From the NCBI GenBank assembly GCA_032622095.1, contig CP136066.1, forward strand, positions 207,164,978 through 207,228,977: 64,000 bases of DNA, read 5' to 3'. This DNA is from Siphonodentalium dalli (Eukaryota; Mollusca; Scaphopoda; Gadilida; Siphonodentaliidae). Shown here piece by piece: positions 1 to 64,000 of the stretch (within the stretch, counting starts at the first letter, position 1; the number at the start of each line of letters is the position of its first letter). Made by a program: the position numbers and the translations under genes. The notes under the pieces are model-generated. The model ran no database searches and had not been told where the DNA came from. It saw only the letters and a list, made by a program, of their open reading frames with translations.

Positions 1-92
1 TAATTTTTCAGGATTTAGTTGGAAATATGGCTTGAAAAATTACCCATAAATCTGCTATGATTAAGGATTCAATTATTTAGGCCATTACTGTA
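1..92. mobile_element. MITE-A, half copy
   Basis: Right half of the palindromic TA-flanked family, ending 'taggccattactgta'. It starts at the window edge with part of the other arm, 'tttttcaggatttagttgg'. Confidence 0.7.
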
Positions 93-593
93 TGTATGGT
101 GCGTATATTGAATTACATGTACTTAATTGATTATAGAAGGGTGGTTTCAGTGTATAAATTGAAACCTCTAGGCTGTTCCCAGACGTCACTGCATTATATC
201 TCTCCCTGTTGAAAATTTTTGACAAAAGTTGATGGAGGCATCCTCTCTAACTCCCTTGTTACAACATTCCTGTATGATATCGTGTATATTTTTTGTATAT
301 TTTTTGTATATTTGAATGGGTGCTGGAATGATGTTATTTGTGTTGAAAGTATTTCAATTTCCATGGAAATCAGATTTACATCTCTTGAAAACCCATTCAG
401 ATGCCATTTCTAAGAACTATTATATTTAAAGGGGCATTCCCAAGGTGACCCTTTACCTTCACAGCTGAAGACAACACAATTTTTTATCATTCAATTTGTC
501 ACCATTGGAAATCCAAAAATGTGTTTCAAACTGGCTGAAATAACAACATCAACCTGACAAGAAAATCTGAGAACCCATTGTTAGTCTATAGCT
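93..593. other. No gene seen
   Basis: AT-rich sequence without a convincing coding frame, splice pattern or recognised repeat. A short 'atattttttgtat' duplication lies at about 286-310. Confidence 0.5.
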
Positions 594-1064
594 AACAGCC
601 ATAGTAATAATGTTGATACATCAACATGTAACAAAACTACACCTGTTTTTTTAATATATGTCCATATAAAATAAACAAGCTTTATACATATTTCCAAATT
701 GTTTTAATGTCACCATCACTCATGAGATAATTTCAATACCTAAATTATTAAAAGAGGTAATACTAGTATTTTATTCGTATAAGATTAAATGTATATAAAA
801 AAAATTAAATTGTGAATTGTATTTCAATCCTTTATGTTATGCACTCTTCTATATTATATTTTCAATCCTTTATGTTATCCACTGTAATTCTTCTATATTA
901 TATTTCCAAACAGGTCACAACATGGGATATTAGTGTTTGTTCAATCATTGAAACTCCTAGTGGGATAAATATTTATAAAAAATAAAGCCATCAAAATAAA
1001 ATATCTGTGTTCTCAGGCAATTAGATCTCAATTTTGAGATGAGGGTGAAAGGGAGGCTATTTAT
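594..1064 (+). repeat. AT-rich repeat Q, copy 1
   Basis: 'aacaagctttatacatattt' through 'gtgggataaatatttataaa' and 'gcaattagatctcaatttt'. Other copies are 18215-19460 (split by family E) and 26884-27600 (split by MITE-B). Confidence 0.7.
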
Positions 1065-1076
1065 AAAGAATCGGTG

Positions 1077-1332
1077 TACAGTAATGCCCTAAGTAATCGA
1101 CTCCATAACCACAGCAGAATACTGGGTAACTTTTCAGGATTTAGTCGGAAATATGGCTTGTTGCCATTCATCGGAAAGCTCTCGGGGAGAGCTTTCCGAT
1201 GAATGGCAACAAGCCATATTTCCGGGGAGAGCTTTCCGATGAATGGCAACAAGCCATATTTCCGACTAAATCCTGAAAAGTTACCCTAATTCTGCTTTGT
1301 TTAAGGTGTCAATTACTTAGGGCATTACTGTA
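1077..1332. mobile_element. MITE-A (palindromic, TA-flanked)
   Basis: Ends 'tacagtaatgccctaagtaa' and its inverse. Near-complete palindrome through 'ggatttagtcggaaatatgg'. The centre has a 40-bp tandem duplication (1183-1222, 1223-1262). Confidence 0.85.
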
Positions 1333-1847
1333 TATGGTCATATTTGTTATCAAGAGTCGGTGTAGTCTATTATTAGTTATCTTCGGGGGTACATGGAGAT
1401 TTAATACCTGGATGTCGAAAAAGACATGTACCCCATGATGTTGCCGGAGATAACGATTTTGTCCCCACAACAATAACCATGTCTCCTTAATTTAAGTGTT
1501 TTTTTCATAGGTTATCTGATTAATTCACACCAATAAGAATAATTTAGTAGCTGACCTAAGGATCCGGCGTCAGGTGATGTCAAATTCGGTGTGTGAGAGC
1601 AACGTCATGATTGGTGGAAACTGCCAGTTCAAGGGTCATTCATATACCCCAGATGTTTCACGTGCTCATATACCCCCGATGTTTGGCGCACGTTCTCTTA
1701 TACCATGCTGTCAAGGGTGACGGGGGACATGGTGATTTAAACGTGGCGTTGTATCAAATCAGATTGCTAGTTACAACCAGATGTGGGGACAAATGGTCAT
1801 ATTTTGTTTTGTTATCAAGAGTCGGTGTAGTCTATATGGACATATCT

Positions 1848-1991
1848 GTTATCAAGAATCGGTGTAGTTTATATGGTCATACTAATTCTATTCATAAAGG
1901 TATTGTACACACATGTGGGTGTGGCACAGTGTTTAAATACCGTAATGGCCTTCGACGTCACCTTAAAGAGAACCCACAGTGTAAAAAATAA
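1848..1991 (+). pseudogene. C-terminal remnant of the C2H2 zinc-finger exon
   Basis: Codes the last 48 residues of the same protein (finger 6 tail NRCSLYGHTNSIH and finger 7 CGCGTVFKYRNG to NPQCKK, then TAA), followed by the same 'taatgaagttttt' 3' flank. Upstream, the motif 'tatcaagagtcggtgtag' occurs at about 1350 and 1819, as if the finger 6 piece had been copied two extra times. No acceptor or earlier fingers remain. Confidence 0.8.
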
Positions 1992-2033
1992 TGAAGTTTT
2001 TATGCCATTCTAACAATCCTTGACATTGTGTGT

Positions 2034-2300
2034 CTGTCATAAGGTCACCAGAGGGTGAATTTAGTGATGCTATCCCGCACGGCAGGCTGAGGCCTCAACT
2101 GCTATGGGAGACCTAGGATGAGATTGAAGTTCCCCAGTTGATGTTGCCTTGGTGATATTCACCCATTATTCAACTCGGTTATGCATTTTATCTTCTGCAA
2201 ATTAGGGGATAGAGAAAATGAACAGAAGGGAAAAAGTAACTAGACAATGATAATTTGAGACTATAGATACTTCCCAGGAGATGAGGCCTAAGCAGAATGA
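2034..2300. mobile_element. MITE-C, partial
   Basis: 'gtcaccagagggtgaattta', then the family's inner part with 'tatgcattttatcttctgc' and 'acagaagggaaaaagtaac'. Confidence 0.7.
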
Positions 2301-2301
2301 G

Positions 2302-2933
2302 GTGTCCCCAGAGGGTTAATTTAGTGATGCTAGCCCACAGTGCAGGCCGGGTGTCCCCAGAGGGTGAATTTAGTGATGCTAGCCCACAGTGCAGGCCGGG
2401 TGTCGCCAGAGGGTGAATTTAGTGATGCTAGCCCACAGTGCAGGCCGGGTGTCCCCAGAGGGTGAATTTAGTGATGCTAGCCCACAGTGCAGGCCGGGTG
2501 TCCCCAGAGGGTGAATTTAGTGATGCTAGCCCACAGTGCAGGCCAGGTGTCCCCAGAGGGTGAATTTAGTGATGCTAGCCCACAGTGCAGGCCGGGTGTC
2601 CCCAGAGAGTGAATTTAGTTATGCTAGCCCACAGTGCAGGCTGGGTGTCCCCAGAGGGTGAATTTAGTGATGCTAGCCCACAGTGCAGGCCGGGTGTCCC
2701 CAGAGGGTGAATTTAGTGATGCTAGCCCACAGTGCAGGCCGGGTGTCCCCAGAGGGTGAATTTAGTGATGCTATCCCACAGTGCAGGCCGGGTGTCCCCA
2801 GAGGGTGAATTTAGTGATGCTAGCCCACAGTGCAGGCCGGGTGTCCCCAGAGGGTGAATTTAGTGATGCTAGCCCACAGTGCAGGCCGGGTGTCCCCAGA
2901 GGGTGAATTTAGTGATGCTAGCCCACAGTGCAA
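2302..2933. repeat. 49-bp tandem array made from one arm of MITE-C (about 13 copies)
   Basis: The unit starts 'gtgtccccagagggtgaatt' and ends 'cccacagtgcaggccgg'. It is the inner arm of the MITE-C family without its partner arm. Copies differ by about one or two bases. Confidence 0.92.
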
Positions 2934-3164
2934 CTAGGGTACTTTATTATTACGCATCTGTTTCTGAGAAACATATATGCGGTTTTTGAAATTTCATTTC
3001 GGTTTTGGTATGTTTTTTGTAGAAAAACCAGGTTATACATCTCATATTATACATCTCATATAAATCTTGAAAACATACTCCAGAAACAAACAAAAATAAT
3101 TTTTTTTTTTAAATCCAATATTTTTAACAGAAAATATTGCAAAAAATTATTTGATAAGACGTTT

Positions 3165-3423
3165 TAGCTCTTCTGAGACAAAGTCTCTGGTGGAGCTATA
3201 GTCATCACTCCTCGCCCGTCATCCGCCCATCTGTCAACAATTCTTTAAACATCTTCTCCAGAACTATAAGACCGAACAGGTTCATATTTGGTGTGGATGT
3301 TCCCCAGGAAATCACATTCAGATTTGTTAAATAGTTGCAAAGCCAGCACCATAACTCTCCCTCCATAGTAATTCTTAAAACAACTTCTTTTCAAAAACAG
3401 GCTGATTTAGCTTATATTTGGTA
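3165..3423 (+). repeat. Dispersed repeat H
   Basis: 'ttttagctcttctgagacaa' to 'tagcttatatttggt', ending at the Helitron terminus. Other copies: 27768-28060 and, inverted, 39440-39945 and 42050-42885. Confidence 0.7.
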
Positions 3424-3675
3424 CTAGCAGGGTTACCCGGCCTTGCCCAGGTTAAAGTTATGTGAAACCCTCTGAACGCTGTAGACATTTGGTGGGAATA
3501 GAGAATACTCTTGCTCTAAGTGTTACACGTATTCTCATAAATTATATATCCAAATGGAATCACAAAACATCATTCTTATACATCGATTATAAGTAGAGGC
3601 TCACCTTGTTGTAGCGATTGTCATTTTATTTATCGTGATCAATATCTCACCAATAAAGAAGTTTTTAATTATTAT
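3424..3675 (-). mobile_element. Helitron 3' end (minus-strand element), copy 1
   Basis: On the minus strand the sequence ends 'ctgggcaaggccgggtaacc' then 'ctgctag' followed by T. A GC-rich hairpin just before CTAG, with T as the next host base, is the Helitron signature. About 250 bases behind it are shared with 19833 and 28062. Confidence 0.65.
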
Positions 3676-4250
3676 CCCCCGACAAATTGAAAATTTGCGG
3701 GGGATATAGGAATGGGTTCCGTCCGTCCGTCCGTCCCGAATTTGTAAGAGTCATAACTTGAACAAATGTCAACGGATTTCAAAGAGTTTTGGTATATGAG
3801 TTCACCTAACCATTACCCAGAATGAGTTCGCAAGCCAGGTCCGGCCGGATATTTTTACCGGAGTTATTTAACTTTGTTTATTATTATTGTCAAATTTACC
3901 AAATAGCAAATAGACGATGTCACAGGGCTCATTTCCACAAATCTCAACGGTTTTCAAAGATATTTGGTATATGAGTTCACTTTGGTATATGAGTTCAGTT
4001 TATTTTTGTGTGGGCAAATGGACGACATCACAGGGCTCATTTCCACAAATGTCAACGGATTTAAAAGAATTTTGGTACATGAGTTCACATGACCAGTATC
4101 TAGAACGAGTTCGCAAACCAGGTCCGGCCAGATATTTTCAGCAGAGTTATTGGACTTTGTTTATTATTTTTGGTGCAAATGGACGACGTCACATGGCTAA
4201 TTTCCACAAATGTCAGTACCTAAAATGAGTTCGCAAGCCAGGCTTTTTGA
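3676..4250 (+). repeat. Repeat G ('tatcccccgacaaatt'), tandem-like
   Basis: Starts with an inverted 'cccccgacaaattgaaaatt'/'tgcgggggata' end and 'gtccgtccgtccgtccc'. The 'ttggtatatgagttcac' and 'ggacgacatcacagggctc' motifs recur at about 130-bp spacing. Confidence 0.7.
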
Positions 4251-4312
4251 CAAAATACCACTTCTTGTTTAGCACATACTGAGAACACAAACATTATTGA
4301 GAATGCACTTCC

Positions 4313-5265
4313 CCATCTTTTTATACGCCCTTTTGAAAAAAAGGCCGTATTATAGTATTGGTCTGTCCGTCCGGGCGTCCGTCCGTTAACCTGTTGTCCG
4401 GATGATAACTTTAGTTAGAGTGAACCAAAATTAGTAAAATTTGGTATGTGGGTTTATTAGCCGAAAAGTAAGTTCAAGTTCGAATTTGGGTTCCGCCCGC
4501 CAATTTTCACCGGAGTTATGCCCCTTATTTAATGTTTTTTGACTTAGAAAATCCTTGAAATTTGTTGTCCGGATGATAACATTAGTATAGTTTATCGGAA
4601 TGAATCCATTTGAATTTGGTATATTACTTTCTCCCACCAAAACACAGGTCAAGTTCGAACTTGGGTTCCGTCCGACCATTTTTGGCAGAGTTATGCCCCT
4701 TTTTCGACTCAGAAAATTCAGTTTTTCTTATGTTTTTTGGTTTCTGGATGATAACTCGATTTTGGAATGTTTATACGCAAAACCCGTTTTTTTGTGGATT
4801 GCATATATCAAAATACAGCTCAAGTCCGAATTTCGTTTTAATCCGATAATTTTTGCGAGAGTTATGGCCCCTTTTTTTACATAATTTGACTTAGAAAATC
4901 CCTGAAATTTGTTGTCCGGATGATAACTTTAGTTAGAGTGAACCGATTTCAATCAAATTTGGTATGTGGGTTTATTAGGAGAAAAGACAGCTCAAGTTCG
5001 AATTTGGGTTCCGTCCGCCAATTTTCACCGGAGTTATGCCCCTTATTTGACGTAATTTGACTTAGAAAATCCCTGAAATTTGTTGTCCGGATGATAACTT
5101 TACTAGAGCTTATCGGATTCAATGATAATTTGGTATATTACTTTTTCCCCACCAAAACACAGTTCAAATTTGAGTTCCGTCCGCCAATTTTTACCAGAGT
5201 TATGCCCCTTTTTTACCAGTTTCCGCCGACCCAAAAGAGGGCGAATATTGCACGCCCAGCGTAGC
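4313..5265 (+). repeat. Repeat F, about four tandem units of roughly 170 bp
   Basis: Begins 'tttttatacgcccttttgaa' and 'gtccgtccgggcgtccgtcc'. Units carry 'ttgtccggatgataacttta', 'caaatttggtatgtgggttt', 'gttccgtccgccaatttt' and 'ggagttatgcccc'. Confidence 0.8.
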
Positions 5266-5546
5266 TCTTGTTTTTTATGTTGGGATCGCAAAAATAAAAG
5301 ACGATAATTGCGTTTTACATAGATTTGTATAAATCAATCTAGTGGGTTAGACTTTCATTTTGAGGACACCTGTTTATCATATCTCCATGATGATACCGAT
5401 TTTTTAAATAAATGTCCAAGTGCTCCTCTGTTCATGGAACTATTATACTGCCTATTTATTCTCAGTTTAAAAGAAATGTTGCTATATATCAGCTATATGT
5501 GTCTGACACAGAGCAAGATTTTAAGTTGTTAATGTTAGGCTATGAG

Positions 5547-5713
5547 TACAGTAATGCTCTAATTAATCGACCTCTTAACCACAGCAGAATTATGGGTAAC
5601 TTTTCAGAATTTAGTCGGAAATATGGCTTGTTGCCATATTTCCGACTAAATCCTGAAAAGTTACCCATAAATATGCTGTGGTTAAGAGGTCGATTAATTA
5701 GAGCATTACTGTA
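5547..5713. mobile_element. MITE-A, short variant
   Basis: 167-bp palindrome lacking the 'tcggaaagctctc' centre present in longer copies; TA at both ends. Confidence 0.85.
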
Positions 5714-5793
5714 TGTTATAAAAAAATGAAAGAAATCCTCTGTATCAGGCAGATGTCGCTACATATTGGATCCATCCAGCCCCATTCTGCACA

Positions 5794-6017
5794 TACAGTA
5801 ATGCCCTAAGTAATCGAGTTCTTAACCACAGCAGAATTATGGGTAACTTTTCAGGATTTAGTCGGAAATATGGCTTGTTGCCATTCATCGGAAAGCTCTC
5901 CCCAAGAGCTTTCCGATTAATGGCAACAAGCCATTTTTCCGACTAAATCCTGAAAAGTTACCCATAATTCTGCTGTGGTTAAGAACTCGATTACTTAATA
6001 CTTAGGGCATTACTGTA
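5794..6017. mobile_element. MITE-A, full copy
   Basis: Full palindrome with centre 'ctctccccaagagctttcc'; TA at both ends. Matched in position by the copy at 20640 in the duplicated segment. Confidence 0.87.
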
Positions 6018-6649
6018 CATGGAATTCATGATTACTCATAACTCCATATATGGAATGCTACTCCAGAACTTTGACCTATAGTACTTAAACTTCGGAATGG
6101 GGGCTTGATGGATCCAATATTGTAGCGACTCTGTTATCTCGCTTATTGAATTACAGACATAACACCAATATGTTCAGATGGCTATGATGGGTCCGTTACG
6201 TTATATGCGCACACAATGGAGAGATTCTATTTTCAACACAGCATAATGCATACATTATATGGCATGCGTCATGACATTTCTTGTTTTCAATCAATAAATA
6301 TGGTCGCTGTCTCAGAAACGAAGGAAAATAGACTTGTATTCTGTCAATATTAAGTTTTAGTTATTTGGATTCGACAGATTTGACTTTATCGGATATCTCG
6401 ATTGATTTGCAATATTGCATTTATTCCAATTTCGAACTTATACATCCAATTATTAATCGGAAGCTCCCTGTTATAAGGCAACATACACACTCATTCATGT
6501 GAACGGCTTAATGCAGACAACGGATCATATCAACGCAACATACAAACCAACGCAACATACCGGTACGTAACAGACTTGTCTTAACACTCCTTAATAATAT
6601 TAAGTTATTATCAGCAATTTTAATTGATACCTATATTTATCTGTTTCAG

Positions 6650-7561
6650 GAACATTCCCAATACACACAAAGCATATTATCACATGAAGGCAAAATTGGG
6701 AAATTTGGTCTGCCTATTGTGGAAGAACTTGCTTCAGCAGCAGCTGCTATGAACGTTACTGGAATGCCAGCAGTCGACATCATACTTCAGTATGGTAATC
6801 AACTCAACTTTGTTACTTCTGATAAGTCAAAAGATCACGATCCAGCTTTTCATTTAGTAGAAGAATCTGCTGATGTATCAGAAGATGATGATGGCATAAA
6901 ACACGATGCCATATTAACTGGAGAAGAAGAGAAAATTGTTTCAGAAAAGAAACTGTATATCTGTGAGATATGTGGAAAGGATTTTGTGATTAAAGGAAGT
7001 GTGAATCGTCATATTAGATTATGTCACAGCGATTCCAAGTTTAACTGCAGGGAGTGCAGCGTCACCTTCGTATCTGAAGAGAAGAGACAAGAACATCTTG
7101 CTGAAAAACACAAAACGGGAAGTTTCATATGTGAAGTGTGCGGTAAATCTTTTAACAGAAAGAAGATACTGAATTCACACCAGAAAGTGCAGAACCATGG
7201 GACGACTGTCACTGGTGGCTTGGTTTGTCATCACCCTGGATGCGGTCGACGATTCGGAGGTAATAAGTGGTATGAAGGTCATATGAATTCTCATAATGGT
7301 GTCCGACCATTCGAGTGCAAGATCTGCAGACGCACCTTTCACACGGTGTACTATCGTAATGATCACGAGAAGCGTTGCTCTGTGACGGGTATTTACAAAT
7401 GTACTGAATGCGATAAGACATTCAAGAATCGGTGTGGTCTATATGCTCATACTAATTCTATACATAAAGGTATTGTACACACATGTGGGTGTGGCGCGGT
7501 GTTTAAATACCGTAATGGCCTTCGACGTCACCTTAGGGAGAACCCACTGTGTAAAAAATAA
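6650..7561 (+). CDS. Terminal exon of a seven-finger C2H2 zinc-finger protein, copy 1
   Basis: Acceptor 'atttatctgtttcag', then 303 codons and TAA. Frame 0 is open from the acceptor (EHSQYTQSIL), so the GTG at 6719 is not a start; the initiator is either in an unseen upstream exon or the ATG at 6749. After an acidic Ser/Asp/Glu-rich linker come seven fingers: CEICGKDF, CRECSVTF, CEVCGKSF, CHHPGCGRRF (extra residues between the Cys), CKICRRTF, CTECDKTF and CGCGAVF. Fingers 5 and 7 are C2HC because the last ligand is Cys (NDHEKRC, HLRENPLC). A nuclear nucleic-acid-binding role is expected from the fold; the target is unknown. It lies inside a duplicated repeat block and shares about 85% of residues with the copy at 21490. 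It could be a genuine gene copy or a passenger of the repeat. Confidence 0.8.
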   Translation, partial: EHSQYTQSILSHEGKIGKFGLPIVEELASAAAAMNVTGMPAVDIILQYGNQLNFVTSDKSKDHDPAFHLVEESADVSEDDDGIKHDAILTGEEEKIVSEKKLYICEICGKDFVIKGSVNRHIRLCHSDSKFNCRECSVTFVSEEKRQEHLAEKHKTGSFICEVCGKSFNRKKILNSHQKVQNHGTTVTGGLVCHHPGCGRRFGGNKWYEGHMNSHNGVRPFECKICRRTFHTVYYRNDHEKRCSVTGIYKCTECDKTFKNRCGLYAHTNSIHKGIVHTCGCGAVFKYRNGLRRHLRENPLCKK

Positions 7562-7587
7562 TGAAGTTTTCATGCCATGCTAACAAG

Positions 7588-7985
7588 CCTTGACATAGTG
7601 TATCTGTCATTTGCAGAATGAGGTCCCCAGAGGTGATGCTATCCCGCACTGCAGTCCAGCATTACCAAATTCACCCTCTGGGAACCCCATTCTGCTGAGG
7701 CCTCAACTGCTACAGGAGACCTACGACGAGATTGAAGTTCCCCAGTTGATGTTGCCTTGGTGATATTCACCCATTATTCAACTCGGTTATGCATTTATCT
7801 TCTGCAAATTAAGGGAAACTGAACAGAAGGGAAAAAGTAACTGAACAATGATAATTTGAGACTATAGATACTTCCAGAGAAGATTAGGCCTAAGCAGAAT
7901 GAAGTGTCCCCAGAGGATGAATTTAGAGATGCTAGCCCACAGTGCTGGGTAGTGTCACTAAATTCATCCTCTGGGGACTTATTCT
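7588..7985. mobile_element. MITE-C with internal region
   Basis: Directly 3' of the zinc-finger exon; starts 'caagccttgacatagtgt'. Both inverted arms and the 'gcatttatcttctgcaaatt' core are present. Confidence 0.75.
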
Positions 7986-8013
7986 GAAAATGACAGACAA
8001 ATTATTTCGAGGT

Positions 8014-8228
8014 TTAACCCTTTCAGTGCCAAGTCCGATTTTTGTATCAACCCATATTTCCTTGATCATTTTTAAAATTTATTGATTATAAAAATGTGAT
8101 ACATTGATGGAAAGAGCTCTGAGAGCTCTTTCCATCAATGTATCACATTATTATAATCAATAAATTTGAAAAAGGATCACGGAAATATGGGTTGATACAA
8201 AAATCGAACTTGGCACTGAAAGGGCTAA
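8014..8228. mobile_element. MITE-L (palindromic)
   Basis: 'ttaaccctttcagtgccaag' to its inverse; centre 'gagctctgagagctc'. It occupies the same place as 22871-23085 in the duplicate segment. Confidence 0.8.
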
Positions 8229-8510
8229 CACTTCACCCAATTAATGAGGATATCACCCCACACACCCCTCTATTACAGTGGTGTGCATTTATAAATTTCA
8301 AGATGAAGAGCCCTGCTCTTCTGAGAACCTCCAGCTATATCCATGTTTATAACTATTTGTCTTAAGTGATTTTGTCAATGTAATGACTGTTCTGGTCATC
8401 AGAGTCCCAGCCTTCTCAGTCTTTAGAGTCTGGTGAGTGACACCACAGTCATTGACTGTCTTGTTTGTAGAAAAACCAGGTTTTTATTATGGTTTTACTT
8501 AATACACCAG

Positions 8511-8905
8511 CTGAATACACCAATGACTATATGCATAAGGCAGATGGTATCATATTTGACATAATATTTCCAGTGATTTCCATAGTGCCATTATCACTAA
8601 TATGACACCCTAATGTTCCAAATCGAAACTGCTAAAAGTAATGGTGACAAGAGCGTGAACTAACCACATGTCTTGTAAAAGTGACATTCAGCGACCAGTT
8701 GTGTCATTTAACAGAAACAGGAAGAATAGGTTTTATTGAATATATCGGTTGCGGTTTGGTTTTGAAATAAAACCGAGAAACCGTAAGCTGCACATCACTA
8801 GTTTATCCACCTCAGCACATGTCATCTTTTTCAAGCCATTTGATATGCATGCATGACGTTACCCTCGACAATGAAACTTAAAATGAAAGCATCATCACAT
8901 CAAGT
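8511..8905. repeat. Repeat U, about 400 bp, with copies at 9681-10085 and 23650-24060
   Basis: 'aatacaccagctgaatacac' to 'aaagcatcatcacatcaag'. The two left copies are almost identical and flank a 31-bp minisatellite, as if a direct duplication trapped it. Confidence 0.85.
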
Positions 8906-9118
8906 ATGAGTCATTGACTGTCTTGTTTGTAGAAAAACCAGGTTTTTATTATGGTTTTACTTAACTGGTTCGCTGCTAAATATCCTACATACACGTAATA
9001 AAATGTGTATATATATTTCAACAAACTATTGAAAATTATTGAATTTTATGCTCGCAGTTGATAATTTGCACTCTTTTCTCAAATTTGACCCCCATATATA
9101 TACATTTGTGATTATGTT

Positions 9119-9400
9119 ATGAGCCTGGATGTCTCACTAGGCTATGGATATGAGCTTGGATGTCTCAGTAGGCTATGCCTATGAGCCTGGATGTCTCATT
9201 AGCCATTAGGCTATGGTTATGAGCCTTGATGTCTCATTAGACTATGGTTATGGGTCTGGATGTCTCATTGGGCAATGGTTATGAGCCTGGATGTCTCATT
9301 AGGCTATGGTTATGAGCCTGGTTGTCTGTTTGTCAAAGTAGGTTATCGATATGAGCCTGGATGTCTGATTAGGTTATGGTTATGAGCTTGGTTGTCGGCC
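9119..9400. repeat. 31-bp minisatellite, about nine units
   Basis: Unit 'atgagcctggatgtctcatt' plus 'aggctatggtt', diverging to the right. Confidence 0.88.
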
Positions 9401-10089
9401 GCCCTTAGGGCAAAACATTTGTAATTTTTCTCAAACTTTTCGCGATATAAGTACCTTTTCTGACAATTTTATTGGTCGGCATCCATTCAAACTTCACAAT
9501 GTCCCAATTTAATTATATATGTAACAATATTTCTGAAATATTACCTGACAAATGCTATTTAAATGATTAAACTAAACATGAGTTGACTAAACAAGACAGT
9601 GTCATTGCCAAAGCCCATATCTGGGCTTCCAGCACTCTTACATAGGGTCCAAATTGTGGGCTTTCAGCACTGAACCAGTTAATACACCAGCTGAATACAC
9701 CAATGACTATATGCATAAGGCAGATGGTATCACATTTGACATAATATTTCCAGTGATTTCCATAGTGCCATTATCACTAATATGACACCCTAATGTTCCA
9801 AATTGAAACGGCTAAAAGTAATGGTGACAAGAGCGTGTGCCAACCACACGTCTTGTAAAAGTGACATTCAGTGACCAGTTGTGTCATTTAACAGAAACAG
9901 GAAGAATAGGTTTTATTGAATATATCGGTTGCGGTTTGGTTTTGAAATAAAACCGAGAAACCGTAAGCTGCACATCACTAGTTTATCCACCTCAGCACAT
10001 GTCATCTTTTTCAAGCCATTTGATATGCATGCATGACGTTACCCTCGACAATGAAACTTAAAATGAAAGCATCATCACATCAAGTCCGA

Positions 10090-10690
10090 GTCTAGTGTGC
10101 CTGCCATTTGCAGAATGAGGTCTCCAGAGGGTGAATTTAGTGATGCTATCCTGCATAGCATCACCAAATTCACCCTGTTGGGACCTCATTCTGCATGGCC
10201 TCATCTGCTATAGGAGACATAGACTCAGATTGAAGTTCCCAAATGGTGTATATCCTTGGAGAGCAAGCCTTGAAATAGTGTCTGTCATTTGCAGAATATG
10301 GTCCCCAGAGGGTGAATTTAATGATGCTACCCCGCATAGTGGGCCAGCATCACTAAATTCACCCTCTGGTGACATCATTGTGTTTAGGCCTCATCTTCTC
10401 TGGAAAGTTTCTCAATTATCAAATTTCTATAGAAACTTCTTCTCATAGATTCTATTTCTTATTTAAGTAGATTATATTTCTAATTTAGTTTAGTTTCTCT
10501 ATATTCCCCAATTGGCAGACAACACATTGCATAATCGAGGTTCACAATGGGTGTACATCACAATATTCACCATTTGGGAACTTCAAATCTGAGTATGTCT
10601 CCCACAGCAGATAAGGCCATGCCCACTATGCGGGATAGCATCACTAAATTCACCCTCTGGGGACCTCATTCTACATATGGCAGGCACACT
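10090..10690. mobile_element. MITE-C, two arms with core
   Basis: Three arm segments ('ggtgaatttagtgatgct' and inverses) and the 'ttctctatattccccaattg' core. It is matched at 24100-24560 in the second segment copy. Confidence 0.72.
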
Positions 10691-11044
10691 AAACTCAGGC
10701 TTTCATCACACATGACAATATCTTCTGAAAACATCAGAAATGATCAGTCGATCAAACATGTAATCAACACAGAACCACAAACTTGTTACTGGCTGATAGT
10801 TTATGGTATTCAGAACCATACACATGTTACTGGCCAATAATTTATGGTATACATTGTAGAGGATTAGTTACGATAAATCGATTTGTGATCTGTTAATTTC
10901 AGAGATTTTAATTGAACCAAAAAAGGTGGTTTCACACAACAACGCCTCTATTGGGCGATGTACAAACAATAATGTTGGTCGCGATAATAGTTCCTGGTTT
11001 CCCCACAACAACGCCTCTATTGAGCGATGTACAAATAATAGTTC

Positions 11045-13999
11045 CTAACACTCCAGCGCAAAACAAGATATGGCATAATTATTTTTGAAACGTAGTATCC
11101 ACGCTGTTGCTCGTAACAGTTTAGTCAAACTCGAGCATCGTTCTACGTCCATAACAGCATCAATGCCAGTGTCGGGAATGTGCATATGACTGTCAGTGGC
11201 GGGGTCTTGGTTCTCTGTGGAGTCAACTGAAATGCTCGTCAACATACTTGCAGTACACGTAGGATGACTTTGACTCACCAATGAAATGTTTGGAGGGTTT
11301 AACCAGTTCGTGGCAACAAAGAGTTGTTTTGCTGTCAAACCACGGGTCAGTAAATCAGCAGGATTGTCATTAGTAGCACAGTACTTCCAACAACTGAGCT
11401 TAGTTAAACGTTTGATCTCCTTTACACGATTGGCGACAAACACCGGTAGCCTTTTATCCGAATTTAGCCAACTGAGCACAACACTACTGTCTGTCCATAA
11501 GTTCATTTTCAGAAGAGGTATTTCTGTGGAGAATGCATTGCATACATGCACTGCTAATCAAGCCGCAATTGTTGCAGCCATGAGTTCTAGTTGGGGTATG
11601 GTCATCTGTTTCGTTGGTGCTACTCTTGACTTTGCCATTACGAATGCGACTTCGTTTCCAACCACAATATAGCAAACAGCACCATAGGCACGGATACTTG
11701 CGTCTCCAAATACATGAATTTCGGCACTATCAATGGGACCATGTATATAGGATCGTGGAACAGTCAATTGCATTGCCTCGTGTAGATCATGGGCAATGGA
11801 CGTCCATCGTTCACAGTAAGTTTCTGGTAATGGTGTGTCCCAGTCAAAGGATTCTTTCCACAAATCCTGCATTAGTATTCGTGCGCGGATGGCTACTGGG
11901 CACAGGATTCCAAGTGGATCGAACACACGAGACACTTGCTGTAGAATGATTCGCTTTGTTATCACTGATTTGTCATTTGGTAGCACATATTTGATGTCAA
12001 ATCCCAAAGAATCTGCAACAGTGTTCCACTCAACGCACAGAACCTTCATACACTCGGTTTGCTCAATAACACCATCGTCACCTGCCACAGCTCGTAATTC
12101 CACACAGTTAGAAGACCAGCTGCGAAGATTGATGTCGGCATCTTTCATCATGCCACGCGCTTCCTCATAAAATTTTAGTGCTGACTGTTCGTCGCTCAAA
12201 CTCACCATGATGTTATCAACATAAATGTTCTGCTTCATTATCTCTGCTGTAATGGTAGACTTGACACTGTTCAAGTGGTGAAGAATTGTACAGTTCAAAA
12301 TGAACGGAGAACAAGTTGCCCCGAACAAAACCCGTTTAAAACGGTACACCTCAAACGGACTGTCGGGATCACTTGGATCACTGACCCAAACAAATCTGGT
12401 AACATCACATTCACTTTCGTTGAGGCCAACATGTAAGAACGCTTTTTCAATATCAGTAGTGATACCGTACTTGTTCAGTCTGAATCTCATCAAAATTTCA
12501 GTTATGTCATTTATCAGTGGGGGTCCTGCTTCCAAACAAGAATGGAGAGACGGTAGATCTCCTTGACTGCAACTGCAATCGAACACTATGCGGATAGGGG
12601 TTGTAGCAGAGTTTTTTAGAATAGCATGGTGTGGAATATAGTGAATCCTCTGAGACGAATTGTCTGTTATGTCGACCTTTTCAATGAAATCGTGTTCGAG
12701 TTGAGTTTCAATTATGTCAGCATATTTCTTGAACAATACAGGTTTTTTCGCCAAACGCCGAATGTTTGCACGAGTCCGATTACTCACAATTTCAATATTC
12801 GATGGCAGTTCTTCGTGATGGTCCAGCCATGGGAGTTTTGCTTCATATATACCATCCTTGAACTCGATAGACTGTTCACAATAAGAAGCGACAAAATTAT
12901 CAGTGTCCTCACTTTGCTTTGAATCGATCCCGATTGTTTCCAAGGACCAAAACCGTTTGAGCTCCACATCGTCAGGTTCTGTCAAAACATGAAGCATTGA
13001 CAAATCGGAATCATGATTGTTGGTTGATGTACCACACAATAAATATCCAAGCCTAGAACTCACTGCAACTGTCCCAGATTTTGATGTGACAATCTCGCCA
13101 TTCACAAATGCATAGTAACTATCGCATCCTATTAACAGCGACACTTCAAAATTCTCACATGGGTAATTTAGCGGATGGGCAAGATTCAATGACTTTAATT
13201 CAGGTGCAGTTACTCGCGATGATTGGATTTTTAGTGGTTTTGTGATTGTGGGAACAACAAGAGCTTCGACAGGAACCACTGATCCATCTTGACATATCAC
13301 ATTAATTCGAACCAGATCCAATTCTCGCACCTTCGAGTCATGAGCCCCAAATGTAGATACATCCAATCTCTCGCACTTAACTGTTTGGAGGTTGAGCTCG
13401 GACACCAGAGCTTGAGATACAAATGATCGGTGTGATCCGTCGTCGAACAAAACATGGATATTCACTTTAATGTCCTGTTTGTCACTGATCGCATCAGCAA
13501 CTGCTGTTTTTAATAACACATATGGGCTGATCCGTGGTATTGTCTCGTTACTTGAAACTGTTGTTACAACAACATCATTCTGTGTAGCAATGTTACTCTT
13601 GTTACTATCCGATTTCGCTGCTTTATTCTGAAGTTCATAATTGTGCTGCGGAAGGACTGACTGACTGTCAAAACCATCAGGTGTCTGTGCATGTGCTTCA
13701 CATAAACGTGTGTGGTGCTTACGCCTGCAAAATAGGCAGCGTCTTGCCCATCTGCACTGTGTAACTCTGTGGTTGCTGCCAAGGCAGTTGAAACATAGAT
13801 TTGATTTATATACATAGTCAAGTCTAGATACCCTGGTTTTATATTTCGGGCAGTCTGATGGGAAATGTTGTCCAGCGCAATAAATACAGCCACGCATTGT
13901 TGCCGTTGCTGCTGATGATGGATGAACTGCACTCGTGGATTTAACAGAGGTGTGAAGTGATGTGATCGTACCATCAAATGAGTCCTCACATATGTTCAT
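11045..13999 (-). mobile_element. BEL/Pao LTR-retrotransposon fossil, incomplete
   Basis: Treated as a fossil. Recognisable parts in order on the minus strand: gag zinc knuckles of CCHC type, an aspartic protease region, a reverse transcriptase of BEL/Pao type (the block around YVDN) and an RNase H region. No integrase and no LTR pair were recognised next to it. It looks broken, with at least one interruption, but large parts remain readable, so it is perhaps of moderate age. It is bounded on the right by a palindromic MITE (about 14034). Confidence 0.88.
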
Positions 14000-14033
14000 T
14001 TTGGACTTATTTGATTCTGAAATAAGCCCACAG

Positions 14034-14372
14034 TGAGGCTGAAGGGGTCACTCTCACCAAAAAAAGTGCTGAAGGGTACACAGGATTTTCAAAATGTGCT
14101 GAAGGGTACACAGGGTTTGAAATGTCATTCTAAAGGACATTCAGTCTTCGTATCTGCCATGATTTCTGTTAAAGAATAATTGTTTACGTTCTAATGAATA
14201 TCAAAGTGTACTGAAAACAAACTGCTAATGGGCGCCAGACTGTCATAAACACTATTTAAGTAATGGTGTTCGTGCCGATCACAAACCCTGTGTACCCTTC
14301 AGCACATTTTCAAACCCTGTGTACCCTTCAGCACTTTTTTTGGTGAAAGTGACCCCTTCAGCCATAGTGAGC
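14034..14372. mobile_element. MITE-M with long inverted ends
   Basis: 'tgaggctgaaggggtcact' and inverse 'agtgaccccttcagccata'. Arms also contain 'gtgctgaagggtacacagg' twice. It borders the BEL/Pao fossil. Confidence 0.75.
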
Positions 14373-14394
14373 CTACTTTAATTCTGTTTTTTAT

Positions 14395-14572
14395 TTATTT
14401 AACTAAATTTGTTTAAAACAAAATTTTGAAAAACTAACACCATTATAACCTCCGCCTGGGTACCCCCCAGTCACCGCACTAAATTTGGTTGAAGCGGTCC
14501 AGGGGTCTGGGAGAAAAATCCAAACAGACAGACAGATCCTAATCTTTTATATATATATAGATACTCATTGAT
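14395..14572 (-). mobile_element. Helitron 5' end (minus strand)
   Basis: On the minus strand it starts 'tctatatatatataaaagat' then 'taggatctgtctgtctg', a typical Helitron start, inserted between A and T of a MITE-I copy ('gagta|tttag' in the intact family). It shares about 150 bases with 60114. It is not the partner of the 3' end at 3424, because the host flanks differ. Confidence 0.6.
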
Positions 14573-14936
14573 GAGTAGTTATCCATTAGGAAATGTTCAG
14601 AATTCAGAGGGATAGGGGGTGACATCCTCAATTTATATTAACTGTTATATTCTGTTTGTATATATAGATGATATATGAAAAATTATGCATGACGCAAGTC
14701 TTAAATATAATGGTTGCTAGACTCGAATTGATTTATTATATTTCTGTAACATGCGGAGATGAGGGCTGAGGATTTTCATTTCAGAGGGGTCTAACTTTGA
14801 ATTACTAACTGCACTTCACATAATCACACCTACTTGAAGCGGATCATATTCTCAATTCTGCAACTGTGGACAATATCATTTGTAAATTGTACCACTTTGT
14901 TTGTAAAATTAAACTACCGGTATATATTATCCCTTT

Positions 14937-15355
14937 CATGACAGGAGCTTCCTGAATTTTTGCAAAAACCCTGTGCCAATGTATTCTCTTATATATTGAG
15001 TCGACCATAGGTCACCTCGCATATATAAGAAAAACCATTGGCCTATAAAAAATTTATATTATTTTTTATAATTGTTAAAGAATGTGAGAAAAAAAAGATA
15101 ATTTTTGTTTAAAAGAATGTAAGAAATAATGATAATAAAATGATAAAATTGTTGAACAATGTAAGAAAAAATTATAAAAAATGAATATTTTTTTTATAAA
15201 AATTGTTAAAGAATATAAGAAAATTTTATAAAAAAATTGTCAGGCCAATCCATTCTCTTATATATGCGAGGCAACCTCGCATATATAAGAGAATGCATTG
15301 GCACAGGGTCTTTAATGATGTGCCAGTGCAGCTCCCGTCATCAAAGCGTTATAAT
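14937..15355. mobile_element. MITE-J1
   Basis: Ends related to 'tttcatgacaggagcttcct'; inside, the 'gccaatgtattctcttata' palindromes shared with J2. The central part is very AT-rich. Confidence 0.65.
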
Positions 15356-15394
15356 AGAACAATATCAATCTCATAACTGAATTTAGTTTGTCTG

Positions 15395-15500
15395 ACATTT
15401 GCAGAATGAGGTCTCCAGAGGGTGAATTTAGTGACGCTATCCCACACGGTGTGCTATGGCATCACCAAATTCACCTACTGGGGACCACATTCTGCATTCC
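15395..15500. mobile_element. MITE-C arms only
   Basis: Inverted arms 'gcagaatgaggtctccagag' and 'ctactggggaccacattctgc'. Confidence 0.75.
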
Positions 15501-15639
15501 AGTTATGGAAGGGTTAATTTTCTAACTTATGTCGCATGAAATCTTAGATAAGATGGTCTATATATTCCTATTACAAGTTATATATAGTTCCTGTCGTTAG
15601 TCATCTGGATTATGCATTTTATCGTCTGCAAATTAGGGA

Positions 15640-17625
15640 ATATTGAAAGCGAACAGTGTGTTTTCTATTCCGCCAGGATAAAGGAAGTGATGAGCGACCC
15701 AACTTCGCAGACGCAGTAGGAATCTTGGGATTTAATTTTAAATGTGACATTCACCTCCGGGGTCTGATCTTTATGAAATTTGTCATGAATGTTGACATTG
15801 ACATGTAGATGGGAACGAGTCATTTTGAGGTCATTCGGCCAAAAAACATGGCCACTGGTGGCCATCTTGGATTTCAAAATTAAATCCATTGGCGCGGTCT
15901 ACAGGTCGTACTGTTCGTCTGATCAACATGAGATTTGTTATGGATGTTAATATTGACATGTAGATGGGAACGAGTGATTTTGGGGTTGTTCTGTCAAAAA
16001 ACATGGCCGCCAGCAGCCATTTTGGATTTTACTCTTCGCATGACTAAATCCTTTGGCGCGGGCTACAGGTCGTAGCTTTAGTCAGATCTTCATGAACTTT
16101 GTCATGGATGTTAACAATGACATGTAGAATGGGAACGAGTCATTTTGGGGTCGCTCGGTCAAAAAACATGGCCGCCAGCAGCCATCTTGGATTTTACTCT
16201 TTGCATGACTAAATCCTTTGGCGCGGGCTGCAGGTCGTAGCTTTCAACCTTTGGTCGGATCTTCATGAAATTTGTCATGGATGTTAACAATGACATGTAG
16301 ATGGGAACGAGTCATTTTGGGGTCATTCGGCCAAAAAACATGGCTGCTGGTGGCCATCTTGGATTTCAAAATTAAATCCATTGGCGCGGTCTACAGGTCG
16401 TACTGTTTGTCTGATCATCATGAGATTTGTCATGGATATTAATATTGACATGTAGATGGGAACGAGTGATTTTGGGGTCATTCGGCCAAAAAAATGGCCG
16501 TCAGCAGCCATCTTGGATTTTACTCTTTGCATGACTAAATCCTTTGGCGCGGACTACAGGTCGTAGCTTTGGTCGGATCATCATAAAATTTGTTATGGAT
16601 GTTAACAATGACATGTAAATGGGAACGAGTCATTTTGGGGTTGTTCGGCCAAAAAGCATGGCCGCCAGCAGCCATCTTGGATTTTACTCTTTGCATGACT
16701 AAATCCTTTGGCGTGGACTACAGGTCGTAGCTTTTGTCGGATCTTCATAAAATTTGTCATGGATGTTAACAATGACATGTAGACGGGAACGAGTCATTTT
16801 GGGGTCATTTGGCCAAAAACATGGCTGCTGGTGGCCATCTTGGATTTCAAAATTCAATCCATTGGCGCGGGCTACAGGTCGTACTGTTCGTCTGATCATC
16901 ATGAACTTTGTCATGGTTGTTAATATTGACATGTAGATGGGAACGAGTGATTTTGGGGTTGTTTGGCAAAAAAACATGGCCGCCAGCAGCCATCTTGGAT
17001 TTTACTCTTTGCATGACTAAATCCTTTGGCGCGGGCTACAGGTCGTAGTTTTGGTCGGATCTTCATGAAATTTTTCATGGATGTTAACAATGACATGTAG
17101 ATGGGAACGAGTCATTTTGGCGTTGTGCCGCCAAAAAACATGGCCGCCAGCAGCCATCTTGGATTTTACTCTTTGCATGACTAAATCCTTTGGCACAGGC
17201 TACATATCGTACCTTTGGTCAGATCATTATGAGATTTGTCATGGCGGTTGACCTTGACATGTAAATGGGAACGAGTTATTTTGGGGCCATTCGGCCAAAA
17301 AACATGGCCGTTGGTGGCCATCTTGGATTTCAAAATTAAATCCATTGGTGCAGGCTACAGGTCGTACTATTCGTCTAATCATCATGAAATTTGTCATGAA
17401 TGTTAATATTGACATGTAGATGGGAACGAGTCATTTTGGGGTCATTCGGCCAAAAAACATGGCCGTCAGCAGCCATCTTGGATTTTACTCTTTGCATGAC
17501 TAAATCCTTTGGCACAGCTAGGTTAGACATTTCAATTAGCACCTTTCATATTCCTCCATTTACTGTCAACCATTAAATTATTCCCCTACCTAAGTTGAGC
17601 TACAGTGTCATTGACACTTTCATTA
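15640..17625 (-). repeat. Tandem array of family E, about 11 units of 163 bp
   Basis: Two unit types alternate: one with 'gactaaatcctttggcgcgg', the other with 'aattaaatccattggcgcgg'. Every unit has 'gggaacgagtcattttgggg' and a 'ggccgccagcagccatcttg' block. The right edge, 'ttgagctacagtgtcattga', matches the left edge of the copy at 18419 in reverse. Confidence 0.88.
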
Positions 17626-17639
17626 CGATATTAAAACAC

Positions 17640-18180
17640 CGGTCCGTCCATTTCAAAAGTTTCCAGATGAGAACTTTATTTGGGTATTGGATCGAAACCA
17701 AATTTGGTGTGTGAGTTTGTCAGCTCAAAACACAGGTCAAGTTCAAATATGGGTCGGTTACATGATAATGTATGTTCCCTTTTTTACTTATTATTTTGTC
17801 GTTTTGAGGTTTCCGGATGATAACTTTAGTTTTTGTTATCGGATCTGAACCAAATTTGGTATGTGAGGTTGTCCACTCCAAATACAGGGTCAAGTTTGAA
17901 TATGGGTTCGGTCTGCCCATGTTTGCCGGAGTTATGGTCCTTGACAACTTAGAATTTGCCGATTATTTTGGTTTCAAGATGAAACTTCAGTTTTTGTAAT
18001 CTGATATTGTTATTAAATTTGGTATGTGGATTAACCACATGAAGATACAGGTCAAGTTCAAATTTGGGTTTGGTCCGCCATTTCTGCCAGAGTTATGGTC
18101 CTTGTCGACTTTAAATTTGCTGATTATTTTGGTTTCCTGATGATAACTTTACTTTTAGTTATCTAATTATTTTTTATCTG
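17640..18180 (+). repeat. Repeat F variant, three units
   Basis: 'aaatttggtatgtgaggttg', 'caggtcaagttcaaat' and 'gccggagttatggtcctt' recur about every 165 bases. Confidence 0.7.
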
Positions 18181-18418
18181 ATTGTTTTTAAATTCAACTG
18201 AATCTGAAAAATTGAAAACCAATTACTAATCAATAGCTATTAATAAATAGTCATAGTAATAACGTTGTCATGATACTGCATGACATGATACTTCAACATG
18301 TAACAAAACTACACAAGTTTGTTAATATTTCTCCATGTAAAATCAACAAGCTTTATACATCTTTCCAATTGTTTTAATGTCATCACTCATGAGAAAATTT
18401 CAATACCTAAATTATTAT

Positions 18419-19233
18419 GAAAGTGTCAATGACACTGTAGCTCAACTTGGAAAGGGAATAATTTCATGTGTTACAGTCAATAGAGTGATTAGGAATGTGG
18501 AAAGGCCTAGATATGCAATGAGTAAAATCCAGGATGGCCACTGGCAGCCATGTTTTTTTTTGCCGAACGACCCCAAAATTACTCGTTCCCATCTACATTT
18601 CAATATTAACATCCATTACAAATTTCATGATGATCAGACGAACAGTACGACCTGTAGCCCATGCTAATGGATTGAATTTTGAAATCCAAGATGGCCACTG
18701 GTGGCCATGTTTTTTTGTTGAATGACCCCAAAATGACTCGTTCCCATCTACATGTCAATGTCAACAGCCATGACAAATTTCATAATGATCCGACCAAAGC
18801 TATGACATGTTGCCCGTGCCAAATGATTTAGTCATGCAAAGAGTAAAATCCAAGATGGCTGCTGGCGGCCACGTTTTTTGGCCGAACGACCCCAAAATGA
18901 CTCGTTCCCATCTACATGTCAATATTAACATCCATGACAAATGTCATGATGATCAGACGAACACTACGACCTGTAGCCTGTGCTAATGGATTGAATTTTG
19001 AAATCCAAGATGGCCGCTGGCAGCCATGTTTTTTGGCCGAATGACCCCAAAATGACTCGTTCCCATCTACATGTCAATGTCAACAGCCATGACAAATTTC
19101 ATAATGATCCGACCAAAGGTACGACCTGTAGCCTGTGCTAAAGGAAATTGTTGACGAATACACACACACACACTCACGGACGACGGATACCAAGCCATGG
19201 CAATAGCTCAAACTTTACAAAGTAAAGTTGAGC
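18419..19233 (+). repeat. Family E element, about four units, inserted in repeat Q
   Basis: Starts 'gaaagtgtcaatgacactgt' and ends 'aaagtaaagttgagctaaa'. It is opposite in orientation to the 15640 array and divides one copy of the AT-rich repeat Q. Confidence 0.8.
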
Positions 19234-19832
19234 TAAAAAGGGAAGATATCTTGTTTGTATAAGACTAAATGTATATAAAAAAATGTAAATTATGAATTGT
19301 ATTTCAATCCTTTATGTTATGCACTCTGTAATTTTTCTATATTATATTTTCCAACAGGTCACAACATGGGATATTAGTGTTTGTTCAATCATTCAAACCC
19401 CTAGTGGGATAAATAATTTTATACCACGTTCGCCTATCTTACTATAAATAAAGCCATCTGTTTAAATTTTACATTTAATCAACACCTGTTGATTAAACTT
19501 GCCTACTGTTGCTTAAACTTCGCAGAGTGGATTAAACTTTCTCCATACAATTTGAACGGAAAAGAGTGGATTAAACTTTCTCCATACAATTTGAATGGAA
19601 AAGTGTTTATCCATCGCATTGTAAAGATCGTGGCATAAACAAAATATATGCATAGTGTTTCTGAATAACAAATTTAATCCACTCGTAGGATTGGCGATTT
19701 ACACCACTCGCTAAAGCTCGTGGTGTAAATCGCCAATCCCACTCGTGAATTAAATTTGTTATTCAGAAACACTATGCGTATATTCTTTTTATAAATTTTT
19801 TTTCAAAAACAGGCTGATTTAGCTTATATTTG

Positions 19833-20085
19833 GTACGAGCAGCGTTACCCGGCCTTGCCCAGGTTAAAGTGATGTGAAATCCTCTGCTGTGAACATTTGG
19901 TGGGAATTGAGAATACTCTTGCTCTAAGTGTTACACGTATTCTCATAAATTGTTTATCCAAATGGAATCACAAAACATCATTATTATACATCGATTATAA
20001 GTAAAGGCTCACCTTGTTGTAGCGATTGTCATTTTGTTTATCGTGATCAATATCCCACCAATAAAGAAGTTTTTAATTATTATCC
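19833..20085 (-). mobile_element. Helitron 3' end, copy 2
   Basis: Same hairpin; the terminus reads 'acgagcagcg' on the plus strand where copy 1 has 'actagcaggg', so CTAG is mutated. The left flank 'gatttagcttatatttggt' is the same as in copies 1 and 3. Confidence 0.6.
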
Positions 20086-20639
20086 CCCGACAAATTCAGT
20101 AAAAATTCATATATGCAAACATTATTGAGAATGCACTTCCCCAACTGCACAATTCGGCAGGGAATACATCGTCTGCGACTGCTTGTTTATTTACAAATGT
20201 GCATAATTCAGCCGTTTTTCATTTTTTAAATCGACATGTTTGGAATTGATTTTTTTTATGTTGGGATCGAAAGATGAACATCATAAACACATTAGTTCGC
20301 AAAAATAAAAGACTATAATTGCGTTTTACATAGATTTGTATAAATCAATCTAGTGGGTTAGGCTTACATTTTGAGGACACCTGTTTATCATATCTCCATG
20401 ATGATAAAGATTTTTTAAATAAATGGCCAAGTGCCCCTCTGTTCATGGTACTATACTACCTAATTATTCTCAGTTTAAAAGAAATGTTGCTATAATATAT
20501 CAGCTATATGTGTCCGACACAGAGCAAGATTTTAAGTTGTTAATGTTAGGCTATGAGTATGTTATAAAAAAATGAAATAAATCCTCTGTATCAGGCAGTT
20601 GTCGCTACATATTGGATCCATCCAGCTCCATTTTTCACA

Positions 20640-20856
20640 TACAGTAATGCCCTAAGTAATCGAGTTCTTAACCACAGCAGAATTATGGGTAACTTTTCAG
20701 GATTTAGTCGGAAATATGGCTCGTTGCCATTCATCGGAAAGCTCTCCCCAAGAGCTTTCCGATGAATGGCAACAAGCCATATTTCCAACTAAATCCTGAA
20801 AAGTTACCCATAATTCTGCTGTGGTTAGGAACTCGATTACTTAGGGCATTACTGTA
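20640..20856. mobile_element. MITE-A, full copy
   Basis: Same insertion site as the copy at 5794 (both preceded by 'ggatccatccagc' and followed by 'catggaattcatga'), so it was present before the segment duplicated. Confidence 0.87.
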
Positions 20857-21489
20857 CATGGAATTCATGAATACTCATAACTCCATATATGGAATGCTAC
20901 TCCAGAACTTTGACCTATAGCACTTAAATTGCGGAATGGGGGCTGGATGGATCCAATATTGTAGCGACTTTGTTATCTCGCTTATTGAATTACAGACAAT
21001 AACATCAACAGATGGCTACAATGGGTCCGTTAAGTTATATGTGTTAATGCACACAATGGAGAGATTCTATTTTCAATGCAGCATAACGCATACAATATAT
21101 GGCATGCGTCATGATTTTTCTTGTTTTCAATCAATAAAAGATGGTGGCCTTCTTAGAAACGAAGGAAAATAGACTTGTATTCTGTCAATATTCAGTTTTA
21201 GTTATTTGGATTTTACTTTATCGCATATCTGGATTGGTTTACAATAATCCAATTTCGAACTTATACCTCCAATTATTAATCGGAAGCTCCATGTTATAAA
21301 ACAACATACATACCGATCGTTCATGTGAATGGCTTAATGCAGACAAAAGATCATATCAACGCAACATACAAACCAACGCAACATACCGGTACGTAACCGA
21401 CTTTTCTTAACACTCCTTAATAATATTAAGTTAATATCGGCCATGTTCCTATTGAAATTTTAATTGATACCTATCTTTACCTGTTTCAG

Positions 21490-22401
21490 GAACATTCCCA
21501 ATACACGCAAAGCATATTATCACATGAAGGCAAAACTGGGAAATTTGGTCCGCCTATTGTGGAAGAACCTGCATCAGCAGCAGCTACTATGACAGTAACT
21601 GGAATGCCAGCAGTCGACATCATACTTCAGTATGGTAATCAACTCAACTTTGTTACCTCTGACAAGTCAAAAGATCATGGTCCAGACTTTTATCTCGAAG
21701 AAGAATCTGCTGACATATTAGCAGATGATTATGACGTAAAAGACGATGCCATATTAACCAGACAAGAAGAGAAAAATGTTCCAGAAAAGAAACAGTATAT
21801 CTGTGAAATATGTGGAAAGGATTTTGCGATAAAAGGAAATTTGAATCGTCATATTAGATTATGTCACACCGATTCCAAGTTTAACTGCAGGGAGTGCAGT
21901 GTCACCTTCGTGTCTGAAGAGAAGAGACAAGAACATCTTGCTGAAAAACACAAAACGGGAAGTTTCATATGTGAAGTGTGCGGTAAATCTTTTGATAGAA
22001 AGAAGATACTGAATTCGCACCAGAGAGTCAAGAACCATGGGACGACTATCACTGGTGGCTGGGTTTGTCAACATCCTGGATGCGGTCGACGATTCGGTGG
22101 TAAAAAGTGGTACGAAGGTCATATGAATTCTCACAATGGTGTCCGACCATTTGAGTGCAAGATCTGCGGACACACCTTTCACACTGTGTACTATCGTAAT
22201 GATCACGAGAAGCATTGCTCTGTGACGGGTATTTACAAATGTACTGAATGTGACAAGACATTCAAGAATCATGGAGGGTTATCTGGTCATATTAATTCTA
22301 TTCATAAAGGTATTGTACACACATGTGGGTGTGGCACAGTGTTTAAATACCGTAATGGCCTTCGACGCCACCTTAAGGAAAACCCACAGTGTAAAAAATA
22401 A
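21490..22401 (+). CDS. Terminal exon of a seven-finger C2H2 zinc-finger protein, copy 2
   Basis: Same structure as the exon at 6650: acceptor 'tctttacctgtttcag', 303 codons, TAA, seven fingers with every ligand kept, fingers 5 and 7 of C2HC form. By hand count about 43 residues differ. Differences gather in the acidic linker and in fingers 1, 5 and 6 (finger 6 reads KNHGGLSGH against KNRCGLYAH); finger 2 is identical. I counted roughly 48 nonsynonymous and 30 synonymous changes, which suggests mild constraint rather than a dead copy. The flanks match copy 1 from the Helitron 3' end on the left to about 24624 on the right. Confidence 0.8.
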   Translation, partial: EHSQYTQSILSHEGKTGKFGPPIVEEPASAAATMTVTGMPAVDIILQYGNQLNFVTSDKSKDHGPDFYLEEESADILADDYDVKDDAILTRQEEKNVPEKKQYICEICGKDFAIKGNLNRHIRLCHTDSKFNCRECSVTFVSEEKRQEHLAEKHKTGSFICEVCGKSFDRKKILNSHQRVKNHGTTITGGWVCQHPGCGRRFGGKKWYEGHMNSHNGVRPFECKICGHTFHTVYYRNDHEKHCSVTGIYKCTECDKTFKNHGGLSGHINSIHKGIVHTCGCGTVFKYRNGLRRHLKENPQCKK

Positions 22402-22429
22402 TGAAGTTTTGATGCCATGCTAACAAGCC

Positions 22430-22860
22430 TTGACATAGTGTATCTGTCATTTGCAGAATGAGGTCCCCAGAGGGTTAATTTAGTGATGCTATCCCACACT
22501 GCAGGCTAGCATTACCAAATTCACCCTCTGGGAACCCCATTCTGCTGAGGCCTCAACTGCTATGGGAGACCTACGATGATATTGAAGTTCCCCAGTTGAT
22601 GTTGCCTTGGTCATATTCACCCATTGTTCAATTCGGTTATGCATTTTATCTTCTGCAAATTAGGGGATATAGAAACTGAACAGAAGGGAAAAAGTAACTA
22701 AACAATGATAATTTGAGACTATAGATACTTCCCAGAAGATGAGGCCTAAGCAGAATAAGGTTGTCCCCAAAGGATGAATTTAGAGATGATAGCCCACAGT
22801 GCAGGGTAGTGTCACTAAATTCATCCTCTGGGGACTTATTTCGAAAATGACAGACAAATT
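22430..22860. mobile_element. MITE-C with internal region
   Basis: Counterpart of 7588-7985, 3' of zinc-finger copy 2. Confidence 0.75.
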
Positions 22861-22870
22861 ATTTTGAGGT

Positions 22871-23085
22871 TTAACCCTTTCAGTGCCAAGTCCGATTTTT
22901 GTATCAACCCATATTTCCTTGATCATTTTTAAAATTTATTGATTATAATAATGTGATACATTGATGGAAAGAGCTCTGAGAGCTCTTTCCATCAATGTAT
23001 CACATTATTATAATCAATAAATTTGAAAAAGGATCAAGGAAATATGGTTTGATACAAAAATCGAACTTGGCACTGAAAGGGCTAA
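22871..23085. mobile_element. MITE-L (palindromic)
   Basis: Counterpart of the element at 8014, with the same flanks. Confidence 0.8.
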
Positions 23086-23958
23086 TACTTCACCCAATTA
23101 ATGAGGATATCAACCCACACACCCCTCTATTACAGTGGTGTGCATTTATAAGTTTCAAGATGAAGAGCCCTGCTCTTCTGAGAACCTCCAGCTATGTCCA
23201 TGTTTATAACTATTTGTCTTAAGTGATTTTGTCAATGTAATGACTGTTCTGGTCATCAGAGTCACAGTCTTCTCAGTCTTTACAGTCTGGTGAGTGACAC
23301 CACAGTCATTGACTGTCTTGTTTGTAGAAAATCCAGATTGACTGTCTTGTTTGTAGAAAATCAAGAAATGTACTAAAAAAATAGGAATTTTCTAAATTTG
23401 TTATTTTTTGGTGAAATTGCGTTTTTTGGATGAAAAAGGGTTTGTAACATGTATGTAGTCAGGTAACATGTATGTAATAACCAGACACACCAGTCTAAGT
23501 AGTCAGGTAACATGTATGTAATAACCACACACCCCAAAATGGCTTGTTATTATTACATGGATGTTACCTCTTTTATGGCTTGCTATCATTACATGGGGGT
23601 CAGTATATAGTGGGGACCTCAATGTGGATTGATTATGGTTTTACTTAACACACAAAGAACTATATACATAAGGCAGATGGTATCACATTTGACATAATAT
23701 TTCCAGTGATTTCCATAGTGCCATTATCACTAATATGACACCCTAATGTTCCAAATTGAAACGGCTAAAAGTAATGGTGACAAGAGCGTGTGCCAACCAC
23801 ACGTCTTGTAAAAGTGACATTCAGCGACCAGTTGTGTCATTTAACAGAAACAGGAAGAATAGGTTTTATTGAATATATCGATTGCGGTTTAGTTTTGAAA
23901 TAAAACCGAGAAACTGTAAGCTGCCTCCGCCTCAGCACATATGTCAACTTTTTCAAGC

Positions 23959-24056
23959 CATTCGATATGCATGCATGACGTTACCCTCGACATTCGATAT
24001 GCATGCATGACGTTACCCTCGACATTCGATATGCATGCATGACGTTACCCTCGACA
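23959..24056. repeat. 32-bp tandem repeat, three copies
   Basis: 'cattcgatatgcatgcatga' plus 'cgttaccctcga', an expansion of a single-copy string in the other copies of repeat U. Confidence 0.88.
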
Positions 24057-24099
24057 ATGAAACTTAAATGAAATCATCATCACACCAAATCTGAGTTTA

Positions 24100-24560
24100 G
24101 TTTGGCTGTCATTTGCAGAATGAGGTCCCCAGAGGGTGAATTTAGTGACGCTATTCAGCAATGCGGGCTAGCATCACTAAATTAACCCTCTGGGCACATT
24201 ATTCTGCTTAGGCCTCATCTTCTCTGGAAAGTTTCTTAATTATCAAAGTTCTATTGAAACTTCTTCTCATAGATTCTATTTCTAATTAAGTAGATTCTAT
24301 TTCTAATTTAGTTTAGTTTCTCTATATTCCCAAATTGGCAGACGACACATTGCATAATCAATGTTCACAATGGGTGTACATCACAATATTCACCATTTGG
24401 GAACTTCAAATCTGAGTCTATATGTCTCCCACAGCAGATAAGGCCATGCAGAATGAGGTCCCCAGAGGGTGAATTTAGTGATGCTAGCCCATTACGCGGG
24501 ATAGCATCTCTAAATTCACCCTCTGTGGACCTCATTCTACATATAGCTGGCACACTAAAC
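24100..24560. mobile_element. MITE-C, two arms with core
   Basis: Counterpart of 10090-10690. Confidence 0.72.
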
Positions 24561-24657
24561 TCAGGCTTGCATCACACATGAAAATATCAGAAATGATCAG
24601 TTGATCAAACATGTAATCAACATACTACCATAAAACTGTTTTAAATGAAATTTTACA

Positions 24658-24825
24658 TACAGTAATGTCTAAGTAATCGACTCCTTAATCACAGCAGAAT
24701 TATAGGAAAGCTCTCACTGAGAGCTTTCCGATGAATGGCAACAAGCCATATTTCCGACTAAATCCTGAAAAGTTACCCATAATTCTGTTTTGGTTAGGGA
24801 ATTGATTACTTAGGGCATTACTGTA
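24658..24825. mobile_element. MITE-A, asymmetric copy
   Basis: The left arm lost its inner part; the right arm is complete to 'gggcattactgta'. It lies just past the end of the duplicated segment. Confidence 0.8.
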
Positions 24826-24914
24826 AAATAATGCTGTAATGGTCCATGGAAATTCAGCAAGTCCCCAGAAATTCAGCAAACAACATGGTGAAAATGAAAA
24901 AATGACTCGAGTCA

Positions 24915-25357
24915 TTAAAGGTACTCAATCCAATCAGACGGTCCCCATATCATCAAATTACAACTACAAAATTTCTTCAAAATAAGCTTTAGTTATCAGA
25001 ATCGATTAATTACAACAAAATAAAACTAACCGCTGTCAACTATGGTATAAAATGTCTGAAAACTTGTAATTTATCAACATGTTGTTCAACGAAATATTAT
25101 CACTTGATTATCACAAAATTTGGCCGTATCACCACTTGATTTTAGAGATCCATCTTCACGTGCAATTTTGTTGGTTTGACAAATGTTTTCCAGGTGGAAA
25201 AAAGTACACATCTCGAGAAATAACAGATTTCAAAAATTGATATCTGATCACTCTGAGCTTTGATGGGTGGGTTTCTCGACTCGAATCAAATATTTTTTAT
25301 CCCCGAAGCCAAAGAAATAGTTATTTAGGGGTGTTTAATCGGATAATGCATCTTTAA
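24915..25357. mobile_element. MITE-B (TTAA-flanked)
   Basis: TTAA at both ends; left 'aggtactcaatccaatc', right 'ttaatcggataatgcatct'. Internal 'gaagccaaagaaatag' as in the other copies. Confidence 0.75.
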
Positions 25358-26661
25358 TTCATTATAATTACCATGTTGTTTACATTGTTTGTTGAGCACA
25401 TGAGTGTATTTTGCACTCATCCATGGCTCAAATTTATTCATTTGTTGTATATATTAATATGTTGGGAATAAAAGGAGATGGTCCAATAAAAGGCCGGATT
25501 TATGAAAATATGAAAAACTATGCAGGATGCAAGTCTTAAATATAATGGTTGCTAGACTCGAATTGATTTATTATATTTCTGTAACATGCAGGGATGAGGC
25601 CATTGGTCGATTCGCATATATAAGAGAATGCTTTGGCACAGGCTCCCTAATGAAAGGATTATAATAGATAGATAGATAGATAATTTTGTAATGGCTAAAA
25701 GATGCAAAATTTGCAGACATGAGCATAAGCATATATACAAAAGTGTAAACACAGAGTGTGACATTCATATAGTATAAATATAAAAAGTATAGATATATAA
25801 ATATAACAATAATGCAGCTTGACAGTTCTGTAGAGGGACAAGATAGTGAATAAACCTAGCTTAGTAATGACTACTAAATAGATACTCATACCTGTATATA
25901 TATATACAACATGAAAAATCAACCCGTGCTATCCCACCCTCCTCCCTCAACAGGACTGTCATGTTGCTTAAGAGATACTAGTAATAGAACCAACAGCTCT
26001 TCGCCACCTGCATATACACACTGCTGCCATGTATGGCCGGCTTTAGACTGGCATGTCCATGACCGAAAGATGGAATCCCTAAATACAGGCAGCAGTGACA
26101 ATATATGCAGCTGGCCAAGTACTGTCATCGTACATAGAAAGATAGAGAGGAAAACAGAGTAGTAGAAGAGAAATATACATATGAATACGCTCGTCTGACA
26201 AGTCATGCCATCGATTGCCATCAAGGAGCGCACAGGAAAGCAAGCCAAAGATTGCTTATTTCCACTGTGGTCCTTAATGGTAACCGACCACATGACTGAC
26301 CAGGCCACAGCACAAGTTCTCATAAGGTTGTACGGTATTATTAATAGCATGATTCACACCATTAATAATATACAAAGTCAGATTCCTCAGTACCTAAAAT
26401 TTTATCGAATAATTTCCTGTTTTATTAGGTGATTCCATGTAGCCAAGTTGCAGTTAGGTTCAATATATTTTACATAATTATTCCACAATGTGATTCCTGT
26501 GTAGAAAAAGCTATTGTAACCAAATACCCTAACATGAGGCACAGATAATCTAAAGATTCCAGACCGGAGATTATATTTACAATGAGTGTTCGAAAATTGG
26601 AATCCATCTCTTAGGTATAATAGAACAACATCAACCTCAAGTCTGAATTTACTTTGTCTGA

Positions 26662-26748
26662 CAACAAGCCATATTTCCGACTAAATCCTGAAAAATTACC
26701 CATAATTCTGCTGTGGTTAAGGAGCCGATTATTTAGGGCATTACTGTA
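26662..26748. mobile_element. MITE-A, right arm only
   Basis: Reads 'acaagccatatttccgac' through 'gggcattactgta'. Confidence 0.75.
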
Positions 26749-26930
26749 ACTTGTTCATATAAGACTAAATGTATATAAAAAATTCCTCATTCTGCTTAGG
26801 CCTCATATTCTCGGGAAAGTTTGTGTATTATAAAATTTTATAGAAACTTCTTCACATAGTTTCTATTTCTTTTTTAGTTTAGTTTCTCTTTCTTATGAGA
26901 TAATTTCAATAGCCAAATTATTAAAGGTAC

Positions 26931-27345
26931 TCAATCCAATTAAGCACGCCTAAAATACTATTTCTTTGGCTTCGGGGATAGAAAATAATTTATTCAAGTT
27001 GAGGGACCTACCTATCAACGCTCAGAGTGATCATATATCAATTTTTGAAGTTTTGTTATTTCTATTGTTTCTGGCCCATAAACACGCCGTCAAAAGGATG
27101 GTTCTCAGTCAAAATTGAGTTATTAATACACTTGATTTTAGAGTTATCCATCTTCGTCCGTTTGAATAAGTGTTTCTGGGGAAATTATTAGTACACATCT
27201 CGAGAAAATTACAAAATTCAAAAATCAATATCTAATAACTCAGAGCTTTGATGGATGGGTTCCTCGAATTGAATCAAATATTTTTTACCCCTGAAGCCAA
27301 AGAAATAGTAATTTAGAGGTGCTTAATCGGATTGAGTACATTTAA
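26931..27345. mobile_element. MITE-B (TTAA-flanked)
   Basis: TTAA at both ends; 'aggtactcaatccaattaag' and inverse 'cggattgagtaca'. It is inserted in the AT-rich repeat Q, interrupting the third copy of the composite segment. Confidence 0.8.
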
Positions 27346-27593
27346 AAGGGGAGATATCTTGTTCATATAAGACTACATGTAAATATATATAAAATAATTT
27401 AATTTGTGTATTGTATTTCAATGCTTTTTGTTATGCACTCTGTAATACTTCTATATTATATTTTCAAACAGGTCGCAACATGGGATATTAGTGTTTTGTT
27501 CAATCATTGAAACCCCTAGAGGGATAAATATTTATAAAAAATAAAGCCATCAAAATAAAATATTTGTTTTCTCAGGCAATTACATCTCAATTA

Positions 27594-27674
27594 TGAGATG
27601 CGGGAGAGAGGTTATTTATTTTGAGATGCGGGAGAGAGGTTATTTATTTTGAGATGCGGGAGAGAGGTTATTTA
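27594..27674. repeat. 30-bp tandem repeat, three copies
   Basis: 'gagatgcgggagagaggtta' plus 'tttattttg' within repeat Q. Confidence 0.85.
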
Positions 27675-28061
27675 TCTCATAATCATGAAAGATACTCCAG
27701 AAACAAACAAAAATATGTTTAAATCCAATATTTTTAACAGAAAATATTGAAAACAATTATTTGACAAGACTTTTTAGCTCATCTGAGACAAGTCTCCGGT
27801 GGACCTATAGTCATCGCTCCTCGTCCATCCATCCATCAACAATTCTTTAAACATCTTATCCAGAACCATAAGACATAATGGGTTCATATTTGGTGTAGAT
27901 GTACTCCAGGTGATTACCCACAGTCAGATTTGTTAAAATGAGGTCACCAGGTCAAAAAGTTGCAAAGCCAGGGCCATAACCCTCCCCGAGTCCCTCCATA
28001 GTAATTATTAAAAACGACTTCTTCTCAAGAACCACCAAGCTGATTTAGCTTATATTTGGTA

Positions 28062-28325
28062 CTAGCAGGGTTACCCGGCTTTGCCCAGGTTAAAGTTATG
28101 TGAAACCCTCTGAACACTGTGGACATTTGGTGGGAATAGAGAATACTCTTGCTCTAAGTGTTACATGTATTCTCATAAATTGTATATCCAAATGGCACCA
28201 CAAATGTCATTCTTGTACTTCGATTATAAGTAATGGCTCACATTGTCGTAGTGATCATCATGATCATCATTTTGTTTATCGCGATCAATATCCCACCAAT
28301 AAAGAAGTATTTAATTATTTATTTA
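28062..28325 (-). mobile_element. Helitron 3' end, copy 3
   Basis: 'actagcagggttacccggct' with the same internal 250 bases and the same repeat-H flank. Confidence 0.63.
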
Positions 28326-28819
28326 CCGCTGTGAGTACTTCAGACGTTTTCATTTTTTAAATCGTTCAGTCGACATGTTCGGAATTGATACTTCTTTTTT
28401 TTAAATATTGTTATTGGGATCAAAATGTGAACATCATAAACACATTAGTTCGCAAAAATAAAAGACGATAATTGGGTTTTACATAGATTTGTATAAATCA
28501 ATCTAGTGGGTTAGACTAACATTTTGAGGACACCTGGTTATCATATCTCCATGAAGAATGAAGATACAGATATTTTAAATAAATGGCCAAGTGCCCCTCT
28601 GTTCATGGTACTATACTACCTAATTATTCTCAGTTTAAAAGAAATGTTGCTATATATCAGCTATATGTGTCCGACACAGAGCAAGATTTTAAGTTGTTAA
28701 TGTTAGGCTATGAGTATGTTATAAATAAAATTAAAGAAATCCTCTGCATCGTGCAGATGTACCCTCGCCAGATGCCAGTATTGGAAGAACCTGAAAATTC
28801 ATGTGCTACTGACAGTGTC

Positions 28820-29076
28820 AAGCCTTGAAATAGGGTGTCTGTCATTTGCAGAATGAGGTCCCCAGAGGGTGAATTTAGTGATGCTACCCCACATAGCGGG
28901 CTAGCATCACCAAATTCACCCTCTGGGGACCTCATTCTTCTGAGGTGTATGCAGAATGAGGTCCCCAGAGGGTGAATTTGGTGATGCTAGTTCGCTATGC
29001 GGGGTAGTATCACTAAATTCATCCTCTGGGGACCTCATTCTGCAAATGACAGACACCCTATTTCAAGGCTTGGACA
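28820..29076. mobile_element. MITE-C, doubled short form
   Basis: 'caagccttgaaatagggtgt' to its exact inverse, with four arm blocks in alternating orientation around 'ctgaggtgtatgcagaatg'. Confidence 0.82.
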
Positions 29077-29334
29077 GTGTTTTCTTTTATCTCGGAAGAA
29101 ACTATATTTGGCTACACACTGTAACCACTATTTTTGAACAGGCCTTCTAGTATCTCTTAAATAGAATCATAAATATAATTTTAATGCTTTCTTTTATATA
29201 CCGGTTTTTGCTAGCTCACTGTTTGAATGCCCTGATTCTCGTCCCCAAATAAATATGACAGTTGAGAAAATATAATTGTTCAAGTGACTTAATTCGTTCA
29301 CCATTTGACGAGGTTGTGCAATTTGAATGTCAAA

Positions 29335-30260
29335 AACTCCTTAGAGCGAAACATGGAGATGATTATCTATAACTTTGGTGGATATCAGCGACTGAAACAT
29401 TCTTATCTCCATCCCTGACCCAAACGGCACCAAATGTAACGTCTTTAACCCACATGATTTTATTCTGTGTATCATTGGAGAAGAACATGTATGAATTTGG
29501 TATCTTTGGTCTTGCTGACGGTGACAGCTGACCATACGATTAGATTCCTTGTAACACGGAGAAGAATATTTATCAATATGATGGAAATCGGCACTTAAAA
29601 TATTTTTTATCAATTTTGGTGTTCATCTCCCCCTCCATGTACCCCTGACTTGAACGGCCCTCATTTAATCACACAATTATACTCCTGATATCATGAAGAT
29701 GATTATATATAAGTGTGGTGGTAATCGGTGACTAAGAAATTATTATAAAATTTCTCACCCAAATGGCTCCAATTTGGCATCTTCAAATCACAAGATTAAA
29801 TTCTTCATATCGTGGAGAAGAATGTCTATCAATTTTTACAGCTTTAAGCCACATCATTAGACTTCTGATATCATGGAGTTGATTTTTATATGTGAGTTGG
29901 TAATTGGTGACGAAACATATTCTCATCAAATTACCCATCTCTCATCCAACAGCACCAATTTGGCGTCTTTAATTTCAAACGATTAAACTCCTTGTACCAT
30001 GGAGAAGAATTGTATATCAATTTGGTGCAAACTGGCGCTAAAAATAATTTGATAAATTTTGGTGCCCCTCTCCACTTCTGTGCATCCCTGACTCGAACGG
30101 CGCCACTTTTGACATCTTTAAACCACATCATTAGATTCCTCATATCATGCAGATGATTATGTTCAAGTTTGGTGGAAATCGACAAAAAAAAAAGTTTTGC
30201 TGCCCCTCCATGCCATGGTCGCATCGTCGATGGTTGATTTGTGATGCCCATGGTTCTGCC
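29335..30260. repeat. Diverged tandem region, units of about 150-200 bp
   Basis: 'atcattagattcctcatatc', 'atggagaagaat', 'tttggtggaaatcg' and 'cccctgactcgaacggc' recur with much drift. No coding frame. Confidence 0.6.
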
Positions 30261-30556
30261 TCTAACAACATCAGCGTCACATTAAAAAAAAATCTAACCC
30301 GCACCATTATCTTCCTCGTAAAAAGTTACCACTGTTAGACCCCTTTGATGCCATCTAGATGGTCCCCCAGGCCCCTGGGTAAAAAATAGCAGATATACCA
30401 ACATACATGTATAAGATACCAGTGACAAGGTTCACAAGTCTGATTTTGGGAAAAACACACCCTCTATCATTTTACTAATTGATTATCAAATTTTTTCAAA
30501 TCAGTCACAATATATTTTAGTGTCTTATTGGCCAAGAAATTTCTTTTCTTTACATG

Positions 30557-31238
30557 TACAGTAATGCTCTAAGTAATCGACTCTTTAAAGGTACTCAATC
30601 CGATAAAACTCCTCTCAATTACTATTTCAATGGCTTCGGGGGTCAAAAATATTTGATTCGAGTCGAGGAAGTCACCCATCAAAGCTCAGATTTGTTAGAT
30701 ATCGATTTTAGAAATCTATTATTTTTCATTATCGGGACTACTTTCTGGCCCAGAACACAGTCAAAATTGCGTTATTATTACCACTTGATTTTAGAGTTAT
30801 TCATCCTTGTCTGTTTGAATAGTGTTTTGGTGTACATATCTCGAGCAGGTTACGAAATTGACGGCAATTATTAGTACTCATCTCGAGAAAATAACAAATT
30901 TCAAAAATCAATATCTAATAACTCTGAGCTTTGTTTGATGGGTTCCTCAACTCGAATAAAATATTTTTAACCCCCAAAGCCAAAGAAATAGTAATATAGG
31001 ACCCTCTGATCGGATTGTTGTTGTTGGAATCTGTTGAGATGGGGACCCTCTGTTCGGATTGAGTACCTTTAACCACAGCAGAATTATGGGTAACTTTTCA
31101 CGATTTAGTCGGAAATATGGCTTGTTGCCATTCATCAGAAAGCTCTCCCCGAGAGCTTTCCGATGAATGACTAAATCCTGAAAAGTTACCCATAATTCTG
31201 CTGTGGTTAAAGAGTCGATTACTTGGAGCATTACTGTA
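30557..31238. mobile_element. MITE-A interrupted by a TTAA element
   Basis: Left end 'tacagtaatgctctaagtaa', right end 'ggagcattactgta'. The family's internal 'ccttaacc' site holds the TTAA-type insertion at 30585-31072. The copy itself sits inside the larger inverted-ended element at 30387-31810. Confidence 0.85.
30585..31072. mobile_element. MITE-B (TTAA-flanked), inserted in MITE-A
   Basis: TTAA duplicated at 30585-30588 and 31069-31072. Ends 'aggtactcaatccgat' and inverse. Contains the 'atttcaatggcttcggggg' block shared by other B copies. Confidence 0.85.
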
Positions 31239-32513
31239 TGTTCCATAATATCATATGAAGGGAAATCGAGACATCGTACCGAAAATGTGTAATATCTACT
31301 GGAAATTTGGGAGTAAAATGGGTCGTCAACCTCCCTGTCTGCCAAATATCCTCAATAATTCTAAAAAATTGTCAACTCGGCCAAAATATGCCCCAGTGCA
31401 TGTTGTATGGCAACAATTTTCTTTCCTTTAATATATAACTTGACAAAGTCTATTTAAGCGAAGTCAACATATCGTACGGGGAATTCGCAAGTTCAGCAAT
31501 TTCAGTCGTAATTATTGAATTGGTATCCGTGTATAATCACTACTTACTGGACAGGGAAACTGACAACCACTTTAGTCGGTAGGTTTTGCTAGTTTTTTAT
31601 ATCTCGACTTCCTTCATTTGATAGTACATGTATCGAATTATACATCAAAAGAATGAAAATTTCATGGCCAATTGATAAGACCCAATGAAATATATATTGT
31701 GACTGAGAAGAAAGATTTTGAGAATCTATGAGGAATATCATAGATGTGTTTCCCCAAAATCGGACTAGTGAACCTTGTCACTGTTATATAGTATATATTG
31801 GTATTTATTACATGATCCTACCTTTATTCCATTCAATACACCCATCTATAAAATGTGATATTAAACGTTCGTTTAATAACAGGAAATAGTTGCAGGTGAC
31901 ATTTGACTTCCGGTTAGTCGTCTGTTTAAATCCCGTACACTACGTCTCAATAATACTATGGCTTCCAAAATTTTTCCAACAAACTATAATGAATGAAGAG
32001 TTTGAAAAGTTATGTCATTATATATATGCCATTAAATATGCCAAGAGTCTTTATTTATCTGAGACTATTTCTTTAAGTCACGGGCAAACATTGCATAGTT
32101 ATGTGAAATGTCATCGCTTGCCTTATAGTAGCTGATGTTAGTTTCGCATCAAATTTGTTGATTTAAGTGTGTTTTGTCGAGGTTTTGGATCATGTAATAA
32201 ATAGAATCTACAACTCGTCCCAAGTTTATAGCGGAATTTACAAAACTCGTCCAGTAAATTATGTCTGGACCTCGCCAAAGGCTCCGTCCAAACAAGTCTG
32301 GACTTGTTTTGTAAATTCCGCTATAAATTGGGGACTCTTTGCAGATCCTCTATATCTGGTATTTTCCCCCAGGGCCCTGTGGATGGTCCTCCGTGAATTT
32401 CTACAGAACACAGACAGTTATTCGCAAATGAATATCAAATGATTTTTGGTTATATACTTATTATTGATAAATTTTTCCTGCCCAATATTATTTGATCTGT
32501 TTCTGCATTACAG

Positions 32514-33113
32514 CTCCTTCAAGAGTATATTGATGGCAGCAGTACAGACGACAGAACCCTTTTAGTTGAAGCTTATAAAACAGAACTACCTGCACCCAGG
32601 GAAAAGCCAACTGACCCTCAAATAAAGCCAGAATCTCCTGACACGAATAGCTTCACATTACCACCCATAACTGTCGGTGATGATAAAACCAGGCTTGGAC
32701 CAAAGTCCCTGTGGCTTGGACCTAAACAATCTACATCTCTTTCTGAACCTGTGGTTGCTCCGTCACCTGCGCATCAGCTTATACTACCAAGACCATATAT
32801 TGTTGTAATTCCTCCACAGGCAAGATCACTAGCTCCTGGGGCCTCTGCTGAAGTAATTATAGCAACTCCAAAAACAACGGAAAGCAAGCAAAGAAAATGC
32901 TACAGGAAGCGACGGCTGGCTGAAACTGGGAAAGAACCACGGAAATATACGAAGAAAACAAATGTAATTAGGTGCAGTACGTGCCATGAAGTTATCACAT
33001 CAGAGACCGGGCACGCTATTTATTTTGGAAACAAATACTGTCCACAAATGGGAACATCATTAGATAATTGGAAATCAGCCTTAAAAAAGAAACGTTACAA
33101 AAAAAAGGACTGA
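32514..33113 (+). CDS. Terminal exon of an unrecognised Lys-rich zinc-binding protein (199 aa seen)
   Basis: Acceptor 'gatctgtttctgcattacag', then an open frame of 199 codons (LLQEYIDGSSTDD onward) and a stop. The first 120 residues are Pro/Ser/Thr-rich and look disordered. The last 70 hold a basic stretch, CYRKRRLAETGKEPRKY, followed by CSTCHE and YFGNKYCP (C-x2-C and a later Cys, possibly a small treble-clef or ribbon), then DNWKSALKKKRYKKKD. The motif order 'RKYTKK....C..C....YFG..YCP' resembles a short C-terminal module I remember from uncharacterised invertebrate proteins, some linked to transposons; this is not firm. Upstream exons were not found. A MITE begins 17 bases after the stop. 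Confidence 0.65.
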   Translation, partial: LLQEYIDGSSTDDRTLLVEAYKTELPAPREKPTDPQIKPESPDTNSFTLPPITVGDDKTRLGPKSLWLGPKQSTSLSEPVVAPSPAHQLILPRPYIVVIPPQARSLAPGASAEVIIATPKTTESKQRKCYRKRRLAETGKEPRKYTKKTNVIRCSTCHEVITSETGHAIYFGNKYCPQMGTSLDNWKSALKKKRYKKKD

Positions 33114-33242
33114 TGGAAATGAGGAAAGATACAGTAATGCCCTAAGTAATCGACCCCTTAACCACAGCAGAATTATGGGTAACTTTTCAGGATTTAGTTG
33201 GAAATATGGCTTGTTGCCATTCATCGGAAAGCTCTCCCCGAG

Positions 33243-34324
33243 ATTCGATTCGAAAGTCAAATTCGATTCGAATTTGAGTCGAAATTGCCAACTCGAAATT
33301 TCGAATATACACCGGTGGAAAAGTAGGCTGTTTACGGACATCGATCTTAGCTGTTTTTGTGCCATTTAATTACAGAAAATGATGTATATATGCACCTTAT
33401 AATTCTTATTATATATCGCGATTATATATATTAAATATAAGTATAGCCAGCAATTAGCCACTATATATATAGGACTACTAAATACGCTTGAATTCTAGCT
33501 TTGTACATGGTAGCCAAAAGCTCGGAGATCACCGATGGACCGACAATGCGCGAGAATAATAATAGCTATGAGACTGAGCCGTCTATCCGTCTCAGATTCT
33601 GCATTATGTAGTATAGCTGAGAATTTAAACAACACGTGTTCTCGGCATCGAAAAGTGCATTTTGGCGATGTTTTCTTCTGAAGTTTACTTTCAATTTCTG
33701 AGCGTTCTTTGACATGTCGTCGTTATTCATGTTTATTTTAAACATGATAAAGCTGCAGGTAGTGCAGGGATGTACGTGAGATGAATGCAACCTGGTGTAT
33801 AAATCACAGGCATCTGGGACAATGACCCATCTATGGAATCATCTGTCCAAGAAGCATCCAGCACTACATAAGCAGGCTACCCTGCGACTGTTGTTGCATC
33901 TTCAAGTTTATAACAACGGGTGATTCCGAATGTCGATTTGAAATTTTGCATGTACATGCAAAGTTGCAAACTGTACAAATTTCGCGTGATTTTAGTTCTG
34001 ATAATCCGTTTAGTGGTTATTTATTAATCGTCGTGATGGCTGCATGGACATTTTTTTTAAATCTGCCTTTTTTTCTCGACAATTATCATTTGAAGTTAAT
34101 AGTATTGCAAATGAAAGTTCATCGCCACATTAGTTATGATGGAACTTCGTGCATGTAGTTGATAGAACGTTTCACAAATCGTTTAATCGTTGACAAAACA
34201 TGCCCAATTGAGAATGCAACACACAGATATGATTCGATTCGATATTCGATTCGATATTCGACTCGATTTCCAGAATTTGATTCGATATTCATTCGATCAA
34301 AATCTCCAATTCGCAGGACCCTAC
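33243..34324. mobile_element. 1.08 kb insertion splitting a palindromic MITE
   Basis: Left and right MITE-A halves (33130-33242 and 34325-34430) are interrupted exactly at the palindrome centre 'ccccgag'/'cccgag'. The inserted DNA has 'attcgattcg' repeats at both edges (33243-33300 and 34230-34310) and the BED relic within. Confidence 0.7.
33786..33923 (+). pseudogene. BED-type zinc-finger relic (hAT transposase or ZBED-like)
   Basis: The frame from TGC at 33786 reads CNLVYKSQASGTMTHLWN then HLSKKHPALHKQATLRLL and reaches a stop at 33921. The spacing 'C..(V)...SGTMTHLWNHL..KHP' is that of a BED finger, with the second Cys replaced by Val. It lies inside the 1.08 kb insertion that splits a palindromic MITE, so it probably marks the decayed inserted transposon. 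Confidence 0.55.
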
Positions 34325-34504
34325 CCGAGAGCTTTCCGATGAATGGCAGCAAGGCATATTTCCGATTAAATCCTGAAAAGTTACCCATAATTCTTGTGGT
34401 TAAGGAGTCGATTGTTTAGGGCATTACTGGAAGTGAGGAATGATAGCAAAACCCGATGGAGCCCAGATGGATGTCAACATTCTTCCCTCCAAGCCGGCGA
34501 ATAG

Positions 34505-34930
34505 TGTGTCAGTCATTTGCAGAATGAGGTCCCCAATGTGTGAATTTAGTGATGCTATCCCACACAGCGGGCTATTATCAGCAAATTCACCATATGGAGA
34601 CCTCATTCTGCTTAGGCCTCATCTTCTGGGAAGTATCTATTGTATCAAATTAACATTGGTTTTAGTTACTTTTTCCGTTTCCCTTCTGGGAAGTTTCTTT
34701 ATCCCCTAATTTGCAGAAGATAAAATACATAATCAAGGTGTCCAATGGGTGAACATCACCAACTTCAACTGGGAACTTCATTCTGATCCTAGGTCTACCA
34801 TAGCAGTTGATGGCCTAAGCAGAATGAGGTCCCCAGAGGGTGAATTTAGTGATGCTAGCCCGCTTTGCGGGATGGTGTCACTAAATTCTTCCCTCGGGGG
34901 ACAATGACAAATGACAGGCACGCTATTTGC
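34505..34930. mobile_element. MITE-C, full form
   Basis: Outer arms at 34515-34610 and 34815-34915; the core contains 'ttgcagaagataaaatacat'. Confidence 0.75.
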
Positions 34931-35529
34931 AGGCTGCATGGCTTCCCTCCATTGAATAAATGACAACAAACATCTTTTGCATACTAAGCTGCACGGACAG
35001 GCTCTAGATTTATTCATGTTCATATGTACAGACAAGACCTGACCACCAACAATTTGACATATATATCCCTAGTTGCGACAGCAGACACCCCAGACAGAAA
35101 AAAAACGCCTTCTGACTTTATTTATATTTTCGAACGCGGAAATCTGTGAACCAACCAAACGGGTGCGAACTCTGTCTACAGGAAAGGCGGTGGTTCTTGC
35201 CTTTTACATAACACTCTATGCCAAATACCAAATGTTCAATGCCTGAACTAAAAAATTCATACTTAGAAAGATTTTCATGATATCAAAATCTATATGAAGA
35301 ATATACTGTAAAATATATATCATATTTTAGAAACTTGATGAGGCGACTGCTGTGCTAGGAAAGTGACGACTCGCCCTGAACACGTGACTCTTGGTATCAG
35401 AAACGTATCTCTGATTGGCCTTCACTGTCACATGTTTGATAAACAACTCCAATTGCCCTAGCCATTTATTAACCTCGTATCGTACAAGACAAATGTTTTT
35501 CGCTATACTGCGAAAGTGGAAAAACTATA

Positions 35530-35702
35530 CCGCTGCACGCCTCATTTTGCACTGTCCCTACATGCCGATACTATATACACGCCTGCTTCACATTAATAGT
35601 ACTGGTCTATTGTATACTTATTAGTACTATTAACGTGAAGCAGGCGTGTGTATAGCATCAGCATATAGGGGCAGTTTGAAAGGGGGCGGGCAGTGGAGCG
35701 TG
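35530..35702. repeat. Imperfect inverted repeat
   Basis: Arms contain 'acgcctgcttcacattaata' and its near-inverse ('aacgtgaagcaggcgtgt'), about 70 bases each with a short spacer. No other copy seen; the family is unknown. Confidence 0.65.
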
Positions 35703-35867
35703 TTAAGGGCCCCTGTGTCCTAGACTAAGTCCTCTCGATCCACCGCAGTTTGGGGCATCGGTTGGGATGATGCTGTGTTGGACCATTATGACCAGAATCG
35801 TGAGTCGGAGTTAACTTGCTTGCATGTCTTCGGATTAGGTCAAATGGAAGCTTTGTGTAAATGAATA

Positions 35868-36026
35868 TACAGTAATGCCCTAAGTAATCGACTCCTTAAC
35901 CACAGCAGAATTATGGGTAACTTTTCAGGATTTAGTCGGAAATATGGCAACAAGCCATATTTCTGACTAAATCCTGAAAAGTTACCCATAATTCTGCTGT
36001 GGTTAAGAAGTCGATTACTTAGGGCA
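35868..36026. mobile_element. MITE-A, short variant
   Basis: Palindrome from 'tacagtaatgccctaagtaa' to 'ttacttagggca'; the last few bases of the right end are replaced. Confidence 0.82.
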
Positions 36027-36812
36027 GCCTTTCCCAAGGCTGATGATATCATACATGCATTTGTCAGAGGTCCGTTAAATGTCAAAGCAAAATATATATA
36101 AGAAAACATATTAAGCCTTGTTTTCCAGAGAAGTTTTATTTGTCGCGCTATCAGAAAATGCCGAGTGTAAATAAAAGATTAAATGACAATATCAACACTA
36201 ATCCGTTTTCTATCACGATACAGATATATATCATTTGAAGACAGATTTATCGCAGACATTATGTCAGATTATTAATCACATTTAGGGCTGTATGTGGATG
36301 CCCTTATCAGTTTCAGCACCCGAACAAATACATAACTTTAACATAACACTAGATATTTTCATGTATTTAAGATTCATCAGCCATATGTTCGGGCTTCAGC
36401 CATAGCATAACTGATTTATGACCTTTTTGGTTCATAAAAATGTATTTTTGCATGTGATGCAACAATAACAGGTGGCAAATTGAAATATGTCACATGACTG
36501 CGATTTAGAAAAAAATGCCTGTTTTCACCCTTATTTAAGCCGAATTTGATAAAATTTTGCCTATATTTGACCCAAAATTTAAAAAAATACAGGTCGGTGA
36601 AAATACTTTGAAAATAAGCCACAATGAGTATAGGTCGTCCGTTTATGTTTTTCTCACAAAGTTCCCAATTGCGTCTCACAAAAACCTCAATTGCATGACA
36701 CACCTGTATTCATAGAAAGCAGAAATGTAATTTTGGCAGATTTGGACATCGAAGCACCATAGATCTGGCTTAATTAACAGAGGTCAAGTCATCAAAATAG
36801 CAAAATTTAAGC

Positions 36813-37309
36813 TTATACACGGTGGGGAATCACGTGGTTTCGAAGTCTGTGTGTACCACCCATTCAAAATTTGCAAACGCACAAAAACATAATATATGAA
36901 AAACTGACACAAAACTTAGCAGTTTGACTGTTACGAGCATATGTTAGTTTATTTTTGAAACAAGTTGTTACCTTATTTATTGGGAAATACTAAGTGGTTT
37001 TCTATAACATTCTGACCAAAGTTGCCAGTCGGAGGTGCGTGGAATACACCAGTCCATACATCTTGGAGAATCCTTCGACTGACAACTTTGGTCGGAATGT
37101 TAGAGCAAACAAATATGAATTTGGACATAAATGAGGTATCAGCTTGTTTGAAAAATAGTATAGCATCTGCTCGTAGCTGTTGAAATAATATATGATATGT
37201 CATATCTTAGTTTATTACCTTTTTTCCTTGCGTCTGGTCGCATTTTATAGCGCCTCGGCCATTTTGAATGCGTGATACTCGAAACCACGTGATTCCCCAC
37301 CGTGTTATA
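36813..37309. mobile_element. Inverted-ended DNA element O (about 500 bp)
   Basis: 'tatacacggtggggaatcac' and inverse 'gtgattccccaccgtgttat', arms about 32 bases. A second internal inverted repeat pairs 'accaaagttgccagtc' (about 37017) with 'gactgacaactttggt' (about 37077). Confidence 0.75.
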
Positions 37310-37311
37310 GA

Positions 37312-37548
37312 CAAGCCTTGAAATAGCGTGTCTGTAATTTGCAGAATGAGGTCCCCAGAGGGTGAATTTAGTGATGCTAGCCCGCTAAATTCACCCTCTG
37401 AGGACCTCATTCTGCTTACACCTCAGCAGAATGAGGTTCCCAGAGGGTGAATTTGGTGATGCTAGCCCGCTATGCGGGGTAGCATCACTAAATTCACCCT
37501 CTGGGGACCTCATTCTGCAAATGACAGACACCCTATTTCAAGGCTTGG
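37312..37548. mobile_element. MITE-C, doubled short form
   Basis: 'caagccttgaaatagcgtgt' to inverse 'acaccctatttcaaggcttg'; abuts the right end of element O. Confidence 0.82.
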
Positions 37549-37847
37549 TTATAGACAATTAGACCACAAACCAAATAAGCCTATTTTACAGACCCTGGTA
37601 TTATATACATGATCAAATACTCATTTCTGTCAAAAATACTGTCTGAGTATAACACTTTCCGTGTTTGGCAGATGACCCCTTGATGCGACGAAACAGTGTA
37701 GTAACACCTGTAGTAACACCTGTAGTAACACCTGTAGGGAAATTTCCATCAGATCCCTGGGAGTACATGTATTGACACAAAACCACTTGTTATGCACTCT
37801 GTACCTCTTCTATTTTATAATTTCAAACAGGTCGCAACATGGGATCA

Positions 37848-38120
37848 GATTGAAGTTCCCAGTTGAAGTTGGTGATATTCATCCATTAGTCACCTCGATA
37901 ATGCATTTTATCTTCTGCAAATTAGGGGGATATAGAAACTAAACATAAGGGAAAAAAACTGAAAACAATGTTAATTTGAGATTATAGATACTTCCCAGAA
38001 GATGAGGCCTAAGCAGAATGAGGTCCTCAGAGGGGGAATTTGATATGCTAGCCCACTGTGCAGGGTACATCATTAAATTCACCTTCTGGGGACCTCATTC
38101 TGCAAATGTCAGACACACTT
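37848..38120. mobile_element. MITE-C, right part
   Basis: Core and right arms, ending 'ctcattctgcaaatgtcaga'. Confidence 0.7.
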
Positions 38121-38127
38121 AATTCAG

Positions 38128-38236
38128 ACTTGTCTTTTACGTCCCTCGTCTGTATTACAGGTGGTTGTTTTACATCCCTCATCTGTATTACAGGTGGTTG
38201 TTTTACCTCCCTCATCTGTATTACAGGTGGTTGTCA
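38128..38236. repeat. 33-bp tandem repeat, three copies
   Basis: Unit 'cctcatctgtattacaggtg' plus 'gttgttttacat'. Each unit contains a 'tgtattacag' acceptor-like string, probably fortuitous. Confidence 0.85.
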
Positions 38237-38692
38237 AATATAAAACAAAGAAGATATTCATTGCAGTTATTGTTTAATGTTGTAGAATATATATCATAGA
38301 TACTTCGTATCCAGAATAAAGTACATGTTGTAGTCCTGTGGACCATTTCTGATAATAATGGAACATGAAATGATGACCAATGGATATTGTTCCCACATGA
38401 GAGCTTTGTGAAAATTGATCTAGAGATATTTTTGAGATTTCAGTCCGAGATAACAGGATGGATTATTGGTTTTCATTTCAGTTGAAATAGTAAATTATGG
38501 CCACACCTGTTACAGTATGACTGATTTGTGGGAATCAGATGAGAAGAAAGAAAACTTTTTTTTATTTACGTCGAGATCTGCGCTGTGATTGAAATTGAAT
38601 CAATGGATCAACTATGTAAATGGGAATAATACAATTGGAAAATACAAAGTAATCGGGACTAATCTATTGTATTATCAATCTTTTTGTGCTGA

Positions 38693-38895
38693 CTGAGGTC
38701 CCTAGAGGGTGAATTTTAATAATGCTATCCCGCATGGTAGGCTAGCATCACCAAATTCACCCTCTGGGAATATCATTGTGCTTAGAACTCAACTGCTATG
38801 GGCTGGTTGAAGTCGGTGATGTTCACCCATCAGTCACCTTGATTCCAAGGATCAGATTGAAGTTCCCCAGTTGAAGTTGGTGATGTTCACCCATT
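38693..38895. mobile_element. MITE-C, left part
   Basis: Arms plus a duplicated 'gaagttggtgatgttcaccc' stretch, leading into the LINE-tail inverted repeat. Confidence 0.68.
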
Positions 38896-38897
38896 AG

Positions 38898-39131
38898 AGT
38901 AACGTCAAGAGTGTTCCAAATTTTTGGAAATACATGGAGGGGTAGTTTTTCAGTGAATTTAATGCGAGCCCTTGTTTCCTGTATTTTTCCTGAGGACCTA
39001 GTACTCATACATCCGAGTATGAGTACTAGGTCCTCAGGAAAAATACAGGAAACAAGGGCTCGCATTAAATTCACTGAAAAACTACCCCTCCATGTATTTC
39101 CAGAAATTTGGAACACTCTTGACGTTACTCT
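38898..39131. repeat. Near-perfect inverted repeat built on the LINE tail
   Basis: Arms of about 112 bases (38898-39009 and 39018-39131) with an 8-base centre. The right arm is the coding start of the LINE tail; the left arm is its reverse complement, ending 'gtactcatacatccgagt'. The arms differ at very few bases, so the fold-back is recent or maintained. Confidence 0.85.
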
Positions 39132-39425
39132 ACAGAATATCCAATCGAAGCCAGGCTTTAAGAACAAATTTACCAAATCAATTATTGACAATTATTCTTC
39201 GAATATTAAGTGTAAAAACAAGTTTTGTCCAGATTGTACTAAAAAGATAGAATTAACTCTAACTTTTGGAATTGAACTTCCAATAAGGAAAGAAATTATA
39301 ACTATAAAACGACCTTCTCTCATTAGTAAAATGAATTTAAAACAAGACAGTCAATGACTGTGGGGTCGCTCACCAGACTGCAAAGACTGATAAGACTGGG
39401 ACTCTGGAGACCACAACAGTCAGAA
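39004..39425 (+). mobile_element. LINE reverse-transcriptase C-terminal tail
   Basis: An open frame reads TRARIKFTEKLPLHVFPEIW, then NTLDVTLQNIQSKPGFKNK and later CKNKFCPDCTKK, the LINE ORF2 tail pattern (basic start, 'FP.IWN.L', 'F...'). The end 'cagtcaatgactgtgggg' to 'ccacaacagtcagaac' occurs in reverse at 8385-8475 and 23246-23330, so the same 3' part is scattered in the window. Confidence 0.6.
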
Positions 39426-39439
39426 CTTTTCATAATCAC

Positions 39440-40395
39440 TTTAAAAGAAGTAGATATCTAAAGAGTTAAATCTAAAACAAAAAATTTGGAGTTATGTCCC
39501 TGGCCCCGCCCACATTTGACCCAGTGACCTGATTTGAACAAGTCTGAACCCCAGTCACCCAAGGATCCTTCATACCAAATATGAACCCATATAGCCTGAT
39601 GGTATTTGAGAAGAAGTCACTTTAAGAATACTATGGAGGGAAAGAGTTATGGCCCTGGCTTCGCAACTATTTCAAGTGAACTCATTTGAACAAATCTGAA
39701 TGTGAGTCACCTAGGGAACATCCACACCAAATATGAAACCATTCGGTCTTATTGTTCTGAAGATGTTTAAAAGAATTACTATGGTGGGAAAGAGTTATGG
39801 CCCTGGCTTCGCAACTATTTGACCCATTTGGTCTTATGGTTCCAGAGGAGAAGATGTTCAAATAATTGTTGTCGGACGGATGGACGGACAGACGATGGAC
39901 GGACGAGGAGTGATGACTATAGCTCCGGCGGAGCACAGGTAGGGTGGCTGGTTGATAATTAAATATCTTATCTCCGCCCCTATTTGAACAAACATGAATC
40001 CCCATCTATGAGATCCATTCATTTGGTAATTTCAGACATTAGATTTTAAGAGTTGAACTTAACTGATTTTCCTAAAATGACCCCAAATCTGAAAAAATCT
40101 AAACCCCAGTCACCGAAGGACCATCCATACCAAACATAATCTAAATAGTCCTGATGGTTCTTGAGAAGAAATTGTTTTAAGAATTACTATGGAAGGAAAG
40201 AGTTATGGCCCTGACTTCTCACCTATTTGACCTGATGAACTCATTTGAACAAATCTGAATGTGAGTCACCTGGGGGACATCCACACCTAAATATATAAAC
40301 CCATTTGGTCTTTAATATGTATCTGGAGAAGAAAACAATTGATGGACGGATAGAGACATATTGACAGATGGATGGATGGGAGAACAGTCTGAAAT
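39440..40395 (-). repeat. Repeat H, inverted copies
   Basis: 'gagttatggccctggcttcg', 'gaacaaatctgaa' and 'gggacatccacacc' repeat, ending near 39945 with 'gactatagctccggcgga'. A weaker copy follows at 39955-40395. Confidence 0.68.
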
Positions 40396-40504
40396 AGAGA
40401 CTGACAAATTAAATCCAATATACCCCCCAAGTTTTCTTTGCAAAATCAGGGTATAATGAGTTCAACTGGATACTGGTGGTTAAGAACATAATATTCGAAC
40501 AGAC

Positions 40505-41318
40505 AAGCCTGAACATAGTGTCTGACATTTGCAGAATGAGGTCCCCAAAGGGTGAATTTAATGACACAATCCTGCAATGCGGGCTAGCATCACCAAATTC
40601 ACCCTCTGGGGACCTCATTCTGTGTAGGCCTCAACTGCTATGGGAGACATAGCATTAGATTGAAGTTCTCCAGTTAAAGTTGGTGATGTGCACCCATTGG
40701 GCACCTCAATTATGCATTTTATATTCACAAATTAGGGGATATAGAAACTAAACAGAAGGGCTAAAGTAAGTAAATATGTCAATTTAAGTGCCTATATACT
40801 TCCCAGAAGATGAGGCCTAAGCAGAATGAGGACCCTGGCTAGTGTATTTGGTGATGCTAGACTGCTGATTAGGCCTCAATGGCCAATAAAACCAAGGAAC
40901 AGATTGAAGTCCTTCAGTTGAAGTTGGTGATACACACCCATTGAGCACCTCAATTATGCATTTTATCTTCTGCAAATTAGGGGGACATTGAAACTGAACA
41001 GGTGGAAAAAAGTGACTATATCAATGAAGTCCTACAGTTGAAGTTGGTGATACACACCCATTGAGCACCTCAATTATGCATTTTATCTTCTGCAAATTAG
41101 GGGGACATTGAAACTGAACAGGTGGAAAAAGTGACTAAATCAAACTGTCAATTTGATACTTAGGATACTTCCCAGAAGATGAGGACTAAGCAGAATTAGG
41201 TCCCTGGCGGGTGTATTTGGTGATGCTAGCATGTTGTATGGGGTAGCAACACTAAATTCACCATCTGGGGACCTCACTATGTAAATGTCAGACACACTAT
41301 TTCCAGACTTGAAGAAAT
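40505..41318. mobile_element. MITE-C with internally duplicated core
   Basis: Arms at 40535-40620 and 41175-41290. The core block 'gttggtgatacacacccatt' to 'ctgaacaggtggaaaaa' occurs twice, about 121 bases apart. Confidence 0.72.
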
Positions 41319-41689
41319 CAAAGCCATTCACAGTATCATTGAATGTCAGTCATCACCTAATGGAAGCACCAGTTTGTTGTTAAATTGCTACAGATATGTT
41401 TAGATTAGAATAATACATGTCATCTGGCCAGTTTATATAATTAATGACCTGTACCTTTACAGATATATATGCCTCTGTGGTGAGAGGTATTAAATTGAGA
41501 GGTGATATGGCTTGGAAGGGATGTTGGTTGATGGCAGGGTTGAGCCTGGGCCATGTGGGAGTGGGAAGGTGGGGGAGGGTGGAATGTTTCCATAATTTCA
41601 TTAAAGAGTAAAGTTTCATAACTCTGCAGATGTTATATATAATGGTGTCACTTTTTTTCAAATTTTAAAACATGTTTTAAAAAAAATTG

Positions 41690-41830
41690 TCCCAGAAGAT
41701 GAGGCCTAAGCAGAATAAGGTAATTGAGGGTGTATTTGGTGATGCTAGCCTGCTGTATGGGGTAGCAACACTAAATTCACCATCTGGAGACTTCATTCTG
41801 CAAATGTCAGACACACTATGTCCAGGCTTG
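41690..41830. mobile_element. MITE-C, right arms
   Basis: 'agatgaggcctaagcagaat' to 'gcaaatgtcagacacacta'. Confidence 0.7.
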
Positions 41831-42049
41831 GAGAAATGAACAATGGACTATTCCTTGTAGACTCATGTAGAATAGTTGTTTAGCTAATGTCATGTCTTGT
41901 AATGACAGATGGTAAACTGGTCTGAAGCAAGCAGTCTTAGCAAGAGTATCGGGTGACCACACTATGATAAATTGGCTTTTTCAATAATAGAGGCTTCAGT
42001 GTTCTCTTAAAAATTAATAGTGCATAGCAAAGAGGTGTGAATTATAAAG

Positions 42050-42885
42050 GGCCATAACTCTGTTAAAATATATCGGATCAAACCCATATTTTAACTTGAT
42101 CTGTATATAAGTGTCAAAAATTCATATACCAAATTTGGTGTTGATCAGATGAAAAATGTTTGAGTAATCCTGTCTTGGATGAATTCTATATCAAAACAAG
42201 AGTGGAAGGGGTTAAATAAACAATACCAAAATCCATACAGATGAAGAACATGCTAAGAAAAATCTAGGTAAGAAATATGAGGCTGTGATGTGTCCTAAAC
42301 AAAAATTAAAGGTCAAAATGCAAAAATTAATTTGTTTCTTTTTAAAGTTATGTCCCTGGCTCTGCCCCTATTTGACCCAGTGACCCCATTTGAACAAATC
42401 TGAACCCCAGTCACCCAAGGTATCTCTGTACCAAATATAAGCTAAATCGGCCAAATATTTTTTTAGAAGAAGTCATTGTAAGAATTACTATGAGTTATGG
42501 CCCTGATTTCTCAACTAATTGACCGGGTGACCTCATTTGAACAAATCTGAACACCAGTGACCCAAGGACCCTCCATACCAAATATTAGCTAAATCGGCCC
42601 AATGGTTCTGAACAAGAAGTCGTTGTAAGAATTACTATGGAGGAATAGAGTTATAGCCCTGGCTTCGCAACTATTTGACCCAGTGACCTCATTTGAACAA
42701 ATCTGAATGAGAGTCACCTAGGGAACATCCACACCAAATATGAACCAATTCGGTATGATGGTTTCAGAGGAGAAGATGCTTAAAAAAAGTTTGACGGACA
42801 GACGGACGGACAGACGGACGCACGACGGACGAGGAGTGATGACTATAGCTCCACCGGAGACTTCGTCTCAGGTGAGCTAAAAATG
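42050..42885 (-). repeat. Repeat H, inverted, longer copy
   Basis: Ends 'gtgatgactatagctccacc' then 'ggtgagctaaa'. Contains three units of 'ttatggccctg' plus 'cctcatttgaacaaatctga' and a 'gacggacagacgga' tract. Confidence 0.7.
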
Positions 42886-43364
42886 AGAAGATGTGCCTGA
42901 TGAATATATAAATGTATGTCTGTATGCATGTAGATATTTTTTTTTTTTCAATCTTCTGTGTTGTTGAGTGCCTATATTCAGTGCAAATATTAACTATTTG
43001 GTGCAAACTGATTAGAACATTGTCTAGTTTGAACAGTTTTATTTTTGAACTTTATAGCTAAAGATTAAAAAAATTTAATCAAATTGTAAACAACGCAGAC
43101 ACACACAAAGCCTCGTGTCATTATTATTTCATTATATTATATGGTTTGAACCCCACCCAGTATGTCAATTTTGCATAAATGCCAATTTTGTATAAATTTG
43201 TATATCTTCCATATTTTTGTCCATATTTTCCATTTCCAAATGGTGGCGGCAGGAAGACGACCATATGGTCATGCCACCACCATATGACATATTATTGTTT
43301 ATTATTTAATTATATATGTGTAACACATTTTATGATGATATGCCATAATACAATATTTACTTAG

Positions 43365-43606
43365 TCACTTCAATTATGCAATTGATCTTCTGCAAATTAG
43401 GGGATAAAGAAACTGAACAGAAGAGAAAATGTAACAAAAAACAATGTTAATTTGAGACTATAGACTTTTCAGAAGATGAGGCATAAGCAGGCTGAGGTCC
43501 CCACAGGTTGAATTTGATGAAGCTCACCCGCTCTGCAGGGTAGCTTCACCAAATTTACCCTGGGAGTACCATCTGCAGATGTCAGACACACTCAATCCAG
43601 ACTTGG
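43365..43606. mobile_element. MITE-C, diverged
   Basis: Core 'gatcttctgcaaattagggg', then arms; leads directly into the 38-bp array. Confidence 0.65.
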
Positions 43607-44372
43607 ACCCATGAGTACCATGCTAACACCAAGCAGGCCTTAAAATCCATGAGTACCATGCTAATACCAAGCAGGCCTTAAAATCCATGAGTACCATGCT
43701 AATACCAAGCAGGCCTTAAATTCCATGAGTACCATGCTAATACCAAGCAGGCCTTAAAATCCATGAGTACCATGCTAATACCAAGCAGGCCTTAAAATCC
43801 ATGAGTACCATGCTAATACCAAGCAGGCCTTAAATTCCATGAGTACCATGCTAATACCAAGCAGGCCTTAAAATCCATGAGTACCATGCTAATACCAAGT
43901 AGGCCTTAAAATCCATGAGTATCATGCTAATACCAAGCAGGCCTTAAAATCCATGAGTACCATGCTAATACCAAGCAGGCCTTAAAATCCATGAGTACCA
44001 TGCTAATACCAAGCAGGCCTTAAAATCCATGAGTACCATGCTAATACCAAGTAGGCCTTAAAATCCATGAGTACCATGCTAATACCAAGCAGGCCTTAAA
44101 ATCCATGAGTACCATGCTAATACCAAGCAGGCCTTAAAATCCACGAGTACCATGCTAATACCAAGCAGGCCTTAAAATCCACGAGTACCATGCTAATACC
44201 AAGCAGGCCTTAAAATCCATGAGTACCATGCTAATACCAAGCAGGCCTTAAAATCCATGAGTACCATGCTAATACCAAGCAGGCCTTAAAACCATGAGTA
44301 CCATGCTAATACCAAGCAGGCCTTAAAATCCATGAGTACCATGCTAATACCAAGCAGGCCTTAAAATCCATA
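43607..44372. repeat. 38-bp tandem array, about 20 copies
   Basis: Unit 'aaaatccatgagtaccatgc' plus 'taataccaagcaggcctt'. Very uniform (one or two changes per unit), so recently homogenised. No unique spacers, so it is a satellite and not a CRISPR array. Confidence 0.93.
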
Positions 44373-44625
44373 AAGTTTTGCGAGAATCAAAACAGCATTT
44401 CTGCAGTGAATTAGATGATTGCTTTTACGAGAATCAAAACATAGCATTTCTACAGTGAATTAGATGATTGCTTTTTACGAGAATCAAATTAAGAATAATG
44501 ATTCTGACTGTCGTCAGATTTTAAGGCCTGACAAATACGGCTATCTTTTGTTCAACCCCGATGATGACAATGTTTTAGGGGCATTTCTGATTATATATTA
44601 GAGAAATTTAATATACAACAAAAAA

Positions 44626-44801
44626 GATATTCATTGCAGTTATAGTTTAATGTTGTAGAATATATATCATAGATACTTCGTATCTAGAATAAAGTATATG
44701 TTGTAGTCCTGTGGACCATTTCTGATAATAATGGAACATGAAATGATGACCAATGGATATTGTTCCCACATGAGAGCTTTGTGGAAATTGATCTAGAGAT
44801 A
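44626..44801. repeat. Dispersed repeat, second copy at 38244-38428
   Basis: About 180 bases starting 'agatattcattgcagttat' and ending 'aattgatctagagata' occur at both places with few changes. The edges lack inverted ends, so its nature is unknown. Confidence 0.75.
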
Positions 44802-44924
44802 AAGCCAATATAAAAAAAATTGCTAAATTTACATCCCCCTCCCAACCCTATTTTTAGTCCCCTCCTCAATTTTTTTTATTTGCATATCTTTTATGCAAAT
44901 TTTTTTCTCATGCCTGAATTCTTT

Positions 44925-45067
44925 CATGACGGGAGCTGCGCTGGTGCAGCATTAAAGACCCTGTGCCAGTGAATTCTCTTATATATAGGCGACTTGCATA
45001 TATAAGAGAATGCATTGGCACAGGGTTTTCGCAAAAAATCAGGAAGCTCCAGTCATGGAAGGGTTAA
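44925..45067. mobile_element. MITE-J1, short copy
   Basis: 'ttctttcatgacgggagct' to 'gctccagtcatggaagggtt', with one palindrome in the middle. It lies about 220 bases beyond the stop of the cupin-like gene. Confidence 0.7.
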
Positions 45068-45286
45068 TCATCAAATTACATTTCAATTATCCATTAATCA
45101 GTCTATTTTGATCAAATTGGACAATCTAAATCACTTTGTATCATATAAGATAGGATAATGCTTCAATATCTACAAGATATAGTAAGAATAAAATATAAAA
45201 AAATAAAATTCGCCCTCCCGCCCCATTTTTATAAAATGTTGGATGTAAATCTAGCAAGTTATTTATATTGGCCTATTGTTGAGATT

Positions 45287-45375
45287 TTAGTCGAAGGTTC
45301 CTCCCACAGCAACAGCAAAATTATCTCCTTCGGACGGTAAGTAATCCGCATTCCAGAGGAAATCAGTCCACATGG
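45287..45375 (-). CDS. Exon 7 (terminal) of the cupin-like gene
   Basis: Acceptor 'aatttctcttgcag', then two bases completing Ala and 28 codons, MWTDFLWNADYLP to VAVGGTFD, then TAA. Hydrophobic 'FLW..DYLP' and a short Gly-Gly-aromatic-Asp tail fit the C terminus of the family as I recall it. No perfect AATAAA was found close behind the stop. Confidence 0.85.
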
Positions 45376-48300
45376 CTGCAAGAGAAATTAAAATGTCCAT
45401 AACACTGAAGCTCAACTTTGAGAGGGACTAATGTCAAATGTTACAGTTGATGGAGTGATAAGGAATGTGGAAAGTTGGATTGTCGATGCAATACTAGATG
45501 TCAATGCAAAGAGTATAAACCAAGATGGCTGGTGGCAGCCATATTTTCCAACATAAAGAGGTGATTGTAAACATATCTTGTCAATTTCGAAAAAATTCTC
45601 TAATAAATGCAGGGTGTAATGATCAATTGAAATCCATGCAGGGACGCCAGAGAATAGGGGCATGCGGGGGGCACTTGCCCCCCCCTTGCCCTGGCCCAGG
45701 GGAGTCCAGTGGGTACCTGAAAAGTGCCAACCTGGCTGTTTGTCCCCTTGCCCTTTGGTGCTTCCAGTGTCCCTGAATCCATGATGGTCATGTTTTTTAA
45801 TGAATTTCGAAGAAATATTGAAGGCTTCCATCTAGAGATCATCCCGAAAATTTGTCTGAAGTTTGGCGACGATATGATGTGGCTTGCATGGTGTTCCTAA
45901 GGATTTAGTCATTCAAAGAGTAAAATCCGAGATGGCTGTCAGTGGCTGAGGACACTCACATATTTGTCCCTGTTGAAAGACTGAGCATGTTCACATCAAT
46001 CTTAACCGTATACGTTTCATTACACGGTTCTCGGGGGTATTCACATATTTGTCCCTGTCACAAGACTGACGTGACAGGTTTGCATGTTACATTACACGGC
46101 TCTCGGGGTACTCACATATTTGTCCCAGTTATAAGACTGATGTGACAGGTTTGCACGTTACATTACACGGCTCTCGAGGGTACTCACCTATTTGTCCCTG
46201 TTATAAGACTGACGTGAAACGTTTGCATGTTACATTACACGGCTCTCGGGGTTACTCACATATTTGTCCCTGTTATAAGACTGACGTGACAGGTTTGCAC
46301 GTTTCATTACACGGCTCTCGGGTTACTCACATATTTGTCCCTGTTATAAGACTGACGTGAAAGGTTTACACGTTACATTACACGGCTCTCGGTTACTCAC
46401 ATATTTGTCCCTGTTATAAGACTGACGTGACAGGTTTACACATTACATTACATGACTCTCGGGGTACTCACATATTTGTCCCTGTTATAAGACTGACGTG
46501 ACAGGTTTGCACGTTACATTACATGACTCTTGGGGGTACTCACATATTTGTCCCTGTTATAAGACTGACATGACATGTTTTCATGTTACATTACACGGCT
46601 CTCGGGGTTACTCACATATTTGTCCCTGTTATAAGACTGATGTGACAGGTTTACATGTTACATTACACGGCTCTCGGGGGTACTCACCTATTTGTCCCTG
46701 TTATAAGACTGACGTGACAGGTTTGCACGTTACATTACACGGCTCTCGGGGTACTCACATATTTGTCCCTGTTATTAGACTGACGTGACAGGTTTGCATG
46801 TTACATTACACGGCTCTCGGGGGGTACTCACCTATTTGTCCCTGTTATAAGACTGACGTGACAGGTTTGCATGTTACATTACACGGCTCTCAGGGGTACT
46901 CACATATTTGTCCCTGTTATTAGACTGACGTGACAGGTTTGCATGTTACATTATACAGCTCTCAGGGTTACTCACATATTTGTCCCTGTTATAAGACTGA
47001 CGTGACAGGTTTACACATTACATTACATGACTCTCGGGGTACTCACCTATTTGTCCCTGTTGTACGACTGACGTGACAGGTTTACACGGCTCTCGGGGTA
47101 CTCACCTATTTGTCCCTGTTATAAGACTGACGTGACAGGTTTGCACGTTACATTACATGACTCGGGGTTACTCACCTATTTGTCCCTGTTATAAGACTGA
47201 CGTGACAGGTTACATTACACAGCTCTCGGGGTACTCACTTATTTGTCCCCGTTATAAGACTGATGTGACAGGTTACATTACACAGCTCTCGGGGTACACA
47301 CCTATTTGTCTCTGTTATACGACTGACGTGACAGGTTTGCACGTTACATTACACGACTCTCGGGGTACTCACATATTTGTCCCTGTTATAAGACTGATGT
47401 GACAGATTTGAACATTACATTACACGGCTCTCGGGGGTACTCACATATTTGTCCCTGTTATAAGACTGACATGACAGGTTTACACGTTACATTACACGAC
47501 TCTCGGGGTACTCACATATTTGTCCCTGTTATAAGACTGACGTGACAGGTTTGCATGTTACATTACACGGCTCTCGGGGTTACACACATATTTGTCCGTT
47601 ATAAGACTGACGTGATAGGTTTGCACGTTACATTACACGGCTCTCGGGGTTACTCACATATTTGTCCGTTGTAAGAGTGACGTGACAGGTTTGCACGTTA
47701 CATTACACGGCTCTCGGGGGGTACTCACATATTTGTCCGTTATAAGACTGACGTGACACGGTGACAGGTTTACACGTTTCATTATACGGCTCCCAGGGGG
47801 TACTCACATATTTGTCTCTGTTATAAGACTGACGTGACAGGTTTACACGTTACATTACACGACTCTCGGGGTACTCACCTATTTGTTCCTGTTATAAGAC
47901 TGACGTGACAGGTTTACACGTTTCATTACACGGCTCTCGGGGGTACTCACATATTTGTCCCTGTTATAAGACTGACATGACAGGTTTGCACGTTACATTA
48001 CACGGCTCTCGGGGTTACTCATATATGTGTCTCTGTTATAAGACTGACGTGACAGGTTTGCACGTTTCATTACACGGCTCTCGGGGTTACTCACATATTT
48101 GTCCCTGTTATAAGACTGACGTGACAGGTTTACATGTTACATTACACGGCTCTCGGGATACTCACATATTTGTCCCTGTTATAAGACTGACGTGACATGT
48201 TTACACGTTACATTACATGGCTCTCAGTGTACTCACATATTTGTCCCCGTTATAAGACTAACGTGACAGGTTTACACATTACATTACAGGGCTCTCGGGG

Positions 48301-51300
48301 GTACTCACATATTTGTCCCTGTTATAAGACTGACGTGACAGGTTTGCACGTTACATTACACGACTCTCGGGGGTACTCACATATTTGTCCGTTATAAGAC
48401 TGACGTGACAGGTTTGCATGTTTCATTACACTGCTCTCAGGGTACTCACCTATTTGTCCCTGTTATAAGACTGACGTGACAGGTTTGCACGTTTCATTAC
48501 ACGGCTCTCGGGGTTACTCACATATTTGTCCCTGTTATAAGACTGACGTGACAGGTTTACATGTTACATTACACGGCTCTCGGGATACTCACAAATTTGT
48601 CCCTGTTATAAGACTGACATGACAAGTTTACACGTTACATTACATGGCTCTCGGGGTACTCACATATTTGTCCCCGTTATAAGACTAACGTGACAGGTTT
48701 ACACATTACATTACATGGCTCTCGGGGGTACTCACATATTTGTCCCTGTTATAAGACTGACGTGACAGGTATGCATGTTACATTACACGACTCTCGGGGG
48801 GTACTCACATATTTGTCCGTTATAAGACTGACGTGACAGGTTTGCATGTTTCATTACACGGCTCTCAGGGTACTCACCTATTTGTCCCTGTTATAAGACT
48901 GACGTGACAGGTTTGCACGTTACATTATACAGCTCTCGGGGTTACTCACATATTTGTCCCTGTTATAAGACTGTCGTGACAGGTTTACACGTTACACGGC
49001 TCTCAGGGGGTATTCACATATTTGTCCCTGTTATAAGACTGACGTGACAGGTTTGCACGTTACATTACACGGCTCTCCGGGTTACTTACCTATTTGTCCC
49101 TGTTGTACGACTGACGTGACAGGTTTGCATGTTTCATTACATGGCTCACGAGGAAGCAGAATGATGGTTGTCTCCCCCTCAAGTTGCATAAACATCACCA
49201 ATGAATGGTCCATCGGCATCTGAAAAGATGAACCAACCATTCAAATAAATATACAGTTCTGTTTAAAATCATACTCAGACTCATCAGGTACTGAGTCTGA
49301 TGAAATCCGCTACTTGTTGCATTACCGTCGCTATAAATAACTTCCACAGACAACACTTATGACCACCCACATTTTCCTTTGAAAAAAATTGGATCGACAT
49401 AATGTACTTTCGGTTTTGTTTCCGTGACGACTTTCATTTTAGCAAAATAAAAACATGGCTTCCTATTCTATGTCAACCCAACCCATATTAAGCCAAATCC
49501 AAAAGTGAAATCTACCTCAGACTGTTCGGTACTAAATGTTGAAATTCTTGATAATATTCAATTCTATTGGACATGTTAGCTAGTAATATTGGTCAATTCT
49601 GGATTCTTTATATATGCCTTTCAGGTAGTGTTTAATTGGATGTCGTAAACCTCGGCGAGAGCTTTCCGATTAATTAGGGCATTACTGTACACAGAGAAAA
49701 ATAATCCTACCGGCTTTGACTTTTTCCCTTTGTAGTTGGAAGACACGAAGATCCAGTTTGTGTCTGCAATTTCAACCCATGATGGAAGAAAGTATGGTCT
49801 CTGATAGAACACTCTGGTTTCTTTAGATGCCTGCGGTAAACAGTTCTCCCTGAATAAATGTGTGAAGTGTTAGAATATTGGAATTTTGGTGATGACCGGA
49901 TGAGTGAAGTGGACTGTAGGTGTGTCAAAGGGTTTAATCATGTTGAGAGTAAAATCCCATGATGGCTACCGGCAGCCATGTTTTATGGCCGAATGACCCC
50001 AAAATGACTCGTTCCCATCTAAATGTCAATGTCAACAGCTATAAAAAATTTCATAATGATCTGACCAAAGGTACGACCTGTAGGAAATTGTTGACAAGAC
50101 ACACACAAGTTGAACTAACTAGAGATGGGCCTGTCCCAGATGGGACTGAGGTATACCCCCTGTATTCAACATGTTATTTGAATGTAGTGGCCATTACTGT
50201 ATATTGGGCACTGAAATTATGTGAACAGTTAACCCTAAATCCCCTAAGCCCTAACACTAATCTTGAACCTCTTAACCCTTAATCCTAATCCTAAAACCTA
50301 TTGACTGAAAAATGGAGCAATAAAAGCTCGGACAAAATTATGCATTTTGAGAAGATTTTGAAAGTTGAAAAAGGGGGCTAACTCCACCAAATATAAAAGC
50401 TCAGACAAAATTATGCATGTTGCGAAAATGTCAGACAAAATTATGCAACAAACAAAAAGTCGGACAGACGTCATAATCACAGGTGCACAGGTTCCCATGG
50501 TACTAAATATCAGTGCCAAGATTAAAAAACTTTGACCTAAAAATGTAGGAATAAAAGCTGGGACAAAATTACGCATGTTGCAAAAAAATTTCTAAGTCGA
50601 AAAATGGGGATAACTCCACCAAAAAATGTCGGACAGACGTCATAATCGCAGGCGCACAGGTTCCCATGGTACTAAATATCTGTGCCAAGTTTTAAAAAAT
50701 TGAATTGGGGGGGGTATAAAAATGATTACAAAATCTATTATTATTAGGTTATGTAACATTTTACTTCTAATTTGGTTGCCTTATTAACCCTTTTTATACT
50801 AAATGGATTCCCCCTTTTAACTATTAAAGTATACATTGGAATGGTCTATTAATCATTTGGAGGAGTGTTCAGGTAATAAAAGCAGACGACAGACAGAATA
50901 ATAGCTCCCATCTATTGGTCACCCAGATGATCCATATGAAGTTTGGTGATGATTGGATGAAGGAGATGGCCTCTAGGGTGTGCCGAAGGATTTAGTCATA
51001 CAAAGAGTAAAATCCAAGATGTTTCTCAATGAAATTCGGAACAATATGATGGATCTCAGCTAGTGGTCACTGGTCACCCAAAAGATCCATATAAAGTTTA
51101 ATGATGATCGGATAAGGGATGTGGTCTGTAGGGTGTGCCAAAGGATTTTAGTCATGCAAAGAATAAAATCAAAGATGGCTGGCGGTCATATTTTTCATAG
51201 AAAATTTTTTCACATTCGATATCTCCCATCTGGTGATCCTAATCATGACTGTATATTTTCAAAACAATACTCGAATAAATTCGGGCTGCAGGATGTGCCG

Positions 51301-54300
51301 ATGGATTCAAATTTGAAATCCAAGATGGCGCTGGCGGACATGTTTCTTCACAAAATTTGGAAAAAATTTATAAATCTCATCTAGAGGTCACCCCAAAAAT
51401 CCATATGAAGTTTGGTGATGGTCGGATGAGGGATATGACCTGTAGGGTGTGCTAAATTGTTGATGGATGGACTCACATACACACACACGCCGGATGACCA
51501 ACGTATGGCAAACCGATAACACAAGAGCAGAATGATTGATATTAGTTGGTGGGGAAATGTTCAGATAAAAGTTCTACAAATAGTAGTTACATGTAAGTTA
51601 TTGACAAATTAGCATGTATTTAGTATAGAAAGGGTTAACCCTTTACCCAACAGAACGGCCCTGTGCCAATGCATTCTCTTATATATGCGAGTCGACCATA
51701 GGTCGCCTCGCATATATAAGAGAATGCATTGGCTTAACACATTAAAAATTATAAAATGTTAAAGAATGTAAGAAAAAATGTTAAAAAGTGTTAAAAACAG
51801 ATTTTTTTTAGGCCAATGCATTCTCTTATATATGCGAGGCGACCTATGGTCGACTCGCATATATAAGAGAATGCATTGGCACAGGGCTAACTGTAACTAT
51901 CACAATGTGGTCAAGGAGCCGGTTCCAATGATATCCATATTTGTATGGTTCTATTGAGACAGACCGAAGATATTTTAGGCTGTTGAAGCTTTATTTGGCC
52001 GGTTTTGGCCAGTTTTGGCCGGTTTGTTGGGTAAAGGGTTAAATCAGAGATTAGCATGTATTTAGTATAGAAAGGGTTAAATCAGAGATTAGCATGTATT
52101 TAGTATAGAAAGGGTTAAATCAGAGATTAGCATGTATTTAGTATAGAAAGGGTTAAATCAGAGATTGCTTTTATTTGTAGGTAAAAAGAGAGATGTTTTT
52201 AAATTTTGACACATGATAATTGGCATGTGAAGCTTCATCTGACACCCATCATCTCCCATTCAGTTAACAAAGTATACAATGGTACAAGCAGTTGTTTGAA
52301 ACTTATTTGAAACGGTTGTCTGTTGAACTTATTATCTGAACATTTCCGATGAATAACTATTCATCAATGATGCTTTAGCATAGAAAGGGTTAAACTTAAT
52401 ATCTGAACATTTCCTATGCGATTTAGTATAGAATGGGTTAAACACACCCTAGTTTTCAAAACAGAAAATGACAGTTAGTTTTTGAGGAAGATAAATGTAA
52501 AGAGCCGCACTCATGTTGTTTCGGATTAGTGATTATCACATGAGAGTGGATAGCGGAAGGACACCCGAAGAGCTGAAGGCTTGAACTAAAAATACAACAG
52601 CAGGTGTTTAATAAAACACATACCAATGAGCGTAATAATTCTTGTTAGTGTGGTGTGTAATAAACACATACCAATGAGCGTAATAATTCTTGTTAGTGTG
52701 TAGTCCAAGGCTTCTCGTACTAAAACTAGCTAAGATTTTGGGATGGAGATGCTAGTATTTAGTCCGAGTTCCAGGCCCATGCATTCCTATGACACGAGTT
52801 ACGCCCAGGATCTGTGGCGGGAATCTGTGGTGTATTTTACTCGATTTACCTAACAAAGCAATACATGATGCTATATACATCGGAAAGAGTGACATCTTAT
52901 GGTCATAATGGTGTATAATAATCTAACTTTAATGTTAAATTACACATAGAATATTCCGGTTGATTGCCACAAACATCGTTGTTTTTTCTGTTTGTTTACT
53001 TAACTGAAAGCCGAACTCAGGTTCCGAAGAACTTCGGCATTGTCCGGTGTTTGTTTTGGCCGAGACGAATTTCGATACAAACAAAATGGCGGCCCCCATG
53101 ATATTCTAATGCTCATTGTGTTTACACTGTTTTAAACTGTTAGATGTTGTAATTCCCGTAATTTATTTAATGTATTACATTTATATCTTCAATATGTATT
53201 TAATCTATGTATTTATTTATTTATTTATTGTCACGTATAATTACGATTACAATGGAGAATTCATCGTGCGTGGTTGATTGAAAATCTACGGAATATTTTC
53301 ACCGGAAAATGCCAAACGCAGTTCGCAAGGTCAACTGAGTTCGCATACTTTAAAAAATATGTAAACACTGCGGCAAATGTTTCTTTTCACATTAAATTAC
53401 CGCTTTCAATTCACAATCGATGTGGGTTTCAGATCAAATAGCATGTCTTCTGCGGAAACTATCCGTTTATTGTAGCAATTGTGATATTTGATTTCATATA
53501 ATTGTGGTTTTATTTGAGCGGGTCACTAACGCTTAAGTCGTGTCATAGGAATGCATGGGCCTGGAACTCGGATTAAATACTAGCATCTCCATCCCAAAAT
53601 CTTAGCTAGTTTTAGTATGAGAAGACTTGGACTAGTTAGTGTGGTGTGTAATAAACACATACCAATGAGCATAATAATTCTTGATAGTGCCCTGAGAGAC
53701 TTCCTTCAGAAATTTCTTCTGGTTTCCATTCCTCACTTTTATATTGCTCTTGAATCCGCAGGAGAGAGACCTCGATAATCCTTCATTAGTCATCTGTTCC
53801 TGTAGTAGATGGTACACAAAATACTATAATTAATAAACTGGTCCCAAATGAGGTCTGCTTTGATATGTATAGTATTTGTAAATGCAAGTATCCTATGAGT
53901 CCTAATTATTCTATACTTTCGTAGATCCATTATAGATAGGTATTCAACCATATTTAGTTTTATATGCAATAAACGTAGTTTTTGATGCATCTCTGGGCAT
54001 ATAGAAATGTCAAATACCAAACAACATACTGTATAATTTCGCGAAATTACACCAAAAATGTTGTTCGGCATCTGACAGTTCTATGCGCCCAGAGATGCAA
54101 CAAAAAATGATGTTGAATGCTTATCATTTACGCCAACGAAACTTTATTTTCAGCTATCTAGTTATTATTTCGCTATAAAAATCTTTGAAAAACAAAATTT
54201 TCCGTTCCAAGATCACTGAATCCAAATAATGGGCCAAAACTTATTGTTCGAAAATTGACAATGACCGACTGGAAGTTCATAAAACACACTCACTTCAGTC

Positions 54301-57300
54301 TCTGTCTCCAACCATAAACCTCTAAAAAAGTTAGACACTAGATTTAAAATTAAAACATTTAAAAATATACTAGAACATTCTATTGTCATCAACACACTCA
54401 GAATCGATAGAAATTCCAAAGCAGTGTTCCTGAACTTTCCAACCAAATTTCCAATCTCCAGTGACTTAACTCGAAATGTAAACAAATGCTATAATTGTCT
54501 CATTCTATTCTCTCATTATCAATGGCTTGTCATATTAGTATTAGTATGAAGTTGATGAAACGTTAATAGGGGAATATGCATGTAACACATTCCTTTATCA
54601 CCAACTAAATTATCACATTTCACAGTTTCACTGATGACAGTCTTATTCATTAATTTTGTTTTCGCACTATGGTACGGTAACTATGGACGTGTTTACAAAA
54701 TGATGTCATGATGTGGAGCCATAGATGGAGTCACCCAACTTCTTATAGTATCAGTGTGCATTGTGATGCGGGGAAATGACACTTCCCTCAGCTGATAGAG
54801 ATTGTCGCTGTCAAGCGTTTCTGAGCACATTGGCCAATCAGATACACGCATTTAAGCGAAAGTAGGTGTAATTAGATACAAATTAACACCTCATGTCTGT
54901 CATTGTTGAGTTGATCCAACATTTCTAATGGGGTGGACAGTAAGAGTCAATTTCAAGGATATGTCCACAAGGCAAAATTCCACCCAGGTGGTAATCAGTG
55001 TGATGAAATATTCTATCTCACAGTGACCCCCAAAATGGGCAAGAAACTGGCTTTGGTAGCAGTACACGATTTCCAGCAATTTTGGCCAACCTGGGAGGCG
55101 GTACTGAACTTCAAATCTATGCTGAGACATTGTCTTTGGCATAGGTCCATTCAAGCATGTTTTAATTTCGACAGAAATGATAGATTTAGTCATATATCTG
55201 TACTTTAGCTTCTTTGTGAAATTTGTCATTGAGTTATGCCCCTTCCACGCACAAAACGCTCTATTTTACCCATTTTTTGACTCAAATTGACCATTTTCAA
55301 CCCAAAAACAGACCATGACAGGGCGAATGTCAGTAAATAAGCTTCTTCCACCTGATAGAGCTATGTTAGAGCTGAGAAATATTTGAAATAGAAAAAAAGA
55401 TATCGTATCAATTTCGAAAAAATGTCTTGCAAGCGCAGATGACAGAATTCAGGGGAGAGAAATCAGGCTATTTTCCTGTAACCAATAACACAAGAGTTGG
55501 CCTTCACTGAATACGAAAATCCTGTTGCGTGTCCAAATTTTTCACTTTTTTTTTTACATTCCCAGTTTTGTAAAATAATTAAACCTTCAAACCAGTAATG
55601 ACACATTTAACACAGGCTACACTGGCTGTTATGCCCCCCCCCCCCCCCCCCAGATACTTATTTTTCAGGCCCCCTACATTCCAATAAAGTGTGTACTACC
55701 TTATATAAGACAAACATGTAAATCCATTTTATTTATATCCATGCCTTGTATTTAATTAAGAAATGAATGTTAAGCGGATGTGTTTGTTATTGGGGGGGAT
55801 GTGGTGCTGTGGTCATTGGGGCACATTGTGTGAATCGCGAAGCCTAAATCAGTAAGACCACCATTATAAGATCCTGCTTTGTTACATAACCTACCTCTAT
55901 AAGATTTTCAATGGTTAAAGATACAGTATCTGATTTAACTCCCCTAAATTACAATTTCTTCGGCTTCCGGGGTAAAAATATATATTAGATTTGAGTCGAG
56001 GAATCCACCCATCAAAGCCCAGAGTTATCAGATTTCGAGTTTTAAAATTTGGAAGTTTTCACATCTCAAATATTTGGCACCATGGCAAATATTCGACGAA
56101 TGCCAACCACCATGCTCTCGATACCAAATTGCATTGAACAAAATGTTGATAGATAACACTTTTTGGGCAATTTTATACAATAGTTGACAGTGGTGTTAGC
56201 ATTATTTTTGGGCAATTAATTGATTCTGATAACTGAAGTGGCATTTCAAGAAAATGTTGTTGTTGTTGGAATCTGATGATATGTGGACCATCGAATCGGA
56301 TTGTGTACCTTTAAATCCTGCTTTGTTACATAACCTACCTCTATAAGATCTTCAATAGTTAAATCCTGCTTTCCGTCTGGCCAGTCTTTCATTCCGTCTT
56401 CCACAATAACAGGAATGTCCTTCTTCATAAATGAGTCCGCTATCTCCCGCGCTGATGTGTTATATATCCTTTGTATGGACACCAAGTTTTCACATATCTT
56501 CAAAATATTAACACAAGGGAAAAAAGTGAGAAAATTGTTGATTGGGCCAATGACAGCTCAGCTTGACTACTCAGATCAGATTCATGAATAGTAGAGACGA
56601 GATTTTCAGTCACATTCATTTAAAGGTGCAAGCCTTGAAATAGGGTGTCTGTCATTTGCAGGGGTAGCATCACCAAATTCACCCTCTGGGAACCTCATTC
56701 TGCTTACACCTCAGCAGAATGAGGTTCCCAGAGGGTGAATTTGGTGAAGCTAGCCCGCTATGCGGGGTAGCATCACTAAATTCACCCTCTGGGGACATCA
56801 TTCTGCAAATGACAGACACCCTATTTCAAGGCTTGTAAAGGGGTACTGTACACTAAATCTGCCCATTTATAGGACCATCTCATTTTATACTCAACATAAT
56901 ATATGCAACAAATGAATGAATTTGAACCATGGATTAGTGCAAAATACACTCATGTGCTCTATGAACGATGCAAACAAGATGGTTATTATAATGAAAATGA
57001 ATATATGACTCCAGCCACAAATTTATTTTCATTATAATTACCATGTTGTATGTATCGATCACAGAACACATGAGCATATTTTGCACTGATACATGGCTCC
57101 AATTCATTCATTTTTTGCTTATACATGTATTATGTTGAGTATAAAAGGAGATGGTCCCATAAATGGCCGGATTTAGAGTACAGTCACCCTTTAAGCTGAT
57201 TAATTGGGAGCGTTACTTTTAAAAACATGGGAACATTTTTGGTAACCATCTGACACCAAGTCTGATATGAGTTGAGGGACATCTCAATGTAACATTCTGA

Positions 57301-57939
57301 TCGATACATGCCCATTTCGATAAGAAGTGAGAATTTGTTCAGATCACTAAAGCAAGCAAATTTGAAGCAAATACACTCATACTGAGTCCGTGCCTCCATA
57401 ACTCTGATTTACATGTATATCAGAACAATGCAATCTACATGTATTTTGGTCTGAAATTTCCAACTGAAGTTGTGTCAGGCATGAAATTTCCAACTGTTGA
57501 AAATAATTCAAACCAACATCAATTTTTCATAAAATTCTCAACCAACAGTCCACAATCTACCTTTGCTGCAAATAAGGTGAATTAATAAAACTGTATAGTT
57601 ACCTCACAATCAACCTCACTTGGTACATTTCCAACAAAATATGGATTCTCAACCAGGCATTCCAGGTTGTAGATGCGTGTCCAGTCCCAAAATGGCAACA
57701 CCTAAAAGATAAGAAATGAAAGCTGAAGGATTTCAAATCCCTTAAAGATAACCATATATTTTCACAACAGTTTTTGAATTGTCAACTGTGCACCCGGCCG
57801 TACCAATATTACATGAAACGGGCATTTCAAGATCCCACGCATAATACAGCAGAAACCATGCTATTGTTATATGAAAATGCAAGGTATGTTCTACCAGCAT
57901 CGATAAGCCTACTAGTACAAATAGATTAATGTTGGGCAT
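45287..57939 (-). CDS. Seven-exon gene for a membrane-anchored JmjC/cupin-like protein (about 308 aa)
   Basis: Seen: seven minus-strand exons, 57766-57939, 57603-57701, 56339-56497, 53663-53799, 49711-49849, 49090-49219 and 45287-45375. All introns are GT-AG and the codon phases join (0,0,0,2,0,1). The protein opens with a hydrophobic anchor, continues with WDWTRIYN, then IPVIVEDGMKDWP, NYYAHWENC, YQRPYFLP and LVMFMQLEGETTIILLPR, and ends GGTFD. Family knowledge: the order 'PVIV.D...DWP', 'HW.NC', 'RPYFLP', 'Q..G...I.L.PR' is what I remember from cupin-like (Cupin_8/JmjC-type) proteins of arthropods and molluscs; no symbol is established. The Fe-ligand His of the HxD motif does not appear at the expected place before MQLEG, where the sequence reads KPMPMD, so catalysis is uncertain. 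Start: the ATG at 57939 has an in-frame TAA 15-17 bases upstream. Probably a type II membrane or secretory-pathway protein. Introns are packed with repeats. Exons 2-7 are firm; exon 1 is less so. Confidence 0.85.
45393..45945 (+). repeat. Family E element in the last intron of the cupin-like gene
   Basis: Left edge 'ccataacactgaagctcaac', a 'aagatggctggtggcagcc' block, a central unrelated insert (about 45640-45780, with a C-rich tract), then another unit to 'gagatggctgtcagtggc'. Confidence 0.7.
45950..49165. repeat. 45-unit minisatellite (about 70-72 bp) derived from exon 6 plus its splice donor
   Basis: Counting 'tatttgtcc' and its variants gives about 45 units. On the minus strand each unit matches the coding end of exon 6 (starting near the CGTGAGCC of LPREP) and runs through the donor into the first dozen intron bases. 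About ten units read ATAG|GTGAGT, a near-consensus U1 site; most others read ATAT|GTGAGT. The terminal unit (about 49081-49160) is the real exon end. Most other units carry TTATAA where the exon has GTACAA, which is a stop in the exon frame. A few, for example near 47050, keep GTACAA. Confidence 0.93.
49090..49219 (-). CDS. Exon 6 of the cupin-like gene, parent of the adjacent minisatellite
   Basis: 130 bases: 43 codons plus one base. Acceptor 'tggttcatcttttcag', donor ATAG|GTAAGT. It reads MPMDHSLV, then MQLEGETTIILLPREP, then CNETCKPVTSVVQQGQI. The last 60 or so bases and the first dozen intron bases are the founder unit of the 45-copy array that follows directly. The reading frame joins exon 7 in phase 1, giving QQGQI-A-MWTDF. 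Confidence 0.9.
49654..49689. mobile_element. MITE-A scrap next to exon 5 of the cupin-like gene
   Basis: 'cgagagctttccgat' joined to 'taattagggcattactgta'; the middle is deleted. It lies 21 bases from the splice donor of exon 5. Confidence 0.65.
49711..49849 (-). CDS. Exon 5 of the cupin-like gene
   Basis: 139 bases: one base completing Trp, then 46 codons (ENCLPQASKE to KGKKSKP), containing YQRPYFLPSW and NWIFVSSNY, the most recognisable family signature. Acceptor 'catttattcag', donor CCG|GTAGGA. A 36-bp scrap of a palindromic MITE sits 21 bases beyond the exon in the intron. Confidence 0.92.
49935..50115 (+). repeat. Family E single unit in intron 4
   Basis: 'aatcccatgatggctaccgg' to 'ggaaattgttgacaagaca'. 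Confidence 0.75.
50229..50302 (+). repeat. Degenerate CCCTAA-like tract
   Basis: 'aaccctaaatcccctaagcc' and similar, about 70 bases. Too degenerate to be a true telomeric block. Confidence 0.45.
50305..50720. repeat. Direct repeat, about 210-bp unit, two copies
   Basis: 'aaaagctcggacaaaattat', 'aggttcccatggtactaaat' and 'ggacagacgtcataatc' each recur about 200 bases apart. Confidence 0.65.
50890..51535 (+). repeat. Family E-like units, diverged, in intron 4
   Basis: Repeats of 'agtttggtgatgatcgga', 'gtgtgccgaaggatttagtc' and 'aaatccaagatgg' every 160-190 bases. Confidence 0.7.
51635..52042. mobile_element. MITE-J2 (TTAA-flanked) in intron 4 of the cupin-like gene
   Basis: Ends 'ttaaccctttacccaaca' and inverse. 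Inside are two long perfect palindromes centred on 'gtcgaccataggtc', with 'atgcattctcttatatat' arms, and 'ggccagttttggccggttt' near the right end. Nearly identical to the inverted copy at 58208. Confidence 0.85.
52037..52175. repeat. 38-bp tandem repeat, about 3.5 copies
   Basis: 'gggttaaatcagagattagc' plus 'atgtatttagtatagaaa', at the right edge of MITE-J2; derived from MITE-I end sequence. Confidence 0.85.
52602..52692 (-). repeat. Two extra copies of the 48-bp exon 4/intron junction
   Basis: 52645-52692 is a full 48-bp copy of 53636-53683, and 52602-52644 is a partial one. Both keep the CATTG|GTATGT donor of exon 4. The real junction is separated from them by the TA-flanked element at 52703-53632. 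Confidence 0.88.
52703..53632. mobile_element. TA-flanked DNA transposon remnant with about 95-bp inverted ends
   Basis: The left end 'gtccaaggcttctcgtact' returns inverted at the right end. The near-perfect terminal repeat runs about 95 bases to 'attcctatgaca'. TA on both sides (52701-52702, 53633-53634) fits Tc1/mariner-type insertion. The inside is AT-rich and includes an 'aaaatggcggccccc' stretch. No transposase frame is visible. Confidence 0.8.
53663..53799 (-). CDS. Exon 4 of the cupin-like gene
   Basis: 137 bases: 45 codons plus two bases of a Trp codon finished by exon 5. Acceptor 'ccatctactacag', donor CATTG|GTATGT. Residues include CGFKSNIKVRNG and GTIKNYYAH. The last 21 exon bases with 27 intron bases form a 48-bp unit present two more times (one of them partial) just downstream. 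Confidence 0.9.
53977..54106. mobile_element. Small fold-back element in intron 3 of the cupin-like gene
   Basis: 'gatgcatctctgggcata' and inverse 'tgcgcccagagatgcaac' around a 'tttcgcgaaatt' centre. Confidence 0.65.
54110..55870. other. Intron 3 interior, no exon recognised
   Basis: Between the exon 4 side and the exon 3 duplication. Open frames on both strands at 54900-55230 lack splice sites or family motifs. A run of about 18 C lies near 55634. Confidence 0.5.
55871..55918 (-). repeat. Second copy of the 48-bp exon 3/intron junction
   Basis: Matches 56315-56362 with few changes. It spans the last 24 bases of exon 3 and the first 24 of the intron, including the GAG|GTAGGT donor. The two copies are separated only by a TTAA-flanked element, so a tandem duplication was split by a later insertion at the TTAA inside the unit. 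Confidence 0.88.
55915..56314. mobile_element. TTAA-flanked MITE (family B, piggyBac-like) inside the exon 3 duplication
   Basis: Flanked by TTAA on both sides. The ends read 'agatacagtatctgattt' and, inverted, 'aggtacacaatccgattc', matching other B copies that start 'aggtactcaatccgat'. The inside carries 'ttcttcggcttccggggt', as in the other copies. No transposase. Confidence 0.8.
56339..56497 (-). CDS. Exon 3 of the cupin-like gene
   Basis: 53 codons, phase 0 at both ends, from ICENLVSIQRIYN to TIEDLIE. It contains IPVIVEDGMKDWP, the strand that opens cupin/JmjC-like domains. Acceptor 'aatattttgaag', donor GAG|GTAGGT. The last 24 coding bases and the first 24 intron bases form a 48-bp unit that is repeated once more downstream, beyond a TTAA-type element. 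Confidence 0.9.
56628..56838. mobile_element. MITE-C, short form, in intron 2 of the cupin-like gene
   Basis: 'gcaagccttgaaatagggtg' to inverse 'ccctatttcaaggcttg'; abuts MITE-S. Confidence 0.78.
56836..57194. mobile_element. MITE-S (palindromic) in intron 2 of the cupin-like gene
   Basis: 'gtaaaggggtactgtacac' with inverted end 'gagtacagtcaccctttaa'. Arms share 'ggaccatctc'/'ggagatggtcc'. A partial copy lies at about 25360-25500. Confidence 0.7.
57603..57701 (-). CDS. Exon 2 of the cupin-like gene
   Basis: Exactly 33 codons between 'tatcttttag' and donor GAG|GTAACT. It reads VLPFWDWTRIYN at its start and NPYFVGNVPSEVDCE at its end, the segment just N-terminal to the JmjC-like domain. One reading frame is open and both phases are 0, matching the neighbouring exons. 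Confidence 0.85.
57766..57939 (-). CDS. Exon 1 of the cupin-like gene: start and membrane anchor
   Basis: Codes 58 residues, starting MPNINLFVLVGLSML. Two hydrophobic stretches (about residues 5-16 and 24-35) suggest a signal anchor. It ends CTVDNSKTV in phase 0 before a GTGAAA donor. The intron that follows is only 64 bases (57702-57765), short but closed by 'cttatcttttag'. An in-frame stop lies just upstream of the ATG. A palindromic MITE begins about 15 bases upstream, so little 5'UTR or promoter of its own is left next to the gene. Confidence 0.6.
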
Positions 57940-57949
57940 TTTATCATAA

Positions 57950-58207
57950 CCTTAACCCTTTCTATGCTAAATGGATTCTCCCACTCAGTTATAAAAGTAT
58001 ACATTGGAATGGTTTATTATTAAGCTGGAGGGATGTCCAGGAATATAAGCAAATCTAAGCAGACGACAGATAATAAAAGTACAGAAGGAGGCCTATTTAT
58101 TGGAGGGAAATGTTGATAATAAGTTCAACAAACAACCATTGAACATATTATCTGAACATTTCCTAATGGATAACTACTCATCAATGAGTATTTAGTATGG
58201 AAAGGGT
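57950..58207. mobile_element. MITE-I abutting the start of the cupin-like gene
   Basis: Left 'aaccctttctatgctaaatg' and inverted right 'gagtatttagtatggaaagg'. Related pieces occur at 14565, 50780, 52375, 61560 and 61730. It begins about 15 bases before the ATG, so the promoter or 5'UTR is partly transposon-derived. Confidence 0.65.
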
Positions 58208-58607
58208 TTAACCCTTTACCCAACAAACCGGCCAAAACCGGCCAAATAAAGCTTCAACAGCCTAAAATATCTTCGGTCTGTCTCAATAGAACCATACAAA
58301 TATGGATATCATTGGAACCGGCTCCTTGACCACATTGTGATGGTTACAGTTATGCCCTGTGCCAATGCATTCTCTTATATATGCGAGTCGACCATAGGTC
58401 GCCTCGCATATATAAGAGAATGCATTGGCCTAAAAAAAATCTTTTTTTAACACTTTTTACCATTTTTTCTTACATTCTTTAACAATTTTATAATTTTTAA
58501 TGTGTTAAGCCAATGCATTCTCTTATATATGCGAGGCGACCTATGGTCGACTCGCATATATAAGAGAATGCATTGGCACAGGGCCGTTCTGTTGGGTAAA
58601 GGGTTAA
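58208..58607. mobile_element. MITE-J2 (TTAA-flanked), inverted relative to 51635
   Basis: Same element in the opposite orientation, starting about 270 bases upstream of the ATG of the cupin-like gene. About 400 bases are almost unchanged between the two copies. Confidence 0.85.
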
Positions 58608-59164
58608 AATAATTTTTTTATATGAACCTGCTATCCTATCGGTTCATGATCCCTCTTGAAAGTACATGTAATTCATCGCCAACTTTACCTGGATATCTCA
58701 CACTGCATCAGTGTGTGTTCATAAACAAATAGCATGGCTGTTGCTATATTATACACATTGAATCTGCAGCAACACATGTTATGTTAGATTGGTGTGCGGT
58801 CATATTCAAAAGGCAATGTGAACATATGCCATCAATTTGCCAGTGATTAAATCAATACTGTACTCTTCCAACCTTCAAACAAGCTGCAGTATCAAAGTAC
58901 TAACCATCAATACACAAGCCCTTTACCCCAGATATAACCAAAGAAAACTTCAATGAGATCATGTACGATTGTAGTAAGGAGATAGTCACTGTCACCATAG
59001 ACTCATTATATCTCCGCTACAATCATGACAGGCAACACTTGTCGCATTTGACTGCAACCTAGTCAGCCACAGTATATATCCAACATTACATTCTAAATCA
59101 TTGATATACAGCCTGGGGATCCAGATAATTACGCAAACACCAAGTCTGTGTAATTAGGGAAACA

Positions 59165-59783
59165 TACTTTACATTTTACATTTTACATGTTTATCCTGAA
59201 ATCGTGTGACAGAGTTACCCGTTCAAGTGCGTGTGGTCTAGACCTAACCAACATCAGGAAACCAGACGGACGTTATGGTGAAAAATGCTTTCAAGAGACA
59301 TCTATCCAGATTTGGAATGGACTACCGTTAAAGATTAGACGTTCAAAAACAACCTCCGAATTTAAGAAAAAACTGAAAACCCATCTTTTCAAAAAATGTT
59401 TCAATTTATAGATCGTTATTTTTGGAAATCTTATTGCAGTTGTTATTTCAATACACACCGTTGTTAAAGTTTAATTTATTCTTTTATCTTAATTTTTTTT
59501 TATAAATGAAACTTTTCATTTTTTACTGAAATATCAATTTTCTTTAGCTTTAATTTTACAGTAATTTTCGTTAAATTTAATTTAAAATTTTTTTTTTTTC
59601 TTAACATAGTTAAGTTTTTATTTTTTCTTAATCTATCTTTACAAAATTGTATTTAATAAGTAGTAGGCCTATTGTTTGTATTTTTATAGTTTTATGTGTT
59701 TTTATTGTATTTACTTGTAAAGCGCATTGGAACATTATGTAGAATGCGTTTCTTAAATGTTAATAAATAAATAAATAAATAAT
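59165..59783 (+). mobile_element. 3' end of a CR1/L2-type LINE
   Basis: A 74-residue frame (59187-59411) matches the C-terminal tail common to LINE reverse transcriptases: TRSSACGLDL, GRYGEKCFQE, IWNGLPLKIRRS and FKKKLKTHLFKKCF. It is followed by an AT-rich 3'UTR, the 'tgtaaagcgcattgg' motif typical of CR1/L2 tails, and an 'aataaataaataaat' terminal repeat. The rest of the element is missing (5' truncation). Confidence 0.85.
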
Positions 59784-60113
59784 GCTATTTCCTTATGGCT
59801 TGAATAGGAAGGACTTTTTAGTTACCTCTTTCTTATAAGCTAGAGTATCTGTAATCAGCTAACTTGTAGACCCTGATTTTGCATTCAATATCGATATTAA
59901 AATTAAATTTAAAAATTAAATTGTCCCATTGAAAACAATATTGGATGAAAATGTTAAATTTTTTATATTGTGGCCCACATATCGATGGGCTTCTAAAATG
60001 TATCCTTCAAAAGTCTAATTTTACAGGAGACACAAAAAACTAGTTATCTCTGGAAATAGAATTAGTATTTGTCAATACCTTTGCATGATAATCCTTTACC
60101 GGTATATCTACAT

Positions 60114-60260
60114 GTACAATGTATATATAAAAGAGTAGGATCTGTCTGTTCGGATTTTTCTCCCAGACCCCTAGACCGATTTCAACCAATTTTTTTATGT
60201 GACACAGGGTACACTGACGGAGGTTATAATGGCGTTAGTTTTTCAAAATTTTGATTTAAA
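60114..60260 (+). mobile_element. Helitron-like 5' end
   Basis: 'tgtatatataaaagagtagg' then 'atctgtctgttcgg', and 'cccagacccctagaccgatt' as at 14395. No 3' end was found before the window ends. Confidence 0.5.
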
Positions 60261-62030
60261 AAAAATAAATAATAATAATAATAAAATGTTTGTAAATTTG
60301 AGCAAGGAGCGCAGCAAGGAGCTGAATTAAAAAAAAATTATAAAAAAAAGGCCCCTCCTGACGCTGAATAAAGGCTCAGGAAGGGAGGCCTGTTTCAGCT
60401 CGTCACAATATAAAAGATAAACTTTCATATTCATATCTCTCCTACATGTAGAAGAGATATGACATTTTAGAACTAAAAGTTATCAAATCCTGAGATACAA
60501 GTTGTATTTAGTTTTGATGAATTTCCATGGGTTTGATTAGTCTCTGTCACTCAGGATAAGGTGGAAGCAACCTCTGGCAATTCCTCTTCAAAACAATCTT
60601 ATCAGAATTATCCTACCGGGAACGGTTTCAAAATAAAAATTTGACATTTTAGAATTAAAGATAAAATTTCGGGAAACCCTGATACAACATTTTAGAACAT
60701 GTTTTTTCTTGAAAAACAAATGGCATTTATACTTGAAATATTGAAAGATATCTAAGGCCAAAATTAATAAATTGTTTGTTTGTCCACACCCCTACCCAAA
60801 AATTTTCAGGTGGGTAGGTAGGTAGGGATTTTTTTTGTTTTTTGCAAGGTGGAATGGCATATTAAGGGTCCCCTCCATGGTGCAGGCCGAGAGTATCAAT
60901 ATTAATAAATAGTCAGGGATTAATTTGATAACAAATTAAAAATTTAATAGTTTGAAAAACACAACAGGAACAATAAATAATTATGCTGTTCAGTCACAGT
61001 TGCTGGAGTTTCTGACCGAAAATGAGCTTCTCAGACAACATACCACTACTAAATAAATAAATAAAAAAAATATTCTCAATCTCAATAAAAGAATTTCCAG
61101 TCGCCGTTAAAATCAAGTCGGTCGGGGCGAGGACAAACAAATACCTTTTTAATTATGGCCTAAGGAACTTAAGTAATTGAGTCCGTAGATGCCCAATACA
61201 ACATTTCAGAATCCCACCAATGATATGCAGTAGCAATAAATGTCAGGGCACCAAGGGAGATGACCATGGGCGCAATCAATATCTATATTTTCATAGTGAA
61301 ATAATTTTAGAACAATGACTACAATTAAGTTTGTGGACAAGTCACTATAAAACGTTTATTGCTTCAGGCCACAGCGATTTTATTAGTTGTTTTATGAACA
61401 TTCGGAAAAAAGTCTCTAAATGGAGGAAGGAAAAAAAACTCATGCATGTCTTGACATACCGATTGGCAATTATTCCACACGATATTGGTGAATGCAAATC
61501 TCATACTATTATATTCACTTTTGCAAATAAAAATATATAAAACCAACACATTAACACTTTTGAAACTAACGCATCATTGATGAGTGGTTATCCCATTGGA
61601 ATTGTTCACATACTAAGTTGTTTGTTGAACTTATTATCTAAACATTTCCCTCAATAAATAGGGCTCGTTAATTGTTTGTTGTCTGTTTTTATCACCAAAA
61701 CATCCATCCAAATGAATAATAGATCAATCCAATGTATACTTTTTAACTGACTGGGAGAATCCATTCAGATAAGAATAGAAAGGGTTAATATCTGAAGTAT
61801 TCTCATTTTCCCAATCTATTATGAGTGATAGAACAGTCAGAGAAGTCTTACATAAACAGAACACCATGGTAAAAAATAAAAAAAACAAGGGTTGCACATC
61901 AAAGACATATATGGCAAATTTTGGTACACCGAAAAAAATCAAAGATAGCACTGGCCCATAAAAGTGAATCTGTTCGACCGGGAATCACTAAAAATGGACG
62001 AACTAAAGAACCATAACTCAGAACTAAGGG
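60261..62030. other. AT-rich region without a recognised gene
   Basis: Scattered MITE-I pieces (61560-61790) and short A/T runs only. No supported exon was found. Confidence 0.45.
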
Positions 62031-62039
62031 TCATAGCTC

Positions 62040-62275
62040 AGGTAAAACAACCCTGTAAAGTTTCAAAACAATTCTCCAATAAATGTGAGCTGCAGGCGTG
62101 CTGATAGATTCACATTCAAAATCCAAGATGGCTGCTGGTGGCCAATTTTTTTTTAATGATTTCGGGGGAAAAGGGAAGCTCCCATCTAGAGGTAACCCCA
62201 AAGATCCGTCTTTAGTTTGGTGACGATTGGAGGAGAAATGTGACCTCCAATTTTGTGACACATCTGAAGGCAAGT
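62040..62275 (+). repeat. Family E-like fragment
   Basis: 'aaaatccaagatggctgctg' followed by 'cccatctagaggtaacccca'. Confidence 0.6.
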
Positions 62276-62615
62276 TTCCATTTTCATGTACTAGTATTGT
62301 TTAATACCATTGATATATATTACTTCAGTCATATGGTGGTATTGGTGTGTGCATTGTTTGTTGTCCCTTCTAATTTGTAACTGAATGACAAAGTGGTGAC
62401 AAATATTTGCCTCAATAATCCCCCAATTAGCAGTGACCAGTGGAGGCATTGTGTCACCGGTAAGCTGGTGGCCACAAAGGCTAATTATTTGACAAGGTAA
62501 AAAAGTTAAACCAAATAATTAAATAGGTATCACCTTATGGCATTTTTATTGTATACATGTACACAATATCCAGGTACCATCTAGAGAATTGGCTCATTAG
62601 CCTCAGTAGGACTAT

Positions 62616-62711
62616 TATCATTTGTCATTTTTGCCAATAAGTGTGCCACAATGTCGCAGAAGCTCTACATGTTCTACCGGCAACTTCATGTTCTTATCTT
62701 GAGCTTTCCTG
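62616..62711 (-). CDS. Possible terminal coding exon, unrecognised
   Basis: Acceptor 'gaactaaattcttgcag', then a short frame reading KAQDKNMKLPVEHVELLRH to GKNDK and a stop. Composition (Lys, Glu, Leu, amphipathic) is protein-like, unlike the AT-rich surroundings, and no repeat covers it. No partner exon was found, so it may be chance. Confidence 0.3.
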
Positions 62712-63340
62712 CAAGAATTTAGTTCACTTTGTATGCTATGAAATAACTCCATAGTAATATAAATGTAATCATATAGCAATTTTGGACATAAGTTTGCATA
62801 CATGATACATGTTCATAACATTTGAACCTACAGTGTATCTGATATACATACAGAGATTATCAGGATTTCAGAGGAGCCAGAGCAAGGCCCCTTATGCCCT
62901 CCACCAGGTGGGGATCTAGTTTCATACCTCATATTTCAGCTAATGGACCTTTTCGACAGCTGTTAATCAAATAATTATTAGCAGATATATTCTACCAATC
63001 AGTAATTGAGTGGATGCTTGCATCATTTAAAAATTTTGGTTCACCCTAATATTGATATCAACGCATACATTCACTGTTAAATTGCCTATTTTCAAACAAC
63101 ATTACTTGTTGCCAAATCATAATGTGCTGAAATTTGTATATGTGCATTGATATTGGAAATTCATCCATGAACACTATTTTACATAGTGCATGACACTAGT
63201 CATATTTTTTCACAATTAAAGACCAAAAGAATATGTATGTTCTCAAGTGTATCATAGCATACAGACAGCCCTGTAAAACAAAAACAGTGTATCATAGCAT
63301 ACAGACAGCCCTGTAAAACAAAAACAGTCAGATAATTTTA

Positions 63341-63583
63341 ACCCTTCCATGACTGAAGCTTCCTGAAATATTTTGAAAACCCTGTGCTTATTTACGCAGT
63401 CTCCCATAGGAAGCATAGCATATACATGTATAAGACAAAGCATTAGCCAAACAATATTTACCTTGACCTTGTAAGCCAGTGCATTCTCTTTTATATGCGA
63501 GACTCCCTAAGGGAGAATCGCATATATAAGAGAATGCACTGGCACAGGATCTTTAATGCTGCTCCCGCCATGAAAGGGTTAAA
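63341..63583. mobile_element. MITE-J1
   Basis: 'aacccttccatgactgaagc' to 'ccgccatgaaagggttaa', containing the 'gagaatgcactggcacagg' palindrome. A 40-bp tandem duplication ('cagacagccctgtaaaac') lies just left, at 63248-63327. Confidence 0.7.
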
Positions 63584-63714
63584 GCGCTGTATGATTACCA
63601 AAGTTTTGCTTTACATGTACCTTTGACTGAAAAAGTGCCATTTTCTGAAAGTTTCTGTCTACATGTACGTTGAAATTGGATTCCATTGTCATAGTAAGAA
63701 GCGTACTTGTACCA

Positions 63715-64000
63715 AGCCTGCACATAGTCTGTCTGTCATTTGCAGAATGAGGTCCCCAGAGGGTGAATTTAGTGATGTTATCGCACAGTGGGCTGGCATC
63801 ACCAAATTCACCCTCTGGGAACCTCATTCTACTTAGGCCTCAACTGCGATGGGAGACCGAGGATCAGATTTAAGTTCACCAGTGAAAATTTGGTGATGTT
63901 CACTCATTAGTCACCTATATTATGTATTATATCTTCTGCAAATTAGGGGATATGGAAATTTCCCAGAAGGGAAAAAGAAATTAAAAAGTTGTTAATTTGA
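63715..64000. mobile_element. MITE-C, running off the window
   Basis: Left arms 63740-63830, then the core 'tatatcttctgcaaattagg'. Confidence 0.72.

Follow-up and report, generated by a model that had tools for sequence, protein, structure and literature searches.

Minisatellites placed at a 5' splice site are a kind of array already known from human genes, namely the ABCA7 intron 18 VNTR, the CBS 31-bp VNTR and IFI6. In the ABCA7 report, that array starts at the donor of the preceding exon, its 25-bp unit, described there as intronic and with no exon part, opens with the donor GT, and the number of copies runs from about 12 to 427 between people; splicing from a unit donor leaves one unit in the transcript, with a frameshift or premature termination codon as the result, and the isoform that retains one unit amounts to 2 ± 1% (PMC5954066). 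The CBS 31-bp VNTR, denoted c.1444_1467+7(16_21), is a known length polymorphism of 16-21 copies that crosses the border of exon 13 and intron 13, and by our reading of the notation its unit consists of 24 exonic and 7 intronic nt (PMC2630376). The same source presents human CBS 844ins68, a duplicated exon/intron junction, as harmless because splicing takes out the extra copy (PMC2630376). In the minisatellite of IFI6 (6-16, G1P3), for which Turri (1995) is cited, two downstream repeat units are reported to act as donors and give three mRNA species (PMC4526556).

Here we describe an array on the minus strand of a 64,000-nt stretch of DNA from the scaphopod Siphonodentalium dalli (contig CP136066.1), the whole of which is referred to below as the window, where 44 extra copies of a 72-nt unit follow the donor of exon 6. 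Every distal donor of this array would truncate the protein, whereas the IFI6 minisatellite consists of 12-nt in-frame units that lengthen its protein. The array resembles that of ABCA7 in starting at the preceding exon's donor and in the truncation expected from use of a unit donor, but 61 of the 72 nt of its unit are exonic and the next exon is the last, whereas exon 19 of ABCA7 is skippable (PMC5954066). The CBS 31-bp VNTR, which likewise spans an exon/intron border, is the closest architectural match.

Results

The array is a splice-donor (exon/intron junction) minisatellite, whose tandem unit runs across the 5' splice site at the end of the exon before it. Exon 6, as numbered in a first-pass annotation (49219-49090, minus strand), is an open frame of 130 nt with acceptor TTTTCAG and donor TAG/GTAAGT (the slash marks the exon/intron border), and its last 61 nt (49150-49090) form the exonic part of the repeat unit. 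The annotation had read the units as 45 copies of the exon 6 end joined to the start of the intron, and alignment across the 49090 boundary had been set beforehand as the check on this reading; the units do align across it with the exon copy, over 61 exonic and 11 intronic nt, and direct parsing finds 45 donor positions, namely the true donor and 44 in the array, from 49017 down to 45959. Parsing and alignment place the 44 intronic copies (u01-u44) at 45949-49078 on the minus strand, and TRF reports an array at 46012-49147 with a period of 72, 44.3 copies and a match of 88%. Unit spacings range from 59 to 85 nt and are exactly 72 in 18 of 44 cases. Forty-four sites in the window match a 21-base junction motif at no more than 3 mismatches, against 0.01 expected, so that chance is excluded; all lie on the minus strand between 45953 and 49103 and comprise the true donor and 43 of the array units, with u21 missed. 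A search for the unit in the window with 45941-49160 masked returned best matches of only 13-14 bases (E 0.29 and 3.6), and an exact 22-base array motif was not found in IMG/VR.

Exon 7, the last coding exon including the stop codon (45287-45375, minus strand), encodes 29 residues, the first of them split by the intron, and starts at 45375, preceded by TTTTAATTTCTCTTGCAG. A frame check of the joined exons gives one open frame from exon 6 through exon 7 up to the stop, reading ..QGQI/AMWTDFLWNADYLPSEGDNFAVAVGGTFD before the stop codon. Exon 6 reaches 69 nt upstream of the repeat with its frame unchanged. Intron 6 measures 3714 nt, of which the array makes up 84%, and the nearest AATAAA/ATTAAA past the exon 7 stop is at 44880, some 400 nt further on. 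This is a partial gene model, with consistent phase for exons 5-6-7 only: the piece at 53799-53737 (63 nt, phase 0) is, with its ends as placed, out of phase with the 139-nt exon 5, so that one or more upstream exons must be missing or wrong.

The gene had been annotated as cupin-like. The joined exon peptides, which included the 53799-53737 piece in the Pfam, PDB and GTDB searches, had no hit in Pfam up to an E of 1 (nor did exons 5-7 alone) and none among PDB chains up to an E of 10; searches for relatives gave 50 pattern matches in GTDB contigs and 9 in IMG/VR, with 0 confirmed in either. The upstream ORF alone hit only STT3_PglB_C in Pfam, at 17.4 bits and under its cut-off of 26.5. With no family match in the Pfam and PDB sequence searches the label is not confirmed, and these failures, obtained with a partial gene model, lower but do not exclude a cupin-like or JmjC-type assignment. 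A pattern of PP-EC...C...V...G-I, then W.H.T and ..G.EYD, occurs in JmjC/cupin-like relatives.

The true 5' splice site, GTAAGT at 49084-49089 on the minus strand (G+1 = 49089), comes first and, as had been claimed, is the only one of the 45 donors with this sequence. Read-through past it first reaches a TAA at 49084-49082 (minus strand, +6 to +8 of the intron), 64 nt upstream of the nearest array-donor junction, so all 44 distal donors yield the identical end ..QGQIGK followed by the stop. The first-pass annotation was therefore right that a distal donor truncates the protein and that most units carry an in-frame stop (40 of 44, taking the exon frame that each unit's own donor sets), but not that those stops decide the outcome, as the TAA at 49084-49082 is met earlier.

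The repeat units carry usable-looking donors. The GT is kept in 43 of the 44 array donors, which comprise nine TAG/GTGAGT (about ten ATAG/GTGAGT had been estimated), one TAG/GTGTGT and 28 TAT/GTGAGT, and T at -1 makes 33 of them weaker. Scored with a donor matrix, 39 of the 44 reach 7 bits or more and nine match the true donor in strength; the U1 pairing predicted for the nine TAG/GTGAGT sites is -12.0 to -12.2 kcal/mol, compared with -12.1 for the true donor. Donor-site density is 12.7/kb in the array, true donor included, versus 0.90/kb in the remaining minus strand, and the 40 sites of the array compare with a mean of 10.4 and a maximum of 21 in 300 first-order random sequences of array composition.

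Neither donor conservation nor a donor-masking structure marks the array as a selected splicing regulator. In u01-u43, the diverged end unit u44 being left out here and in the identity statistics below, non-consensus cells make up 6/344 (1.7%) of the donor columns without -1 and 87/2242 (3.9%) of the other non-CpG columns (p = 0.27, the share of random eight-column non-CpG sets as low, or 27% of draws). Counting -1 as well raises the donor columns to nine, with 17/387 such cells (4.4%), and the CpG columns are the most variable (47/403). The folding energy of the unit RNA relative to shuffles showed nothing beyond chance (z -0.04), and when donor hiding by the consensus was compared with random substitutions of the exon copy, 54% were as low or lower. 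The exon copy folds more stably than 32 of the 44 array units, and the true donor is more accessible than 31 of the 44 array donors, among them the ten with G at -1; in the controls there is no support for a designed difference in accessibility. A self-masking hairpin in the unit consensus, in which UCACGU pairs with AUGUGA over the donor, was rejected, its energy, accessibility and random-substitution controls all being at chance level.

Mean identity is 86.1% between units and the exon copy and 91.8% among units, and identity to the exon copy shows no gradient with distance from it (rho 0.05, p = 0.75). Identity at lag 6 exceeds that of shuffled orders (p = 0.0025; of 19 listed lags, five were permuted), and the alignment suggests that the six-unit block u03-u08 was duplicated as u09-u14 (48084-48938, minus strand), seemingly an expansion inside the array. 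Together, the two identities, the lack of a gradient and the lag-6 similarity would fit internal expansion. The unit nearest to the exon copy, u29 (47036-47094, minus strand, 59 nt; 91.5% identity over aligned bases), has the exon-like GTCGTACAACAG and a TAG donor, and pairs with the exon copy in the unit tree (99/90), the only grouping used from a thinly supported tree of few columns (4 of 41 inner branches starred).

A second duplication in the same gene spans an upstream exon end, ..GKQDLTIEDLIE, with donor GAG/GTAGGT. Its first copy (56325-56372, minus strand, G+1 = 56338) is 48 nt long, with 34 exonic and 14 intronic nt, and the second (55881-55919, minus strand, G+1 = 55894; 49 bp at 96%) again holds the exon end and donor, with its first 9 nt at 56316-56324, across an insert. 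This 396-bp insert (55920-56315, minus strand) belongs to a repeat family with a full-length relative at 24915-25352 (68% identity), and its removal leaves two 48-bp copies head to tail, 46/48 identical; the repetitive insert split the tandem duplication later, after this had arisen. That two of the four placed donors lie in tandem-duplicated DNA is only mildly unusual, because 13% of the window outside the present array consists of tandem arrays (p about 0.085, a crude estimate at 13% cover; 0.14 at 17%).

Discussion

We consider it likely that the array is a tolerated passenger, a minisatellite derived from a duplication of the exon 6/intron 6 junction and spliced out whole with a small leak. 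Its founding event would have been the tandem duplication of a 72-nt segment at this junction, 61 nt of it exonic and 11 intronic, and later duplications of units and blocks would have produced the 44 intronic copies. Splicing from the first donor would remove every copy and leave the mRNA unaltered, and for this reason the array would be tolerated. The first donor is transcribed earliest, defines the shortest exon (130 nt) and ranks within the ten best matches; the internal donors would be weak decoys at most, rare use of which would add at least 72 nt. The leak product, ending at ..QGQIGK with the splice junction at least 64 nt past the stop, would be expected to undergo nonsense-mediated decay. 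The position of the array directly downstream of exon 6, the absence of copies elsewhere in the window and the second duplication of like type in the same gene support this reading, and with no donor-specific conservation detected, the tolerated junk of the first-pass annotation is the best supported of the three options it offered. Against it, the nine donors that equal the true one in U1 pairing could raise array use above a leak; 43/44 GT also survive, and donor columns without -1 vary about half as much as the other non-CpG columns, though not significantly. Since the human ABCA7 and CBS arrays have been linked to expression or enzyme activity, "no effect" is not a safe default.

A splice-choice rheostat, in which array donors compete with the true one, their products decay and array length sets the amount of intact mRNA, is unlikely. 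It draws on the strength and density of the array donors, on the single stop shared by every distal donor at least 64 nt before the junction, and on the CBS 31-bp VNTR, for which one report gives raised homocysteine and lowered activity (PMC1395315). Donor-specific conservation is not significant, however, and 33 of 44 array donors have the weaker T at -1. Moreover, in ABCA7 unit retention, and with it repeat-unit donor use, was constant across VNTR lengths and expression fell by other means, leaving the rheostat proposed in the annotation unsupported (PMC5954066).

It is quite unlikely that the array reduces output by way of intron length or chromatin, or because the next acceptor is poorly recognized, rather than by its donors. 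It occupies most of intron 6, and for ABCA7 longer arrays are associated with skipping of exon 19 and a 33% drop in expression from one extreme to the other (PMC5954066). Since exon 7 is the last exon, failure here would lead to intron retention or early polyadenylation, against which stands the fact that the minus strand of intron 6 has a single AATAAA/ATTAAA hexamer (ATTAAA, at 45801).

The reverse direction of copying, in which exon 6 took its 3' end from a pre-existing minisatellite, is very unlikely. Exon states do occur in some units (u29; GAA in 8/44), so that polarity is not proven from sequence alone, and the homologue searches gave no relative to settle it. Nevertheless, exon 6 continues 69 nt upstream of the repeat with its frame kept, the repeat segment makes the joint to exon 7 and the exon frame is closed by a stop in 40/44 units, all of which argue against capture, as does the pattern of JmjC/cupin-like relatives. 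A plus-strand gene for a tandem-repeat protein, suggested by open frames of up to 120 aa with a 24-residue repeat, is highly improbable, as only 22/44 spacings are a multiple of three and the frame is lost repeatedly. Titration of U1 snRNP by the transcript, as proposed in the annotation, has a negligible chance of being correct: the intron offers about 40 good U1 sites, but U1, at an order of 10^6 per vertebrate nucleus, dwarfs the pre-mRNA of one gene, and site conservation shows no significant excess.

Beyond the passenger reading itself, we tentatively raise a more general and still doubtful possibility, that splicing shelters such duplications: those that span a donor would be invisible in the mRNA while the first donor is used, and donors might thus be preferred nurseries of minisatellites, with two stages seen here, the 48-bp two-copy duplication and the array with 45 donors. 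If array donors are used, the identical ..QGQIGK end would make array length a heritable dial on intact mRNA. The two-copy duplication suggests how such arrays begin, and makes it possible to test whether minisatellites arise more often from donors than from acceptors or mid-intron sites. The 45 near-identical donors in cis are a natural experiment on the choice among nearly equal 5' splice sites. The unit's AACAG, with 12/20 pyrimidines upstream compared with 12-13 for three acceptors, may also act as an internal acceptor and give small cryptic exons within the array.

A splice-junction array in intron 6

The gene is encoded on the minus strand, where exon 6 (49219-49090, 3' end TAG|GTAAGTAACC) and exon 7 (start 45375, preceded by TTTTAATTTCTCTTGCAG) form a single frame through to the stop; exon numbers follow the first-pass annotation, and exons upstream of exon 5 are only partly established. 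The array fills 84% of the 3714-nt intron 6. TRF described it with a period of 72, 44.3 copies and an 88% match, and direct parsing gave 45 donors: the true one (49089) and 44 more spanning 49017 to 45959. The typical unit aligns with 61 nt at the 3' end of exon 6 plus 11 nt at the 5' end of the intron, crossing the exon/intron border, which confirms the striking observation that the units are copies of the exon end with its donor. Allowing up to three mismatches, the 21-base junction motif occurred 44 times (the true donor included, unit u21 missed) against 0.01 expected, always on the minus strand of the array stretch, and a search of the window with 45941-49160 masked left nothing comparable to the unit. 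On the plus strand of the array (46070-49223), open frames that contain a 24-residue repeat reach 120 aa; they are probably incidental, because only 22 of the 44 unit spacings are divisible by three.

The gene pattern may resemble a cupin-like family, an impression common to the first-pass annotation and ourselves; the label itself gained no backing, as the joined exons (an incomplete peptide, with one piece out of phase with exon 5) had no match among Pfam families or PDB chains.

Donor strength and predicted outcome

GT is retained in 43 of the 44 array donors. Among all 45 donors, TATGTGAGT occurs 28 times, TAGGTGAGT nine times and TATGTGAAT twice, and TAGGTAAGT (the true donor), TTTGTGAGT, TATATGAGT, TATGTGTGT, TAGGTGTGT and TAAGTGAGT occur once each; the earlier statement that GTAAGT is limited to the true donor is therefore right. 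Energies predicted for pairing with the U1 5' end were -12.1 kcal/mol (true donor), -12.0 to -12.2 kcal/mol (the nine TAGGTGAGT donors) and -6.9 to -7.4 kcal/mol (the TATGTGAGT class); by this prediction the true donor is not the sole best site. Against a donor-site matrix, 39 of the 44 array donors and the true donor score at least 7 bits, a density of 12.7/kb in the array against 0.90/kb on the minus strand elsewhere and 0.67/kb on the plus strand. Random sequences of the same first-order composition gave a mean of 10.4 such sites and a maximum of 21 (n=300), versus these 40.

Translation past the true donor immediately gives ..QQGQIGK and a stop, the TAA at intron +6 to +8 (49084-49082). 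Because of this TAA, each of the 44 distal donors would yield one and the same truncated protein, with the last 29 residues missing. Truncation had earlier been attributed to stops inside the units; it still stands as a prediction, and 40 of the 44 units do contain stops, but these are redundant, since the TAA comes first. Decay via a downstream junction usually needs 50-55 nt between stop and junction. Here the nearest distal junction lies 64 nt from the TAA, which exceeds this distance, and NMD of distal-donor transcripts is therefore expected.

History and role of the array

Units u01-u43 show a mean likeness of 91.8% among themselves and of 86.1% to the exon copy, the unit at the junction; both means exclude u44, which closes the array and has diverged furthest (75% to consensus). 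There is no trend in exon identity with distance (rho 0.05, p = 0.75). Similarity at a spacing of six units exceeds that under shuffled order (p = 0.0025; five of the 19 lags listed were permuted), which fits an apparent duplication of a six-unit block in the alignment, u03-u08 and u09-u14. Mid-array, u29 carries exon states (91.5%) and groups with the exon copy (99/90), so either old exon-like units persisted or exchange with the exon occurred. Variation is highest in CpG columns (47/403 cells, against 87/2242 in other non-donor columns). This history looks like ordinary minisatellite growth out of a founder copy.

Without column -1, excluded for its T/G split, non-consensus cells number 6/344 in the eight donor columns, roughly half the frequency in other columns, but when eight other non-CpG columns were drawn at random, 27% of the draws gave a value this low. 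Including column -1, the count over nine columns is 17/387. Unit folding is as expected for composition (consensus z -0.04, exon copy z -0.41), and the donor is masked no better in the unit consensus than in randomly substituted exon copies. Accessibility in the real sequence is higher for the true donor than for 31 of the 44 array donors, among them all ten with G at -1; this hint is not borne out by the controls. Given these null results for conservation, folding and masking, nothing found argues for a built device, and a passive mechanism is most likely. A rheostat, in which splice choice varies with repeat number, is possible but unsupported. A U1 sink is very unlikely.

Published accounts describe comparable repeats. 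In ABCA7, the GT of the exon 18 donor opens the VNTR; retention of a single unit causes a frameshift (2 ± 1% of isoforms, constant across lengths), and VNTR length is associated with skipping of exon 19 and reduced expression (PMC5954066). The unit of the 31-bp CBS VNTR, c.1444_1467+7(16_21), spans exon 13 / intron 13 (PMC2630376, PMC1395315), and in IFI6 two downstream repeat units serve as donors (PMC4526556). The present array therefore belongs to a known kind, differing in its longer unit and uniform truncating outcome.

A second junction duplication and other features

Upstream in the same gene, an exon end with its donor (56363-56315, minus) recurs at 55919-55871 (49 bp, 96%). Two 48-bp minus-strand copies, 56372-56325 and 55919-55881, are split by a 396-bp insert; with it removed they lie head to tail with a period of 48 (34 exonic and 14 intronic nt), identical at 46/48 positions, where other offsets from 40 to 55 reach at most 15/48. 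Both carry the donor GAG|GTAGGT, and what may be the beginning of a third copy follows at 55880-55871 (minus; AAAGCAGGAT). From a two-copy state such as this tandem pair, an array of the exon 6 type could arise. That two of four placed donors fall within tandem DNA is only mildly unusual (p ~0.085, a crude value), because such DNA is common in the window (17%, or 13% without the exon 6 array).

The insert (55920-56315) starts with TTAAAGGTAC and ends near TATCTTTAA. It belongs to a short interspersed repeat family that looks MITE-like with a TTAA-type target; one relative, at 24915-25352, is full-length (68% identity), and partial relatives lie at, among others, 27205-27332, 30598-30728 and 31015-31072.

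Another short interspersed repeat (49695-49643, minus; parts TACAGTAATGCCCTAATTAATCG and ATTAATCGGAAAGCTCTC) begins inside the intron that follows exon 5, roughly 16 nt in and near that exon's weak donor; its parts have 16 and 11 further matches in the window, 27 in all. About 0.9 kb past the end of exon 7 lies a 38-bp array (43609-44371; 20 copies, 97%). Labelled by eye, two closely similar plus-strand open frames (6512-7561 and 21430-22401; 349 and 323 aa) are zinc-finger-like, and long minus-strand frames at 11045-14047 (829 and 170 aa) resemble retroelement polyproteins.
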